Assembly: GCA_902537425.1 (NCBI GenBank)
Contig: CACBBD010000008.1
Coordinates: 1 to 64,000, forward strand
Direction: 5' to 3'
Length of the DNA stretch: 64,000 nt
From: an uncultured SAR86 cluster bacterium
Lineage (GTDB): Bacteria; Pseudomonadota; Gammaproteobacteria; Magnimaribacterales; Magnimaribacteraceae
The position numbers were made by a program, and so were the translations under genes. A model generated the notes under the pieces. That model saw nothing but the letters and a program-made list of their open reading frames with translations. It ran no database searches and was not told the origin of the DNA. Shown piece after piece: positions 1 through 64,000 of the stretch (positions are counted from its first letter, which is position 1; each line of letters opens with the position of its first letter).

Positions 1-1281
1 AGGTAAAAATTGAGTTTGACCTCCCCAATCCTCTGGAATAAGTTCTTTATTAGAAAGTTCTGTTTTTACTTTTTCGATATCAGCTTCCTCTCTATCCATT
101 TTATTAACTGCGACCACAATCGGAACGCCGGCAGCTTTGGCATGGCTAATAGCCTCTTCTGTCTGAGGCTGTAATCCGTCGTCTGCAGCAACGACTAATA
201 TTACAATATCAGTAGAATTTGCTCCTCTTGCTCGAACTTCTGAGAAAGCAGCATGACCAGGAGTATCGATAAATGTAATTGTGCCTTGATCTGTATTAGC
301 TTGATAAGCTCCAATTTTTTGTGTTATGCCTCCATCCTCTCCGGCTGCGACATTAGCCTGTCTAATGAAATCCAATAAGGTTGTCTTACCATGATCTACA
401 TGGCCCAGTACAGACACAACTGGATTTCTAGGTTCTTCTTCTCCATCATAGGTAACGAGTTCCATTAGTTGATCTTCAACTTCAACTTTTACAGCCGGTT
501 CTCCCTTATGACCTAATTCTTCTGTAACTAATATTGCAGTGTCTTGATCTAAAGGTTGATTTAAGGTTGCCATTACTCCCATAGACATTAATTTTTTTAC
601 TACTTCAGCCCCTTTAACAGATAGACTTTGAGCAAGTTCACTTACTGTAATCGTTTCGGGAATTTGAATATTTTTTGATACTAAATCAGCAGGTTTTTCA
701 AACTCTTGTTTTTGAACATTTGAGAGGAAATTTTCTCCTTCTAACTCTCTTTGCTCTTTTTTAGATAGTTCTACTCTAGTAGGTTTGAGTGTTCTTTTTT
801 CAATTTGAACAACTTTCTTAGGTCCAGATTTCGTTACAGGAGATTCACTGGTCTTCGCTTTTCGCCTTGTAACAAGAGTCTTCTGTTCAATTTCTTTCTT
901 TCTTAGCTCTTCTTCCGCCTTTTTATTAGCCTCTCCAGCTTGTCTCTTTTTCTCTATTTCATCGAAATTAATTGTTGAGGAAGTTTTTTTAGCATCCACA
1001 GGTTGTTTGTCAGAACTCTCTCTTGTAATTGTTTTTCTGGTGATTGAAACTGTTCCTGATGATACAGGTTCAGACCTAGTTGCACTTTTATTAAGAGAAA
1101 TAGTCTTTGAGGTTTTATTTTGCTGCTCTTTTAGAAACTCTAATAAAGTCTTTTTATCTTTATCAGTAACCTCATCTTTAACATCAGTATGAGAGAGGCC
1201 AGCTTCTTTCATCTGAGAAAGAAGAGTTTCCCCTTCGGAACCTATTATTTTTGCTAAATTTTCTACTGTTACTGCTGACAT
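1..1281 (-). CDS. infB: Translation initiation factor IF-2 (N-terminal 427 residues; C-terminus beyond window)
   Basis: GTPase that brings initiator tRNA to the 30S subunit and promotes subunit joining. The frame is open from an ATG at 1281 down to base 1, so the protein is cut by the window edge, not broken. An IF2-N helical domain covers about residues 1-53, followed by a charged Lys/Glu-rich linker and a second IF2-N-like segment around 195-245. The G domain then begins, with G1 GHVDHGKT at 293-300, G3 DTPGH at 339-343 and G4 NKMD at 393-396. The C-terminal fMet-tRNA-binding domains lie outside. It starts 5 bases after the nusA stop and is last in the rimP-nusA-infB operon. Confidence 0.97.
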
Positions 1282-1286
1282 TTCCC

Positions 1287-2747
1287 TTAATCCTCAAACC
1301 AATGAGCTCTTGCTCGCATAATTAACTCTCCAGCATCCTCTTCAGATATATCTATTAAGCTGGTGAGTTCTTCAATTGATTGCTCAGCAAGTTCTTCCCT
1401 GTCATTAATACCTTTTTGAGTTAGTTCTAATGCAAGTGTCATTTCCATTCCTTCAACTGACATAAGATCGCCTGACTCACCATCATCTGTAGAAACTTCC
1501 ATAGCCATTGTTATAAGAACCTCTTTCGCTCTATTTATTAAAAGACTACTTATATCATCATCAAAGCCATCAATTTGAGAAAGTTTCTCGATTGCTGAAG
1601 AAGAAATAGATTCTAAGGAGTCATATCCATTTGATATAAGTGTATTTGCTAAATCTTCATCTACATCTAATTTATCTATTAATATATTTGAAATACTTTC
1701 GGATTTCTTCTGGTTTTGTTGATCAGCGACTTCCTGATCAATAACATTTAATTTCCAACCAGTAATTTGGCTACTAAGACGCACATTTTGACCACTTTTT
1801 CCTATTGCTTGAGCCAGAGTATCTTGAGTAACCGCCACATCCATAGAACCTTTAGTTTCATCAAGAACAATAGACGTTATCTCAACAGGACCCATTGAGT
1901 TAATGAGTAATTGAGCTGGATCGTCATCCCAAATTACAATGTCAAGTCTCTCATTACCTAATTCATTTGATACAGCTTGCACTCTAGACCCTCTCATCCC
2001 CACGCAGGCTCCAACAGGATCTATTCTATTGTCATTAGTTTTTACTGCTATTTTAGTTCTTGAACCAGGATCACGTGCTATAGCCTTGATTTCTATTACT
2101 TGTTCAGAGATCTCAGGAACCTCTAACTTGAATAATTCTCCAACCATTTCTGGACATCTTCTACTAAGAGCCAGTTGTGGGCCTCTATTTTCTCTCTCTT
2201 CTTCTTGAAGGACAGCCCTAAGCCTATCGCCGATCCTAAATACTTCTCCAGGTATTAACTCGTTTCTGGACAAAATTGCTTCAGCTCCCTCACCTAAGTC
2301 TATGATCAAAAACTCTCTAGTGACTTTTTTTACAGTACCATTGACCAACTCGCCTAAGACATTACGGTATTTTTCAACAACTTGAGCTCTTTCAGCTTCT
2401 CTTACCTTTTGAACTATTACTTGTTTAGCCGCCTGTGCAGCGATTCGACCAAATTCAATATTTTCTACCTTCTCTCTTGTAAATGAACCTAGCTCATTAT
2501 TTTCGGCATCATGAATAACTTGAGTGCCTTGATCTTCGAAATCTTCTTCTGAAACCACCTCCCTTAAACGAAAAGTTTCATAGTCTCCAGTCTTAGGATC
2601 AATTATCACCTCAATATTAGAATTTTCAGAGTACCTTTTTTTTGTAGCAGTAGCTAAAGCTTGTTCTATAGCCTCGAATATAGCTTCCTGAGGAAGACCT
2701 TTTTCTCCTGAAACTGCCTCTGCTACCAATAAAATCTGTTTCTGCAT
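1287..2747 (-). CDS. nusA: Transcription termination/antitermination factor NusA
   Basis: RNA polymerase-binding factor that modulates pausing, intrinsic termination and antitermination. Its 486 residues carry the full long-form architecture: N-terminal RNAP-binding domain (1-125), S1 domain (about 131-198), KH1 with VGMRG at 249-253, KH2 with IGKSGQN at 315-321, and two C-terminal acidic-repeat helical domains (about 355-412 and 430-486), as in E. coli. The two acidic repeats are typical of gammaproteobacteria. It lies 11 bases after rimP and 5 before infB. In E. coli NusA represses its own operon; the terminator ahead of rimP offers a site for the same control here (inference). Confidence 0.98.
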
Positions 2748-2758
2748 AATATTGCCTC

Positions 2759-3199
2759 TTAGATTATAAGATTTGCTTGAATAATAGAAGAAAAAGCAAT
2801 TTGTATAGGACCTTCTTTCATTTCAATCTTAATACTTGTCTTATCAACTTCCTCTAAACGACCTTGAATGGTTTTTTTGTTTTGACTATCAAAAAAAGTA
2901 ACCTTCAAAAGTTCATTTATATAATCTTTATATTGCTCATTGTAGAAAAATTTTCTATCCAATCCTGGAGAAGAAACTTCTAGCATGTAGTTTTTGGAAA
3001 AGTCATTCTCTGTATCAAGAACTTTACTTACGTGCTTGCTAACCTTCTCACAATCTTCAACAGATATACCTTCATTTTTGTCTATAAAGATTCTTAAAGT
3101 TTGATTAGACCTTCTTCCGAATAACTCAAAACCCCAGACTTTGCAGCCTAGTCTTTTGATATCCTCTTCCAACACTGTTTTTATGTAATTTATATCCAT
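2759..3199 (-). CDS. rimP: Ribosome maturation factor RimP
   Basis: Assists late 30S subunit assembly. At 146 residues it is close to the E. coli length (150). The N-terminal alpha/beta domain contains the family stretch VWGFELFGR, then the conserved LEVSSPGLDR near residue 70 and a C-terminal SH3-like barrel. The ATG at 3199 follows a short AGG Shine-Dalgarno element and sits just 11 bases beyond the U-tract of an intrinsic terminator. Expression therefore depends on readthrough from the tRNA transcripts or on a promoter that I do not see in the 11-base gap. First gene of rimP-nusA-infB. Confidence 0.95.
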   Translation of the reverse strand: MDINYIKTVLEEDIKRLGCKVWGFELFGRRSNQTLRIFIDKNEGISVEDCEKVSKHVSKVLDTENDFSKNYMLEVSSPGLDRKFFYNEQYKDYINELLKVTFFDSQNKKTIQGRLEEVDKTSIKIEMKEGPIQIAFSSIIQANLII

Positions 3200-3210
3200 C
3201 TTTTACCTAC

Positions 3211-3232
3211 AAAAAAAGCCCATAAAGGGCTT
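3211..3232 (-). terminator. Intrinsic terminator between tRNA-fMet and rimP
   Basis: On the minus strand a 6-bp stem AAGCCC/GGGCTT with a 5-base loop is followed directly by a T7 run. It begins 4 bases after the encoded CCA of tRNA-fMet and ends 12 bases before the rimP ATG. It separates stable-RNA transcription from the rimP-nusA-infB genes and probably works as a partial terminator/attenuator, as in the E. coli metY-rimP leader (established there, inferred here). Confidence 0.85.
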
Positions 3233-3235
3233 ACT

Positions 3236-3312
<77 letters not shown>

Positions 3313-3325
3313 ACAAAGGGTTCGC

Positions 3326-3354
3326 AGTATAGTTAGATGCAGCGAAAGAATCAA
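3326..3354 (-). promoter_or_regulatory. Sigma-70 promoter of tRNA-fMet
   Basis: In the 51-base gap between the two tRNAs the minus strand reads TTGATT (3349-3354), a 17-base spacer and TATACT (3326-3331). It is followed by the G/C-rich discriminator GCGAACC just before the tRNA. Near-consensus hexamers, ideal spacing and a GC discriminator are what growth-rate/stringently controlled stable-RNA promoters look like. It would give a short leader of about 7 bases before the tRNA. Confidence 0.75.
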
Positions 3355-3363
3355 GAAAGATAT

Positions 3364-3449
3364 TGGTGCCGAAGAGAGGATTCGAACCTCCACGAGCAAT
3401 GCTCACTACCCCCTCAAGGTAGCGTGTCTACCAGTTCCACCACTTCGGC
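3364..3449 (-). tRNA. tRNA-Leu (GAG)
   Basis: An 86-base class II tRNA with encoded CCA (3364-3366). It has a perfect 7-bp acceptor stem, a long variable arm and the anticodon GAG at 3413-3415 (loop TTGAGGG), reading CUC/CUU leucine codons. It lies 8 bases after the secG stop with no promoter between, so it is probably cut out of the secG transcript. The order secG-leuU-metY-rimP is the same in E. coli. Confidence 0.96.
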
Positions 3450-3457
3450 AAGATGCT

Positions 3458-3757
3458 TTAATTATCTTCTGGAAGTATTCCTGTGTCATCAATTTCTACC
3501 TCAATGATAGGTGAGTCTTGGATCATAGAATTCCGAGAGATATAGGTGATAGATAAACTAAGAATTAAAAAAATTGCCGCAAGAATTGCAGTTACTTTAG
3601 TAAGAGGATTTGAAGAAGAGCTTGATCCAAACATTGTGTTACTAGAGCCTGCTCCGAAAGCACTTCCTATATCAGATCCCTTACCTTGTTGTAAGAGAAT
3701 TATTAATATAAGAGAAATAGAAATAAGTATGTAAAAGAATATAAGTAAATTTTCCAT
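3458..3757 (-). CDS. secG: Protein translocase subunit SecG
   Basis: Small accessory subunit of the SecYEG channel in the inner membrane. Its 99 residues hold two membrane segments (about 4-22 and 53-73) separated by the cytoplasmic loop with the family motif LLQQGKGSDIGSAFG and a Ser/Gly-rich stretch. The start codon shares one base with the tpiA stop (TAATG), implying translational coupling. A tRNA-Leu follows 8 bases downstream. Length and topology match E. coli SecG (110 residues), with a shorter tail. Confidence 0.95.
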   Translation of the reverse strand: MENLLIFFYILISISLILIILLQQGKGSDIGSAFGAGSSNTMFGSSSSSNPLTKVTAILAAIFLILSLSITYISRNSMIQDSPIIEVEIDDTGILPEDN

Positions 3758-4515
3758 TAGCTTAAATTATATATTTTAGAAAAGGTTTCTGAATTTAAAG
3801 AAGCTCCTCCAATCAAAAGACCATCAACAGCAGTTGAAGAAATTATTTCTTCACAATTAGTTAAGTTTACACTACCTCCGTAAAGAACTGGAGGATAAAT
3901 ATCCAGATTACTCCACCCTAGATCATCATTAATATAATTTTTAATAAATTCATGCGTTTTCTCTATGTATTTTTTCTCTGCATTAAGACCTGATCCAATG
4001 GCCCATATCGGTTCATAAGCAACTGTAATGGATCTAAGTTTATCTTCATGTTTAGATTGGAGTCGACCTAATACATCTAATTGCTTGCTCAAAAATAAAT
4101 AAGTTTCATTTTTATTCTTAGTATCAATATCTTCGCCAATGCAATAAATTACCGACAACTCATCATTCAAAGCTTTTTCTATTTTCTTAGAAATTACATT
4201 ATTGTTTTCCTTTAAAAAATTTCTTTGTTCAGAGTGACCAACAAGCACATACTCAACGCTTAAATCTTTAAGCATTGTTGAGCTTATGCCGCCTGTTAAA
4301 GACTCACCCTCAAAACAGTAATTTAAAATTTGTGACCCGATTTCTATGTGATAGCCATTTTCATTTATTAATCTTATTGCATATTCTAGATAGCAAGTTG
4401 GAGGACAGAAAATACAAGGATTAATATTTTTTAAATTAATGCTATTGGAGACTTCCTCAATCCATGCTGCCATCGATTGCTTATCACCGTGCATTTTCCA
4501 ATTTGCCACTATCAT
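3757..4515 (-). CDS. tpiA: Triosephosphate isomerase
   Basis: Interconverts dihydroxyacetone phosphate and glyceraldehyde 3-phosphate in glycolysis/gluconeogenesis. All catalytic residues are present: Asn5 and Lys7 in NWKMHG, His94 in LVGHSEQR and Glu168 in VAYEPIWAIGSG. The phosphate-binding YGGSV and GGAS loops are near the C-terminus. It is 252 residues with a slightly short N-terminus that begins directly at the first beta strand. It overlaps the glmM stop by 4 bases (ATGA) and the secG start by one base. tpiA in this position is the Pseudomonas arrangement; E. coli lacks it here. Confidence 0.97.
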   Translation of the reverse strand: MIVANWKMHGDKQSMAAWIEEVSNSINLKNINPCIFCPPTCYLEYAIRLINENGYHIEIGSQILNYCFEGESLTGGISSTMLKDLSVEYVLVGHSEQRNFLKENNNVISKKIEKALNDELSVIYCIGEDIDTKNKNETYLFLSKQLDVLGRLQSKHEDKLRSITVAYEPIWAIGSGLNAEKKYIEKTHEFIKNYINDDLGWSNLDIYPPVLYGGSVNLTNCEEIISSTAVDGLLIGGASLNSETFSKIYNLS

Positions 4516-5876
4516 ATAGTTTGAGCTAAATCTGCCAAAACATTGCAGAAATCATGCGAGGCACCAGTTTTATCCGACTCTACCATAATCCTAATTAGAG
4601 GCTCAGTTCCAGAAGGTCTTATAAGCACTCTTCCACTCTTTCCAAGTTGTTTTTCAATACGAGTAACTTCTGACCAAAATTTATCACTAATTATTATTTT
4701 GTTAGAGTTTTTTACCTTGAGATTGATGAGGGTTTGAGGAAACTTTTTAAATCCATCCAAGGTTTTTTTTACTGAAAAGTTATTATCCTTAATGACATTC
4801 AATAGGCTCAATGCAGCAATAATGGCATCGCCAGTGGGAGCAGAATCCAAACATATTATATGACCGGAAGGCTCTCCACCAAGCACCCAAGATTCCTCCA
4901 GTAACGTCTGTAAAACATACTTATCTCCTACATCTGCACGTAAAAAAGGGATATTGTTGTTTTCAAAATATATTTCCAAAGCTTTATTTGTCATCAAAGT
5001 GCCAACAACTCCTGAATCAGCTTTAAGATTTTTAGATAAAATATACAAAATATCGTCCCCATCAAGAATTTCTCCTTCAGAGTTTACTACTAAAATCCTA
5101 TCCCCATCTCCATCAAAGGCAATTCCTAGATCATAAGAACCATTTATTATTTCTTCCTTTAAAAAATCAGGATTAGTAGAGCCACAATTTTGATTGATAT
5201 TTATTCCATCAGGAGATGAGCCGATTGTTTCAACTTTTGCTCCTAACTCTGAAAAAACTTTTGGCGCGACTGAATAAGTTGCTCCATTGGCACAGTCTAA
5301 AAGAATTGATAATCCACTTAAATCTAAGTCGGTGAAGGATGATTTACAGAATTCGATGTAACGCCCCTGAGCATCATTCATCCTAGAGGCTTTACCGAGA
5401 TTTATTGATTCTACAGCAACCATTTCTTGAGTAAGTTTAGTTTCGATCCTTTTTTCTAATTCGGCTGAAAATTTCTGACCATCTTTATTAAAGAACTTAA
5501 TACCATTATCTTCAAATAGATTATGTGAAGCGCTAATGACACAGCCTACCTGGTTATTAGAATTTGCTAGATAGGAAACACCTGGGGTAGGTAGAGGGCC
5601 TAATAATGTGACATCCATACCTGCTGAGATAAAGCCTGCTTGCAAGGCCGATTCAAACATGTAACCTGAGATTCTTGTATCTTTGCCTATGAGAACTTTG
5701 GAAATACCCTCTTCTAAAAGTATAGATCCAGCTGCCCATCCAAGTTTTGTAACAAATAAAGGATTCATTGTGGAAGTTACTGGTCCACGAATACCATCAG
5801 TACCAAATTTCCTATCCTTACTCAAAGTAGAAAGAACGGATAATTCATTGTTTCTTATAGACGCCAATTTACCCAT
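4512..5876 (-). CDS. glmM: Phosphoglucosamine mutase GlmM
   Basis: Converts glucosamine 6-phosphate to glucosamine 1-phosphate for UDP-GlcNAc, feeding peptidoglycan and lipid A. The phosphoserine loop ISASHN (Ser117), the Mg-binding DGDGDR (255-260) and the sugar-specificity motif GEPSGH are intact. The reading frame opens at ATG 5876, but the family N-terminus (SxxRKFGTDGIRG) begins at codon 18, a TTG at 5825. Starting there gives 437 residues, closer to E. coli (445), and neither start has a clear Shine-Dalgarno, so the start is unsettled. The usual upstream neighbour folP is absent: ftsH ends 42 bases before. Confidence 0.95.
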   Translation of the reverse strand: MGKLASIRNNELSVLSTLSKDRKFGTDGIRGPVTSTMNPLFVTKLGWAAGSILLEEGISKVLIGKDTRISGYMFESALQAGFISAGMDVTLLGPLPTPGVSYLANSNNQVGCVISASHNLFEDNGIKFFNKDGQKFSAELEKRIETKLTQEMVAVESINLGKASRMNDAQGRYIEFCKSSFTDLDLSGLSILLDCANGATYSVAPKVFSELGAKVETIGSSPDGININQNCGSTNPDFLKEEIINGSYDLGIAFDGDGDRILVVNSEGEILDGDDILYILSKNLKADSGVVGTLMTNKALEIYFENNNIPFLRADVGDKYVLQTLLEESWVLGGEPSGHIICLDSAPTGDAIIAALSLLNVIKDNNFSVKKTLDGFKKFPQTLINLKVKNSNKIIISDKFWSEVTRIEKQLGKSGRVLIRPSGTEPLIRIMVESDKTGASHDFCNVLADLAQTI

Positions 5877-5918
5877 TAGGAGTAGATTTTAGTCTATAGA
5901 TATTATTTCACCAAAATA

Positions 5919-7820
5919 TTAATTTTGTTCGGCTGTATCACCTACGGTATTGCCATCTTCAGGGTTAACTGGCTTGGAGTCTTCATTTGATTTTGGTGCT
6001 CTAGGTTTTCCTCCAGCCATGATATCATCAATCTGATCAACATCTAGAGTTTCGTAATCCATTAATGCCTTAGACATGTTATGAAGAGCATCGATATTCT
6101 CAGTGAGAATATCTTTTGCAATCTGATAGCATTCAGATAAGATTTCTTTAACCTCATTATCAATCTCATGAGCAGTGTCATCAGAGATACCTTGTTTTGA
6201 TGCGCCAGCAGACCTACCTAAAAAGGGCTCATCAGTTTCATCACCATATTTTATAGGTCCAAGTTTTTCAGAAAGTCCCCACTTCGTAACCATGTTATGA
6301 GCCATTTCTGTTGCTCTTTCAATGTCATTTGATGCCCCTGTAGTCACACCTTTTTTTCCATAAATTAGTTCTTCGGCTATTCTTCCACCATAAAGGCCAC
6401 AGATTCTGTCGAGAATACTTTGATGGCTATAGCTATACTTGTCTTCTTCGGGTAAAAACATGGTAACCCCTAAGGCTCTACCTCTTGGAATAATTGTTAC
6501 TTTGTATACTGGATCATGCTCTTCAAGTAACCTACCAACAATTGCGTGACCTGATTCATGATATGCTGTTTTTAGCTTTTCATCATCAGACATGACCATT
6601 GACCTTCTTTCACTTCCCATCATAACTTTATCTTTGGCAAATTCTAACTGTTCCATGCCTACGAGCTTTTTAGCTGTTCTAGCTGCAACTAAAGCAGCTT
6701 CATTAACCAAGTTTGCTAAATCAGCACCCGAAAATCCTGGAGTTCCTCTTGCTATCAGGGAAGCATCGACGTCCTTTGCTATGGGAACTTTTTTCATATG
6801 AACTTTTAAAATCTGTTCTCTACCTCTAATATCTGGAAGAGGAACTACAACTTGTCTATCGAATCTTCCTGGTCTCAGAAGTGCAGGATCGAGAACATCT
6901 GGTCTGTTTGTTGCAGCAATTATAATTATCGCTTGGTTATCCTCAAAACCATCCATTTCTACTAAAAGTTGATTGAGTGTTTGCTCTCTTTCGTCATGAC
7001 CTCCACCCATTCCAGCCCCTCTATGTCTTCCTACAGCGTCTATTTCGTCAATAAACACAATACAAGGAGCTTGTTTTTTGGCTTGATCAAACATATCTCT
7101 TACTCTTGACGCACCAACTCCCACAAACATTTCTACAAAGTCTGAACCAGATATACTAAAGAAAGGAACACCAGCTTCACCAGCAATCGCCTTAGCTAAA
7201 AGAGTTTTACCAGTTCCCGGTGAGCCCGTCATCAGTATTCCAGTTGGTATTTTTCCTCCTAATTTTTGAAATTTGGTCGGATCCTTCAGGAAATCCACAA
7301 CCTCTTGTACTTCTTCTTTAGCTTCTTCAATGCCTGCTACGTCAGCAAAAGAAGTTTTAACTTTACCTCCTTCGAGCATTTTTGCCTTACTCTTGCCAAA
7401 GCTCATTGGGCCAGACTTTCCACCCAAACCACCTTGCATCTGCCTCATGAAAAATATGAAGACGGCCAATATAATAAGAATAGGGAAACTAGCAATTAGA
7501 AGTTGTTTAAATATGGATTGCTCTTCTGGTCTTTCACCGGTCACAGCAACTCTATGATCACTCAGTATTTCACTCAAATCATCTTGTAAGAAAGGCGGCC
7601 TGACTGTCTCGAAAGATTCTCCATTTACAGTCTTGCCTTTGAGAGTGTAATTATCTGACGAAAATTCAACGCTCAGCACTTGGTCACTTTCTACCTGTGA
7701 TATGAATTCGGAATAGGATAGTTCTTGATTAGATTGCTCTGTACTAAAATTGTTAAATACAGAAAAAACAGTAATAGCTATAAAAAGCCACATTAATAAA
7801 TTTTTAAGAAGTTCGCTCAT
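5919..7820 (-). CDS. ftsH: ATP-dependent zinc metalloprotease FtsH
   Basis: Membrane-anchored AAA+ protease that removes misassembled membrane proteins and regulatory proteins such as sigma-32 and LpxC. Two membrane helices (about 5-23 and 104-125) flank a periplasmic domain. The AAA module has Walker A GSPGTGKT (199-206), Walker B IVFIDEID and the second-region [17 protein letters not shown]. The zinc site is HESGH (421-425). At 633 residues it is close to E. coli (644). Its start overlaps the end of rlmE by 17 bases, the conserved rlmE-ftsH pairing. Confidence 0.98.
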
Positions 7821-8418
7821 GATTTTTTAATTCCTTTCCAATTATATAAATTTCTCTCGAGTTTGATCTAGACGCTTTAGGTTTTGAAATTTTTACTTTA
7901 TTGAATCTTATTTTGAGGGCATCCCTAGTATAATCCAAAGTTTCACCTTGGAATACCTTTATTAAAACAGAACCGTTAATTTTTAAAAAGTTATCAATCA
8001 CTGATAGGGTGCTGTTCACTAAACCTATCATCAAAGCATTATCTCTTTCTCTAATACCACTAATATTGGGGGCCATGTCCGATAAAACAAGATCAAATGG
8101 AACAAATTCAGAAATTTCTTCAAAATCACTTTCATGAATCTCTTCAATCGACTTATGGATGAAGAAGCAATTTTGTAATTTCATTTCTTGTATGTCAATT
8201 GCTGCTACTTTCCCTGTCGGACCCACAAACTCGTAAGCTACTTGCGACCAACTACCAGGGTATGAACCTAGATCAAAAACTGACTGGCCTTTTCTTATAC
8301 TAAAATCAGTTGTGAGTATTTCTTTTAACTTGTAAGAGGCTCTTGATCTGTAGCCTTCTTTTTTAGATTTTTTTGAAAAAAAATCTCCATCTCGATAATT
8401 TGATTTAATTGACACCAC
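7804..8418 (-). CDS. rlmE: 23S rRNA 2'-O-methyltransferase RlmE (RrmJ/FtsJ)
   Basis: Heat-shock-associated SAM-dependent methyltransferase that modifies U2552 of 23S rRNA. The 204-residue protein contains the K-D-K-E catalytic tetrad: Lys30 in RASYKL, Asp in LVLSDMAPN, Lys in VLIKVFQG and Glu in SREIYIIG. The SAM-binding motif is [15 protein letters not shown]. It ends inside the ftsH start region (17-base overlap) and begins 4 bases after the greA stop. yhbY, which usually lies between greA and rlmE, is absent. Confidence 0.96.
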
Positions 8419-8422
8419 AGAA

Positions 8423-8893
8423 TTAAAGATATTCTACTTTCTCAATCTCATATTCAGTAAGTCCGCCCGGAGTCTCTAATTTGATTACATCACCTTCGAA
8501 CTTTCCAATTAATTTTTTTGCCAAGGGGGAAGCAAATGAAATTTTACCAGCACTAGCATCTGCTTCGTCCTCTCCGACAATTTTATAAGTAAGTGATTTT
8601 TCTAAATTGGAGTTATAAACTTTTACTGTGGTTCCAAATATTACTTTATCCGAAGATTCTATGGTCGTGACATCAATTACTTGAGCACTGGAGAGTTTTG
8701 ATTCAATGTCTCGAATTCTGGCTTCAGCTAAACTCTGTTCTTCCTTTGCAGCATGATATTCTGCATTTTCTTTTAAATCGCCGAATTCTCTGGCCGAGGC
8801 TATAGCATCAATTATTCTAGGCCTATCTTCCGATTTAAGTTTTTTGAGCTCTTCTCTTAAAAGAACTTCTCCTTCTTTTGTAATTGGATTCAT
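8423..8893 (-). CDS. greA: Transcript cleavage factor GreA
   Basis: Rescues backtracked RNA polymerase by stimulating transcript cleavage. The 156 residues form the usual two parts: an N-terminal antiparallel coiled coil (about 1-75) with the acidic tip in [19 protein letters not shown], and a C-terminal FKBP-like domain with the signature [14 protein letters not shown]. The start ATG overlaps the carB stop by 4 bases (ATGA), so greA is translated in the pyrF-carA-carB-greA-rlmE-ftsH series. The carB-greA link matches Pseudomonas. Confidence 0.97.
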
Positions 8894-11800
8894 AATGAGA
8901 TTTTATCATGAAGGTCTTGAAGTCTCTCAACCGACCATAGGTCTTTATTGCGTATTACTGAGCAAACTGCCCTTCCGCCTTCTAGCGTCGTGGTGCAATA
9001 AATCTTTTCTTCTAAGGCAGTTCTTCTGATTGAGGCGGAATCAAGAATAGATTGTTTCCCTTCGGTGGTATTGACGATAAGGTCAACTAGTCCATTTTTC
9101 ATCGCATCTACAATATGAGGTCTTCCCTCGGCTACTTTTTTAATAATCTCAACCTTTATGCCTGCTTCATTTATGTGTTTTGCAGTACCTTTAGTAGCAA
9201 TAATATTAAATCCTAAATCAAAAAACTCCTTTGCAAGTTCTGCTACGAAAGGACGATCTGTGTCCCGCACGCTTAAAAAGACAGATCCGTCTTTGGGAAT
9301 AATCTCTCCTGCACCTAACTGTGCCTTAGCATAGGCTTCAGGAAAACTGGAGCCGACTCCCATTACTTCTCCAGTTGATTTCATTTCAGGTCCTAAAATT
9401 GGGTCAACGCCTAAAAATTTATTGAAAGGAAAAACTGCCTCTTTTACAGAAAAATATTCTGGAACTATTTCCTTATTGAAATTTTGATCCTTGAGGCTAA
9501 TACCAGCCATACACAATGCTCCGGCTTTAGCTAATGATCTTCCAATACATTTTGAGACAAAGGGGATTGTCCTAGAAGCTCTTGGATTTACTTCAAGTAA
9601 ATACAACTCATTATTATAGTATGCTAATTGAACATTTATCAGTCCTACTGCTCCAATCTCGATGGCTATTTTTTTAACCATATGAGTGATTTCAGCTACC
9701 AATTCTTCAGATAAACTATATGGAGGCAAAGAACATGCAGAATCACCAGAATGTATCCCTGCCTGTTCAATATGTTGGAGAATCCCACCTATAATAACTG
9801 ATTCACCATCGCATACTGCTTCAATATCCATTTCAACTGCTTGATTGAGAAATCCATCTAGAAGCACAGGACTTTTTGCACTTGCTTGCACTGCCTCAAC
9901 AAGATAATTCTCAAGGTCTGTTTTTTTATAGACCACTTCCATAGCTCTACCGCCAAGAACATAAGAGGGTCTTACTACAAGAGGGAAACCAACTTGTTCG
10001 GAAACTACCATCGCTTCCTCAACACTTGAAGCAATACCATTTGGAGGTTGTTTTAAGGAATGTTTGCTTACAAATTCTTGGAATCTCCCTCTATCTTCTG
10101 CTAGATCAATTGAATCAGGAGATGTGCCCAAAATTGGAACACCATTCTTTTCAAGCTCTTTTGCTATCTTCAAAGGCGTTTGTCCGCCATATTGAACAAT
10201 AACACCCTCGGGAGTTTCTTTATCCGTAATGGCAAGAACATCTTCTACTGTGATTGGCTCAAAATATAACCTATCTGATGTATCAAAATCAGTTGAAACT
10301 GTTTCGGGGTTACAGTTTACCATGATTGTTTCGTATCCTTCTTCTTTCAAGCCAAGAGCAGCATGGACACAACAATAATCAAACTCTATACCTTGACCTA
10401 TCCTATTGGGCCCTCCTCCCAAGACCATAATTTTTTTATTTTGAGTTACGTAAGCTTCACATTCTTCTTCATATGTTGAGTACATATAGGCAGTAGAGGA
10501 TTCAAACTCGGCAGCACATGTATCAACTCTTTTAAATACAGGATTGAGATTTAATGATTTTCTGAGTTGTCTAACTTGAGCTTCTGAACTTCCAATCAAT
10601 TCACCTATTCTTGAATCAGAAAAACCTTTTCTCTTAAGATCATATAATTGCTCATAGTCTAAATCTTCTAAGGAAACATCTTCAAGATTTACTTCTATAT
10701 CTATTAGTTCTTTGATTTGAATCAAAAACCAGGGATCAATTTTAGAATACTCAAATACTTCTTCCGATGTTAAACCATTTCTAAATCCATCTGCTACGAA
10801 CCAAAGTCTATCAGGGCTAGGTATGCTTATTTTTTGCTTAAGCGTCTCAAATTCATCATCCTCATTAAAAATCGGATTTAGACCACTGCGTCCGGTCTCT
10901 AAACCTCTAATTGCTTTTTGCAGTGACTCTTGAAATGTTCTACCAATAGCCATTACTTCTCCCACAGATTTCATCTGAGTTGATAAGACAGGATCTGTTT
11001 GGATAAACTTTTCAAAGTTAAATCTAGGAATTTTGGTCACTACATAGTCGATAGAAGGTTCAAAAGATGCCGGTATAACACCACCAGTAATATCATTACT
11101 CAATTCGTCTAATGTATAGCCAACAGCTAGCTTTGCGGCAACCTTCGCTATCGGGAAGCCAGTTGCTTTTGAGGCTAAAGCCGAAGATCTGGAAACTCTT
11201 GGATTCATCTCAATAATTAACATCTCACCATCTTCTGGATTAATGGTGAATTGGACATTTGAACCTCCAGTTTCGACTCCTATTTCCCTGAGAATATCAA
11301 TTGAAGCATTCCTCATAATTTGATATTCCTTATCAGTAAGAGTTTGAGAGGGAGCAACAGTTATTGAATCTCCTGTATGAACTCCCATAGGATCAAGATT
11401 TTCAATACTACAAACGATTATGCAATTATCATTCTTATCTCTGACAACTTCCATTTCATATTCTTTCCAACCACCGAGAAATTCATCAATAAATATTTCA
11501 GAGGTTGGAGAAAGCTCTAGCCCTCTTTTACAAATTTCGTCAAATTCTTCGACGTTGTAAGCAATTCCTCCTCCAGAACCACCCATAGTGAAGTTTGGTC
11601 TTAACACACAAGGAAAACCAATTCTTTCCAAAAGAATATGAGCCTCTTCATTATTGTGCGCCAAACCAGATTCGGGAACCTTTAATCCAATCTTTTCCAT
11701 ACAAGCTGCAAATAATTCTCTATCCTCAGCCTTATCGATTGCCTCTTTAGTTGCTCCTATCATCTCAACATTATGTTTTTTTAATATACCCCTACTATCT

Positions 11801-12105
11801 AAATCAAGAGCAGCATTTAACGCAGTTTGACCTCCCATTGTTGGTAATAATGCATCTGGTTTTTCTTTTTCAATTATTTTCTCAATAGTCTCCCAATGAA
11901 TTGGTTCAATGTATGTGGCATCCGACATGCTTGGGTCTGTCATAATTGTTGCAGGATTTGAGTTGATTAAAATAACTCTGTAACCATCTTCTTTTAATGC
12001 CTTACAAGCTTGAGCTCCAGAATAATCAAATTCACATGCCTGGCCAATTACGATGGGACCGGCTCCTATTATTAAAATTGAATTTATGTCTTTTCTTCTA
12101 GGCAT
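8890..12105 (-). CDS. carB: Carbamoyl-phosphate synthase large subunit
   Basis: Makes carbamoyl phosphate from bicarbonate, ammonia (from CarA) and 2 ATP for pyrimidine and arginine synthesis. The 1071 residues show the duplicated biotin-carboxylase-like halves, each with ATP-grasp signatures (first half [10 protein letters not shown] and [23 protein letters not shown], second half [15 protein letters not shown]). The C-terminal MGS-like allosteric domain (about 930-1071) binds UMP or ornithine in relatives. It overlaps carA by 8 bases and greA by 4. Size equals E. coli CarB (1073). Confidence 0.98.
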
Positions 12106-13213
12106 TTTTGGTCATATTTTTATCAAATGTTGTGAATAGATATGCCAGATCATGAGGTCCAGGGCTAGCTTCAGGATGTCCTTGAAAACTGAAAAAAGGC
12201 TTAGATGAATGCTGGATCCCTTGAATAGTTCCATCAAATAAGGATTTATGAGTTACTTCTACTTCTGCAGGTAAGGAATTTTCTTCGACTGTGAAACCAT
12301 GATTCTGAGAGCTTACTGAAACTTTCCAAGTTTTGAGATCTTGGACAGGATGATTTGCACCATGATGACCAAATTTCATTTTTGATGTCTTGCCACCCAA
12401 TGCTATTGCCAGTAATTGATGGCCTAGACAAATACCGAATATTGGCATACTGATTTGTATTAGTTCTTTAATTGTCTCAATGGCATAAATGCATGGTTCA
12501 GGATCGCCAGGTCCGTTAGACAAAAACACTCCACTTGGCTTGAAATCTAAAATTTCTTGGTAAGAAGTTTTTGCAGGAAAAATTTTTAATTCATACCCCT
12601 TATCAGCTAATATCCTTAATATGTTTTTTTTAATTCCGAAATCTAAAACTGCAACTCTAAAATCTGATTCACCATTACTTCCTCTCCATGTTCCTTCTTT
12701 CCAATCATAACTAGATTCTGTTGTAACTTCTTTTGCGAGATCTAAACCAGCTAAACCTTCAAAATCTTTCGCTAAATCAATTGCTTTGTCTGAGTCAACT
12801 GAGTTACCGGTAAATATCGATGCTGACTGAGCACCTTTCTCTCTTATAATTCTTGTCAATTTTCTTGTGTCTATATCTGATATTCCTTGGATATTATTTC
12901 TTATTAAGTAATCGGATAATGTTTCAGTATTACGCCAACTACTTTCTGCCTTAGAAAGCGACCTAATTACTAATCCGGAACACCAAATTTTATCTGATTC
13001 AGTATCCTCACTATTTGTTCCTGTATTTCCAATATGTGGGTAAGTTAAGGTTACTATTTGCTTAGCATATGAGGGATCTGTAAGAATTTCTTGATAACCT
13101 GTCATAGAAGTATTGAAAACAATTTCCCCATTTACCCATCCTGAAGCGCCAATACTTATTCCTTCGAAGATTGTTCCGTCTGCTAATGCAAGTATTGCTT
13201 TTTCTTTACTCAT
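12098..13213 (-). CDS. carA: Carbamoyl-phosphate synthase small subunit (glutamine amidotransferase)
   Basis: Hydrolyses glutamine and channels ammonia to CarB. The N-terminal CPSase small-chain domain (about 1-150) contains [17 protein letters not shown]. The class I amidotransferase domain has Cys262 in GICLGHQLL and the His346/Glu348 pair in [11 protein letters not shown]. 371 residues, a normal length. Its ATG overlaps the pyrF stop by 4 bases and its 3' end overlaps carB by 8, so pyrF-carA-carB is one translationally coupled unit. In Pseudomonas carA is preceded by dapB; here pyrF takes that place. Confidence 0.98.
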
Positions 13214-13893
13214 ACAATTTTTAAATTGATTTCTTCTAAAGTGGCTCTGGGATTTTGGGAACCAGTAATAGGTCTTCCTATAACAAGAAAATCAGAACCA
13301 TTTTTAACTGCTTCTTCGGGTGTTGATACTCTGCTCTGATCATCTAGATCAAATTGGAAAGGTCTTATTCCAGGAGTTACTGTTAAAAAATCTTCACCTA
13401 ATTCGTTTTTTATATTTTTTGTATCTGAGGATGCGCACACAACTCCATCTAACTCACATTCTTTAGCTAAGGTTGCTAGTCTTAAAACTTGCTCAGAAAC
13501 TCCCTGTATGCCAACTTCATTGAGAGCATCTTCTGATAGACTTGTTAAGACAGTGACACCAATTAATAATGGAGGTTGATGATAGCCTTCTAAAGCCCTT
13601 CTTGAGGCTTCGAGCATTTTAATGCCCCCAGAGGCATGAACATTTACCATCCATACTCCGAGATCTGCAGCTGACCTTACCGCTTCGTAGACAGTATTTG
13701 GAATATCGTGGAATTTTAAGTCTAAAAATATTTCAAATCCCAGCCCTTTAAGGTCATTAATAACTTGAGGACCTGATGCAGTGAATAATTGGTTGCCTAC
13801 CTTTAGTCTGCAGATTTTTGGATCAAGAGTTTTGGCAATATTCAAAGCATTTATATAATCAAGGTCTAACGGAATAATGATTCTATTTTCCAT
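13210..13893 (-). CDS. pyrF: Orotidine 5'-phosphate decarboxylase
   Basis: Last step of UMP synthesis, decarboxylating OMP. The 227-residue TIM barrel has substrate residues Asp10 and Lys31 and the catalytic array Asp58-x-Lys60-x-x-Asp63 in [11 protein letters not shown]. The phosphate-binding end is TPGIRP followed by the GRPI loop near the C-terminus. First gene of a pyrF-carA-carB operon, an unusual pairing that puts the first and last pyrimidine enzymes together. Its ATG follows the stop of an in-frame leader ORF by 3 bases, has little Shine-Dalgarno of its own, and lies downstream of a strong intrinsic terminator. Confidence 0.97.
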
Positions 13894-13896
13894 ACT

Positions 13897-13989
13897 TTAA
13901 TTAAGAGAATTGATAAAATTTGATAAAAAAAAAGCGAACCAGAAAGGTATCTGAAGTTCGCATTTTTGATTTTTAAGGCCTATTGGCAT
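13897..13989 (-). CDS. Putative 30-residue attenuation leader peptide of pyrF-carAB
   Basis: ATG at 13989 and TAA at 13897-13899 frame a 30-codon ORF that spans the whole terminator hairpin and its U-tract. The U-tract is read as Phe-Phe-Leu. The ORF ends 28 bases past the U-tract and 3 bases before the pyrF ATG. It begins about 6-7 bases from the predicted transcription start, with no Shine-Dalgarno. This is the geometry of E. coli pyrBI: a ribosome tightly coupled to polymerase would cover the hairpin and prevent termination when UTP is low. Existence of the peptide is inferred; the open frame and its position are seen directly. Confidence 0.6.
   Translation of the reverse strand: MPIGLKNQKCELQIPFWFAFFLSNFINSLN
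13925..13961 (-). terminator. Intrinsic terminator/attenuator in the pyrF leader
   Basis: On the minus strand the stem GCGAAC/GTTCGC (13956-13961 with 13934-13939) is extended by CAGA/TCTG across a 2-base bulge, with loop TACCTT. It is followed at once by nine Ts (13933-13925). It lies between two divergent genes, upstream of pyrF and with no gene ending nearby, so its only evident role is premature termination in the pyrF leader. The plus-strand copy is followed by ATTTTTGATTTTT and could stop stray plus transcripts too. Confidence 0.85.
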
Positions 13990-13994
13990 TAAAA
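13971..13994 (-). promoter_or_regulatory. Possible pause hairpin at the leader-peptide start
   Basis: Minus-strand arms TTTTAA (13989-13994) and TTAAAA (13971-13976) pair, with an inner GCC/GGC stem and loop AATA. The hairpin spans the leader ATG and precedes the terminator by 9 bases. In pyrBI-type systems a promoter-proximal pause lets the first ribosome load and couple; this hairpin could do that, or could hide the leader start codon. Structure seen by eye; function inferred. Confidence 0.4.
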
Positions 13995-14000
13995 CCACAC

Positions 14001-14006
14001 TATAAT
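14001..14006 (+). promoter_or_regulatory. Predicted -10 element of the map promoter
   Basis: A perfect TATAAT lies 48 bases upstream of the map GTG; no good -35 is visible at 16-18 bases. It overlaps, on the opposite strand, the -10 of the pyrF promoter (14002-14007), because TATAATA/TATTATA are complementary. The two divergent transcripts would therefore compete for one polymerase-binding site. Confidence 0.45.
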
Positions 14007-14031
14007 AAATGTATGTTTCCCTGTCTATCAA
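14002..14031 (-). promoter_or_regulatory. Predicted sigma-70 promoter of pyrF-carA-carB
   Basis: Minus-strand TTGATA (14026-14031), an 18-base spacer and TATTAT (14002-14007). Transcription would start near 13995-13996, giving an RNA beginning GGUUUUAAUG. The U-run within the first bases resembles the initially transcribed regions of E. coli carAB, codBA and upp, where UTP-dependent reiterative transcription controls output. Confidence 0.6.
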
Positions 14032-14053
14032 AACCTTAGAAAATTAAGAAAAA

Positions 14054-14812
14054 GTGATAAAAAATCAAGAAGAACTCAACGGAATGAGAAAAGCGGGCAA
14101 ACTTGCTGCTGAAGTATTGGAGATGATTGGAGATTTTATTAAACCAGGAATCTCAACTGGAGAATTAGATAAAATTTGTTACGAGTATATTGTTGATGTT
14201 CAAAAGGCTATTCCTGCAAATATAGGATATAGGGGTTTTGAGAAAACATTATGTACGAGCATCAATCAAGTTATATGTCATGGCATACCAGATGATTGTC
14301 GAATCCTTAAAAGCGGAGACATTATGAATATTGATGTCACAGTAATCAAAGATGGATGGCATGGGGATACTTCAAAAATGTATCTGGTAGGAAAAGTTCA
14401 AGCACACAACGAAAGGCTTGTTAAAATTACTCAAGAATGTCTTTATAAGGGTATAGAAGTTGTAAGACCCGGAGCAAGCCTAGGGGATATTGGTCATGCA
14501 ATACAAACCCATGCGGAAAAAAACTACTACTCCGTGGTTGAGGAATACTGCGGTCATGGAATAGGTAAAATCTATCATGATGAGCCTCAGATACTTCATT
14601 ATGGGGAAGCCAATACAGGACAAGAAATTATTGAGGGCATGTGTTTCACTATTGAACCTATGATCAATTTAGGCACGAAATACACAAATTTATTAGAAGA
14701 TGGATGGACAGTTGAAACTAAGGATGGCAAGAATTCAGCACAGTGGGAGCATACTATTTATGTAAATAAAGATGGGGCAGAAATTCTCACACAGAGAGCA
14801 GAAGAAAGATAA
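14054..14812 (+). CDS. map: Type I methionine aminopeptidase
   Basis: Removes the N-terminal Met from nascent proteins. The five metal ligands are present: Asp94, Asp105 (GDTSKMY), His168 (YCGHGIG), Glu201 (TIEPMI) and Glu232 (QWEHTI). It starts with GTG; the protein then aligns with the family N-terminus (NQEELNGMRKAGKLAAEV), so the start is credible although the Shine-Dalgarno is weak. 252 residues against 264 in E. coli. In most gammaproteobacteria map is divergent from rpsB; here it faces pyrF, while map-glnD-dapC downstream is conserved. Confidence 0.97.
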   Translation: MIKNQEELNGMRKAGKLAAEVLEMIGDFIKPGISTGELDKICYEYIVDVQKAIPANIGYRGFEKTLCTSINQVICHGIPDDCRILKSGDIMNIDVTVIKDGWHGDTSKMYLVGKVQAHNERLVKITQECLYKGIEVVRPGASLGDIGHAIQTHAEKNYYSVVEEYCGHGIGKIYHDEPQILHYGEANTGQEIIEGMCFTIEPMINLGTKYTNLLEDGWTVETKDGKNSAQWEHTIYVNKDGAEILTQRAEER

Positions 14813-14821
14813 AACGCTTAG

Positions 14822-17398
14822 ATGTTTGAATATATAGTTGAGCAAAAGAATATTGATAATAAAGAATTATCGAGACAATTTGAAAAATGGCTTTTTGTTG
14901 ACAGAGGAAGACAGGTAAGAGGAATTAAATATTTTTTAAATAAGAGATCAGATAATACAGATGCCTTAATTAAATCTATAGCCAATCACGTTAAGCTACA
15001 TGAAATCGAAAACTTTGGGATTTTCTCTGTTGGTGGCTATGGGAGAGGAGAGCTTCATCCCCACTCTGACATAGATTTACTCCTTTTATCAAAAAATAAT
15101 TTATCGAAACCCGACCGGAGAAAAGTTGAAGAATTTATTAGCTCACTTTGGGATTTAGGTTTAGAAATTGGACATAGTGTAAGAACTGCAAATGAAGCGA
15201 GGAATCAAGCGAGAGAAGATCTCTTCACAATGACAAACATGCTTGAGTTCAGAAGACTGAGCGGTGATGAGAAATTACATAGAGAATATCTTAGAATAAT
15301 GGACACTAAAAACTTATGGAGAAATAAGTCTTTTATTAGAGCAAAAATTCAGGAACAAATAGAGCGTCATGAAAGCTTCAATAATACTTCGTATAATCTT
15401 GAACCAGATATCAAGTCCTCGCCAGGTGGACTTAGAGATATTCATACAGTTGATTGGTTGATAAAAAACAATCTTAGGAATACATCTGATGTAGAAAATT
15501 TTGGTGGCGTTCTTACTTTCGAAGAAAGGCAAGAGCTGAATAAATCTAAGTATTGGCTTTGGGTAATCAGATATCTACTCCACATCGAAGCTGGTAGAGA
15601 GGAAGACAGATTGCTGTTTGAGCATCAAATACCAATTGCCAAGAAATTATTCCCTTCTATTAAAAGCCCTAATCAAGCAGCCGAAAAATTGATGCATAGA
15701 TATTATCGATCCTCATTAAATATTTCTGAAATAAATTCTACATTTATTAAAGGTTTGAAAGAAAATTATGGGTTAAATAGATATTCAAGAAAAAGGAAAA
15801 TAGATAAAAATTTCTTTGTAAAAGATAATCTTATTCATCTTTACGATCTAAATGGTTTCAAAAAGGATCCTAGTCTACTCTTAGATCTCTTTATCAAATT
15901 AAGTGAAAATATTTATATTGAAGATATTGGCTCTGAAACTTTAAGAGCTCTCAAAAGAGACAGAGATCTCATTGATTCAAAATTTAGATCAAAAAAACAA
16001 AACATTAAACTTTTCTTAAAACTCCTTAAATCCAAAAGACTTTTAGTTACACAATTGGAGAATATGAAAAATTTAGGGATATTGGGAAGATACCTTCCAG
16101 AATTTGGAAGGATTACGGGACAGATGCAGTATGACTTATTTCACATATATACGGTAGATGCTCACACCCTGCAAGTACTGAGAAATATGCGATGGATGTC
16201 ACTTGGAAAATCTAAGGAAAAATTCCCTTTAGCATCTCAACTAATTGATAAGCTTCCTAAACTAGAAGTACTTTACATATCTGGTTTATATCATGATATT
16301 GGTAAAGGAAGAGGTTCAGATCATTCAGAACTTGGAAAAACCATCGTGAGGAATTTCTGTAAAAAACATTTTTTTTCTGAAGAAGACACAAAAAAAATTG
16401 AATGGTTAGTCGAAAATCATCTTTTAATGTCTGTTACTTCACAAAAAAAGGATCTTACAGATAATGAGGTTATTAAGGATTTTGCGAAAAAGATTAAAGA
16501 TCTGGATACTCTCAATTATATGTATTGCCTTACTGCAGCTGATATAAGTGCAACAAATCCCAGATTATGGAATTCTTGGAATGCCTCTCTTTTAAGACAG
16601 CTTTATGATCGGACTAAACTTTATTTTGAAGACGAGATTCTTCTTAATACATCTATAAAAGAGGAAAAAGCCAAAGCTCTTAAGCTTTTGGGAGATTTTA
16701 GGCAACAGGATGTAAGAAAACTGTGGAGTAATTTTTATGAAGATTATTTTGAAGCTACAGATCATGAAGACCTTCAGATTCATGCTCGAAATATCCTCCT
16801 TTCTAAGGGAAAGTCAAATATAAATCTTTTTCAAAAAGATGTTGATTCTTTGACTACGATTTTCATAAATACTCAAGATAGAGCTAACCTTTTTGCAACA
16901 ATTATAGGTGTCTTGGATTCGGAAAATATCAATTTTGTTGATGCTAAACTCTTCGGTATGAAAAATGGATACTGTACTGATCTAATAACTATCAGTGATA
17001 ACGGAAAAAGGGTTGAATTGGATTCTGATAAAGCCAAAGTTTTAATAGATAAATTAGAAGAGGCAATCACTCCAAAAGTCCTTAAACCTAAAATTGTACA
17101 AAGAAGGCAACCAAGAAATCTAAGGCATTTTAAAACTGATACTGAAATCAGTTTTAAGCATGATATGAAAAATAGATGGACGGATTTAGAAATCAGCACT
17201 ACAGATAGACCTGGTTTACTGGCATCGATATGCCAAGTCTTCTTAAAACATGGAGCATTAATTAAAAAAGCAAGAATAGCAACCTATGGTGAAAAAGCAG
17301 AAGATAGATTTAGCATAACTTCCAAGCAAGATACACCTTTTGTAAAAAGAAATGACTTAAATAATCTTATAGAAGATATAAAGATTTCACTAAATTGA
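14822..17398 (+). CDS. glnD: Bifunctional PII uridylyltransferase/uridylyl-removing enzyme GlnD
   Basis: Senses glutamine and modifies the PII signal protein, setting nitrogen status. Its 858 residues contain the nucleotidyltransferase motif GGYGRGELHPHSDIDLLLL (71-89, catalytic Asp83/Asp85). The HD hydrolase motif HDIGKGRGSDH (His491, Asp492, His501) follows. Two ACT domains start near 677 (TQDRANLFATIIG) and 788 (TTDRPGLLASICQ), for glutamine sensing. All four domains appear intact, so both activities are expected. It begins 9 bases after map and ends 8 bases before dapC. E. coli GlnD is 890 residues. Confidence 0.97.
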   Translation: MFEYIVEQKNIDNKELSRQFEKWLFVDRGRQVRGIKYFLNKRSDNTDALIKSIANHVKLHEIENFGIFSVGGYGRGELHPHSDIDLLLLSKNNLSKPDRRKVEEFISSLWDLGLEIGHSVRTANEARNQAREDLFTMTNMLEFRRLSGDEKLHREYLRIMDTKNLWRNKSFIRAKIQEQIERHESFNNTSYNLEPDIKSSPGGLRDIHTVDWLIKNNLRNTSDVENFGGVLTFEERQELNKSKYWLWVIRYLLHIEAGREEDRLLFEHQIPIAKKLFPSIKSPNQAAEKLMHRYYRSSLNISEINSTFIKGLKENYGLNRYSRKRKIDKNFFVKDNLIHLYDLNGFKKDPSLLLDLFIKLSENIYIEDIGSETLRALKRDRDLIDSKFRSKKQNIKLFLKLLKSKRLLVTQLENMKNLGILGRYLPEFGRITGQMQYDLFHIYTVDAHTLQVLRNMRWMSLGKSKEKFPLASQLIDKLPKLEVLYISGLYHDIGKGRGSDHSELGKTIVRNFCKKHFFSEEDTKKIEWLVENHLLMSVTSQKKDLTDNEVIKDFAKKIKDLDTLNYMYCLTAADISATNPRLWNSWNASLLRQLYDRTKLYFEDEILLNTSIKEEKAKALKLLGDFRQQDVRKLWSNFYEDYFEATDHEDLQIHARNILLSKGKSNINLFQKDVDSLTTIFINTQDRANLFATIIGVLDSENINFVDAKLFGMKNGYCTDLITISDNGKRVELDSDKAKVLIDKLEEAITPKVLKPKIVQRRQPRNLRHFKTDTEISFKHDMKNRWTDLEISTTDRPGLLASICQVFLKHGALIKKARIATYGEKAEDRFSITSKQDTPFVKRNDLNNLIEDIKISLN

Positions 17399-17406
17399 GA
17401 AGATAA

Positions 17407-18594
17407 ATGAATAAACAATTAGATTTTTTAACAGAGTATCCATTTCAGTACCTCTCAGATTTACTGAAAGATGTAGAAAGAGATCCATTAGATGTCATTG
17501 GACTCCATATAGGAGAGCCCAAAGAGCGAGCGCCAATGCAAGCACTGGATATTATCAATGAAAACTCTTTATCTTATTCTAAGTATCCAACTTCTTCAGG
17601 AGAATTATATTTGAGAGAGAGTTACTGTAATTACTTAAATGAAAGATTTTCTATAAGCAATATTAATCCCGATATTCATGTTTTACCTCTTTCGGGCAGT
17701 AGAGAAGGAATTTTTTCGTTCATTCAGTCTACAATAGATTCTACAAAAAAGAATCCCAAGGTAATTTTGCCAAATCCGTTTTACAAAATTTATGAAGGTG
17801 CTGCGATTATGGCAGGTGCAGAACCCTACTACTTAAATTCAATCGAGTCTGAAGGATTTAAACCTGATCTGGAAAGCATACCCGAGGATGTCTGGAAAGA
17901 TTGTCAACTTTTTATAATATGTTCTCCCTCAAATCCCACTGGATATTGTTTTGATAAAAAAGAATACGAGGAATTGCTTGAAAAAGCGGAAAAATATGAT
18001 TTTCTCTTATGCTCTGATGAATGCTATATCGATATCTATGATAGTTCATCAAATGCTCCTTTGGGATTATTAGAATGTGATGATGTCACTATGACAAATT
18101 CAAAATCAGTCATATTTCACAGCCTCTCTAAAAGATCTAGTCTTGCCGGTCTACGATCAGGATTTATTTGTGCTTCAGAAGCGATAATAAAGAAATTAAG
18201 TTTATATAGAACTTACCATGGTGTTACTCTTTCTTTGCCAACTCAATTAGCCAGTACCTGGGCTTGGCAAGATAGTAAGCATGTTGAATCTAACAGGGCT
18301 GAATATGATAAAAAGTATAAAGCCGCCATCTCTTGCTTAGATAACTTTGATGATGTGAAGAGACCTGATGGAGGGTTTTATATTTGGTTAAAATTACCCT
18401 GTGATGATCAGACCTTCGCAAAATTGTTATATGAACAAGAGTCAGTGCTTAGTTTGCCTGGATCATACTTAGGTAAGAAGATTGATGGCATCAATCCTGG
18501 AGAAGGGTTTTTAAGATTAGCTGTAGTGCATGATGTTGATACTATCAATAAGGCCTTTTCTGCAGTAAATAGAACCATGCAATCCTTAAATTAG
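17407..18594 (+). CDS. dapC: N-succinyldiaminopimelate aminotransferase DapC
   Basis: PLP-dependent transaminase of the succinylase lysine pathway, making N-succinyl-L,L-DAP. Fold type I class I/II aminotransferase of 395 residues. The family loop is SPSNPTG, the PLP-binding Asp lies in LLCSDECYIDIY and the Schiff-base Lys242 in HSLSKRSSLAGLRSGF. The DapC assignment rests on its place between glnD and dapD/dapE (glnD-dapC is a Pseudomonas and Neisseria linkage); sequence alone could not exclude another class I aminotransferase. It overlaps no neighbour and starts 8 bases after glnD. Confidence 0.9.
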   Translation: MNKQLDFLTEYPFQYLSDLLKDVERDPLDVIGLHIGEPKERAPMQALDIINENSLSYSKYPTSSGELYLRESYCNYLNERFSISNINPDIHVLPLSGSREGIFSFIQSTIDSTKKNPKVILPNPFYKIYEGAAIMAGAEPYYLNSIESEGFKPDLESIPEDVWKDCQLFIICSPSNPTGYCFDKKEYEELLEKAEKYDFLLCSDECYIDIYDSSSNAPLGLLECDDVTMTNSKSVIFHSLSKRSSLAGLRSGFICASEAIIKKLSLYRTYHGVTLSLPTQLASTWAWQDSKHVESNRAEYDKKYKAAISCLDNFDDVKRPDGGFYIWLKLPCDDQTFAKLLYEQESVLSLPGSYLGKKIDGINPGEGFLRLAVVHDVDTINKAFSAVNRTMQSLN

Positions 18595-18640
18595 ATTTTT
18601 TAATCTATCTCTAAAGTTAACCAGAACTTATAATATACAA

Positions 18641-19627
18641 ATGAATATTTTTCCTTTGGTTGCCGTTGGTGTTTCTACATTGAATTCAAGCGATGATCTG
18701 TTGGATGTTAGATATCACTTAATTTTAAATGAAGATCAGGAACTGCTGAATACTTTGAAGATTGATAATCCGGGATTTGACAATCTTTATTCAATGGCAA
18801 GCGGAGAAGAAAACAATGAGTATTTTGAGAATATCAGCAGTTCATTATCTGTTACAAATAGACAGAAATTAATATTTCATAAAATTGATAAGGATGTACC
18901 TATCTCAAATATCTGTGATGCTTACTTAAAGCTTTATCTTTTATCATTGAAAGTCTCGAAACCAAACAGTATAAACTTAGAAAATATATTCGAATCTCTA
19001 GCTAATGTTGCATGGACTAATCTTGGTCCTGTTGATGTAAAGGACTTGAATTTATTTAGATCAAAAAATGGAGAGGTCTTTGTAAGATCGGTAGATAAAT
19101 TTCCTTGCATGACCGATTACATAATTCCTGAAGGAGTAAGAATAGCTGATAGTTCCAGGGTGAGGTTAGGAGCCCATTTGTCTGAAGGAACAACGGTAAT
19201 GCATGAGGGTTTTGTTAACTTTAATGCAGGAACACTTGGCTCAGCTATGATAGAAGGTAGAATTTCAGCAGGTGTGGTTATAGGAAAAAACTCAGATTTG
19301 GGCGGAGGTTGTTCAACGATGGGTACTTTGTCGGGTGGGAATGAGGTAAAAATTTCTATTGGTGAAGATTGCTTATTGGGCGCTAATTCTGGGTTAGGTA
19401 TTCCTTTAGGAGACAGGTGTATATTAGAAGCGGGCTTGTACTTAACAGGAGGATCTAAAGTAGAAATTCTAAATTCAAACAATGAGTTGATAGAAACTGT
19501 AAAGGCATCCACCTTATCTGGCAAAGATGACCTATTATTCATAAGGAATTCCCTTACTGGTGCAATTCAATGTAAACCTAATGGAAAAAGTGTTGTTTTG
19601 AACCAAAAACTGCATAAAAACGACTGA
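18641..19627 (+). CDS. dapD: Tetrahydrodipicolinate N-succinyltransferase (long form)
   Basis: Succinyl-CoA-dependent acyltransferase of DAP/lysine synthesis. At 328 residues it belongs to the longer DapD type (Pseudomonas, actinobacteria), not the 274-residue E. coli type. An N-terminal alpha/beta domain (about 1-165) is followed by a left-handed beta helix of hexapeptide repeats, including VRLGAHLSEGTTVMHEGFVNFNAGT and IGKNSDLGGGCSTMGTLSGG. The 46-base gap after dapC contains TTATAATA, a possible internal -10. dapE follows 9 bases downstream. Confidence 0.95.
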   Translation: MNIFPLVAVGVSTLNSSDDLLDVRYHLILNEDQELLNTLKIDNPGFDNLYSMASGEENNEYFENISSSLSVTNRQKLIFHKIDKDVPISNICDAYLKLYLLSLKVSKPNSINLENIFESLANVAWTNLGPVDVKDLNLFRSKNGEVFVRSVDKFPCMTDYIIPEGVRIADSSRVRLGAHLSEGTTVMHEGFVNFNAGTLGSAMIEGRISAGVVIGKNSDLGGGCSTMGTLSGGNEVKISIGEDCLLGANSGLGIPLGDRCILEAGLYLTGGSKVEILNSNNELIETVKASTLSGKDDLLFIRNSLTGAIQCKPNGKSVVLNQKLHKND

Positions 19628-19636
19628 ATCAAAGAA

Positions 19637-20770
19637 ATGAGTAAAGTTTTAGAACTTACAAGAGAGCTAATATCAAAGAAATCTGTAACACCCGATGATG
19701 CTGGATGCCAAAGCATTATTTCTACAAGATTGGAAAAAATTGGTTTTACAGTCGAGCACCTTAAGTATGGAGATGTAGATAATCTTTGGGCTACTTATGG
19801 AGATGCCGGCCCTATTTTTGCTTTTCTAGGTCATACTGATGTAGTTCCCACAGGTCCACTGGAAGATTGGGAGAGTGATCCTTTCATAGCAACTGATAAA
19901 GACTCTTTGCTCGTTGGAAGAGGAGCGGCAGATATGAAAGGAAGCGTTGCTGCTTTTGTCACTTCTATTGAAGAATTCTTAGCTGAAGAACCAACCTTAT
20001 CGGGAAGAATTGCTGTTCTACTGACCAGCGACGAAGAGGGTCCTGCTGTAGATGGAGTAACTAAAGTTGTTGATTATCTTGAAGAAAAGAACGAAAAAAT
20101 TGAATGGTGTCTTGTTGGAGAGCCCACAGCTGATAATAATGTGGGGGATGTTATAAAAATAGGAAGAAGAGGTTCAGTTTCGGCCAAGATTATAGTCAAA
20201 GGAACTCAGGGTCATGTAGCCTATCCAGAAAAAGCGAGTAACCCTATACATAATTTTTCCTCTTCTCTTGCTGAAATATCTAAGCTCAGCTGGGCAGATG
20301 AAACAGGTAAGTTTCAAGATAGTGTTTTACAAATATCTAATCTTAACTCAGGTACCGGAGCAACAAATGTTATACCAGGAAGCTTAGAGTTAAGTTTAAA
20401 TGTACGTCACTCACCCTCAACTACCGTACAGCAAATAAAAGATGATGTTGAGTCCATAATTAATAAAAATGATGTTGAATGTGAGGTTTTGTGGGAAATT
20501 GGAGGAAAGCCATTTCTTACTACTCAAGAAGATCTTATCTCAGCAGTGAAAAGCTCAATAAAAGAAGTGACAGGGTCAGAACCCAAATGCACTACTGATG
20601 GAGGAACATCAGATGGAAGATTTATTGCACCTACCGGATCACAAGTTGTTGAGCTTGGGCCAGGTAATGCATCTATTCATAAAGTAAATGAAAGCGTAAA
20701 AAAAGAAGATCTCGAGGAATTGCATAAAATATACAAAACAATACTAAGTAAACTCCTCACTAATTTATAG
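19637..20770 (+). CDS. dapE: Succinyl-diaminopimelate desuccinylase
   Basis: Dinuclear zinc M20 amidohydrolase releasing succinate from N-succinyl-L,L-DAP. Metal and catalytic residues are visible: His66 (FLGHTDVVPTG), Asp99 (RGAADMKG), the Glu133-Glu134 pair (TSDEEGPA), the Glu in GEPTA and a C-terminal His (ASIHKVNE). The central lid/dimerisation domain begins near residue 180 with GRRGSVSAKIIVKGTQGH. 377 residues, equal to E. coli (375). Last gene of the map-glnD-dapC-dapD-dapE run; it ends 16 bases from the convergent peptide transporter. Confidence 0.97.
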   Translation: MSKVLELTRELISKKSVTPDDAGCQSIISTRLEKIGFTVEHLKYGDVDNLWATYGDAGPIFAFLGHTDVVPTGPLEDWESDPFIATDKDSLLVGRGAADMKGSVAAFVTSIEEFLAEEPTLSGRIAVLLTSDEEGPAVDGVTKVVDYLEEKNEKIEWCLVGEPTADNNVGDVIKIGRRGSVSAKIIVKGTQGHVAYPEKASNPIHNFSSSLAEISKLSWADETGKFQDSVLQISNLNSGTGATNVIPGSLELSLNVRHSPSTTVQQIKDDVESIINKNDVECEVLWEIGGKPFLTTQEDLISAVKSSIKEVTGSEPKCTTDGGTSDGRFIAPTGSQVVELGPGNASIHKVNESVKKEDLEELHKIYKTILSKLLTNL

Positions 20771-20786
20771 AATTATTAATATTTCC

Positions 20787-22274
20787 CTAGTTCCCTTCCT
20801 TAATCTCAGTTGCCTTTAAAAATCTATTTGATATGAGGAGTAAAATTCCTACTACGAAAAGCGCAATAATAATTTGCATAAAGAGATCCGGCATTGAAGC
20901 TATACCAGCCTCAAATGATTTGCTTGCAAGTAAGCCTGCAAGACCAGCCGCTAAAGAAGACGATAGAAACCAAATTCCCATCATTTGACCTCTGTATCTA
21001 ATTGGAGAATATTTCGCAGTAGCTGAAAGGCCCACTGGGCTCAAACATAGCTCGCCTAGTGTGTGAAAAAGATATGTCATAAGAAGAAACTGAATGCCAG
21101 CTTTTTCATTCTGCATAGCAGCCTCGACACCAAAAATAATTACTAAAAAACCAATAGCCATGAGGAAACATCCCAAAGCAAATTTTTGAGGTGTATCAGG
21201 ATCTAAGTTCTTTTTTCCAAGAGAGATCCAAAATGCTGCGAAAAAAGGAGCAAAAATTACTACCATCAAAGGATTTGCGACCTGAAGAAAGGTCGCTGGC
21301 ATCTCCCACCCAAAGATAAATAGATCCGTGTAGTCTTTAGCAAATAGATTTAAAGATGAGCCCCCTTGGTCAAATCCGGCCCAAAATAATACAGCTCCGA
21401 AAAATAATAATAATAACATTTTGATATTTTCAATTTCATCAGTGCCTAGTCCTGCAAAAAAGAATAAATATATGAAGTAAGAAATAGCCACAATTAATAT
21501 CAAATAAACAGTAAGTTGGTTAAGTAGTTGAGGATCAACACTCCAAAGTCCAGCAAAGCCTGAAGTAACTACTAAGAAAATAGCTATTGAACTATATTTA
21601 AATATATTCATGTACTTTGATTCATCTTCAGTAGGAGCCAAATTAGTATTTTTTCCAGCTTCTCCTAATGAATTTCTAGTGAAAAGATATTGTAAAACAC
21701 CAAAGGTCATTCCTACACCAGCGGCTCCAAAACCCCAATGCCATCCCACCTTCTCTCCAAGATAGCCACAAACAAGGAATCCGAGCATACTTCCTATGTT
21801 GATAGACATATAGAAAATCGTGTAGCCAGAATCAATTCTTACATCTCCTGGTTTATAAAGTTGCCCTACAATAGTTGAGATGTTTGGCTTTAAAAGACCT
21901 GTACCGATTGAAACAAGAACCAAACCAAGAAAAAAGGTTTTATCATAAGGAATTGCTAGCACATAGTGACCGAGAGTTATAATAACTGCTCCGTAGAGAA
22001 CTGTTCTCTGGGCTCCAAAAAGCTTATCTGCAATCCATCCGCCAGGAACGCATAGAAAATATACTGAAGCACCATATATTCCATAGATCGCCATAGCCTC
22101 AGGAGCATCAAGATTCATACCTCCTTCAGTTACCTCCCTTGTCATGAACAAAACAAGCAACCCTCTCATTCCGTAGAAGGACATTCTTTCCCACATTTCT
22201 GTTAAAAAAAGTGTTACTAGACCTTTGGGATGGCCTAAGAAAAAGGTATCACTAGATTTGGATATATCATGCAT
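20787..22274 (-). CDS. Proton-dependent oligopeptide transporter (POT/PTR family)
   Basis: Major-facilitator-type symporter importing di-/tripeptides with protons. The first helix carries the POT signature ExxER (LTEMWERMSFYGMRGLLVLFM), and the PTR2 region FYMSINIGSMLGFLVCGYLG is present further on. About 14 hydrophobic segments in 495 residues match the bacterial Dtp layout. A late FHTLGELCLSPVGLSATAKYSP is also typical. The substrate range cannot be told from sequence. It faces a divergent RDD gene with a 56-base gap. Confidence 0.9.
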   Translation of the reverse strand: MHDISKSSDTFFLGHPKGLVTLFLTEMWERMSFYGMRGLLVLFMTREVTEGGMNLDAPEAMAIYGIYGASVYFLCVPGGWIADKLFGAQRTVLYGAVIITLGHYVLAIPYDKTFFLGLVLVSIGTGLLKPNISTIVGQLYKPGDVRIDSGYTIFYMSINIGSMLGFLVCGYLGEKVGWHWGFGAAGVGMTFGVLQYLFTRNSLGEAGKNTNLAPTEDESKYMNIFKYSSIAIFLVVTSGFAGLWSVDPQLLNQLTVYLILIVAISYFIYLFFFAGLGTDEIENIKMLLLLFFGAVLFWAGFDQGGSSLNLFAKDYTDLFIFGWEMPATFLQVANPLMVVIFAPFFAAFWISLGKKNLDPDTPQKFALGCFLMAIGFLVIIFGVEAAMQNEKAGIQFLLMTYLFHTLGELCLSPVGLSATAKYSPIRYRGQMMGIWFLSSSLAAGLAGLLASKSFEAGIASMPDLFMQIIIALFVVGILLLISNRFLKATEIKEGN

Positions 22275-22330
22275 AATAAACTCACAATTTTATATAGAAT
22301 AATCAAAAAAAATATCTTCTCCAAATTATT

Positions 22331-22741
22331 ATGGAAAATTCAGGTTTTTTTAAGAGAATCTTTTCACTTGTTTATGACAGTTTACTGATTTTAGGGATAA
22401 TCTTTTCTTTAACTTTACTACTTGTATTTTTAAACGGCGGAGCGCCTGAAAATGGTGGATTTATTGATTTACTGCAGCTTCTCGTCACTATTTTCTCTGG
22501 ACCAATCTTTTACTCTTATTTTTGGTTGGTCAATGATGGACAGACTGTAGGCATGCAGGCATGGAAAATAAAGCTTATTTCTGAAGAGAAGTTGACAATA
22601 AGAATTTGTCTCTTACGCTGCGCTTTCTCTACCTTTTCTTTCTTGTTCTTTGGTCTTGGCTACTTATATATTTTTTTTAACAAAGATAAAAAGTCGCTGG
22701 CTGATATAGCAACAAAAACAAGGATCGCTAAGATTAATTAG
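22331..22741 (+). CDS. RDD family membrane protein
   Basis: A 136-residue protein with the RDD architecture. It has FFKRIFSLVYDSLLILGI near the N-terminus (the family R and D residues in the first helix), a second helix near 55-70 with YFWLVNDGQTVGMQAWKIKLI, a third helix at about 100-118 and the C-terminal signature KSLADIATKTRI. Family members are poorly characterised; some act in ion or solute transport. It is a single gene between two divergent/convergent minus-strand units and overlaps the tail of lptG by 8 bases. Confidence 0.8.
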   Translation: MENSGFFKRIFSLVYDSLLILGIIFSLTLLLVFLNGGAPENGGFIDLLQLLVTIFSGPIFYSYFWLVNDGQTVGMQAWKIKLISEEKLTIRICLLRCAFSTFSFLFFGLGYLYIFFNKDKKSLADIATKTRIAKIN

Positions 22742-23792
22742 ATTTAAGTTTCCAGAATGAAGCTGTTAAAAAAATAACTGCCGCTATAGGAAAAGAAACT
22801 GCATAGAAAGGGCTTAGTAGAGAGACAGCCGCCATGCTAGCAAAAAGATTTTGAAAAATATTCAAGGAAAATGCGAATATGACTCCAAAAAGAATTCTTT
22901 TACCAATAGAGTCATCTCTCACTCTCCCAAAAACGAAAGATGCAGCTAATAAGATTAATGATATTGTTGTGATGGGATGGAATATTTTCTTCCAATACTC
23001 CAGAGATAAGTTATTTCTTCTATATTCAGATATGTTTAATTTTAGAGCTTCATTAAGCTCACCAATAGATAGATATCTAGGAGATAGAATTCTTCTCATA
23101 TCACTATCTTTAGGACCTTCTTGCCATATTTTTTCTTCTTGAAGGCGAATAGAATTTTTTTGATAGTCCGTTATTGTTAAATCAAATAGAGTCCAGATTC
23201 CATTTTGACGTTTAGCATATTTCGAATCTATTATTTGGATAATATTTCCCTCTTCTCCAAATTGATAAGTCGTTACGTCATTAATAGAATCTTTACTTGG
23301 AGAAGTTTTAAAAAAATTAATTGAAGAATCAGCAGCAAACCAATAACCATCCTCTGTATTGATTCTGTCTTGCTTTAATAATCTATTTTCCTCATTGGCT
23401 TGTGACAATGAAGGAAGTAACGTTTCTTGAAATAAAAAGGCTATTGCTATTATTACTATCGCAGGCCTTAAAGATGCTATCGCCATCCTAAAATTCGATT
23501 TACCTAAAACTTTTGCACCTATAATCTCCCCTTCTGAGTTTAAGCTTCCTAAACCAACGACCGCTCCAATAAGACAGATGTATGATAAATATTCATAAAT
23601 TGAACTTGGAATTGAATAAAAACAATAAATTAGTGCATCAAACACAAGATAAGAATTTGATATATCAGAGATTTCAGAAATAAATTTAAATAAAAAGTCC
23701 AGCAAAGATATTGCAACTGCGACAATACAAATACTATGAAATATTCTCTTGGAGATATTTCTTTCTATTATGTCTCCAAATAAATGAATCAT
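22734..23792 (-). CDS. lptG: LPS export ABC permease LptG
   Basis: One of the two permeases of the LptB2FG complex that extracts lipopolysaccharide from the inner membrane. YjgP/YjgQ family, 352 residues: an N-terminal group of three membrane helices, a periplasmic beta-jellyroll (about 130-250) and a C-terminal group of three helices. It includes the family stretch SLNSEGEIIGAKVLGKS (cytoplasmic coupling region). Its start overlaps the lptF stop by 4 bases. Assigned LptG rather than LptF because it is the second gene of the pair divergent from pepA, as in E. coli. Confidence 0.93.
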   Translation of the reverse strand: MIHLFGDIIERNISKRIFHSICIVAVAISLLDFLFKFISEISDISNSYLVFDALIYCFYSIPSSIYEYLSYICLIGAVVGLGSLNSEGEIIGAKVLGKSNFRMAIASLRPAIVIIAIAFLFQETLLPSLSQANEENRLLKQDRINTEDGYWFAADSSINFFKTSPSKDSINDVTTYQFGEEGNIIQIIDSKYAKRQNGIWTLFDLTITDYQKNSIRLQEEKIWQEGPKDSDMRRILSPRYLSIGELNEALKLNISEYRRNNLSLEYWKKIFHPITTISLILLAASFVFGRVRDDSIGKRILFGVIFAFSLNIFQNLFASMAAVSLLSPFYAVSFPIAAVIFLTASFWKLKSN

Positions 23793-24793
23793 GATTTTGT
23801 CCTGAGCATAGATAAATTCAAAAGAATAGAAAAAACCAAAAAAAATAAATGAACCAAAAGAATTGAAATTAAATTAGAGGATTCTGAACCTTTGAATGCC
23901 AACAAAACCCCTAAGTATGCTGAAAATAATAATAAACCAGGAAGTATTTTCGAGTATCTGCCTTTACGCGGAGATCTTTCTGATAAAGGCACGGCGATGA
24001 AAATACTTAATAATGTCATAAAACTTATAGAGCTCGACCATAACAAAGGATTTACCGAGTCCTTTAGCTCAATATTAACTTCACCATAATTTTTCGACAT
24101 GAAATCAGCTTTTAATTTGAGATTATCAAACTTGACTGAAAATATTTCATCAGGTTCTTCTTTCGAATATGAAAACCCTTTACCAAAATTCAGATCTCCA
24201 TTTCCTGACCTATTTGGGCTCAATCCCTCAGCTACGATAGTCAAACTTGATTCCCTATTGGAATCCTTCACAAGGAGAAAAACATCCTTCAGTTCGTCAT
24301 TTCGCTTTTCCTTCGCATAAATAAGATAAGAATCATTTAATTTGTGAAATTCACCTGGAAGTAAAGCATCGAAGGTTTCTTCTAGAGATTTAATTTCAAG
24401 TAAACTCTTTACCCGCAAATCTAATCCAGGATTAAGCACTAAAGAAAAGAAAAATATTAACAAAGCTATCAATACTGCAGGAATTGACAATAGTGAGTAG
24501 ATTCTTGAGTTACTAAAGCCAAGCTGTTCCATGATCGTAAGTTCATTTTCTGAGCTAAGTTTTCCAATAGTCAAAACAACGGACATAAAAAAACTTAGAG
24601 GCAAAATTAATTCTAAAAATTCTGGAAGCCTATACAAGACAACATAAAAAACAACTTGAGGATTTATTTCACCTTTGGATGCTTGTTCTAAGTATTGTAT
24701 AGACCTCGAAGATACTATTATGAGAATAAAGACTACGCTTATAGCCAGAGTATATGAGAAAATAGTCTTTAAAAAATAACGATTTAAAATCAT
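23789..24793 (-). CDS. lptF: LPS export ABC permease LptF
   Basis: Partner permease of LptG. 334 residues with helices at about 12-32, 55-78 and 100-122, a periplasmic domain containing the conserved LLPGEFHKLN, and three C-terminal helices from about 255. The coupling segment LSSENELTIMEQLGFSNSRIYSL is present. First gene of lptF-lptG, divergent from pepA exactly as in E. coli. The 128-base gap to pepA is AT-rich; I could not choose a confident lptF promoter in it. Confidence 0.93.
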   Translation of the reverse strand: MILNRYFLKTIFSYTLAISVVFILIIVSSRSIQYLEQASKGEINPQVVFYVVLYRLPEFLELILPLSFFMSVVLTIGKLSSENELTIMEQLGFSNSRIYSLLSIPAVLIALLIFFFSLVLNPGLDLRVKSLLEIKSLEETFDALLPGEFHKLNDSYLIYAKEKRNDELKDVFLLVKDSNRESSLTIVAEGLSPNRSGNGDLNFGKGFSYSKEEPDEIFSVKFDNLKLKADFMSKNYGEVNIELKDSVNPLLWSSSISFMTLLSIFIAVPLSERSPRKGRYSKILPGLLLFSAYLGVLLAFKGSESSNLISILLVHLFFLVFSILLNLSMLRTKS

Positions 24794-24921
24794 AAACGAG
24801 TATTTGAAAATCTATATAGTCAATCCTACTCTTTATTAAAAGAATATTCTCTATTTGGAGATAACTTTTATTATTTATTGATAAAATAGTATGACAACAA
24901 TCTTTTTTAAAAGGAGACGTA

Positions 24922-26436
24922 ATGAAAAAAAGACTCACACTAAGCCTTAACCAAGAACTATCAAAAAAACTTTTAAAAACAAAAATCGATGTTTTAGTTG
25001 TCGGTGTTTCCGAAGGAAGGACTCTAAATTCAGCCGCAGAAAAAGTTGATAAAGCAACTCAAGGTAGTATTAAAAAGCTTATAAAAAGAGGTGAGTTTGA
25101 ATCAAAGGTGGGTCAGACAGCCTACATTGCAACTAATGACGGTACTTCTGCTGAAAGAATTTTCTTAATTGGTTGCGGTAAACCGATGAAAGGTCTTAGC
25201 AGTGAAGATCTTGATAAGATTGCGATGTCTGTAACAACCTGTTTAACAACAAAAAAATCTTCAACAGGTATTGTTTCATTACCTTCTATGAAACATGAAT
25301 CGAAAGAAAATACCGATGAGACTTTGCTGCAGAAAATAGGAACTGCTGTTGAAAGCAAGGCTTATACCTACGATGCAAAACTTAATAAGAAAAATAAAAA
25401 AATTAATTATCTTAAAAAGGTCTCAATTGTTATTGATTCAAGGCAAAGTGTGGCTAAGTTACGCAAAGGGCTCAAAACTGGACAAGTCATAGGACAAGGA
25501 ATGAATGTAGCTAAAGATTTAGCAAATCTTCCTGGAAATGTGTGCACTCCATCCTATTTAGCAACAAGCTCTAGATCTGCAGCCAATAAGTATCAAAAAC
25601 TAAGTTGTAGAGTTTATGGTGAAAAGGAGATGAAAAAAATGGGCATGGATTGTTTGCTTTCAGTTGGAAACGGAAGTGCTCAAGAGTCAAAACTTATTTC
25701 AATGAATTATCAAGGCGGAAAAAAAGGCGATAAACCATATGCGATTGTTGGAAAAGGCATTACTTTTGATACGGGAGGAATAAGCCTCAAGCCTCCTCCG
25801 ACCATGGATGAAATGAAATTTGATATGTGCGGTGCTGCGAGTGTTATAGCGACTATGCAAGTAGTTTCAGAACTTAAACTTCCGATCAATATAGTTGGTG
25901 TTGTGGCAAGTGCAGAAAATATGCCAGGTAGTAAAGCCACTAAGCCTGGTGATGTCGTACGCACAATGTCAGGTAAGACTGTTGAAATATTAAATACTGA
26001 TGCTGAGGGACGATTGGTCCTAGCTGATGCTTTGACTTATGTTGAAAGATTTGAACCTCGATCAGTAGTAGACATCGCTACACTTACCGGAGCGGTGATA
26101 ATGGCGTTAGGTTATTCCACATCTGGACTAATGTCTAATAACGACAAACTCGCAGAAGAATTATTAGAGGCTGGCCGTAAAGCTTCAGATAGGGCTTGGC
26201 AATTACCCTTATGGGATGTTTACCAAAAAGATTTGGATAGTAATTTTGCAGATATCGCAAATATAGGTGGTCGAGCTGGTACGATTACCGCTGCATGTTT
26301 TTTATCAAGATTTGCAGAGAAATACCCTTGGGCTCATCTCGATGTGGCCGGAACTGCTAGTTATAAAGGAGCTGCAAAAGGTGGTTCAGGTAGACCTGTA
26401 CCTCTCCTGAGTCAATATCTCATAGATAAGTCTTAG
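24922..26436 (+). CDS. pepA: Leucyl aminopeptidase (cytosol aminopeptidase, M17)
   Basis: Hexameric dinuclear metallopeptidase; in E. coli the protein also binds DNA in Xer recombination and carAB regulation. The M17 signature NTDAEGRLVLADAL begins at Asn358 (metal ligands Asp360, Glu362), with GKGITFDTGGISLKP upstream (Lys and Asp ligands). The N-terminal macro-like domain covers about 1-160. 504 residues, as E. coli (503). A strong Shine-Dalgarno AAGGAGA lies 6 bases before the ATG. It heads pepA-holC-valS. Because carAB is in this window, a PepA role in its control is possible but not shown. Confidence 0.97.
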   Translation: MKKRLTLSLNQELSKKLLKTKIDVLVVGVSEGRTLNSAAEKVDKATQGSIKKLIKRGEFESKVGQTAYIATNDGTSAERIFLIGCGKPMKGLSSEDLDKIAMSVTTCLTTKKSSTGIVSLPSMKHESKENTDETLLQKIGTAVESKAYTYDAKLNKKNKKINYLKKVSIVIDSRQSVAKLRKGLKTGQVIGQGMNVAKDLANLPGNVCTPSYLATSSRSAANKYQKLSCRVYGEKEMKKMGMDCLLSVGNGSAQESKLISMNYQGGKKGDKPYAIVGKGITFDTGGISLKPPPTMDEMKFDMCGAASVIATMQVVSELKLPINIVGVVASAENMPGSKATKPGDVVRTMSGKTVEILNTDAEGRLVLADALTYVERFEPRSVVDIATLTGAVIMALGYSTSGLMSNNDKLAEELLEAGRKASDRAWQLPLWDVYQKDLDSNFADIANIGGRAGTITAACFLSRFAEKYPWAHLDVAGTASYKGAAKGGSGRPVPLLSQYLIDKS

Positions 26437-26438
26437 TA

Positions 26439-26882
26439 ATGGTAGAAGCTACTTTTATAGCTTCTGGCAAAAATATGGAAGAAGCTTTGAACTTCGCTTG
26501 CTCTCTAATTAGTAAATTAATTATGGGCGGCATAGATCTAATTCATGCTAGTAAAATAGATATTTTTTGTGATGATGTAAATGATGCTAAATATTTAGAT
26601 GAGAGATTATGGAATGAGCCTAAATATGGACTAATTTCTCATAATCTAGTTACTAATAAAGCAGATGATCTCATAAATATTGGTTATCCTGGCACTAAGT
26701 TCGCTTTAGGTTCTGACTTGATTCTTAATCTATCTCCAGATATGCCGAAAAACTTAGATGGATATGAAAATTTTATACAGCTAGTAATTATGGATGGTGC
26801 CGATCTCAGAGAGAGAGCAGCGAGTACGTGGTCTAAATGTAAAGATTTAGGATTAAAAACAAAATTCGTAGAGTCAATATGA
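26439..26882 (+). CDS. holC: DNA polymerase III chi subunit
   Basis: Clamp-loader accessory protein that bridges the psi subunit to SSB. The 147-residue sequence is divergent but shows the family core KYLDERLWNEPKYGLISHNLV (compare LDEALW-P--FVPHNL in E. coli) and the C-terminal segment beginning ADLRERAASTWSKCKDLG. Its position between pepA (2-base gap) and valS (4-base ATGA overlap) is the conserved pepA-holC-valS order, which supports the call strongly. Confidence 0.9.
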   Translation: MVEATFIASGKNMEEALNFACSLISKLIMGGIDLIHASKIDIFCDDVNDAKYLDERLWNEPKYGLISHNLVTNKADDLINIGYPGTKFALGSDLILNLSPDMPKNLDGYENFIQLVIMDGADLRERAASTWSKCKDLGLKTKFVESI

Positions 26883-29626
26883 AGAAAAACTACGAGCCGA
26901 GTTCTACTGAAACAGAAATTTACGAGAATTGGGAAAAATCAGACTTCTTTAAAGCGCAACCTGATGAATCAAAAGAATCCTTTTGCATCATGATTCCTCC
27001 ACCCAATGTTACTGGAACACTTCATATGGGTCATGGGTTTCAAAATACTCTGATGGATGCACTTATTCGCCACAAAAGAATGTCGGGATTCGATACACTC
27101 TGGCAAGTGGGCGTAGATCATGCCGGAATAGCAACTCAAATGGTTGTAGAAAGACAACTTGAAGCAGAAGGATTATCTAGAGAGGAGATCGGTAGAGATG
27201 AATTTGAAAAAAAAGTATGGCTTTGGAAGGAAAAATCAGGAAATAAGATAACACAACAACTGAGAAGACTAGGCGCTTCGGTTGACTGGTCAAGAGAAGC
27301 TTTCACCATGAGCGATGATTTAAGCACAGCAGTTAAGGAGGTGTTCATAGAACTTTATGACCAAGGATTAATTTATAAAGGAGAAAGATTGGTCAATTGG
27401 GATACAGTACTTGAGACTGCCTTGTCGGATCTTGAGGTTTCATCTGAAGAAGAAAATGGATCTCTTTGGTATATTGATTACTTTACTTCAGATAGTGAAA
27501 AATTAACTGTTGCAACAACTAGACCGGAAACATTGCTTGGAGATACAGCTCTAGCAGTAAATCCTGAAGATGAAAGGTATAAGGGACAGATAGGAAAAAT
27601 GGCACTTTTGCCAATTGTGAATAGAGAAATACCTATCATTGCTGATAGTTATGTTGAATCAGAATTTGGGACTGGTTGTGTGAAGATTACACCTGCACAT
27701 GATTTCAATGATTTTGAGATGGGCAAAAGACATGGACTTGAAGTGATAAATATCTTAAATTTTGATGGCACTCTAAATGACAAAGTTCCAGATAAATATC
27801 AAAACTTAAATATTGAAGACGCAAGAAAACTTATCCTAGAAGACCTTAATACTATTGGTCAACTGAATAAGACTGAGCCTTATAAAGTCCAGATCCCAAG
27901 GAGTGAAAGAAGTAATTCTATCCTTCAACCTTTGTTGACTAATCAGTGGTTCGTTAATGTTGAAAAACTTTCCCAAGAAGCTATCAGAGTTGTAAAGGAA
28001 AATGAGACAGAGTTTATACCTAAGAACTGGGAAAATACCTATTTTGCTTGGATGAAAGATATACAGGATTGGTGTATCAGTAGGCAGTTGTGGTGGGGAC
28101 ATAGAATACCAGCCTGGTTTGATATGGATGATAATGTTTATGTTGGGGAATCTGAGAAAGCCGTAAGAGAAAAATATAATCTCGATAATATAGAATTGAA
28201 ACAAGACGAGGATGTTCTGGATACTTGGTTTTCTTCTGCTTTGTGGACATTTTCAACTCTTGGATGGCCAAAAAAAGAGAACTTACTTTCAAGATATCAT
28301 CCTACAAGTGTCTTAGTGACGGGGTTTGATATCATTTTCTTTTGGGTAGCAAGAATGATAATGATGACTACTCATTTCATCAATGAAGTACCCTTCAGGA
28401 AAATATTAATTCATGGTCTTATAAAAGATTCAGAAGGCCAAAAGATGTCTAAATCTAAAGGTAATACTTTGGATCCTTTGGATATCATAGATGGAATTAA
28501 CCTAGATGACTTAATCAAGAAGAGAACTGAAGGGTTGATGCAACCAAAAATGAAGGATCGGATCATAAAACAAACCAAAAAAGAATTTCCGAATGGTATC
28601 GAAGCTTATGGAACTGACGCATTAAGACTAACTTTCTGCTCGCTAGCGACGGGTGGAAGGGATATCAATTTCGATATTAAAAGAGTAGAAGGTTACAGAA
28701 ACTTTTGTAACAAGCTTTGGAATGCGGCCAGATTTATAGATTTAAATATTGATAACTATGGTATTTCCAAAAAGAGAAGTGAAAGTTCAATTGATTTCTG
28801 GATCGACTATAAATTCAATAAAACGGTAAAGAAAGTAGACCAATCAATGAATGAATTTAGGTTTGATTTGGCCACTAAAGCAATCTATGAATTTATATGG
28901 TACGAATTTTGTGATTGGTTCATAGAGCTTCAGAAAATAAGTCTCAGAAAAAATGACATGAATAAAGCAGAGATTGTTAGGTCTTTGGTCGATATTCTTG
29001 AAAAAACTCTAAGACTTGCACATCCAATCATGCCTTTCATAACGGAAGAAATTTGGAAACAATTTAAGGCGCATCATAATTCAATCCATGAAAGCATAAT
29101 GATATCTGAATACCCATTAGGTTCAGAAAATACTTCGGAACGAGACTACCAATCAGTAGAATGGCTCAAAGATATTGTATCTGGGATAAGAAATATACGT
29201 GGCGAGCTTCTTATCAAACCTTCAATTAAAATTTCTTCAATCTTTAAGGGAGGAGATCAATTAGATAAGGAAAACTTAAATGAAATTGGTAGTTATATAG
29301 AAAAGCTATGTGGTCTCAAAGAGATTATTTGGGCTGAAGAGAGTTCTCAAGACATTCCTTCATCAATGTTTACTCGAGACAATCTAAAAGTAATGATACC
29401 CCTTGAAGGACTCATAGACGCAAAGGAAGAAATGCAAAGGCTCAATAAAAAAATATCTAAACTTATTCAAGAAAAGGAAATGTTAGGTAGTAAACTTTCT
29501 AATCAGAACTTTGTTGAAAATGCTCCAAAAGATTTAGTGGAGGCTCAAAAAGATAGATTTTCTGTTTTATCTAAAGAACTAGAAAATCTTGATTTGCAAA
29601 TTAAAGAAATTAAAAAAATGATTTAG
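26879..29626 (+). CDS. valS: Valyl-tRNA synthetase
   Basis: Class I synthetase charging tRNA-Val. HIGH is represented by HMGH (His49-His52) after PPPNVTGTL, and KMSKS lies at 522-526 (GQKMSKSKGNTLDP). The CP1 editing domain holds the ATTRPETLLGDTALAVNP motif. The anticodon-binding helical domain and a C-terminal coiled coil (about 845-915) finish the protein. 915 residues against 951 in E. coli. It overlaps holC by 4 bases and is followed 35 bases later by a cold-shock-domain gene. Confidence 0.98.
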   Translation: MKKNYEPSSTETEIYENWEKSDFFKAQPDESKESFCIMIPPPNVTGTLHMGHGFQNTLMDALIRHKRMSGFDTLWQVGVDHAGIATQMVVERQLEAEGLSREEIGRDEFEKKVWLWKEKSGNKITQQLRRLGASVDWSREAFTMSDDLSTAVKEVFIELYDQGLIYKGERLVNWDTVLETALSDLEVSSEEENGSLWYIDYFTSDSEKLTVATTRPETLLGDTALAVNPEDERYKGQIGKMALLPIVNREIPIIADSYVESEFGTGCVKITPAHDFNDFEMGKRHGLEVINILNFDGTLNDKVPDKYQNLNIEDARKLILEDLNTIGQLNKTEPYKVQIPRSERSNSILQPLLTNQWFVNVEKLSQEAIRVVKENETEFIPKNWENTYFAWMKDIQDWCISRQLWWGHRIPAWFDMDDNVYVGESEKAVREKYNLDNIELKQDEDVLDTWFSSALWTFSTLGWPKKENLLSRYHPTSVLVTGFDIIFFWVARMIMMTTHFINEVPFRKILIHGLIKDSEGQKMSKSKGNTLDPLDIIDGINLDDLIKKRTEGLMQPKMKDRIIKQTKKEFPNGIEAYGTDALRLTFCSLATGGRDINFDIKRVEGYRNFCNKLWNAARFIDLNIDNYGISKKRSESSIDFWIDYKFNKTVKKVDQSMNEFRFDLATKAIYEFIWYEFCDWFIELQKISLRKNDMNKAEIVRSLVDILEKTLRLAHPIMPFITEEIWKQFKAHHNSIHESIMISEYPLGSENTSERDYQSVEWLKDIVSGIRNIRGELLIKPSIKISSIFKGGDQLDKENLNEIGSYIEKLCGLKEIIWAEESSQDIPSSMFTRDNLKVMIPLEGLIDAKEEMQRLNKKISKLIQEKEMLGSKLSNQNFVENAPKDLVEAQKDRFSVLSKELENLDLQIKEIKKMI

Positions 29627-29661
29627 GGTTTATGAAATCATTTTAGTTATAATTTAGCATT

Positions 29662-30048
29662 ATGTTTTTCAGAGCTCTAATAACAAGCTTCATTATATCG
29701 AGCCTATTCACTGGGCTAATCTTCTCTATCGGGGATCTTACTTTTGGGAGCAGTCTTATGTACCAAGCTCTTGTGACGTTCTGGAGCATTGGATTTCTGT
29801 CAATTATAGGTTTTATATATGGAAGAAAAATAAAGAGAAATTTTAGAGGAGAAACTGGAACCATAAAATGGTTTGACCCAAGTAAAGGATATGGGTTTTT
29901 AATTCGAGACAAAGGTGGGGATTTATTCGTTCATCTTAGGGCTGTTCAAAATCAAGACAGGAGAAAACTCAAAGAAAATACTAGGGTAAGATTTTCTGTT
30001 GAGGAAACAGAAAAAGGGCCTCAAGCTGAAAATATCAGAATAATCTAA
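29662..30048 (+). CDS. Membrane-anchored cold-shock-domain protein
   Basis: 128 residues in two parts. The N-terminal half has two hydrophobic helices (about 4-23 and 34-53) ending in a basic stretch GRKIKRN. A complete cold-shock OB fold follows (about 64-128), with GTIKWFDPSKGYGFL, RNP1 KGYGFL (75-80) and RNP2 DLFVHL (87-92). The nucleic-acid-binding domain would face the cytoplasm while anchored in the inner membrane. Function is unknown; RNA handling at the membrane is an inference. Its last bases overlap the end of the convergent hupE-like gene by 4. Confidence 0.85.
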   Translation: MFFRALITSFIISSLFTGLIFSIGDLTFGSSLMYQALVTFWSIGFLSIIGFIYGRKIKRNFRGETGTIKWFDPSKGYGFLIRDKGGDLFVHLRAVQNQDRRKLKENTRVRFSVEETEKGPQAENIRII

Positions 30049-31235
30049 AATAGTCTCTCCAAAAACCAATATGTTCCCAAGCAGGACAAAGCTGATGCAG
30101 CACAAACTCTTATTGTGTTTATACTCTCTCTGATGAACTTAGTTATCTGAGAAAGAATTAGATAAACAACTAAAACTATCAAAAGTTGTCCGAGCTCAAC
30201 TCCAATATTAAACCCTGCGATTGCAGGTAAAAGCCTACCCTCCATCATGCCGATAGAAGATAAATTTCCCGCAAACCCAAACCCATGTATTAGTCCGAAA
30301 AAAGAAGTTACAAGTAAGGTTATTGAAGAGCCTGGATGTCTTCTTACAAGATTTAAGTAACAAAAAGAAAATATGCTTATACCTACCAAACCAATTATGA
30401 ATTTTTGTAATCCAAAAAAAGCCAAAAAAATAACAAGAGATGAAGAAAAATAAATCAACAATCTTCCATATAGGCTGTGATTATGAGTAACTGAAGCAAT
30501 ACACTCTAAAGCTATAATGACTATGGAATATCCAATTAAAGCTTCAACAAATTGCGAGGAAGGTGTGACTAAACCCAAAGCCCCTAATGCTAAAGTGATG
30601 CTATGGCCAATTGTAAAACCCGTAATTACTATGATTAAATTCTTTAAGGCAAAACCTAGAATTAATATTGCAAAAAGGAATGCTAAATGGTCATATCCAG
30701 ACAATATATGATTGAATCCAAGTTCAAGATAATCTCTAAAAGAATCAAATCTTGATTCGCTTTTAGATTCATTATCAGTTTCTTTCCACTCCCTTCTAGA
30801 AGATGTGAAAACCTTTTCAGGACTAGCTACAGAATTAATATAAAAAGTGGATATATGAGTATGAGTCGGATCTTCATCAAAAAAGAGCTCAAAATTTATT
30901 GTGGATTCTTCAAGTTCACACTCCATCGTCCAGAGCAAAGTTAAGTAACCTGTAGAAAAAGAATTTTTCAAAAAAGGTGTCTTGGAGAGATTGCAATTTT
31001 TATTAAAATTAAAATTATCTATAACTTTATTTGTAAGTTCTTCCTCCCAGTTTTCAGTAAAATTTAAATTTAGCCTTTGTAATACTGATGTTTGAATACT
31101 AAATTCTACTTCAATAGATTTTGATTCAGCAGTAGAGTCTATATTGATCTTAGAATAAGACTCACTTCTTTGATGCGAGAATAATACTGTACTCAATAAA
31201 CAAGTTATTAAACCTATTGATAAAAGTTTCGACAT
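30045..31235 (-). CDS. HupE/UreJ_2 family membrane protein with large exported N-terminal domain
   Basis: 396 residues. A signal-like helix (about 4-20) precedes a ~150-residue polar region with THTH and several Cys, then about 7-8 membrane helices from residue 177. Family histidines are clear: GFNHILSGYDHLAFLF (His176, Asp182, His183), TIGHSITLALG (His211) and GLIHGFGFA (His317), plus NIGVELGQ (Glu347). HupE/UreJ proteins are associated with nickel/cobalt uptake, but this long form is not characterised and no urease or hydrogenase gene is here. It abuts the parvulin gene with no gap. Confidence 0.8.
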   Translation of the reverse strand: MSKLLSIGLITCLLSTVLFSHQRSESYSKINIDSTAESKSIEVEFSIQTSVLQRLNLNFTENWEEELTNKVIDNFNFNKNCNLSKTPFLKNSFSTGYLTLLWTMECELEESTINFELFFDEDPTHTHISTFYINSVASPEKVFTSSRREWKETDNESKSESRFDSFRDYLELGFNHILSGYDHLAFLFAILILGFALKNLIIVITGFTIGHSITLALGALGLVTPSSQFVEALIGYSIVIIALECIASVTHNHSLYGRLLIYFSSSLVIFLAFFGLQKFIIGLVGISIFSFCYLNLVRRHPGSSITLLVTSFFGLIHGFGFAGNLSSIGMMEGRLLPAIAGFNIGVELGQLLIVLVVYLILSQITKFIRESINTIRVCAASALSCLGTYWFLERLF

Positions 31236-32093
31236 TTATTCAGGTAAGTTCCTTGAAATATCGTACCAATTCTTGAGATTCTCTAAATATTCTCTCAAGG
31301 AATTATCATCTCTCCTTTTTGAATATTCTGCCAAAACCACATCTCTAACTTGTTCTAAGTTTGGCTGTCCTGCCAACTCTTTTTCCAATAAGAAAATTAT
31401 CTTATAACCGCCAGGAACCTTGATTGGTTGACTAAATGTACCAGGTTGTAAATTCCTAGCTAAATTCATGAGGCTGGGCCCAATATACTCTCTTACTTTT
31501 GATAATGTCATTAAACTATTTGGAATTTTCAAAGCAGAGTCACTCCCTAAATTGGATACCTCAACAAAACTGCTACCAGAAATTAAAAGGTCATAAGCTC
31601 GAGTTGCATCTTCAAAGGATGAGTTTTCGACCCCTTCATCAGAGAAATAAAGCTGTTGAATTCTTAACCTTGATGATTTGGTGAAAAACCCTATATTCTC
31701 TTCAAAAAATTTATTTAATTCTTTATCAGATACTTCATATCTCATATTTTCTGCAATGATAGTCTTTATCATCTGCTGAACTATTGTTCCTCTTGCTATA
31801 GGATTATTTTCAAGCATTCCAAGGTCTAAAGCCCGTTTAATTAAAAGTTCCTCTTCTATCATTCGCTCAAGAACATATTCTTTATCTTTTTGCGATATGG
31901 GTGATTTCTTGTCTTTTGCAAGACCTTCAAGTTGGACTAAATATTTCTCCATAGAAATTGAAGTATCTTCGATTTTCGCAGCATATTTGAAATTTGTAAT
32001 ATTAGATTCTTGAATAATAGAAAGCCCTGCTAGTAAGGCTCCAACAAATAAGCCTGTAGACAAAACTAAAGTGTAGAGCTTTTCTTTATCCAT
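31236..32093 (-). CDS. PpiC-type (parvulin) peptidyl-prolyl isomerase, membrane-anchored
   Basis: 285 residues with one N-terminal membrane helix (about 7-25) and no cleavage motif, so probably an anchored periplasmic chaperone. A SurA_N-like helical region (about 38-130, containing VLERMIEEELLIKRALDLGM) is followed by a parvulin domain (about 140-250) with the C-terminal motif QPIKVPGGYKIIFLLEK. It lacks the usual tight GGdLG turn, so catalytic activity is uncertain. It overlaps elaA by 8 bases and abuts the HupE-like gene; it may fold that gene's exported domain (inference). Confidence 0.75.
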   Translation of the reverse strand: MDKEKLYTLVLSTGLFVGALLAGLSIIQESNITNFKYAAKIEDTSISMEKYLVQLEGLAKDKKSPISQKDKEYVLERMIEEELLIKRALDLGMLENNPIARGTIVQQMIKTIIAENMRYEVSDKELNKFFEENIGFFTKSSRLRIQQLYFSDEGVENSSFEDATRAYDLLISGSSFVEVSNLGSDSALKIPNSLMTLSKVREYIGPSLMNLARNLQPGTFSQPIKVPGGYKIIFLLEKELAGQPNLEQVRDVVLAEYSKRRDDNSLREYLENLKNWYDISRNLPE

Positions 32094-32556
32094 TCCTTAT
32101 CATTTGAATATGAGGAATTCCATCTTCGTCATACACTTCGCCATTTACTTTAAATCCGTGTCCTTCATAAAATTTAATCAAATATTCTTGAGCAGAAATA
32201 GTTGATTTTTCAGTCATATAATTTTCTGAACTTCTCTTTAGGCCTTCATCAACTAATCTTGATCCAATACTTAGACCTCTCAGACTGTCAATTACAGCAA
32301 TACGTCCTATAGAAGGTGTTTTATACTTAATTCCAGGAGGAGTTAACCTTAAGTAACCCACTAAATGTCCTTCCTTTTTCAAAAGAAGATGATCACTAAT
32401 TTCGTCTAATCCATCCGCATCTTGATACCAAGATTTCTGCTCTACAACAAATATGGATTGCCGAAAACTAAGAACCTCATAGAGTTCTAACTTTGAAAGC
32501 TCATCAAAAGATTTCCAAAAACTCTGTAAATCTAAATTTTCAGAGTTCAAGGACAT
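32086..32556 (-). CDS. elaA: GNAT acetyltransferase, ElaA family
   Basis: 156 residues that follow E. coli ElaA throughout: LRQ/FRQSIFVVEQKSWYQDADGLD near the N-terminus, the acetyl-CoA-binding IGRIAVIDSLRGLSIGSRLV, the AQEYLIKFYEGHGF segment and the C-terminal EVYDEDGIPHIQM. The acyl acceptor of ElaA is not established. It overlaps the end of tas by 10 bases and ppiC by 8, so it is translated within the tas-elaA-ppiC-hupE-like unit. Confidence 0.88.
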   Translation of the reverse strand: MSLNSENLDLQSFWKSFDELSKLELYEVLSFRQSIFVVEQKSWYQDADGLDEISDHLLLKKEGHLVGYLRLTPPGIKYKTPSIGRIAVIDSLRGLSIGSRLVDEGLKRSSENYMTEKSTISAQEYLIKFYEGHGFKVNGEVYDEDGIPHIQMIRNG

Positions 32557-33587
32557 ATATTAGGATTTTTTCTATGTATCAAAGATATTTGTTCTAAATC
32601 TTCATCAGATAATTTCACATCAATACTTCCAATGGCTAGCTTTAACTGCTCCATAGTGGTTGCACCGATGATATTAGAAGTTACAAAATCTCTTGAATTT
32701 ACAAAAGAATTTGCCATCACTGATGGATCCATATTTATGGAACGAGCATAATTGACATAGGATTTAACCGCCTCATTTGCGCCGGGAACCTCATAACGAT
32801 CTCCTCTTTCAAATAAAGTTGTTCGGGCTCCTTCAGGTCTAGCACCATCGATATACTTTCCTGTCAAATAGCCTTGTGCTAGAGGGGAATACGCTAGAAG
32901 ACCTACTTGTGATCTATGGTGAAATTCAGACATACCGATCTCGTAAGATCGGTTTAAAAAATTGTAAGCATTCTGAACTGATACAACTCTTGGTAAATCA
33001 TACATTTCTGAAAATTTGATAAATTCCGAGAGGCCCCATGGTGTCTCATTTGATAAGCCAATGTATCTAATTTTTCCAGAGTCTACTGATTCAGAGAGTA
33101 CTTTCAATGTTTCAAGTATTGGAACTGTTTCAGCTTCATAATGCTTATAACCTAAACCATCAGCACCAAACATGCTCATTCTTCTGTCAGGCCAATGTAA
33201 TTGATACAAATCAATATAATCAGTCTGTAGTCTTTTTAAGCTAGAATCTATAGCACTTTCGATATTCTCTCTATCCAAAAGAGTCCAGTCTCCCCTAAAC
33301 CAATTCATAGGCGCCCTTCCAGCTACTTTAGAAGCAAGAATTATCTCTTCTCTCTTCCCGGTTTTCTTAAACCAATTTCCTATACATTCCTCAGTCTTCC
33401 CTTGTGTATCAGGCTTCGGAGGTATTGGATAGAGTTCAGCTGTATCAAAGAAATTTACACCTTGCTCAAAGGCATAATCCATCTGCTCATATCCTTCCTC
33501 AAAAGTATTCTGTTCCCCCCAAGTCATGGTACCCAGACAGATGACGCTTACATCTAAATCAGTATTTCCTAATTTTCTATACTCCAC
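32547..33587 (-). CDS. tas: Aldo/keto reductase, Tas family
   Basis: NADP(H)-dependent oxidoreductase. The 346 residues, identical in length to E. coli Tas, match that protein end to end, e.g. LGTMTWGEQN, DTAELYPIPP, the active-site lysine in LASKV, LKRLQTDYIDLYQLHWPDR and the terminal NIIGATTMEQLK. The catalytic Asp-Tyr-Lys-His tetrad is intact. The start is GTG with a good AAGGAGA Shine-Dalgarno. Tas was named for tyrosine auxotrophy suppression; its natural substrate is unknown. First gene of a four-gene overlapping unit, divergent from the peroxidase gene. Confidence 0.9.
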   Translation of the reverse strand: MEYRKLGNTDLDVSVICLGTMTWGEQNTFEEGYEQMDYAFEQGVNFFDTAELYPIPPKPDTQGKTEECIGNWFKKTGKREEIILASKVAGRAPMNWFRGDWTLLDRENIESAIDSSLKRLQTDYIDLYQLHWPDRRMSMFGADGLGYKHYEAETVPILETLKVLSESVDSGKIRYIGLSNETPWGLSEFIKFSEMYDLPRVVSVQNAYNFLNRSYEIGMSEFHHRSQVGLLAYSPLAQGYLTGKYIDGARPEGARTTLFERGDRYEVPGANEAVKSYVNYARSINMDPSVMANSFVNSRDFVTSNIIGATTMEQLKLAIGSIDVKLSDEDLEQISLIHRKNPNICP

Positions 33588-33642
33588 CCTTCTCTCCTTA
33601 CAAAGTTGTTATAATTAATATTATAAAAAATTAAATTCAAAA

Positions 33643-34131
33643 ATGACTAAAAACATTTACCAATTTTCCTGTGAGGACTCATCTGGTCAAAACGTAGACT
33701 TAAGCGATTTCAGAGGAAAAACCTTGCTGATAGTTAATACTGCCAGCCAGTGTGGCTTTACACCTCAATATAAAGGCCTAGAACAACTTCAAAATAAATT
33801 TTCAAATGAGGAATTTTCTGTTTTGGCCTTCCCTTGTAATCAATTTGGCGGTCAAGAGCCCGGGACTAATCAAGAAATTGTTGAATTTTGCAGCTTAAAT
33901 TATGGAAGTACTTTTCCAATCTTTAGCAAAATTGACGTAAATGGAGACAATGCCCATCCTTTGTATAAATTTTTAACTACTGAAAAGAAAGGTCTACTTG
34001 GAACGGAAAAAATTAAATGGAACTTCACCAAATTCCTTGTCAATAAAGATGGTGAACCTGTGAATCGATACGGATCTTCAACAACGCCAGAGCAGATAGA
34101 GGCTGATATTGAAAAGTTGATTAACTCTTAG
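33643..34131 (+). CDS. Glutathione peroxidase family protein (BtuE-like, cysteine type)
   Basis: Thiol peroxidase of 162 residues. The peroxidatic site NTASQCGFTPQYKGLEQL has Cys, not selenocysteine. The Gln and Trp of the catalytic tetrad are in FPCNQFGGQEP and IKWNFTKFLV. No signal peptide, so cytoplasmic. Bacterial members usually take electrons from thioredoxin rather than glutathione (family knowledge). The upstream 55 bases hold a TATAAT near 33611 that could serve as -10. The 3' end overlaps convergent rimI by 11 bases. Confidence 0.93.
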   Translation: MTKNIYQFSCEDSSGQNVDLSDFRGKTLLIVNTASQCGFTPQYKGLEQLQNKFSNEEFSVLAFPCNQFGGQEPGTNQEIVEFCSLNYGSTFPIFSKIDVNGDNAHPLYKFLTTEKKGLLGTEKIKWNFTKFLVNKDGEPVNRYGSSTTPEQIEADIEKLINS

Positions 34132-34597
34132 AAAAAAATAAATTACTTACAAAACCCTTTTTGAGTGTCTTGGACATCACATAAGCATCTTCTCTGCCTT
34201 CAGGAAGCCTATAATATTTTTTCCTCTCACCAATCTCAAGAAATCCTAGTTTCTCATAAAGTCTATAAGCTATTTTATTTGAGACCCTTACTTCAAGAAT
34301 TATTTTCTTGCTTCCCATGACTTCAGCAGCAATTATCATTTTTTTTAATATTCTCTCTCCGTAACCAGATCTTCTAAAATCTTTATTAACACCTATATTA
34401 AGAAGATGTGACTCTTCAGATGAAATAGCCATAATAGCGAATCCTATCAACCTTTCATTGTCCTCAAGGGCCAGAGAGTAATAACCTTTCTCTAAGCAGT
34501 CAGTGAAGTTTCTTTCTGTCCAAGGGAAAGGATTAGATTCTCTCTCTATTTCGAGTACTGAATCTAAGTGACTAAAATCTAAATAAGAGTAATCCAT
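34121..34597 (-). CDS. rimI: Ribosomal protein bS18-alanine N-acetyltransferase RimI
   Basis: GNAT enzyme acetylating the N-terminus of S18. 158 residues. Shows the RimI opening SNPFPWTERNFTDCL, acetyl-CoA-binding motif A LLNIGVNKDFRRSGYGERILKKM and motif B ILEVRVSNKIAYRLYEKLGF, ending with the RKKYYRLPEGREDAYVM signature. It follows holD by 9 bases, the same holD-rimI pair as in E. coli. The C-terminus is about 10 residues longer than E. coli RimI. Confidence 0.93.
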   Translation of the reverse strand: MDYSYLDFSHLDSVLEIERESNPFPWTERNFTDCLEKGYYSLALEDNERLIGFAIMAISSEESHLLNIGVNKDFRRSGYGERILKKMIIAAEVMGSKKIILEVRVSNKIAYRLYEKLGFLEIGERKKYYRLPEGREDAYVMSKTLKKGFVSNLFFSKS

Positions 34598-34606
34598 AAA
34601 ATATTT

Positions 34607-35008
34607 TTATAAATTTAAAGCTTTTAACTCATTCAAAAATAGCTTTTTGGACTCTTTTGAAGAACATATTTCTGCCATGGAATCATAAGATGATATTTTA
34701 GAATTTATATATTGCTCGGAATATTGTGGAAGATCTGTTCCTAAAACTAGGATGTTGTTTATTGATTCTGGATTTTCTAGTTTATTTATTTTTAGGGGTT
34801 TATTTTTTCCAATAGACTTAGCAAGCGTACTTAAAAAAAATATTTTGTCCTCCTCTGAAACTTGCTCGTCTTTTTTTCCAAGACATAAAATGCAATTTCT
34901 GTCGATTAAATAGACTTCATCTTGAAAAATAATAGCCTCATGTTCAGATCTTTTTTTCCATATATCTATACCTAGCTCTTGAAGTTTTTGATATTTTGAC
35001 AAAACCAT
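34607..35008 (-). CDS. holD: DNA polymerase III psi subunit
   Basis: Clamp-loader subunit linking chi to the tau/gamma complex. The sequence is divergent, but the N-terminus SKYQKLQELGIDIWKKR matches the psi opening (LQQLGITQW in E. coli), and the C-terminal helix resembles psi (SSKESKKLFLNELKAL). The ATG at 35008 gives 133 residues, near E. coli's 137. The frame is open further upstream to a TTG at 35065, but the psi homology begins right after the ATG. The adjacent rimI supports the call. holC is also in this window, so both chi and psi are present. Confidence 0.82.
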   Translation of the reverse strand: MVLSKYQKLQELGIDIWKKRSEHEAIIFQDEVYLIDRNCILCLGKKDEQVSEEDKIFFLSTLAKSIGKNKPLKINKLENPESINNILVLGTDLPQYSEQYINSKISSYDSMAEICSSKESKKLFLNELKALNL

Positions 35009-35045
35009 ATTTTGTAATTTTACTATTTGGAAAAAAAGACTCAAC

Positions 35046-35072
35046 TTGACCTTAATTGCTTGCAAATATAAG
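35046..35072 (+). promoter_or_regulatory. Predicted leuA promoter
   Basis: TTGACC (35046-35051) and TATAAG (35067-35072) with a short 15-base spacer. Transcription would begin near 35078-35081, only a few bases before the ATG of the leader ORF at 35082. No alternative pair with better spacing is visible between holD and leuA. Confidence 0.4.
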
Positions 35073-35081
35073 CTAGCGCCG

Positions 35082-35125
35082 ATGATTTTAGTCGCTTTAA
35101 AAATTATTCAGCTACGACTGACTAT

Positions 35126-35150
<25 letters not shown>
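35082..35150 (+). CDS. Putative branched-chain-rich leader peptide of leuA
   Basis: A 22-codon ORF (ATG 35082, TAA 35148-35150) in which 10 of 22 residues are Leu (4), Ile (4) or Val (2), with the run MILVALKII at the start. This enrichment directly upstream of the first leucine-specific enzyme is what ilv/leu attenuation peptides look like. It has no Shine-Dalgarno and sits about at the predicted RNA start. Its stop codon falls in the 3' arm of a hairpin (35126-35155), so ribosome position would decide whether that hairpin forms. Translation is inferred; the ORF and composition are seen. Confidence 0.6.
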
Positions 35151-36891
<1,741 letters not shown>

Positions 36892-36942
36892 TAGCTCAAA
36901 ACTATAATATGACCATGGAATTTATCATTTCTAGGGGAGTTC

Positions 36943-38337
36943 ATGCGTACTGAGACAGTTCAGCGAAATACAATATTTGCTTATGGAGGGCTTGCAACTC
37001 CTTTAGCAATGATTGGCTATCCAATAGCAATCTGGCTAATTCCCTTTTATTCTGAGGTTGTAGGCATCCCTCTTTATATCATTGCCAATCTCCTGTTAAT
37101 TGCAAGGTTCACAGATGTAATTACTGATCCAATTCTTGGGCAGTTAGGTGATTCTACTAGGACTTCAATTGGAAGAAGAAAGCCTTGGATTATATTAGGC
37201 GTACCTTTGATGATGTTGGCTATTTATAAATTATTCATCCCCGGTTCAGAAGTCTCAATTGCCTACTTTGTGATTTGGATGATGCTTATGTATTTAGGTT
37301 CAACCATAATTAATATTCCTTATGGTGCATGGGGCGCTGAAATATCAACTGACTATCATCAGAGATCAAGAGTCGTCAGCGGTAGAGAGGGTTGGACTTT
37401 AATTGGTTTGTTGATTTCTGCCCTTATACCTCTTGCTATTGAAGTCTCAGGACAGGGAATAGGATTCCTGGAATCAGTAAAGAGGATGCTTGCAGCAATT
37501 TTCATTTTTCAAGATTTTTCTACTTCGGGAAAAATGTCAGATATTTTGGCGAGCATGGGGATTGGTATTGTTGTGTTGCTGCCCATCTTTGCAGCGTGGG
37601 CCATTTGGAAAGTGCCAGACCCTATGCCAAAGATTGAAAAAAAGATTCCTTTATTTGAAGGACTAAAATATGCTGCCGAAAATCCTTTACTAGTAAGAAT
37701 TTTATTAATCATTTTCTTAGTGATTGCAGGAGAGTCATTTAGAAACACTTTATCTCTCTGGTTTGTAAGAGATGTGATTGGAATTGAGACTGTTGGTGCT
37801 TCTTATGCAAGGTACTTCATTGCGGGATTAATAGGAATTCCTTTCTGGCTTTGGCTCGGTAAAACTTTGGGTAAGCATAAGGCTTTTTGTATAACTCTTG
37901 TAGGCACCGGAACAGTTAGTTTCTTATGTTTTTTTCTTGAAAGAGGCGATTTCTCTCAGTTTCATATCCTTTTTCTCCTAAAAGGATTCTGTTTTGGTGG
38001 CCTTCAATTCCTCCCCGCCTCTATGTTGGCAGATGTTGTTGACCTAGATTCTTTAAAAACTGGTGGGAGACGTGCTGGAACATTCTTTGCATTGAATGGA
38101 ATGATAGCTAAAGTATCAGCAATGATAGCCGTTTGGGCTGCGGCTATATTAGTAGACTTCTCTGGATTTGTACCAGGAATAATAAATTCAGACGATGCGA
38201 TGCTAGCTTTAAGAATTTATTATTGCTTGGGTTGTGCCGTATTTTTCCTGCCTGCTTTATTTCTAACTTGGTATTACCCTCTTACTAAGCAGAAACACAA
38301 AGAGCTTAGGATGGAACTTGAAAGTCAGAACAAATAA
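36943..38337 (+). CDS. GPH-family (MelB-like) cation symporter, substrate unknown
   Basis: 464 residues with about 12 membrane segments. The GPH/MelB signature is in the first loop: IARFTDVITDPILGQLGDSTRTSIGRRKPWI (Asp pair and GRRKPW); only the motif identity is claimed. Mid-protein, MYLGSTIINIPYGAWGAE is also characteristic. Relatives carry sugars, glucuronides or other organic anions with Na+ or H+. A strong Shine-Dalgarno AGGGGAG precedes the ATG, and TATAAT-like bases occur in the 51-base gap after leuA. No sugar-catabolic neighbour hints at the substrate. Confidence 0.85.
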   Translation: MRTETVQRNTIFAYGGLATPLAMIGYPIAIWLIPFYSEVVGIPLYIIANLLLIARFTDVITDPILGQLGDSTRTSIGRRKPWIILGVPLMMLAIYKLFIPGSEVSIAYFVIWMMLMYLGSTIINIPYGAWGAEISTDYHQRSRVVSGREGWTLIGLLISALIPLAIEVSGQGIGFLESVKRMLAAIFIFQDFSTSGKMSDILASMGIGIVVLLPIFAAWAIWKVPDPMPKIEKKIPLFEGLKYAAENPLLVRILLIIFLVIAGESFRNTLSLWFVRDVIGIETVGASYARYFIAGLIGIPFWLWLGKTLGKHKAFCITLVGTGTVSFLCFFLERGDFSQFHILFLLKGFCFGGLQFLPASMLADVVDLDSLKTGGRRAGTFFALNGMIAKVSAMIAVWAAAILVDFSGFVPGIINSDDAMLALRIYYCLGCAVFFLPALFLTWYYPLTKQKHKELRMELESQNK

Positions 38338-38341
38338 ATTT

Positions 38342-39115
38342 TTACTTAAAGTTAGGTTGCCTCTTTTCCATAAAAGCTGTGACTCCCTCGATATTATCTT
38401 CTGAACCTGTAAGAGTATTTTGGGTTTTAGCCTCTAGGTCATAAATATCGCTATAAGTGCTGTCTAAAGCCTTCCTCATTATCTGTTTTGTAAGTTTTAA
38501 AGATTGAGAAGACCTGAGACTCAATCTATCTGCCCATGACAGTGCCTCGTCTAGTAAAGCTTCACCAGGAACTACTTTATTTATTAACCCTAATTCTAAA
38601 CATCTACGAGAGTCTATTCTTTCGCCCTCTATTGCAATTTGGTATGCAAGTTTATAACCAACTGTATTGGTTAAAAACCAGTTAGCTCCTCCATCTGGAA
38701 TTAGACCAATATTACTGAAAGCTTGAAGTATATAAGCTTCTTCAGACATGATGGTTAGATCACAAGCCATTGCGTATGCACTTCCTATGCCTGCTGCAGC
38801 ACCGTTAACCGCAGATATGATAGGTTTAGGTAATGTCATTATTTCTTGTAGACTTGGTAAATACCCTTCAACTAAAGCAGCTTCGGTATCTGACCACTTG
38901 TTATCTCTTGCAGAAAGATCTGCACCCGCTGAAAAGCTTAGTCCTTCACCAGTCAAGACTATTACTCGGATATCATTATTCAATTTAGCCTCTATCAATG
39001 CTTCAAGGATATCCTCGGTCATCTTGGCATTAAATGCATTCCTTACTTCAGGCCGATTAAACTTGATCAGAGCAACAGCTCCTCTTTTTTCATAAATTAC
39101 TGTCTCTAAATTCAT
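38342..39115 (-). CDS. Enoyl-CoA hydratase/isomerase (crotonase) family, PaaG-like
   Basis: 257-residue crotonase. The oxyanion-hole segments SFSAGADL and NGAAAGIGSAYAMACDL are present. At the second catalytic region it reads FSNIGLIPDGGANWFLTNTVG, i.e. an Asp as in PaaG-type isomerases rather than the Glu of classical hydratases. It could act in ring-CoA isomerisation, fatty-acid or branched-chain metabolism; context does not decide. It ends 4 bases from the convergent symporter gene and starts 9 bases from the tilS stop. Confidence 0.85.
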   Translation of the reverse strand: MNLETVIYEKRGAVALIKFNRPEVRNAFNAKMTEDILEALIEAKLNNDIRVIVLTGEGLSFSAGADLSARDNKWSDTEAALVEGYLPSLQEIMTLPKPIISAVNGAAAGIGSAYAMACDLTIMSEEAYILQAFSNIGLIPDGGANWFLTNTVGYKLAYQIAIEGERIDSRRCLELGLINKVVPGEALLDEALSWADRLSLRSSQSLKLTKQIMRKALDSTYSDIYDLEAKTQNTLTGSEDNIEGVTAFMEKRQPNFK

Positions 39116-39124
39116 AATTACTCC

Positions 39125-40447
39125 CTATTTGTTTACACTATCATTCCATACTATAGAAATACCATTCTCATCTAAATTAGTATGAAATTCATCACAAACC
39201 CATAAATCTCCCACTGCAGCTATCTGACCATTTATGTAGATTAATGGGATAGAATTCCTTTTCCAATCTGGTATCTCAAATTCTTGAAATAGATTCTTTA
39301 TTTTTTGACTCTTGTCTCTTCCAAAAGGCTTACATCTCTCTCCTCCAACTCTAGCCTTTATAATTACATCATCTTTGAGATACTTTTTAGCCAATCCTTT
39401 TCCATAGGATTCTTGAGTTGAAAGTTCTCCAGAAGGAATTTTTATGGATTTTTTTAAATCCCAATTGACTCTTAAATTTTCTGGTAAAGGTCTCACTAAA
39501 CCTTGATCTAATATTCTTATCTCTTTTGAAGATACAATAATTCTTATTTCAGTGTTAAGTGAGTCTGAATGAATAATAAAACTACTTGATTCTGGAGATG
39601 GATCTGAGATTGAGGATAAGATCTGAAAAATTAATTTTGACGAAACATAAAAATCATTTTCGTTATTTAGCCAAAAAACTATTGCATTTTTCTGCCTCTC
39701 ATTAGATAAAGATTTCAATCTTTTCATATTTATCTTATCTTTACTTGCATCAATACTATCTAAATCCTCTCTAGCGACTTCTGTAAGTATCTTCTGATTC
39801 CATTTGGCCTCTGATGAAAGCTTGCCTATTGATTTACCGATAGAAGGCCATCGAGAAATAATTTTTGGCATCAATTCATTTCTAATCATATTTCTAGAAA
39901 ATCTAGATTCTCTATTAGAGTTGTCTTCAACCCAAGTAAGATTATGTTCTTGGGCGTATTTGAGTATTTCCCTTTTTTTATTTTCTAAAAAGGGTCTATA
40001 AAAGTTTATGTCCCGAACTTTAGAAATTTCTTTAATTCCTTGTAAACCTTTGATGCCCGTTCCCCTAAAAAGTCTAAATAAAACTGTCTCAATGTGATCA
40101 TCTAAATGATGACCCGTAATAATCAAATCATTGTGATCTGCCCAGCTTTTAAATGCTTCGTGCCGTTTATTTCTTAAGATGTCTTCTGAGATTTTATCTA
40201 AATCTTTGAGTTTCCAGGATTTAAAATTAATACCCAATCCAGCTGCAATTTGAGCAGAGAATTCTTCCCACTTATCTGAATCATTATTGATACCATGATT
40301 AACGTGTAGGGCTGTAATCCTGTCTTTTTGTATATCTTGTTCTGAGATAAGTTTAAGAAGTACAGATGAGTCTAGACCTCCTGAAAAAGCAATGCCTAAT
40401 TTATTATAGTCATTAAGAATTTTACTATTTAAAATTAAATGTGCCAT
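39125..40447 (-). CDS. tilS: tRNA(Ile)-lysidine synthase
   Basis: Converts C34 of tRNA-Ile(CAU) to lysidine, allowing AUA decoding. N-type ATP pyrophosphatase with the PP-loop AFSGGLDSSVLL (about 18-29), the HVNHGI motif near 50, GHHLDDHIETVLFRLFRGTG, and TilS-specific C-terminal domains ending with RVGGERCKPFGRDKSQKIKNLFQEF. 440 residues, close to E. coli (432). It shares one base with the upstream accA stop. AUA is common in this AT-rich genome, so the enzyme should be essential. Confidence 0.96.
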   Translation of the reverse strand: MAHLILNSKILNDYNKLGIAFSGGLDSSVLLKLISEQDIQKDRITALHVNHGINNDSDKWEEFSAQIAAGLGINFKSWKLKDLDKISEDILRNKRHEAFKSWADHNDLIITGHHLDDHIETVLFRLFRGTGIKGLQGIKEISKVRDINFYRPFLENKKREILKYAQEHNLTWVEDNSNRESRFSRNMIRNELMPKIISRWPSIGKSIGKLSSEAKWNQKILTEVAREDLDSIDASKDKINMKRLKSLSNERQKNAIVFWLNNENDFYVSSKLIFQILSSISDPSPESSSFIIHSDSLNTEIRIIVSSKEIRILDQGLVRPLPENLRVNWDLKKSIKIPSGELSTQESYGKGLAKKYLKDDVIIKARVGGERCKPFGRDKSQKIKNLFQEFEIPDWKRNSIPLIYINGQIAAVGDLWVCDEFHTNLDENGISIVWNDSVNK

Positions 40448-41394
40448 TAGATAGATCCATAGCTCATTAACCTTTTGTATCTCTTATCAAGAAGTGAATC
40501 GATAGACATATTAGTTAACTCATCTAAGTTTTTGATTAAAACCTTAGATAAATTCGATGATGCCTGATCAAAACTTCTATGTGCACCACCCAAAGGTTCC
40601 GGAATAACTTCATCTATCAAACCCAAATCATAGACACTTTCCGCATTTAATTTCATAGCCTCTGCAGCAAGATCTGCTTTGGTGGTGTCTCTCCAGACAA
40701 TACTTGCGCAAGCTTCAGGTGATGCAACTGAATAAGTAGAATGCTCAAGCATAGATATATGATCTCCTACACCTAACGCAAGAGCTCCACCAGATCCACC
40801 CTCACCTACAACATTAACAATTATTGGAGTTTTTAATGAAGACATAACTCTCAAGTTGTGAGCTATGGCCTCACTTTGACCTCTTTCTTCGCTATCAATG
40901 CCTGGATAGGCTCCAGGTGTATCGACAAGGGTAACTATTGGAAGTGAGAATCTCTCTGCTAACTCCATTAACCTGCAAGCTTTTCGGTAACCTTCTGGTT
41001 GAGACATTCCAAAATTATGTAAAATCTTTTCTTCAGTCGTCCTGCCCTTCTCATGCCCTATAAACATAACTTTATATTCACCAATAGAACCTATCCCGCC
41101 TATGACAGCTCTATCATCTGAGAAATGCCTATCGCCATGGAGCTCATCAAATTCATCAGAAATTCTTTCGATATAATCTAAGAAATGAGGTCTTTCGGGA
41201 TGTCTTGCAACTTGAACATTTTGCCAAGGAGTTAAGTTAGAATAAATTTTTTCGGTAGTCTTCAAGATAGATTCATTGAGTCTAATAACTTCTGTCTGTA
41301 TAGACTCCTCATCTAAATCTGAATCTTTTAGATCTAAAACTTGTTGCTCAAGATCAGCAATAGGTTGTTCGAAATCTAGATAACTTTTTAGCAT
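40447..41394 (-). CDS. accA: Acetyl-CoA carboxylase carboxyltransferase subunit alpha
   Basis: Transfers CO2 from carboxybiotin to acetyl-CoA with AccD, first step of fatty-acid synthesis. 315 residues (E. coli 319). An N-terminal helical segment is followed by a crotonase-like core with NVQVARHPERPHFLDYI, GRTTEEKILHNFGM, LVDTPGAYPGIDSEERGQSEAIA and GEGGSGGALALGVGD. It sits 9 bases downstream of dnaE and abuts tilS, as in the E. coli/Pseudomonas dnaE-accA-tilS order (ldcC of E. coli is absent, which is normal outside enterics). Confidence 0.98.
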   Translation of the reverse strand: MLKSYLDFEQPIADLEQQVLDLKDSDLDEESIQTEVIRLNESILKTTEKIYSNLTPWQNVQVARHPERPHFLDYIERISDEFDELHGDRHFSDDRAVIGGIGSIGEYKVMFIGHEKGRTTEEKILHNFGMSQPEGYRKACRLMELAERFSLPIVTLVDTPGAYPGIDSEERGQSEAIAHNLRVMSSLKTPIIVNVVGEGGSGGALALGVGDHISMLEHSTYSVASPEACASIVWRDTTKADLAAEAMKLNAESVYDLGLIDEVIPEPLGGAHRSFDQASSNLSKVLIKNLDELTNMSIDSLLDKRYKRLMSYGSI

Positions 41395-41403
41395 TTGGGA
41401 TAC

Positions 41404-44400
41404 TTAATTCATATGATATTGGCTATGATAAACTAACTTGACATTTTCGGGTCCAAAACGTTTGCTCAAGGCCTTTATTGAAGAATCATCAAGTTTGACT
41501 GAAAAATTACTTGGCAGAACTATATCTGCTAATGCTGACTCTCCTTTGTACGATATTAAAACTTCATTACCTTGACTGCTATTTGCTATTAATTTTAAAG
41601 AATTAACAACCTCTTCTGAGCTCATGTCATTATTTTCAATATCTATTTTAATGTTCTTTACATACTCATAACGTGCTTGATCAAAAGTTAAAATCTTATC
41701 GGCAATCATTTTATGTTTCGCAAAGTTTGAATATTCATCCTTCTCGATCATACCCTCAACAACTAAAACTTGTCCTTTTTTAAGCAAGCCCCTATATTTT
41801 TCAAACACATCTGCCCAGATCGAGACTTCTATTTTCGAAGAACCATCATCTAAAGTCGCGAAAGCAAATCGACCTCTTTTACCCTGTCTTACATTAAACT
41901 GTATTAAACATCCTGCGATTCTTTGCGTGTGTTCTTCGGTTTGAAGTTCAGAAATGAAAAAACCACACATATTCCTAACCTCTTTCTTTTTACTTTCTAG
42001 AGGATGAGAATCTAAATAAAAACCTAAAGCACTCCACTCCGATGATACTTCATCAAATTCTATGTCATCATTAACATTATCCTCTGCAGGAGAAATAATT
42101 TCTTCTCCAAAAAGATCTTGAATATTGCTCTTATTCCTCTCAGAAGCCTGTTCTGCATTCTTAAGATAAGAATCAATTCTTCTAAAGAGATCTTCCCTTT
42201 TTCCGAAAGAGTCCATGGCACCTGAACCAATCAATGTAGTTAAAATTCTTCTATTTATTCTGTTAGATCCAATTCTCATACAGAAATCATGCATATCTTT
42301 GAATTGTTCAATATTGCGTTGAGATACTATTTGTTCTACTAAAGATTCACCTATACCTTTGATTGCGCCCAAACCATATAAGATAGTTCTTGAGTCTAGG
42401 TCTTCAAATCTATATGAGCTCCTATTTATATCAGGTTTCTCAACTGATAATCCTATGTTTCTGCAATCATCTACAAATAATTGAATATTATCTGTATTTC
42501 CTAAATCACATGATAAAACTGAAGCCATAAATTCAGCAGGAAAATGAGTTTTAAGCCATGCAGTTTGATAGGCAATAAGTGCATAACCTACGGAATGAGA
42601 TCTATTGAAACCGTAACCTGCAAATTGCTCAATTTGGTCAAATAGATTAGCAGCATATCTTTCGTTTACATCTTTCTTAACTGCTCCATCTACAAATGTG
42701 GACCTCAGACTTTCCATTTCTTCTTTCTTCTTTTTCCCCATAGCCCTCCGCAAGATATCTGCTTGGCCGAGAGAGAAACCCGAGAGTTCCTGAGCTATCT
42801 GCATTACCTGTTCTTGATAAACTATTACTCCATAAGTGGTACTAAGTATTTTTTTTACTGATTCATGACCATAGGTAACTTCTTCCCTACCATGCTTTCT
42901 ATTGATATAGGAATCTACCATATTCATGCCCAAGGCGCCTGGCCGATACAAAGCATTCATGCTTACAATGTCTTCAAAATCATTAGGTACTAATTGTTTT
43001 AAGTAGTCCCTCATACCTCTTGATTCAAGCTGAAATATACCGGTAGTTTCACCTCTTTGCAGTAATTCGAAAGTTTCTGAATCTTTCAAAGATAAATTAT
43101 CAATATTTATGTGATCTTGCTCGTTTTTGGCCTTTGCGTTAATTCGTCTTACAGATTGATCTATTATCGTAAGAGTTTTCAGACCAAGAAAATCAAATTT
43201 AACTAAACCTGCAGACTCAACATCGCCCATATCAAATTGTGATGCTACTGTTCCTTTATCAGAATCTAAAAACAGAGGTGTAAAATCTGTCAAAGCTGTT
43301 GGAGCTATAACTACTCCAGCTGCGTGAGTTCCAACACTCCTTGATAAACCTTCCAACTTGAGTGCCATATCAAAAACTTCTTTTGATTCATCAGACTCAT
43401 CGATAATCTCTTTGAATTGCTTATCCTTATATGCCTCTTCAAGACTTATTCCTAAAACATCTGGTATTGCTTTTGCAAGTCTATCGCCAAATCCATAAGG
43501 TTTGCCTAATACTCGAACTACATCACGTAATACAGCCCTTGCGGCCATTGTTCCTCTAGTACTTATCTGTGCTACTGAATCTTTACCATATTTGTTTGTG
43601 ACATATTCTAGAACCTTGTCTCTACCCTCAATGCAAAAATCTATATCGAAATCAGGATTACTAACTCGCTCTGGATTAAGAAATCTCTCAAATAAAAGAT
43701 CATATTTGATAGGATCAATAGCCGTTATACCTAGGGCATAGGCGACTATAGATCCAGCGCCAGAACCTCTACCAGGACCAACAGGAATATCATTCTTTTG
43801 AGCCCAATTCACAAAATCAGCTACGATTAAAAAATAACCTGCGAAGTCTAGCTTACAGATCATATCTAATTCATATTCTAGTCTCTTTACATAAGTATGT
43901 TCATCCAGTTCATAAGAATCGGCGGACACTTTAAGGTCTTCTATTCTTTTTAGTAGGCCTTCATTTGAAATTTTTCTTAAGAATTCTTCTCTAGAGTAGT
44001 CATTTGGAACTTCAAAATCAGGGAGATAAAATTTTCCTAACTCCAAGTCGATGTTACATTTTTCCGAGATTTTTACGGTATTTAACAGTGCTTCAGGTAT
44101 GTCAGAAAATAACTCAAACATCTCCTCTTTACTTCTAAAAAATTGCTCTTCTGTATAATTTTTAGGTCTTCTTGGATCATCCAGAATATCACCTCTTTGA
44201 ATACAAACTCTAGCCTCATGGGCTTCAAAATCAGAAGGAGAAATATCAGGATCAACCGCTTCTAAAAACCTTACATTATTTGTAGCAACAACAGGAATGT
44301 CCATTCTTGAAGCAAACCTCAATACTGCTTCGTTGTATTCTTTTTCATTAGGCTTTCCCGTTCTTTGAACTTCAATAAAAAAATTATCCTTATAAATCTT

Positions 44401-44883
44401 TTTGAAGAAGTCTATACGAGACTCCGTCAATTGCTTATTTCCTGCCAATATTGAATTCCCAATATGTCCTTCCAAGCCTCCCGATAAAGCTATTATTCCT
44501 TCTGAAAATTCTGCAAGCCAATTAAAAAGAACAATGGGATCACCTTTTACTTGACCTTCAACATAAGCTTTAGAAACTAACTTTGTTAAATTTATATAGC
44601 CTTGTTTATTCGTAGCTAAAAGCACAATGGGAGCTGAAATTGAGTTTTTATCTTTTGCTACATTTATTTCCGAACCTATAATAGGTTTAATGCCTCTGCT
44701 TCTTGCAGATCTATAGAATTCAATTAATCCAAAGAGATTAGTTAGATCAGTCAATGCAACAGAGTGAAATCCATGGTCAACAGAACGATCTAGTAAATCA
44801 TCAACTCTTATGATCCCGTCAACTAAAGAGTATTCCGAGTGGACATGAAGATGAACAAAATCTAAATTATCTAGTTGATTCAT
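41404..44883 (-). CDS. dnaE: DNA polymerase III alpha subunit
   Basis: Replicative polymerase catalytic subunit. 1159 residues, equal to E. coli DnaE (1160). The N-terminal PHP domain starts FVHLHVHSEYSLVDG. The palm contains GRGSGAGSIVAYALGIT and the catalytic Asp pair in PDFDIDFC. The thumb/finger region has TTGIFQLESRGM. HhH, OB-fold (AGCLIQFNVRQGKRGRFAF) and a C-terminal tau-binding segment complete it. It lies between rnhB (17-base overlap at its start) and accA. Confidence 0.98.
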   Translation of the reverse strand: MNQLDNLDFVHLHVHSEYSLVDGIIRVDDLLDRSVDHGFHSVALTDLTNLFGLIEFYRSARSRGIKPIIGSEINVAKDKNSISAPIVLLATNKQGYINLTKLVSKAYVEGQVKGDPIVLFNWLAEFSEGIIALSGGLEGHIGNSILAGNKQLTESRIDFFKKIYKDNFFIEVQRTGKPNEKEYNEAVLRFASRMDIPVVATNNVRFLEAVDPDISPSDFEAHEARVCIQRGDILDDPRRPKNYTEEQFFRSKEEMFELFSDIPEALLNTVKISEKCNIDLELGKFYLPDFEVPNDYSREEFLRKISNEGLLKRIEDLKVSADSYELDEHTYVKRLEYELDMICKLDFAGYFLIVADFVNWAQKNDIPVGPGRGSGAGSIVAYALGITAIDPIKYDLLFERFLNPERVSNPDFDIDFCIEGRDKVLEYVTNKYGKDSVAQISTRGTMAARAVLRDVVRVLGKPYGFGDRLAKAIPDVLGISLEEAYKDKQFKEIIDESDESKEVFDMALKLEGLSRSVGTHAAGVVIAPTALTDFTPLFLDSDKGTVASQFDMGDVESAGLVKFDFLGLKTLTIIDQSVRRINAKAKNEQDHINIDNLSLKDSETFELLQRGETTGIFQLESRGMRDYLKQLVPNDFEDIVSMNALYRPGALGMNMVDSYINRKHGREEVTYGHESVKKILSTTYGVIVYQEQVMQIAQELSGFSLGQADILRRAMGKKKKEEMESLRSTFVDGAVKKDVNERYAANLFDQIEQFAGYGFNRSHSVGYALIAYQTAWLKTHFPAEFMASVLSCDLGNTDNIQLFVDDCRNIGLSVEKPDINRSSYRFEDLDSRTILYGLGAIKGIGESLVEQIVSQRNIEQFKDMHDFCMRIGSNRINRRILTTLIGSGAMDSFGKREDLFRRIDSYLKNAEQASERNKSNIQDLFGEEIISPAEDNVNDDIEFDEVSSEWSALGFYLDSHPLESKKKEVRNMCGFFISELQTEEHTQRIAGCLIQFNVRQGKRGRFAFATLDDGSSKIEVSIWADVFEKYRGLLKKGQVLVVEGMIEKDEYSNFAKHKMIADKILTFDQARYEYVKNIKIDIENNDMSSEEVVNSLKLIANSSQGNEVLISYKGESALADIVLPSNFSVKLDDSSIKALSKRFGPENVKLVYHSQYHMN

Positions 44884-45436
44884 GAATATTTTTTACTGGC
44901 CTAAAACTTAACCTATGCTCTAAAGTTATACCATATGATTCTAATGCTTCTAGGTGCATCTTTGTAGGATAACCTTTGTTTTGTTTAAAACCATATTCTG
45001 GAAAGGAGTTATCTAATTTCTTCATATAATTATCTCTATAAACTTTTGCAAGGATTGAAGCAGCCATAATATTCTCATTTGACTGATCTCCTTTAATTAT
45101 TGTCCTAACTTTCAAATCCGTTTCAGGTGAAAACTGGCCATCGACAGATATTAGATCGGGTATTACATCTAAGCTATCTATTGCTCTACTCATAGCTAAC
45201 AAAGATGCTCTAAGAATATTAATTTCATCGACCTCTTTTACTGAACTCATTCCTATAGACCATGAAATAGCATTGACTTTAATATCTTCTGCTATAATTT
45301 CCCGTCTCTTCTCAGAAATCTTTTTTGAGTCATCTAGATCAGATACTGAATGTTTCTCGCCTAATATAACTGCTGCTGCAAAAACTGGACCTGCTATGGG
45401 ACCTCTTCCTGCTTCATCAACTCCAGCTTCAATCAA
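44867..45436 (-). CDS. rnhB: Ribonuclease HII
   Basis: Cleaves the RNA strand at single ribonucleotides in DNA. 189 residues: catalytic Asp6-Glu7 in GVDEAGRGPIAGPV, then DSKKISEKRRE, the third acidic site in ISVDGQF and the substrate-sensing SILAKVYRD. The start is TTG at 45436, overlapping the lpxB stop by 4 bases (TTGA), a coupled arrangement. The 3' end overlaps the dnaE start by 17 bases. The order lpxA-lpxB-rnhB-dnaE is conserved across gammaproteobacteria. Confidence 0.96.
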   Translation of the reverse strand: MIEAGVDEAGRGPIAGPVFAAAVILGEKHSVSDLDDSKKISEKRREIIAEDIKVNAISWSIGMSSVKEVDEINILRASLLAMSRAIDSLDVIPDLISVDGQFSPETDLKVRTIIKGDQSNENIMAASILAKVYRDNYMKKLDNSFPEYGFKQNKGYPTKMHLEALESYGITLEHRLSFRPVKNIHESTR

Positions 45437-46551
45437 TTTAATAATTTTAAAACCTCAACAGATGCCTTATCTGCTCCCCCGGCCTTCAGCTTTTCTTTTA
45501 TAAAAGTAAAATCATTTCTATAGAATTCAATGCCTCTATCCTCTAGTAAATTTAAAGAAGAGATAATCTTTTCTAAAGTTGCTTCAGACTGCAATAGCTC
45601 AGGTAAAATCTTCTTGCCTAAAATAAGATTTGGTAGAGAAAAAGAGTCAATATGAAGCAAAGGTTTAATTAGCAAATAAGACAGCCAATTAGTTTTATAT
45701 ACAGCTATACAAGGTGTGAATGACAACGCAGCCTCCAAGGTTGCTGTTCCAGATGTAATAATTGCCATAGAGGATTTCTTTAATATTTCTTGGGAATTTT
45801 CATATGTAATATTAATGAATTCCTCGATATCTTCCTTAAAAAGGTCTAAATGGGAAGGATTAGATAATGGCATAAAAAATTCGTACTTTGGATTCACTAA
45901 TTTAAGTTCCTTTGCCGCTTTAATCATTAAATCACCCATTAGTAAAATTTCTGAAGTCCTGCTTCCTGGTAATAACGCAATGCTATTTTGGACTTTGGAT
46001 TCTATTTCTATATTAGTAATATCAATTTTGTAAGACAGAGGATGTCCTACATAACTTGTCTTAATCTTAGAGTTGGAATAAGCAGTCTCCTCAAAAGGAA
46101 AAAGGGTTAAAACAGAATCTATTGAACTTTCCATTGATTTTATGCGGCCTTTTCGCCACGCCCAAACTGATGGACTTACGTATTGTATTGTCTTGATTCC
46201 AAGATTATTTTTCAAAAATTTTGCAATGGGAAGATTGAAATCAGGTGAGTCGATGCCAATAAAAATGTCGGGATTTTGTTGGAGCAAATATTTTTTTAAA
46301 CCCTTTCTAAGTTTTAATAATTTTCTTAAATTTAATAAAGGTTCAATTATACCCATTACGGATATCTCACTCATATCAAAGTAAGATTCAAGTCCTTCAG
46401 TTGTCATCTTCGAACCCCCAACTCCTACAAATTCAATTGAAGGATTAATTGATTTCAAGGATTTCATCAAAGGTGCGCCTAATTCGTCACCAGACCTCTC
46501 ACCTGCTACTATTGCGATCTTTATAGGAGTATTTACTAGGGTATTCCCCAT
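45433..46551 (-). CDS. lpxB: Lipid-A-disaccharide synthase
   Basis: Joins UDP-diacylglucosamine and lipid X to form the lipid A disaccharide at the inner membrane. GT-B-like GT19 family, 372 residues, with IAIVAGERSGDELGA at the N-terminus, VGVGGSKM, GIDSPDFNL, YVSPSVWAWRKGRI and ALLPGSRTSEI. The ATG at 46551 overlaps the lpxA stop by one base (TGATG); a TTG one codon earlier (46554) is also possible but less likely. Part of lpxD-fabZ-lpxA-lpxB. Confidence 0.96.
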   Translation of the reverse strand: MGNTLVNTPIKIAIVAGERSGDELGAPLMKSLKSINPSIEFVGVGGSKMTTEGLESYFDMSEISVMGIIEPLLNLRKLLKLRKGLKKYLLQQNPDIFIGIDSPDFNLPIAKFLKNNLGIKTIQYVSPSVWAWRKGRIKSMESSIDSVLTLFPFEETAYSNSKIKTSYVGHPLSYKIDITNIEIESKVQNSIALLPGSRTSEILLMGDLMIKAAKELKLVNPKYEFFMPLSNPSHLDLFKEDIEEFINITYENSQEILKKSSMAIITSGTATLEAALSFTPCIAVYKTNWLSYLLIKPLLHIDSFSLPNLILGKKILPELLQSEATLEKIISSLNLLEDRGIEFYRNDFTFIKEKLKAGGADKASVEVLKLLN

Positions 46552-47321
46552 CAACGAGATATGCCTCTCTTAGAGTCTTCAATTGAACTTAAGAATATAT
46601 CTACTTCTCTAAAATCTTTTCTTAAAGAATCAAGATCCTTGATAGCCTCATCTACCGTAAGCTTCTTTCTATAAATTGATCTATAAGCAGATCTTAAAGC
46701 TTCTATAGTTTCCTTAGAGTATCCGATTCTTTTTATCCCAGTTACGTTTACTCCAAATGGTTTAGCAGGATTACCTCTAACTTTCACATATGCAGGTATA
46801 TCTTTATTTACCGCGCTGCCCATTGCACAAAAACTGTAACTGCCAATAGAACAAAATTGATGAACTATGGCATAACCTCCGAGTATTGCCCCATCTCCAA
46901 CATGAACTGAACCAGCTAGTGCCGCCTGATTAGTTAAAACAATATCATTTCCCAATACACAATCATGCGCAATATGAGAATAAGCCATAATAAGATTTCT
47001 ATCACCAATAAGAGTCTCACCACGATCCTGAATGGTGCCTCTATGAATAGTTACACCCTCCCTAATGATATTGTCATCTCCAATTACTAGGGTAGTAGGC
47101 TCATTGTTATATTTCTTATCTGGACTTCCATCACCTAATGTAGAAAACTGAAATATGTGATTTCTTTTTCCTATCTTCGCAGGTCCTTTCAAAATAACAT
47201 GAGACTCTATTTTAGTCCCTTCTTCTATTTCTACTTCCGGACCAATAAGACAAAAAGGACCAATTTCTACTGAATCACCAATTTTGGCAGAATCGTCAAC
47301 TATTGAAGAGGGGTGAATCAT
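46551..47321 (-). CDS. lpxA: UDP-N-acetylglucosamine acyltransferase
   Basis: First lipid A step, adding R-3-hydroxyacyl to UDP-GlcNAc. Left-handed beta helix of hexapeptide repeats over about 1-190, then a helical C-terminus. Family landmarks are the start MIHPSSIVDDSAKIG, the catalytic-His region NLIMAYSHIAHDCVLGND, and GGYAIVHQFCSIG for acyl-chain binding. 256 residues (E. coli 262). It starts 2 bases after fabZ and overlaps lpxB at its stop. Confidence 0.97.
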   Translation of the reverse strand: MIHPSSIVDDSAKIGDSVEIGPFCLIGPEVEIEEGTKIESHVILKGPAKIGKRNHIFQFSTLGDGSPDKKYNNEPTTLVIGDDNIIREGVTIHRGTIQDRGETLIGDRNLIMAYSHIAHDCVLGNDIVLTNQAALAGSVHVGDGAILGGYAIVHQFCSIGSYSFCAMGSAVNKDIPAYVKVRGNPAKPFGVNVTGIKRIGYSKETIEALRSAYRSIYRKKLTVDEAIKDLDSLRKDFREVDIFLSSIEDSKRGISR

Positions 47322-47323
47322 AA

Positions 47324-47770
47324 TTACTTTGGTCTATCAGCACAAAGTATCATTGCCTTTGCTACAAGCTCACTGTCTACAGTTGCTGAACAGTCAAACT
47401 TCCAAATTCCTTTCTTATTGGTTATTACCTTTGAATTCAAAATGAGTTTATCGCCAGGAATTGCAGGTCTTTTAAATCTTAGATCATCAGCTCCTACAAA
47501 GTAGTAAATTGACCCATCTTCAGGTTTTTTATCCATTGTTTTGAAACCTAGGATGCCAGAAGCTTGAGCCATGGCTTCTATAATCAAAACACCAGGCATA
47601 ACTTGTTTTCCAGGAAAATGTCCCATAAAAAAAGGCTCATTAGTAGTAATATTTTTATAAGCTGTAATAGATTCACCTGACACCATATGTATAACTCTAT
47701 CAACTAGAAGCATGGGATATCTGTGAGGCAAAAACTCCTGAATCTCTTCTATACTTATTTCTACTTCCAT
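47324..47770 (-). CDS. fabZ: 3-hydroxyacyl-[acyl-carrier-protein] dehydratase FabZ
   Basis: Dehydrates 3-hydroxyacyl-ACP in fatty-acid elongation and competes with LpxA for the same substrate. Hot-dog fold, 148 residues, with [14 protein letters not shown], the catalytic His in [23 protein letters not shown] (Glu in the same helix) and FKRPAIPGD. It sits between lpxD (4-base gap) and lpxA (2-base gap), the standard arrangement balancing lipid A and phospholipid supply. Confidence 0.97.
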
Positions 47771-47774
47771 AATT

Positions 47775-48773
47775 TTACTTTTTGATTAATCCGTGAAGTC
47801 TTTTAAAGGCAACTGCATTTTTTTTCCAGTCAGAGTTTTTCATAAATGGTGTACCTGATGAATAATAACCGCTGTCTTTTATAGATTTAGTGATCAGAGA
47901 CATTGCTGTAATGTGCACCTCATCTGAAATCTCGATGTTATCAACGATTGCAGAACACCCTGCAAGTGTACAATTCTTTCCAATTTTTGTACTCCCTGCA
48001 ATAGCACTATTACCTGCAATGGCAGTACCAGAACCAATAATTACATTGTGCGCTACATGAACCTGATTATCTATTTTCACATTATCTCCGATGATAGTAT
48101 TCCCAATTGATCCTCTGTCAATTGTACTATTTGAACCGATTTCAACATTATCCCCAATTATAACTTCTCCCAAGTGCTCAATCTTTATCCATGAGCGGTT
48201 ATCTTTGGCAAAGCCTAAGCCATCTGAGCCAATCACTACTCCCGAATGTAGAATACATTCTTTGCCAATATTTACGGAGTCATATATTGATACGTTAGCG
48301 TATAAAATTGTACCCTTCCCAATTCTGCAGCCTTCGCCAATAAAAACTCCAGGCATCAAAACAACCTCGTCTTCTATAACAGCATTTTTTGAGACTGTTA
48401 CAAAATTCCCTATTGAAGCAGTATCAGAAATTATTGCCGTATCTTCAATTAACGCAAAGCTAGAAATTCCGGTTTTGATTGCAGGTTTTTCTTTGAAGAG
48501 CTCAGTACATCTAGCATAAGTTAAATAAGGATTTTCACATATCAATTTATTACCTGTGAACAAATCTGAGTAATCTGCGCTGCAAATAACTGCACCGGCC
48601 TTAGTAGTAGATAATTTTGCTAAAAATGACTCTTTAGCAATAAAAGAAATTTCGCGATCTAGAGACGTTTCAAGAGTGTTTATTCCAATTATTTCTTTAG
48701 AAGGATCACCTTCGAGTTCTGCTCCAAGGATTTCAGCAAGTTGAGATAACTTAAAACTTTTTAGGGAAGACAC
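47775..48773 (-). CDS. lpxD: UDP-3-O-(3-hydroxyacyl)glucosamine N-acyltransferase
   Basis: Third lipid A step. The 332 residues comprise an N-terminal uridine-binding domain (about 1-100, with [20 protein letters not shown]), a beta-helix of hexapeptide repeats including [10 protein letters not shown] and the catalytic-His region [16 protein letters not shown], and a C-terminal helix. It starts with GTG. It follows skp by 6 bases and precedes fabZ. E. coli LpxD is 341 residues. Confidence 0.96.
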
Positions 48774-48779
48774 GGAAAA

Positions 48780-49322
48780 TTAATCTTCTTTTTCATTCAT
48801 AGCATCGATTACCTCCTGAGTAATATCGTAGCTTTGATCTGCATGAAGAAGTATTTGCTGTTGGGCTCCACTATTTATGAGGAGTGTAATTCCTTTTGCT
48901 CTAATTAATTCAGTAACTATGACTTGAAATTTTTCTGCCTGCTCTTGTGATAGCAATTGAAGAGTTTGGTTCCTGAATTGATTAGTTTTTTCTCTTAAAA
49001 AATTGATATCTTGCTGAAGCGACTGAAATTTCTGAGCTGCCTCTTGTTTTTCTTCATCAGACATTGTGGGTCCATCTTTTTGAGTTCTTTCTTGAATCTC
49101 TCTAGCCTCAGTTGCTTTGGCTTGAAGTTCTTCAACAACTTCTTTCCATTCGTCTGAGTTTTCCAATTCTTCAAGCTCTTTTTTTGCAACATTAGTACTA
49201 AACAAAGCTGCTTGAGGATCCAGAGTGGCTATATTTAAATCAGCCGACTGAAGATTGAAAGTAAAAAAGGATGCCGTAAATACAACAAATAAAGTTTTAA
49301 AAAATTTCATATTTTTTCCCAT
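48780..49322 (-). CDS. skp: Periplasmic chaperone Skp (OmpH family)
   Basis: Holds unfolded outer-membrane proteins in the periplasm on their way to BamA. Signal peptide MKFFKTLFVVFTASFFTFNLQS-type with cleavage before ADLNIATLD (about residue 27). The mature protein is mainly two long Glu/Gln/Lys-rich coiled-coil helices (about 45-135) forming the tentacles, then a short beta C-terminus. 180 residues (E. coli 161). Two in-frame ATGs (49322 and 49310) are possible; the second gives a more usual signal peptide. Located 60 bases after bamA. Confidence 0.92.
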   Translation of the reverse strand: MGKNMKFFKTLFVVFTASFFTFNLQSADLNIATLDPQAALFSTNVAKKELEELENSDEWKEVVEELQAKATEAREIQERTQKDGPTMSDEEKQEAAQKFQSLQQDINFLREKTNQFRNQTLQLLSQEQAEKFQVIVTELIRAKGITLLINSGAQQQILLHADQSYDITQEVIDAMNEKED

Positions 49323-49382
49323 TAAGTAACCTGTCGTCGAATTCTACAGTTTTGTAAGCTAATTTAGTAGCATTAAGAGAAT

Positions 49383-51791
49383 TTAAAATTGTGTCCCAAT
49401 TTCAAATTGAAAATTTTCTGTTTCGTCTAAAGGACCTTCATTCGAAGGAGCAGCAATAGCAAGAGACATTGGACCCAACTGAGTCATCCAAGTCACTCCA
49501 ACTCCATATGAATACCTCAACTCCCCTAAGTCGAGTTCGCTACAATTCACGTTAGATTGATCGAATCCACAGTCCTTTGAAAAAACATTTCCGATATCCA
49601 CAAAGAAAGAGCTACGCATCGATCTTTGGTCCTCAATGAAAGGTAGCTTAAATATAAAATCGAATCCACCTTCTACTAAGTAAGCTCCTCCTATTGACCT
49701 ATCGTCTCTGTAATATGAATAAGGATTTGCAATCGGATTGCCGTCTTCGCCAATTATAGGATTACCTTCATTATCTAGGTAAAACTGTGAGGGTATAGCT
49801 CTAGGACCAAGGGTATTTTGTTTGAAGCCTCTTACTGAACTAATTCCACCAGAATAATAATGCTCAAAGAAAGGAGCTACTTCTGTATCTCCATAAGCCT
49901 CTAATACTCCCAACTCACCTCTAAATCCTAGTACAAATCTTCCATCTAAAATTGGTCTAAAATATTTATGTCTGTAAGTGAGTTTAGAGTATGTCAAGGA
50001 ACTCCCTGGTATAGCAACTTGGAGGGCGAAAGATTGAGATTGGCCTGCAGTAGGAAAAAGCCCCCTATTCAAGGTAACTCTTGACCAAATGAATTGGGTC
50101 TTAAATACTTCAAATTTATTACCTTCAGATTGAGTAAAGGCTAAAATCTGCGATGCTGGTGTAGAACCAGTATCTATACTTGTATTATCGTAATTTAAGT
50201 TAAGTCCTATTCTCTCAATATCGCTGATTGGCAGACCAAATTGAATGCCTGCCCCAAAAGAATCAGATGTATAACTTGCAATATTAAATTGACCATAGTC
50301 AGACTCTCTAAAATAAGCACTATAACCTCTGCTAACTCCATCTATATTGAAATAGGGCTCTCCATAGCTGAAAGAATAGCTGCGTTGCCAGGTACTATCA
50401 TTAATACCGATGCCAATTGCTCGCCCTGTTCCAAAAGCATTATTTTCATTGTAATTGAGACCTAGAACTAAGCCATAGGCTCCATATCCTAAACTACCTC
50501 CAATTGATCCTGAAAATTCCTCTTCAACTGTGAACTCAACATCGATCTGATCGCTCACTCCAGGAACAGGTATAGTCTCTGACTCAACTTCTTTAAAGAA
50601 TCCTAACCTTTCGAGTCTTAACTTCGAATTTTCTATAAGATTATTGGATGCCCAGGCACCTTCCATTTGTCTCATTTCTCTTCTGAGCACTACGTCATGT
50701 GTCCTCTTATTTCCTTTAAAAATAATACGTCTAACGTAAGTTCTTTGTTGAGAATCTACATAAAATGTTAAATCTACATTTCCTGAATCTTCATTTACAT
50801 CGGGGACACCGCGAACTTCAGCAAAACTATACCCTTCATTACCGAGTATATTTTTAAAAATCTCTTCTGTTTCTGTGACTAAAAACTGATTAAAGCGCTC
50901 TCCTTTTTTAATCAATATAAGCGATTTAAGAACTTCTTCTTCAATAGGAAGGTCCCCAACTATCTTGATTTCATTAACATCATAAGTTGTTCCTTCAGAA
51001 ATATTAAGTGTAATAAAAACACCAGATTTGTCAGGCGAAATACTTACTTGAGAACTTTCTAAATTAAATTCAACATAGCCTCTATTTTTGTAAAATGACT
51101 CGAGAGATTCAATGTCGCCCTTTAATTTCTCTCTTGAATATCGATTATCATTTGTAAAAAAAGAGAACCATCCACCGGTGGTTAGCTCAAAATCTTGCAA
51201 AATATCTTCGTCAGAGAAGGACAGATTACCTATTACATTTATTGTTTTTATCTCGGCAACTTCTCCCTCATCTATTTCTATGTTCAAAGAAACTCTGTTT
51301 CTAGGCTCATCCTCACTAGTCACTTCAACCTTCGCGCCATAACGACCTTGAGAAACATACTGCCTTTGAATTTCTAATGCCAAGCTATTTACGATCGACC
51401 GTTTAAAAACTTGCCCTTCTGAAAGTCCTGCGTCATCTAGTCCTTTTAGCAGGTCTTCAGTTTTTAAAGCCTTGTTTCCATCAAGATCTATGGATGCTAT
51501 GGAAGGTCTTTCGACTAAACTTATTATTAGAGTATTCGCTTCTCGACCGAGTTGAATATCATCAAATTGGCCTGTCTTAAATATCGTCTTTGCGGTTGTT
51601 TGGAGATCAAAAACATTTACAGTATCCCCTACAGCAATTGGCATAACATTAAATACACTTCCTGCTGAAACTCTCTGCAAACCGCTGATTCTAATATCAC
51701 TTACAACCCACTCTTCTTCGGAACTTACATTGTGGACTTGAAAAAGACCAGCTAAAAGTAGGATTAAAAATACTTTAATTTGTATCTTCAT
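49383..51791 (-). CDS. bamA: Outer membrane protein assembly factor BamA
   Basis: Omp85 insertase folding beta-barrels into the outer membrane. Signal peptide (about 1-24), five POTRA domains (about 25-425) and a 16-stranded barrel with the essential VRGF loop in GGISSVRGFKQNTLGP. It ends in Phe (EIGTQF), the usual C-terminal barrel signal. 802 residues (E. coli 810). rseP lies 2 bases upstream and skp 60 bases downstream, the conserved rseP-bamA-skp-lpxD order. bamE is elsewhere in this window. Confidence 0.97.
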   Translation of the reverse strand: MKIQIKVFLILLLAGLFQVHNVSSEEEWVVSDIRISGLQRVSAGSVFNVMPIAVGDTVNVFDLQTTAKTIFKTGQFDDIQLGREANTLIISLVERPSIASIDLDGNKALKTEDLLKGLDDAGLSEGQVFKRSIVNSLALEIQRQYVSQGRYGAKVEVTSEDEPRNRVSLNIEIDEGEVAEIKTINVIGNLSFSDEDILQDFELTTGGWFSFFTNDNRYSREKLKGDIESLESFYKNRGYVEFNLESSQVSISPDKSGVFITLNISEGTTYDVNEIKIVGDLPIEEEVLKSLILIKKGERFNQFLVTETEEIFKNILGNEGYSFAEVRGVPDVNEDSGNVDLTFYVDSQQRTYVRRIIFKGNKRTHDVVLRREMRQMEGAWASNNLIENSKLRLERLGFFKEVESETIPVPGVSDQIDVEFTVEEEFSGSIGGSLGYGAYGLVLGLNYNENNAFGTGRAIGIGINDSTWQRSYSFSYGEPYFNIDGVSRGYSAYFRESDYGQFNIASYTSDSFGAGIQFGLPISDIERIGLNLNYDNTSIDTGSTPASQILAFTQSEGNKFEVFKTQFIWSRVTLNRGLFPTAGQSQSFALQVAIPGSSLTYSKLTYRHKYFRPILDGRFVLGFRGELGVLEAYGDTEVAPFFEHYYSGGISSVRGFKQNTLGPRAIPSQFYLDNEGNPIIGEDGNPIANPYSYYRDDRSIGGAYLVEGGFDFIFKLPFIEDQRSMRSSFFVDIGNVFSKDCGFDQSNVNCSELDLGELRYSYGVGVTWMTQLGPMSLAIAAPSNEGPLDETENFQFEIGTQF

Positions 51792-51793
51792 AA

Positions 51794-53155
51794 CTAGATC
51801 AACCTTGCAATATCATTTGCAAAGGCAAATATCATTAGACTTACAACGAGAACTAATCCAATTCGCATGGAATATTCAATTGCAATTTCAGAAACGGGAG
51901 ACCCTTTAACTTTTTCTATAGCAATCATTAGCAATTGCCCGCCATCTAAAATAGGTATTGGCAAAAGATTCAATAGTCCCAGATTGATACTCAATAATGC
52001 CACCATTGATAAAAAAGTAACATATCCTGCTTTGGCAGCAGATCCTGCAAGCACTGAAATCTGTATTGGACCTCCGAGGTTATCAGCTGATATAGATCCG
52101 CTTAACATCTTACCTATTGAAGTAATAATCAAAATTGTATATCTGTAGGTGTCCTCGATACCAACTAACAAGGCTGGAAAGAAGTTTTCTTTTTTTTCAA
52201 CCACAAAATCTGAAGGCCAATTATTAAAATTGTTAGAAGCAAGTATACCTATCCTACCCTTTTGAACTCCTTTCTCATCAGTAAAACTTGAACTCTCAAG
52301 CATAAGTACTTTCGATTCCTGTCCTCTCAAAACTTTAATCTCAATAAGCTGATTAGGCAAAAGGCTAAGAATCCTCGATAATTCTTGCCAAGTTGAAATA
52401 TCTTGACCATTAATTGCTTGTACCAAGTCTCCTTCTTTTATGCCGTACTTTAGAGCGGGGCCATCTTCTTGGAGTTTACCGACTATCGGAGGAAGAAATG
52501 GCTGAAGTCCTAAGGCTTGACTTGGCGCAATTTGATCATTACCTGATAACCAATCATCAATTGGTAACAGAACTGTTCTCTCTTGGCCTTCTCTTATATA
52601 TCTAATATCAATAAATCCAGTATCTCCGACCCTCTTTGAAAGTATAAGGTTTATATCATTAAATACAGTGACCGCTTCGTTATCTATCTGAACAATCTTG
52701 TCATTAACCAAAATGCCGTATTCTTTAGAGAGACTCTCAGGAATAACCTCACCGATTAAAGACGAAAGCTGGGTCGTACCAACTAGTGCTAAATAAAAAT
52801 AGACAAAGGCAGCGAGGATAAAATTAGCAATTGGACCAGCAACTGTTACGACAGCTCTCTCTCCTAAAGAAGCCTGCAGATAGGATTTTTTATTTTCAAA
52901 AGATCCTTCAGATCCTTCCTGAACAGGATTATTTTCACCCAACATTTGTACATAACCACCTAAAGGTAATATCCCGAATGAATATGTACAATCTTTCTTA
53001 TCCTTATAAGAAAATAATTCTTTACCGAAGCCTATCTTAAACTTCAGAACATGAATGTTACAAAATCTTGCTGTTAAAAAATGGCCAAGCTCATGAATAC
53101 CCACAATGATGCTTATAAGAAAAATAAAGGAAAATATGGTGAATAATAGGTCCAT
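51794..53155 (-). CDS. rseP: Site-2 protease RseP
   Basis: Intramembrane zinc metalloprotease that completes RseA cleavage in the sigma-E envelope stress response. The zinc site HELGH is in the first helix (21-25). Two periplasmic PDZ domains (about 120-200 and 205-290; second with GPALKYGIKEGDLVQAINGQ) lie between helices. The third ligand is in LPIPILDGGQLL near residue 400. 453 residues (E. coli 450). The ATG shares one base with the dxr stop (TAATG). No rseA/rpoE in the window. Confidence 0.97.
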   Translation of the reverse strand: MDLLFTIFSFIFLISIIVGIHELGHFLTARFCNIHVLKFKIGFGKELFSYKDKKDCTYSFGILPLGGYVQMLGENNPVQEGSEGSFENKKSYLQASLGERAVVTVAGPIANFILAAFVYFYLALVGTTQLSSLIGEVIPESLSKEYGILVNDKIVQIDNEAVTVFNDINLILSKRVGDTGFIDIRYIREGQERTVLLPIDDWLSGNDQIAPSQALGLQPFLPPIVGKLQEDGPALKYGIKEGDLVQAINGQDISTWQELSRILSLLPNQLIEIKVLRGQESKVLMLESSSFTDEKGVQKGRIGILASNNFNNWPSDFVVEKKENFFPALLVGIEDTYRYTILIITSIGKMLSGSISADNLGGPIQISVLAGSAAKAGYVTFLSMVALLSINLGLLNLLPIPILDGGQLLMIAIEKVKGSPVSEIAIEYSMRIGLVLVVSLMIFAFANDIARLI

Positions 53156-54312
53156 TAATTTGTAAGTATAAGTTCTTTAGTCATCTCTCTAGATTGCATA
53201 TCAGCTTCGAAAATATCTTCTATTTCTTCGACCATCTTTATGTCTGATTTATCCAAAACCTCTGAAATAATTCTATGTATATCTAAGTAGCCTATTCTAC
53301 CTTCTAAAAAGGAAGCTACACACTCTTCATTTGCAGCATTTAAAGTAGAAAAGCTTGTTCCACCAGAATTAATACAATCCTTTGCAAGAACTAATGAAGG
53401 AAATTTTTTTGTATCTGGTTTTACAAAAGAAAGATTGCTAATCTTTTCAAAATCAAGTGAATCACTTCCGGAATTGATTCTTTCAGGGAAACCCAAACCG
53501 TAAGCTATTGGAATTTTCATATCTGGAATAGAAAGTTGGGCCATCAGAGATTTATCTTTAAACTCGACCAAGGAATGAATGATACCTTCTGGATGGATCA
53601 GCACATCTATATTGTCAAATCCAAATAACCACTTAGCTTCTATTATTTCTAAACATTTATTCATCATGGTTGATGAATCAACCGAGATCTTATCCCCCAT
53701 ATTCCAAATAGGATGTGAGGTTGCCTCTTTAGGGGTTATATTTTTAAAGTCGTTGATGTGTCTATTAAGAAAAGGACCACCCGATCCCGTTAATATTAGA
53801 CGTGATATTGATTCATGATTTTTAATTCCCATTAAGCACTGATGAATAGCACTATGCTCGCTGTCTACAGGAAAAATTGTAGCGCCTGTTTTTTTTGATA
53901 AATTATTTAAAATTTCTCCGGCTACAACATAAGACTCTTTGTTTGCTAATAAAATATGCTTTCCATGTTTTATTGCGTGATATACAGGCTTTAATCCCAC
54001 TATTCCAACCATAGCAGCAATAACTATTCCCAAATCTTGTGAGGCAATAATTTGATTTAATTCCTTCTCATCAGATAGTAAAGTCACTTGAGAATTATTT
54101 GTTCCTAGTTCATCCAGAAAGGATTTTTGAGCTTCTTTATTTTCTAGATAGACGAATTTTGGAGTAAATTCTTTACACTGTTCTGCCATAAGGCGGAAAT
54201 TAGTCCTAGCTGTGAGTAATTCAATTTTAAATTCGTCCTTATTTTCTCTTATGACATCTAAAGTTGATTTCCCAACAGAGCCAGTAGAACCCAAAATAGC
54301 TAAACTTTTCAT
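53155..54312 (-). CDS. dxr: 1-deoxy-D-xylulose 5-phosphate reductoisomerase
   Basis: Second step of the MEP isoprenoid pathway, giving MEP for undecaprenyl and quinone precursors. NADPH-binding LAILGSTGSVGKSTLDV at the very N-terminus, metal-binding FPVDSEHSAIHQCL, the flexible loop region SGGPFLNRH, and NAANEECVASFLEGRI toward the end. Starting at ATG 54312 (385 residues) the protein begins MKSLAILGSTGS, as expected. An in-frame TTG at 54345 would add 11 odd hydrophobic residues and overlap cdsA. It lies 2 bases after cdsA. Confidence 0.96.
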   Translation of the reverse strand: MKSLAILGSTGSVGKSTLDVIRENKDEFKIELLTARTNFRLMAEQCKEFTPKFVYLENKEAQKSFLDELGTNNSQVTLLSDEKELNQIIASQDLGIVIAAMVGIVGLKPVYHAIKHGKHILLANKESYVVAGEILNNLSKKTGATIFPVDSEHSAIHQCLMGIKNHESISRLILTGSGGPFLNRHINDFKNITPKEATSHPIWNMGDKISVDSSTMMNKCLEIIEAKWLFGFDNIDVLIHPEGIIHSLVEFKDKSLMAQLSIPDMKIPIAYGLGFPERINSGSDSLDFEKISNLSFVKPDTKKFPSLVLAKDCINSGGTSFSTLNAANEECVASFLEGRIGYLDIHRIISEVLDKSDIKMVEEIEDIFEADMQSREMTKELILTN

Positions 54313-54314
54313 TT

Positions 54315-55130
54315 TTAAACTATATTTAATAAAAAAACAAAACAAGGAAAAGCTGCAACATGGCTATCTAAGCGATCAAAAAGACCGCCATGTCCTGGAA
54401 TCAAATTAGAATAATCCTTCACTTCAACTACCCGCTTCATCATGCTAGCAAAAGCATCCCCTAAAACAGAATATATAGAAACCACTACCAATATACATAA
54501 GACCAAAAAGAATGGTAAGTTGAAAATATTGAAAGATATGATCGATAAAATAAGAGGTGTAAAAATAATTGCAGCCATAAAACCCTCAAGAGTCTTATTT
54601 GGGCTCACATTTGTTATAAATGGTCTTTTGCCAAAGCTCTTACCTGCAAAAAATGCAATAGAGTCCATGAGAATGGAAATTAAAACAATATAAAATATTA
54701 AAAATTTTCCACTTTCTAATTCAAGAAATGATGATGGAGGATTATTGTTAGAAATAATCTGAATTAAAGATGCAAAAAATCCAAGGTGAATAACAAATCC
54801 AAATAAGCTCCAAACCATCGGTTTCTTAAGAAAAGTCTTATTTAAAGGGAAACTTAAGATAAGAAATGCGGATAAAAAGTACGTAATTACACTCAGTGAG
54901 ATAAGTAAATTACTTAAGACATGTGAAAAAGAAACAAAAATTAAAATTAGGAAGAGTAATATTCCTAAGAGAGAGTAAGCATTTGTGAATCTTACCTTCA
55001 AGAATTCCCAAAGAGAGATGGATGAGATTAAGGCAACGAGATAAGTTAAGTATTGCTTATTTAACAAGAATATAAGAAGGCTGATTACAACTATTATTAT
55101 CAAAGCACTGAAAAACCTTTGCTTTAGCAT
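54315..55130 (-). CDS. cdsA: Phosphatidate cytidylyltransferase
   Basis: Makes CDP-diacylglycerol, precursor of all phospholipids. Polytopic membrane enzyme of 271 residues (about 7-8 helices). It ends with the CDS signature, SMMKRVVEVKDYSNLIPGH followed by GGLFDRLDS, containing the Lys-Asp, His-Gly-Gly and Asp-Arg-x-Asp residues. It lies between uppS (2-base gap) and dxr, the Pseudomonas order (E. coli places dxr before uppS). Confidence 0.96.
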   Translation of the reverse strand: MLKQRFFSALIIIVVISLLIFLLNKQYLTYLVALISSISLWEFLKVRFTNAYSLLGILLFLILIFVSFSHVLSNLLISLSVITYFLSAFLILSFPLNKTFLKKPMVWSLFGFVIHLGFFASLIQIISNNNPPSSFLELESGKFLIFYIVLISILMDSIAFFAGKSFGKRPFITNVSPNKTLEGFMAAIIFTPLILSIISFNIFNLPFFLVLCILVVVSIYSVLGDAFASMMKRVVEVKDYSNLIPGHGGLFDRLDSHVAAFPCFVFLLNIV

Positions 55131-55132
55131 CT

Positions 55133-55858
55133 TTATAACTGAAAATTAGATTTATCTCCAAAACGCCTTGATCTTTTTGAATATTCTTTGAGTGCGTTAT
55201 CGAAGTGTTGTTCATCGAAGTCCGGCCAAAGCACATCAGGGAAATATAATTCTGAATACGCTAATTGCCATAACAAAAAATTGCTTATTCTAAGTTCATT
55301 ACCAGTTCTAATGCATAAATCAGGATCTGTAAATTTTGATGTCGAAAGAAATTCATCAAAACTTTCCTCAGTAAGCTCTTCATTTGATCTTGAATTTAGA
55401 TGTTTATTTATTGCATTGACAATATCCCATCTTCCTCCGTAACTTGCAGCAACGACTAAATCCAATTTTTTTCTTTCGGTATCGCAACAAGTTAGTTTTT
55501 CTGATTCTTTCATCTGCTTTATAAGTTTGTGATCAAATTGAGATAAATCACCTATAAAGCTTAGCTGCACTGAATTTTTAATCAGATTAGGTACCTCTTC
55601 TTGAAGAGCACTACTTAATAGCTGCATCAGCAGGTTAACTTCTTCTGATGATCTACCCCAGTTCTCGCTGCTAAACGCAAATAAGGTTAGTGTAGATAAA
55701 CCTCTTTGGACAGCATATTCAACAGACTCTCTTGCCCTTTCAACACCTTTTTTATGTCCTGCAACCCCGGGGAGATTTTTCTCTGATGCCCATCGGTTAT
55801 TGCCATCCATTATAATGGCAACATGTTTAGGTAAGGTTTCAGTTGGACTACCTTCCAT
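55133..55858 (-). CDS. uppS: Undecaprenyl diphosphate synthase
   Basis: cis-prenyltransferase making the C55 carrier for cell-wall and O-antigen synthesis. The catalytic Asp is in AIIMDGNNRWA (about 15-25), with FAFSSENWGRS and the homodimer/substrate motif RTGNELRISNFLLWQLAYSE following, then ELYFPDVLWPDF. 241 residues (E. coli 253). It begins 9 bases after the frr stop, in the order frr-uppS-cdsA-dxr. Confidence 0.97.
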   Translation of the reverse strand: MEGSPTETLPKHVAIIMDGNNRWASEKNLPGVAGHKKGVERARESVEYAVQRGLSTLTLFAFSSENWGRSSEEVNLLMQLLSSALQEEVPNLIKNSVQLSFIGDLSQFDHKLIKQMKESEKLTCCDTERKKLDLVVAASYGGRWDIVNAINKHLNSRSNEELTEESFDEFLSTSKFTDPDLCIRTGNELRISNFLLWQLAYSELYFPDVLWPDFDEQHFDNALKEYSKRSRRFGDKSNFQL

Positions 55859-55867
55859 TTTTAAAAA

Positions 55868-56425
55868 TTAGAAGTCTAAGAGATCCTTTTCTTTAGAGTT
55901 CAATGCTAGATCTACTTTTTCAACGAAAGAATCTGTTAATTTCTGGATTAATTCTTCTCCCTGTCTTTCTTCATCTTGAGAAATCTCCTTCTCTTTGAGG
56001 AATGCTTTTAACTGAGAGTTACCCTCTCGTCTAACATTTCTTATAGAAACTTTTGCATTTTCTGCTTCAGCCTTAGCTTTTTTTATGAAATCCCTTCTGG
56101 TTTCTTCTGTAAGATCGGGCAAAATTACCCGAATAGTGTCTCCTGATGTGGTTGGATTTAATCCAAGATCAGATTCAGAGATTGCTTTTTCTATCTGTTG
56201 CACGACACCCTTCTCCCATGGAACTATAGCTAAAGTTTTTGCATCTTCTATGTTTATACTAGCTACTTGCGCTAAAGGAGTAAGCTTATCGTAATAATCT
56301 ACCTTAATACTATCGAGTAAAGATGGTGTAGCTCTTCCAGTTCGGATCTTTTTGAATGCTGCGTCTAAAGCATTCAAACTCTTTTCCATGCCTAACTCGG
56401 CATCTTCAACTATTTCGTTTAACAT
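55868..56425 (-). CDS. frr: Ribosome recycling factor
   Basis: Splits post-termination ribosomes with EF-G. 185 residues, same as E. coli; RTGRATPSLLDSIKVDYY marks the first domain junction, and the three-helix bundle ends with DSFVEKVDLALNSKEKDLLDF. Its ATG directly follows the tsf TAA with no gap, and its Shine-Dalgarno (GAAGGAT) lies inside the last codons of tsf. In nearly all proteobacteria pyrH sits between tsf and frr; here it is missing. Confidence 0.97.
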   Translation of the reverse strand: MLNEIVEDAELGMEKSLNALDAAFKKIRTGRATPSLLDSIKVDYYDKLTPLAQVASINIEDAKTLAIVPWEKGVVQQIEKAISESDLGLNPTTSGDTIRVILPDLTEETRRDFIKKAKAEAENAKVSIRNVRREGNSQLKAFLKEKEISQDEERQGEELIQKLTDSFVEKVDLALNSKEKDLLDF

Positions 56426-57283
56426 TTATCCTTCGATCTGAGACATTACTTCACTAGCAAAATCTACTTTTTCCACCTCAATACCCTCTCCGACTTCATA
56501 TCTTGTAAAACTTAAAATACTAGCATTATTATCAGCTAACAGTTTACTTATTTTGACATTTGGGTCTTTGACAAAGTCTTGCTCTGATAAACTAACTTCA
56601 GCTAAGAATTTTGATATTTTACCTTCAATCATTTTTTCAATAATTTCTGGAGGTTTACCAGACTCTTCTGATTGAGCTTTGAATATTTCTCTTTCTTTGT
56701 CTAGTGTCTCTTTTGGTATATCCAAAGGAGAAACGGCCATAGGATCTGTGGCAGCAGCGTGCATAGCTATATCATTTGCAAGGGCTTCGTCTCCACCTTC
56801 TAAAGAAACAATACATCCAATTTTATTATTACTATGTAAATAGGAACCGCTAATTGAAGATTCATCGCTTTTAGCCAGTCTTCTAACGACGATATTTTCG
56901 CCTAATTTCTGAACTAATTTCTCTCTATTATCATCTACGCCACATTCTAAAAGTTGCTCTAATGAGTACGATGGATTGTTGGAATATATATCAAGAGTTT
57001 CTTTCGTGAAATTTACATATGAGTCGTCTCTTGCAACGAAATCAGTTTCGCAATTCACTTCGATCATAAAAAAATCTTTATCTTTATTGGTAATACCAAT
57101 TAAACCGTCCGCAGCTGACCTACCTGACTTTTTACTTGCTTTTATACCGCTAGTTTTTCTTAACTCTTCTATTGCTAAATCTATATCCCCGTTTGCTTCT
57201 TCCAAAGCTTTTTTACAGTCCATTAGACCTAAACCCGTTTTTTCTCTTAATTCTTTAACCTGTGAAGCTGAAATAGCACTCAT
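56426..57283 (-). CDS. tsf: Elongation factor Ts
   Basis: Nucleotide exchange factor of EF-Tu. The N-terminal UBA-like domain has VKELREKTGLGLMDCKKALEEANGDIDLAIEELR, and the core contains the EF-Tu-contacting FMIEVNCETDFVARDDSYVNF and IAMHAAATDPMAV. 285 residues (E. coli 283). It lies 2 bases after rpsB and runs directly into frr. Confidence 0.98.
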   Translation of the reverse strand: MSAISASQVKELREKTGLGLMDCKKALEEANGDIDLAIEELRKTSGIKASKKSGRSAADGLIGITNKDKDFFMIEVNCETDFVARDDSYVNFTKETLDIYSNNPSYSLEQLLECGVDDNREKLVQKLGENIVVRRLAKSDESSISGSYLHSNNKIGCIVSLEGGDEALANDIAMHAAATDPMAVSPLDIPKETLDKEREIFKAQSEESGKPPEIIEKMIEGKISKFLAEVSLSEQDFVKDPNVKISKLLADNNASILSFTRYEVGEGIEVEKVDFASEVMSQIEG

Positions 57284-57285
57284 AA

Positions 57286-58197
57286 TTATTCCTCGTTCTT
57301 TACTTCTTTATTATCTTCTTCAGAAGTGTCTAGTTTAGCTGCTTTGTCATCTGAGGGTTCTTGTATCTCTTGTGATTCATCAGCAGTTTCTTCATTTGAT
57401 ATTGAATCAGACACTCCGATATCTTTCTTAGGTGATTCTTCTGTAGTTTCATTAGTATCAACTTTACGAACAATTGAAGGTCCCGATTGAGGTTCATCCT
57501 GCTTAAGTCCTGTAGCCGCTTCAGATCCTTTCAAGCAAGCATCTGCAACTGCTTCAGTGAAAAGGGCAATTGATCTTATGGAATCATCATTACCTGGTAC
57601 CACATAATCAATGCCTTCAGGATTACTATTTGAGTCCACGATAGCCACAATGGGGATACCCATTTTACTTGCCTCAGACACTGCAATAGACTCTCTTTTA
57701 ACATCGATTATGAATAAAGCGTCCGGTAAGCCGCCCATTTCAGTCACTCCACCAATAGACTTTTCTAGTCTATCGATGTCGCGTTGTATCTTTAAACCTT
57801 CTTTTTTAGTGAGCTTGCTGAATGTTCCATCTTCCTTTTGTCTTAAAAGGTTTTCTAGCCTAGTGATAGATGATCTTATAGTTTTATAGTTAGTAAGCAT
57901 TCCCCCTAACCATCTTTCATTTACATATGGCATAGAACATCTTATTGCTTCGTTCTTGATGATATCTGTTGCTGTCCTTTTCGTTCCAACAAAAAGAATT
58001 TTGTTATTTTTTGCAGCGACTCCCTCAATAAACTTTAGGGCTGGTTTAATCATTTCTACCGAATGCTCTAAGTTAATGATGTGAATCTTATTTCTGACGC
58101 CAAAAATGTGTTGATCCATTTTTGGGTTCCAGTATTTAGTTTGATGTCCGAAGTGGACACCTGCTTGTAGCATCTGTTCTAGCGTTATTTCAGCCAT
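57286..58197 (-). CDS. rpsB: 30S ribosomal protein uS2 with acidic C-terminal extension
   Basis: Small-subunit protein needed for S1 binding. Residues 1-230 are a complete S2, with LEQMLQAGVHFGHQTKYWNPKM, FVGTKRTA, WLGGMLTN and AIVDSNSNPEGIDYVVPGNDDS. Residues about 231-303 form an extra tail very rich in Glu, Asp, Ser and Lys, predicted disordered; E. coli S2 ends near 241. The tail stays in frame and ends cleanly before tsf. Shine-Dalgarno GAGGAG lies 6 bases before the ATG. A 170-base leader precedes it. Confidence 0.97.
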   Translation of the reverse strand: MAEITLEQMLQAGVHFGHQTKYWNPKMDQHIFGVRNKIHIINLEHSVEMIKPALKFIEGVAAKNNKILFVGTKRTATDIIKNEAIRCSMPYVNERWLGGMLTNYKTIRSSITRLENLLRQKEDGTFSKLTKKEGLKIQRDIDRLEKSIGGVTEMGGLPDALFIIDVKRESIAVSEASKMGIPIVAIVDSNSNPEGIDYVVPGNDDSIRSIALFTEAVADACLKGSEAATGLKQDEPQSGPSIVRKVDTNETTEESPKKDIGVSDSISNEETADESQEIQEPSDDKAAKLDTSEEDNKEVKNEE

Positions 58198-58367
58198 TAG
58201 CTCTCCTCAATTTATGAAGAACATTACATTCCTCAGGTTATACTTCCATGAACTTACAGAACTTACTAAAGATGAGCAATCCTTAGCACCTTAGATCTGA
58301 AACAGTTTCATGTGTTTCGTTATAGGCACTTGCCTTAAGGAGAGCTTTATATCATATTTATACTAAA
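58198..58367 (-). promoter_or_regulatory. rpsB leader region with hairpin (58215-58235)
   Basis: The longest gene-free stretch in the window. On the minus strand a 7-bp stem TGAGGAA/TTCTTCA with a 7-base loop ends 17 bases before the rpsB ATG. Further upstream are GGCAAGTGCC (small hairpin) and an AT-rich TATAAA near 58350 that could be the -10 of an rpsB promoter. Leaders of this size before rpsB in gammaproteobacteria mediate S2 autoregulation (family knowledge); similarity in detail was not checked. Confidence 0.4.
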
Positions 58368-59108
58368 TCAAGAAGAATAAATATCACTCATAGAATAGAG
58401 GCCAGGTGACCTTTCAGTTAGCCATGACGCTCCTTTTAAGGCTCCCAAAGCAAATATTGATCTGTCTTCTGCCCTATGAGTAAATTCTATTATCTCCTTA
58501 TCTAGTGTAATACTAACTGTATGTTCCCCTGGATTATTACCTTCTCTAAAGCTTTCTATCACCACGTTAGCTTCTGGATAAATAGAAATAATTGCTCTTT
58601 TTAAATCTAATGCAGTTCCTGAAGGTGAGTCTTTTTTCTCGATATGATGGGTTTCATTTATAGAGAATACATGGTCTTTAGAAAATAGATTTTTCGATGT
58701 GTTTAGAATATTCTTTAGTATCGCTATACCAGAGCTTGTATTAGGAGCAAATAAAACCGGGATTTGAGTGCTAGCAACCTCTATTTCTTTGAAATCATCT
58801 TCACTGAAGCCAGTTGTTCCTATAAGAATTGAAATTTCCTTTTTCTTAGCAAGCTGTAAAATTTCCATTGAGCTTTTTGGAGAAGAGAAATCGATGATGA
58901 TATCTGCACTAAGATCTTCAGACATTTTTCCTGTTATTTGGATCCCTGTTTCTTCTATTTCAAGCAACTCTCCAACATCTTTTTCAAAAAAGGTACTATC
59001 AGGTGAGCAGCTCCCACCAACTAATTTGAATCGAGAACTTTCTAAAGCATAAGAAGATAAAAGCTTGCCAACTTTACCTGTTATTCCTGAAATAAAAAGA
59101 TTCTTCAA
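58368..59108 (-). CDS. dapB: 4-hydroxy-tetrahydrodipicolinate reductase
   Basis: NAD(P)H-dependent reductase of the DAP/lysine pathway. N-terminal nucleotide-binding FISGITGKVGKLL, IGTTGFSEDD, APNTSSGIAIL, and the catalytic His/Lys motif THHIEKKDSPSGTALDLK. 246 residues, shorter than E. coli (273) mainly in the Rossmann part. It starts with TTG (59108) after a weak Shine-Dalgarno, 5 bases after the dnaJ stop. Its usual downstream partner carA is at the other end of the window; rpsB now follows. Confidence 0.95.
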   Translation of the reverse strand: MKNLFISGITGKVGKLLSSYALESSRFKLVGGSCSPDSTFFEKDVGELLEIEETGIQITGKMSEDLSADIIIDFSSPKSSMEILQLAKKKEISILIGTTGFSEDDFKEIEVASTQIPVLFAPNTSSGIAILKNILNTSKNLFSKDHVFSINETHHIEKKDSPSGTALDLKRAIISIYPEANVVIESFREGNNPGEHTVSITLDKEIIEFTHRAEDRSIFALGALKGASWLTERSPGLYSMSDIYSS

Positions 59109-59113
59109 AATTC

Positions 59114-60235
59114 TTAATTGCTAGTATCAAAAAAAGATTTTACCTTAGAAAACCACTCATCTCTTAATGGATTCTGCCGAGAATCCTCAGAGATTGAAGC
59201 TTGAAATTCTTTGAGAAGTTGTTTTTGATCTTTTGAAAGGTTTTGTGGCGTTTCTATTACGGCCCTGCATAGTAGATCACCAGTAGAGCCTCCTCTAATT
59301 GGACTTATGCCTTTACCCCTCAGTCTGAATAGTTTGCCTGTTTGTGTACCCTCAGGTATTTTTATTTTTACTTTACCGTCCAAAGTGGGTATTTGAATTT
59401 CGCCACCTAGTGTTGCATCTATAAAGCTTATAGGAGCCTCGCAATAGAGATGTTTGCCATCGCGTTCAAATACATCATGCGGTAAAACTTTAATTTGAAC
59501 AAATAAATCGCCTGAAGGACCTCCATTTAATCCTGCCTCACCTTCTCCGGAAAGCCTAATTCTGTCTCCTGTATCGACCCCTGCGGGTATTTTTACAGAT
59601 AAAGTCTTGCGTTTTTCTACCCTACCTTGACCCCCACATGTCTTGCAAGGATGGCTGATAATTTGGCCTGAGCCACCACATTTTCTGCAAGTCTGTGCAA
59701 CTGAGAAAAAACCTTGTTGCATTCTTACTTGGCCAGTCCCTCCACATGCATCACAAGTCATCAGTTTACTATGCTCTTCTGCCCCTGTTCCTCCACAAGA
59801 TGAACAAGTATCGAGGCAAGTTATGGCGATCTTTTCTGTCACACCCCTAACTGCATCTTCAAGAGATATTGTCATGGAGTATTGTAGATCTGAACCTTTA
59901 TTAGATCGCTGTCTACGTCCAAAAGGATCTCCGCCACCAAATATATCACCGAAGATATCGCCAAAAATATCATTGAAGCCTTGAGAGCCGCCGCCTCCAA
60001 AGCTTGAGGGATCAACACCATCATGACCAAACTGGTCATATGCATTTCTCTTTGATCCATCTGATAAAACTTCATAGGCCTCTGAAGCTTCTTTAAATTT
60101 TTCGGCAGCTGAAGGATCATCGGAATTCCTATCAGGATGATATTTCATTGCAAGCTTACGATAAGCTTTTTTCAAATCATCATCAGATGCTCCCCTTTGA
60201 ACACCTAAGACATCATAATAATCCTTTTTAGACAT
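59114..60235 (-). CDS. dnaJ: Chaperone DnaJ
   Basis: Hsp40 co-chaperone delivering clients to DnaK and stimulating its ATPase. J domain with HPD in [11 protein letters not shown] (about 33-38), a Gly/Phe-rich linker (about 75-110), and four zinc repeats [24 protein letters not shown] and CKTCGGQG (about 150-210). The C-terminal substrate domains follow. 373 residues (E. coli 376). It begins 30 bases after dnaK; that gap has no sigma-32 promoter, so it depends on the dnaK transcript. Confidence 0.98.
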
Positions 60236-60265
60236 CTAATTAGTGCAGCCTAGCAGGAGGAATTC

Positions 60266-62185
60266 TTAAGAATTTTGACTTTCTTTTTCTTCGGTTACTT
60301 CCTCAAAGTCAGCATCTACGACATCTGAATCAGTATCTTGAACTTCCTGTTCTTGAGATTCTTTACTTTTAGCTTCCTCCTCATACATTCTTTGCGCAAG
60401 AGGTGCAGAAGCTTCGGAGAGGGCTTTTACTTTATTATCTATATCTTCTTTATCTTCACCCTTTAGAGCCTCTTCAAGTTCTTGAATTCCATTTTCAATA
60501 GCTTCCTTTTCGCTATCTTCAACTTTGTCTTTAGCCTCATCTAAAGTTTTCTTGCAACTATGAACTAGATTTTCGCCTAAATTCTTAGCTTGAACTAACT
60601 CCTCAAACTTTTTGTCGTCTTCAGCATGTGCTTCGGCATCTTTCACCATCTGCTCTATTTCTTCATCCGATAATCCACTTGAAGCTTTAATCTCTATAGA
60701 CTGTTCTTTTCCAGTTGCTTTGTCTTTGGCTGATACATTGAGTATTCCATTTGCATCTAAATCAAAGGATACTTCGATTTGAGGCATTCCTCGTGGAGAT
60801 GCAGGTATATCTGTTAGATTAAATTGACCAAGTGTTTTATTTTCGGTGGCTTGCTTTCTTTCACCTTGTAACACATGCACAGTGACGGCAGTTTGGTTAT
60901 CTTCAGCCGTTGAAAAGACTTGTGACTTATTAGTAGGAATCGTCGTATTTTTATCTATCAAAGGCGTCATCACACCTCCCATAGTCTCGATGCCCAAAGT
61001 CAGAGGAGTTACATCCAATAAGAGTACATCAGTTACATCTCCAGCTAATACAGCACCCTGAATCGCGGCACCAACAGATACGGCTTCGTCTGGATTAACA
61101 TCTTTTCTTGCTTCTTTTCCAAAGAAAGCTTTAACTTTTTCTTGTACAAGAGGCATTCTTGTTTGTCCGCCGACCAATATAACTTCGTCAACATCAGAAG
61201 CTTTCAGGCCAGCATCTTTAAGAGCAATCTCAGTAGGTTTTATAGTTCGGTCAACTAGGTCTTCAACTAGGGATTCTAATTTTGCTCTAGTTAATTTATG
61301 CACAAAATGCTTTGCGCCTGACGAATCAGCTGTTATGTAGGGAAGATTAATTTCAGACTGTTGATTGCTTGAAAGCTCGATTTTAGCTTTTTCCGCAGCC
61401 TCTTTTAACCTCTGTAGAGCAGCCGAGTCGTTGTGTAGGTCTAAACCAGACTCCTTCTTAAATTCGTCTGCTAGGTATTCGATTAGGGCAATATCAAAAT
61501 CTTCACCTCCAAGAAAAGTATCGCCATTAGTCGATAAGACTTCGAATTGATGTTCTCCATCAATTTCTGCGATTTCTATGATAGAAACATCGAATGTTCC
61601 GCCACCTAAGTCATACACGGCAATCTTTTGATCCCCTTTGCCTTTATCTAGTCCATAAGCCAGAGCTGCTGCTGTTGGTTCATTTATAATCCTTTTTACT
61701 TCTAAGCCAGCTATTTTTCCAGCATCTTTTGTTGCTTGTCTTTGCGAGTCATTAAAATAAGCGGGTACTGTTATAACTGCCTCCTTAATTTCTTGCCCAA
61801 GATAATCCTCAGCAGTCTTTTTCATTTTCTTTAAAATCTCAGCAGAAACTTGTTGTGGGGCTAATTTTTTTCCTTCGGCCTCAACCCAAGCATCTCCATT
61901 TTCTGCTGCAAGAATTTTGTATGGCACCATATCACTATCTTTTTTAACGACGTCATCATCGTGTTTTCTTCCAATAAGACGCTTTATGGCATATAAAGTA
62001 TTTTCTGCATTAGTGACAGCCTGGTTTTTAGCTGAATCGCCAACCTTTATTTCATCCCCGTAGGCAACTACCGAAGGAGTAGTTCTTTTACCTTCAGAAT
62101 TTTCTATTACCTTAGCTTGATCCCCTTCCATGACCGAAACACATGAATTTGTTGTTCCTAAGTCTATACCAATTACTTTAGCCAT
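60266..62185 (-). CDS. dnaK: Chaperone DnaK (Hsp70)
   Basis: ATP-dependent chaperone. Nucleotide-binding domain opens [17 protein letters not shown] and holds the phosphate-2 motif [16 protein letters not shown] and adenosine motif [11 protein letters not shown]. The interdomain linker is VLLLDVTPL, followed by the beta-sandwich substrate domain, helical lid and an acidic tail ending in the EEVTEE-type stretch. 639 residues (E. coli 638). Preceded by its own near-perfect sigma-32 promoter and a GGAG Shine-Dalgarno. Confidence 0.99.
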
Positions 62186-62217
62186 TTTTTTTCACTCCAA
62201 TTAAGTTCTAATTCATA

Positions 62218-62245
62218 AGATGGGGCTTATGCATACTATTTCAAG
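62218..62245 (-). promoter_or_regulatory. Sigma-32 heat-shock promoter of dnaK
   Basis: Minus strand reads CTTGAA (62240-62245), a 14-base spacer and CCCCATCT (62218-62225). This fits the sigma-32 consensus (CTTGAA, 13-15 bases, CCCCATnT). It starts 5 bases beyond the grpE stop, so dnaK-dnaJ(-dapB) can be induced independently of grpE. Confidence 0.93.
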
Positions 62246-62250
62246 TTTTT

Positions 62251-62814
62251 TTATGATTTTTCTTGAGTTTTCTTTGAAACTACGACTTTTGCAGGCCTGA
62301 GTGTTCTATCCATTATTGTGTAGCCCTTTTGCACAACATCAATAATCGTATTAGTATCGAGGGAATCGTCTTCTATTAGTGAAATTGCTTCATGTTTCTC
62401 AGGATCAAAATTTTTGTTGCTAGTATCAATAACCTCAATACTTGATGAATTTAAAGAGCCTTCTAGACTCTTAAGTGTCAATTCAAGACCTTCTTTTACT
62501 GAGAGAAATTGTTCTTCCTCGCCACATGATTCTATTGCTCTTTCTAGATTATCTGCAACAGATAAGAAATCTTTAGCTAATGACTCTACCCCGAATAACC
62601 TTGCTTTTGTTACTTCCTGTGCGGCTATTCTTCTTACATTTTGAACTTCTGCCTTCGCTCGAAGGAGCTGATCTTCTAAATCTTTGATTATTTCTTCTTG
62701 CGAAATCTCTTCTTGTTCCTCAATGGAGTCATTTTCTTCAATATCTAGAGAAACTTCTTCTTTTGCCGTATTTTCTTCTTTTTCTTGATTTTGTTCTTTA
62801 GTATCTTTGTTCAA
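62251..62814 (-). CDS. grpE: Nucleotide exchange factor GrpE
   Basis: Releases ADP from DnaK and acts as a thermosensor. 187 residues: a Glu-rich disordered N-terminus (about 1-40), a long paired helix (EIIKDLEDQLLRAKAEVQNVRRIAAQE), a four-helix bundle and the C-terminal beta domain with the family motif VQKGYTIMDRTLRPAKVVVSK. It starts with TTG at 62814, supported by a strong CGGAGA Shine-Dalgarno 6 bases upstream. A sigma-32 promoter lies immediately upstream. recN, often between grpE and fur, is absent. Confidence 0.96.
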   Translation of the reverse strand: MNKDTKEQNQEKEENTAKEEVSLDIEENDSIEEQEEISQEEIIKDLEDQLLRAKAEVQNVRRIAAQEVTKARLFGVESLAKDFLSVADNLERAIESCGEEEQFLSVKEGLELTLKSLEGSLNSSSIEVIDTSNKNFDPEKHEAISLIEDDSLDTNTIIDVVQKGYTIMDRTLRPAKVVVSKKTQEKS

Positions 62815-62835
62815 TGTTTTCTCCGTTCAAACCCT

Positions 62836-62863
62836 ATATGGGGCTTAAAGCAGCCTATTCAAG
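62836..62863 (-). promoter_or_regulatory. Sigma-32 heat-shock promoter of grpE
   Basis: Minus strand reads CTTGAA (62858-62863), a 14-base spacer and CCCCATAT (62836-62843), matching the sigma-32 consensus. It lies in the 54-base gap after fur, with a predicted start about 15 bases before the grpE TTG. Spacer length is the same as for the dnaK promoter. Confidence 0.93.
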
Positions 62864-62868
62864 TATTT

Positions 62869-63273
62869 TTATTTTTTGATAGGTTTTACATACAAAACCA
62901 TACTATGATCTATAATTTCGTAACCATGCTCTGTAGCTAGTATCTTTTGCCTCTCTTCTATGACATCATCTGTAAACTCAATTACATCTCCTGTATCAAG
63001 GCAAACCATGTGATCATGGTGATCAGATGGGGTTAATTCATAAACTGCATGGCCTTCTTCAAAGTTATGTCTTATACAAATTCCGGCTTGCTCAAATTGA
63101 GTTAGAACTCTGTAAACGGTAGCTAACCCAACTTCTTCACCTGCATCAATAAGTTTCCTATAAATATCTTCTGCACTCAGGTGAGCTTGATCTTCTTCTA
63201 AGAGCTCAAGTATCCTTAACCTCGGAAGAGTTACTTTTAAACCAGCTTTTTTTAATTCTGCATCATCTGTCAA
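62869..63273 (-). CDS. fur: Ferric uptake regulator Fur
   Basis: Iron-responsive repressor. 134 residues: winged-helix DNA-binding domain with LKVTLPRLRILELLEE and the recognition helix region GEEVGLATVYRVLTQFEQAG, then the metal site HAVYELTPSDHHDHMVCLDTG. The second Cys of the E. coli CxxC zinc motif is Thr here, and there is no C-terminal Cys pair, so the structural zinc site is reduced. The start is TTG with AAGG 8 bases upstream; no in-frame ATG exists nearby. Divergent from bamE, as in Pseudomonas (fur-omlA). Confidence 0.96.
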   Translation of the reverse strand: MTDDAELKKAGLKVTLPRLRILELLEEDQAHLSAEDIYRKLIDAGEEVGLATVYRVLTQFEQAGICIRHNFEEGHAVYELTPSDHHDHMVCLDTGDVIEFTDDVIEERQKILATEHGYEIIDHSMVLYVKPIKK

Positions 63274-63348
63274 TTTGAGTACCTTTAAATAATTAAGAAT
63301 AATTAAAAGTTAATATTATAATGGTCTAAAACCCATAATAGAAAATTA

Positions 63349-63678
63349 ATGAACACAAAATTGAAAGTAAGCACTTTATTGCTAATTGCTCTTTTTCTTA
63401 CAAATTGCAGCATACCTAGAATTTTTCAAGTTGTGGTGAGCCAAGGCAACTTAGTTGATCAAGAAATGTTAGATAAACTTGAGGTAGGAATGACAGAATC
63501 ACAAGTTAAATTCGTTATGGGAACTCCTTTAATATCTGACACTTTTTATCCTAATAGATGGGATTACTTCACATCAGTAACACAAGGTGAGATTACTTAT
63601 ACTAACCAAAAAATCACTTTATTCTTCGAAGACAATAAGTTGTTAAAATGGGAAGGAGAAATAGATATTCCCGAATAA
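63349..63678 (+). CDS. bamE: Outer membrane assembly lipoprotein BamE (SmpA/OmlA)
   Basis: Small lipoprotein of the BAM complex. Signal peptide with lipobox LTNC (lipidated Cys20). The mature domain has the family core QGNLVDQEMLDKLEVGMTESQVKFVMGTPLISDTF followed by RWDYFTS. 109 residues (E. coli 113). A TATAAT at 63317-63322 in the 75-base gap to fur is a good -10 candidate, with no clear -35. It ends 1 base from the convergent symporter gene. Confidence 0.94.
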   Translation: MNTKLKVSTLLLIALFLTNCSIPRIFQVVVSQGNLVDQEMLDKLEVGMTESQVKFVMGTPLISDTFYPNRWDYFTSVTQGEITYTNQKITLFFEDNKLLKWEGEIDIPE

Positions 63679-63679
63679 A

Positions 63680-64000
63680 TTAAATAAAAAAGTAGAGAAA
63701 GACACAACCAACCATTACAGGCGAAATATAACGAATACTAAAATACCAAAATTTAAAAATTAAATTTTCTTCAATATCAAGCTCTTCCAAAACATTCTCT
63801 TTCTTCATTACCCAGCCAACAAATATAGCTATAAATATTCCACCTAGTGGGAGCATGATCTGATTAGTTAAAAAGTCTGTGGCATCAAAAAAGTTTTTTC
63901 CGAAAATTGTAAATTCGGAAAGTAAATTGAAAGATAAGGCACTAAATAATCCTAGAAACCATGCGATAAATCCTAACAAAAGAGTTGCTGTAAATCTTTT
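63680..64000 (-). CDS. Sodium:neurotransmitter symporter (SNF) family transporter, C-terminal part
   Basis: The frame is open from the stop at 63680 to the window edge at 64000, so the start lies outside. The visible ~106 residues contain three hydrophobic segments and the bacterial SNF C-terminus: FFDATDFLTNQIMLPLGGIFIAIFVGWVMKKE, then FWYFSIRYISPVMVGCVFLYFF. The conserved LPLGGxxIAIFVGW supports the family. Such transporters import amino acids or related solutes with Na+; the substrate is not visible. Confidence 0.85.
   Translation of the reverse strand, partial: KRFTATLLLGFIAWFLGLFSALSFNLLSEFTIFGKNFFDATDFLTNQIMLPLGGIFIAIFVGWVMKKENVLEELDIEENLIFKFWYFSIRYISPVMVGCVFLYFFI

Follow-up and report, generated by a model that had tools for sequence, protein, structure and literature searches.

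Results

A leader block fills the gap between map and pyrF

The window analyzed here is a 64,000-nt stretch of DNA from an uncultured SAR86 cluster bacterium, taken from contig 8 of a genome of 1.34 Mb at 74% completeness. SAR86 bacteria, among the commonest uncultured groups of the surface ocean, carry small genomes that encode few regulators. On the minus strand of the window, pyrF (13210..13893), carA (12098..13213) and a gene at 8890..12105 that we take from its sequence to be carB are transcribed away from a divergent plus-strand neighbor (14054..14812), presumably map, encoding methionine aminopeptidase, which was named from its sequence in the same way. The PyrF protein is 95% identical to that of G007 (SAR86 cluster bacterium AG-422-M05), which belongs to the same genus.

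The 160-base map–pyrF interval holds a compact leader that reads, along the minus strand, as promoter, ATG, a hairpin around the ATG (hairpin 1), linker, terminator hairpin with U9, and open reading frame (ORF) stop. The promoter (13999..14027) has a −35 TAGACA (14027–14022), a 17 bp spacer and a −10 TATAGT (14004–13999). Judged by distance from the −10, transcription would likely start within 13989..13994, where T7 (13992) is the pyrimidine at the usual distance and A9/A10 (13990/13989) offer a purine alternative at the leader ATG. Hairpin 1, TTTTAATGCC-AATA-GGCCTTAAAA (13971..13994, minus strand), carries the leader ATG within its 5′ arm. The leader ORF, MPIGLKNQKCELQIPFWFAFFLSNFINSLN (13897..13989), starts with the ATG at 13989–13987 and runs for 30 codons to a TAA at 13899–13897, 3 bases ahead of the pyrF ATG at 13893. 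Wholly within this ORF lies the intrinsic terminator (13925..13961), with its stem at 13961–13934 and U9 at 13933–13925. The first-pass annotation had described these promoter hexamers, the 30-codon ORF and its stop 3 bases short of pyrF, the hairpin across its start and the strong U9 terminator inside it, all of which we recovered; its ORF “about 6 bases into the RNA” stood as an ORF, with a distance that depends on where the RNA starts: the ATG begins 9 bases past the −10, with its first base as base 10, and would lie 0–3 bases into an RNA that starts 7–10 bases past the −10.

Of 200 dinucleotide shuffles of the 107-nt leader, 199 fold less well than the leader itself (z −3.2). A simple terminator scanner listed no terminator at the leader, in our reading because the bulge and the loop of more than 8 bases fall outside its rules. 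The terminator is not a generic sequence, since the 64 kb contain GCGAAC...GTTCGC a single time when no mismatch is allowed. Rfam families, including the PyrR site and riboswitches, gave no match at 13850–14110 up to E 1, and on this ground we rejected a riboswitch or other known RNA. The sole Rfam matches in the whole window, at gathering score, are two adjoining tRNA genes at 3239–3449 on the minus strand.

The leader belongs to carA

The block of promoter, hairpin and terminator is kept in all 18 loci with a readable map–pyrF gap, 16 from the window genus and 2 from genus g6. In an alignment of 17 of these loci helix 1 is invariant and helix 2 nearly so, while loops and linker vary, so that such close relatives offer no covariation. 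A covariance model, R1, found one copy in each of 41 of the order's 203 genomes, with an E value of at most 0.01. Eighteen of these matches are the map–pyrF loci; among the other 23, we fetched 20, and all 20 lie between a divergent map and carA with no match to pyrF. Wherever context was read (38 of 41), the match sits directly ahead of carA or pyrF. We accordingly rejected the reading of the leader as a pyrF device.

Where pyrF was read elsewhere (L020–L027), it stands behind other frames, lapA-like by eye, its usual gamma-proteobacterial place, and no leader element was seen near it by eye. Because the element otherwise sits between map and carA, and because pyrF of L020–L027 lies elsewhere without it, this distribution identifies the leader as a carA(B) element into which pyrF moved late, in the window genus and part of g6 (2 of the 4 g6 loci read have pyrF between leader and carA); in other genera of the order carA follows the leader directly. 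What the first-pass annotation had presented as an attenuator of a pyrF-carA-carB operon is in this light a carA(B) leader. A short, internally deleted pyrF remnant lies in L028 (G031:C11, near 1501–1590), behind frames that we take to be SIS-domain and lapA-like genes, and the intact pyrF of G031 is the copy in the car leader operon; we see in the remnant a sign that the gene was relocated.

The upstream regions read came from 112 of the 203 genomes. The carA upstream regions of 60 further genomes have map divergent in 59, the sixtieth (L099) being cut, and carA loci of 16 further genomes were also fetched. We tabulated 97 loci in three families, 26 in f1 (the window family), 30 in f2 and 41 in f3. 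The table excludes L099 (leader cut by the end of its contig), L173, which lacks the carA start, L017, which has no sequence upstream, and the R1 matches in G019, G020 and G024; L158, L159 and L167 were checked separately from the 97, and L004 was omitted from alignments A1 and A2. Gene starts were set at the in-frame start nearest the tblastn boundary, which leaves some carA starts (TTG in genus g8, L158) unsure. Map is likewise the neighbor in families other than that of the window. In a fourth family, f4 (L160–L166 and L168–L172), all 12 loci are without the leader pattern and carA begins just 75–77 bases from map, making f4 a natural leaderless control. A TATAGT-like hexamer stands shortly ahead of the carA ATG in the f4 loci read.

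Outside SAR86, nothing clear was found by R1 or R2 among 369 genomes of the class, four of them SAR86, in scans whose stricter filters lose weak matches. R2 matched a single genome, a SAR86 member of f3, and R1 matched six, two of them SAR86 and four at E 0.002–0.01, about chance level; of these four weak matches, three were checked and had neither a carA nor a map match within the fetched locus.

A start-codon hairpin is fixed to the promoter

The spacing between promoter and leader ATG is nearly absolute. The pattern TAWAGT/TAGAGT-N8-AATG was present in 97 of 98 loci tried, the exception being L099 with its cut contig, as well as in 3 of 3 extra leader loci and 0 of 12 f4 loci, and TRGACN stands 17 bp upstream of the −10 in all 97 tabulated loci of f1, f2 and f3. 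The map–pyrF gap showed no second conserved promoter that could serve the operon, from which we judge that there is a single one. Every row of A3 (38) and A4 (29) has T or C at position 7 past the −10, the usual transcription start distance, and AA at positions 9–10, so that, given the chosen −10 register, the pyrimidine at 7 and purine at 9 of a pyrC/pyrD-type start are present. The register is less sure in f3, because its −10 TAAAGT is a poor match and a TATAAA three bases upstream would shift it.

The same start region invites comparison with E. coli carAB P1 (GUUUGC), where polymerase stutters on a T tract at high UTP in a control that works at low UTP levels (PMC6245113). Positions 5–8 are TTTT in f1, f3 and g8, as UTP-sensitive reiterative initiation would need, but a C at position 7 breaks the tract in g9, g10 and g11, and replacing a T of the run by C abolishes the effect in E. 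coli (PMC6245113). Since it also leaves the hairpin, ORF and terminator unexplained, we regard this as a decidedly unlikely account of the leader, although it could form a second layer in f1 and f3.

The arms of hairpin 1 resemble TTTTAATG...CATTAAAA in most loci and TTCTAATGC...GCATTAG in g9–g11, and the spacing from TAATG to CATTA (or CCTTA, CTTTA) is 7, 8 or 19 bases according to family. Among 36 distinct rows, the pair formed by position 7 is U-A in 15, C-G in 16 and U-G in 5. The T of the ATG is constant, whereas its partner is A in 25 rows and a non-pairing base in 11, a constancy that fits a start codon; pairing is missing in 9 rows at position 5, in 8 at position 6 and in 11 at position 11. 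For the structure as a whole, two-sided changes occur in 67 cells, where shuffles average 28.1, and the covariation score reaches 0.219, compared with 0.118 in shuffles; none of 500 shuffles equaled either value. Sliding the partner by 1–3 columns drops paired cells from 88% to 36–41%. Of the five pairing measures, the number of pairs with two-sided change (8 vs 6.2 in shuffles, 45 of 500 as high) was not distinct, and further pair types (16 vs 18.4, 493 of 500 as high) fell below the shuffles. Because the structure was drawn from the same sequences and the shuffles ignore relatedness, we consider the evidence for pairing good, short of overwhelming. In f3 (L117–L157, L167) the hairpin loop is ATTTTAG in 25 of 29 aligned rows by our own count; this loop and the 5′ TTTTAA could compete for one TTAAAA arm, making two mutually exclusive hairpins possible.

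A palindrome TTTTAATG...CATTAAAA that overlaps the likely transcription start could also be read as a DNA operator for a dedicated repressor, and its position, along with two arms that are very constant in the window genus and f3, would suit such a site. An operator would not be expected to tolerate a distance between TAATG and CATTA/CCTTA of 7, 8 or 19 bp by family, nor one half-site change kept as U-G in 5 rows, which is natural for RNA but a mismatch for DNA. At 0 mismatches the palindrome occurs at exactly one place in 16 of 19 genomes of the window genus and at none in the other 3 (two without a pyrF match, one with pyrF cut by the contig end), on which ground we rejected a regulon operator, and E. 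coli-type ArgR is absent. We consider even a single-site operator quite unlikely.

An open frame mostly ends at the next gene

Across the 97 loci, the leader ORF stops between 6 bases before and 14 bases after the first base of the next gene in 86. In f3 the ORF has 23–35 codons, and in 29 of 41 loci its stop shares one base with the carA start (TAATG, TAGTG or TGATG, mostly the first two); the others end in ATGA/TTGA manner (5 of 41), 8 bases inside carA (6 of 41) or with a stop that begins 7 bases ahead (1 of 41). Ahead of the gene, f3 loci contain 1 stop in the leader frame, compared with 40 and 75 in the two alternative frames, and when the variable stretch was shuffled the mean hit rate was 0.05–0.13 in g13–g16, g19 and g20, and 0.43–0.49 in g17, g18 and g21. 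In f2, the ORF ends 8 bases inside carA in all 18 loci of g10 and g11 (null 0.48 and 0.73; 0.48–0.73 over g8, g10 and g11), and genus g9 is an exception, its ORF ending away from carA, either after 15 codons inside the terminator (6 of 8) or after 8 codons before it (2 of 8). In f1 the stop falls within the accepted range around pyrF or carA in 25 of 26 loci, against a mean null of 0.25–0.75 by genus, and stops by frame number 8 (leader), 17 and 24, so that with a high null and a modest stop advantage the ORF-end test alone proves little there. By a looser control, any ATG or GTG frame within 160 nt with the same end range, 8 of 24 other bacteria also have such an ORF.

No Shine-Dalgarno sequence serves the leader ORF, and only 9 bases separate the −10 from its ATG; the ORF could be translated leaderless. 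The peptides of f1, f2 and f3 are mutually unlike, and the 3′ arm of the hairpin is read in a different frame in f1 than in f2 and f3, yet the frame stays open; what is kept therefore seems to be an open frame that ends at the gene, not a peptide.

This bears on the idea that the peptide itself senses arginine or another amino acid, in the manner of a classical attenuator or of the amino-acid-sensing CPA1 leader peptide of fungi. Although carAB feeds arginine synthesis too and the f3 peptides share roughly M[PS]A..FSSL[KN], the shared residues lie on the hairpin arm, where bases are constant at third positions as well, and no run of Arg or other codons was seen. With the peptides unlike among families and the arm frame changed in f1, we give almost no weight to amino-acid sensing, and an arginine leader peptide was rejected for its lack of conserved Arg codons.

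Terminator and Shine-Dalgarno site stand in for each other

A terminator is predicted in all 26 f1 loci (−9.5 to −14.2 kcal/mol) and all 30 f2 loci (−11.8 to −15.0 kcal/mol) but in 0 of 41 f3 loci (best −4.4 kcal/mol), and 7 of its 11 pairs have rows changed on both sides. Conversely, a Shine-Dalgarno-like site at the next gene, scored by a loose pattern within 18 nt, is found in 0 of 26 f1, 13 of 30 f2 and 38 of 41 f3 loci. Judging from these counts, the two features stand in for each other among families, such that the f1 leader would close with a terminator and the f3 leader with a coupled, normally equipped carA start. Since the 41 f3 loci have the start hairpin and ORF without a terminator, those two parts, rather than the terminator, may define the element. 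In a Map protein tree of 46 rows, a starred branch sets f2, grouped with f4, apart from f1, which falls among f3 rows; this grouping favors either two gains of the terminator or its repeated loss, as far as a single gene, a midpoint root and several unresolved forks allow.

The attenuator proposed in the first-pass annotation is well supported as a conserved leader with a leader ORF: relatives retain promoter, hairpin, terminator and open frame, the terminator varies in paired fashion, and the ORF ends near the start of the next gene. The terminator on which it based attenuation is kept in f1 and f2 and missing from f3, and the alignment of relatives that it proposed returned two-sided pair changes together with f3 loci that lack the terminator and f4 loci that lack the leader altogether. 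It had counted relatives that keep the operon while the hairpin or U-tract is gone as evidence against attenuation. We take f3 and f4 to narrow the claim, not to be fatal to it, because the absence follows whole families and in f3 is paired with another arrangement.

A rival reading is plain pyrBI-type attenuation, in which, from a fixed start, UTP-sensitive polymerase pausing in the leader lets a ribosome catch up and override the terminator and hairpin 1 would be a pause or stability element. An ORF that spans the terminator is present in f1 and in g8, g10 and g11 of f2, the terminator is conserved in both families, and pyrBI itself is the precedent (PMC4824070). Against this stand a very short leader, an A-rich, variable linker between hairpin 1 and the terminator in which our alignment showed no conserved U-run, and the f3 loci, which retain hairpin and ORF with 0 of 41 terminators. 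We think plain pyrBI-type attenuation unlikely.

Nor does the terminator readily mark the end of a trans-acting small RNA gene of ~70 nt, with carA served by read-through. In its favor, the element has its own promoter, two hairpins and a U8–U9 tail, near-invariant in genus g1, and a small transcript from the carA 5′UTR has been suggested in P. syringae (PMC4997734). However, all 38 model matches with context read, out of 41 in total, sit directly ahead of carA or pyrF, no other conserved operon promoter was seen in the gap, and the terminator stem differs in sequence by family and is missing from f3. We hold a small RNA gene to be very improbable.

A candidate two-layer switch

On balance, we put at an even chance that the leader is a cis-acting, leader-ORF attenuator that tunes carAB, here pyrF-carAB. 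Within that reading, translation of the leader is probably the switch. With the start codon closed, no ribosome would load; in f1 and f2 the terminator would form and transcription end, and in f3 the coupled carA start would not be reached. With the start codon open, a ribosome on the leader would prevent the terminator from folding, or would re-initiate at carA. A ribosome close behind polymerase would block the terminator; in E. coli, termination fell from ~90% to <10% once a stop codon had been moved to a site 5 bp ahead of a terminator (PMC4824070).

The choice of start site might be the sensor, a real possibility that falls short of probable and the least certain part of the scheme. When UTP and CTP are plentiful, RNA polymerase would start at the position 7 pyrimidine and the full hairpin would hide the AUG; when pyrimidines are scarce, it would start at A9/A10 and yield a near-leaderless RNA with a weaker hairpin, so that carbamoyl-phosphate synthesis would turn on. 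Levels of initiating NTPs are known to shift start sites (PMC5730371). Modeled probabilities of a free AUG rise in f3 from 0.006 (start 7) to 0.196 and 0.643 (starts 9 and 10), and in f1 and f2 together from a median of ~0 to 0.012 and 0.064; at locus L001 exposure goes from 0.001 at start 7 to 0.009–0.012 at 9–10, a small change in f1, the window family. The model thus predicts a hairpin that hides the AUG only from the upstream start clearly in f3, variably in f2 and weakly in f1. Unless RNA polymerase pauses, moreover, a ribosome is unlikely to catch up with it within the first 100 bp (PMC4824070), a real difficulty for a leader of ~68 nt that keeps the sensor step among the things we infer. 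Taken together, a two-layer RNA switch, in which pyrimidine-dependent start choice hides or frees the leader AUG and the readout is a terminator (f1, f2) or coupling to carA (f3), is a tentative proposal that we rate as rather unlikely in full; the same joint claim holds that this combination was not known before and that it amounts to a natural swap between transcriptional and translational readouts on one sensor.

Whatever the sensor, we favor pyrimidine as the signal, because the operon makes carbamoyl phosphate and UMP, because E. coli-type ArgR (PF01316) was absent from all 61 SAR86 genomes searched, the same search being positive in 9 of 14 controls including E. coli, and because of the precedent of P. 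aeruginosa carAB, which lost its pyrimidine response on removal of the leader stem-loop (PMC4997734).

Discussion

The SAR86 leader resembles a pyrimidine switch that relies on RNA and ribosomes in place of a repressor protein. If true, a repressor-free switch on the first pyrimidine step would show how streamlined cells sense nucleotides, and the four families provide a ready comparison of leaders with a terminator, without one and absent altogether. Its behavior is testable in E. coli reporters without growing SAR86. We found no description of the SAR86 carA leader in the literature on SAR86 carA or attenuators or, among the matches listed, on carAB leader peptides.

One comparison is with carAB of Pseudomonas aeruginosa, which differs in responding to arginine as well as pyrimidine; ArgR of that species is of another protein family. 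As described by Kwon et al. 1994 (via PMC4997734), P. aeruginosa carAB has a single promoter, a stem-loop needed for pyrimidine control and a leader peptide ahead of carA, and so, compared by description, it resembles SAR86 in placing a leader ORF and a stem-loop ahead of carA under one promoter; the title of Kwon et al. 1994 states that no untranslated region exists. The first-pass annotation knew of no leader-peptide attenuator described for a pyrF-carA-carB operon, a statement that must now be set beside this earlier carAB leader peptide, reported at second hand in PMC4997734. In that source, no start codon was found for a carA leader peptide in P. syringae, carA attenuation is cited as predicted in P. 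syringae pv. phaseolicola, and the passages describing P. aeruginosa are without the start-codon hairpin, the map neighbor and the swap of terminator and Shine-Dalgarno site.

With E. coli pyrBI the SAR86 leader shares a short leader ORF, an internal intrinsic terminator and a pyrimidine gene downstream. It differs from the longer pyrBI leader, whose ORF has a ribosome binding site, in being much shorter, with an A-rich linker, no ribosome binding site and a hairpin over the start codon. In E. coli and Salmonella, pyrC and pyrD are the classic cases of start-site switching, where the upstream start gives a hairpin that hides the translation start, and SAR86 is like them in its pyrimidine ~7 and purine ~9 past the −10 and in a 5′ hairpin that is predicted, clearly for f3 alone, to hide a translation start in RNAs from the upstream start. 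What would be hidden in SAR86, however, is the start of the leader ORF rather than that of an enzyme, and f1 and f2 have a terminator further on. E. coli carAB P1 has the same genes and a T-tract in the first transcribed bases (PMC6245113), but the SAR86 tract is broken by C in g9–g11, and in E. coli carAB is also served by a second promoter and controlled by several regulatory proteins (PMC6245113). The carA motif of Polynucleobacter (SRC-12-1) is also a structured RNA directly ahead of carA (PMC8632094); it differs as one extended, imperfect hairpin beside the carA ribosome binding site in beta-proteobacteria, and the portion of PMC8632094 that describes it includes neither a leader ORF nor a terminator.

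A predicted terminator of −11.6 kcal/mol or stronger lies within 200 nt of carA in 19 of 24 other proteobacteria (one of them a beta-proteobacterium, Chromobacterium), and some of these may end the preceding gene. Several of the terminators upstream of carA in L259–L282, ~10 by eye, read GCGRGATG...CGCTTTTTT and so carry an ATG in their 5′ arm; these could possibly be a wider car attenuator. Leader control of carAB is itself already reported, in Pseudomonas (PMC4997734), and what is new in SAR86, as far as we have seen, is a hairpin over the start codon that keeps a fixed place at the start site, the swap between terminator and coupling among families, and the insertion of pyrF.
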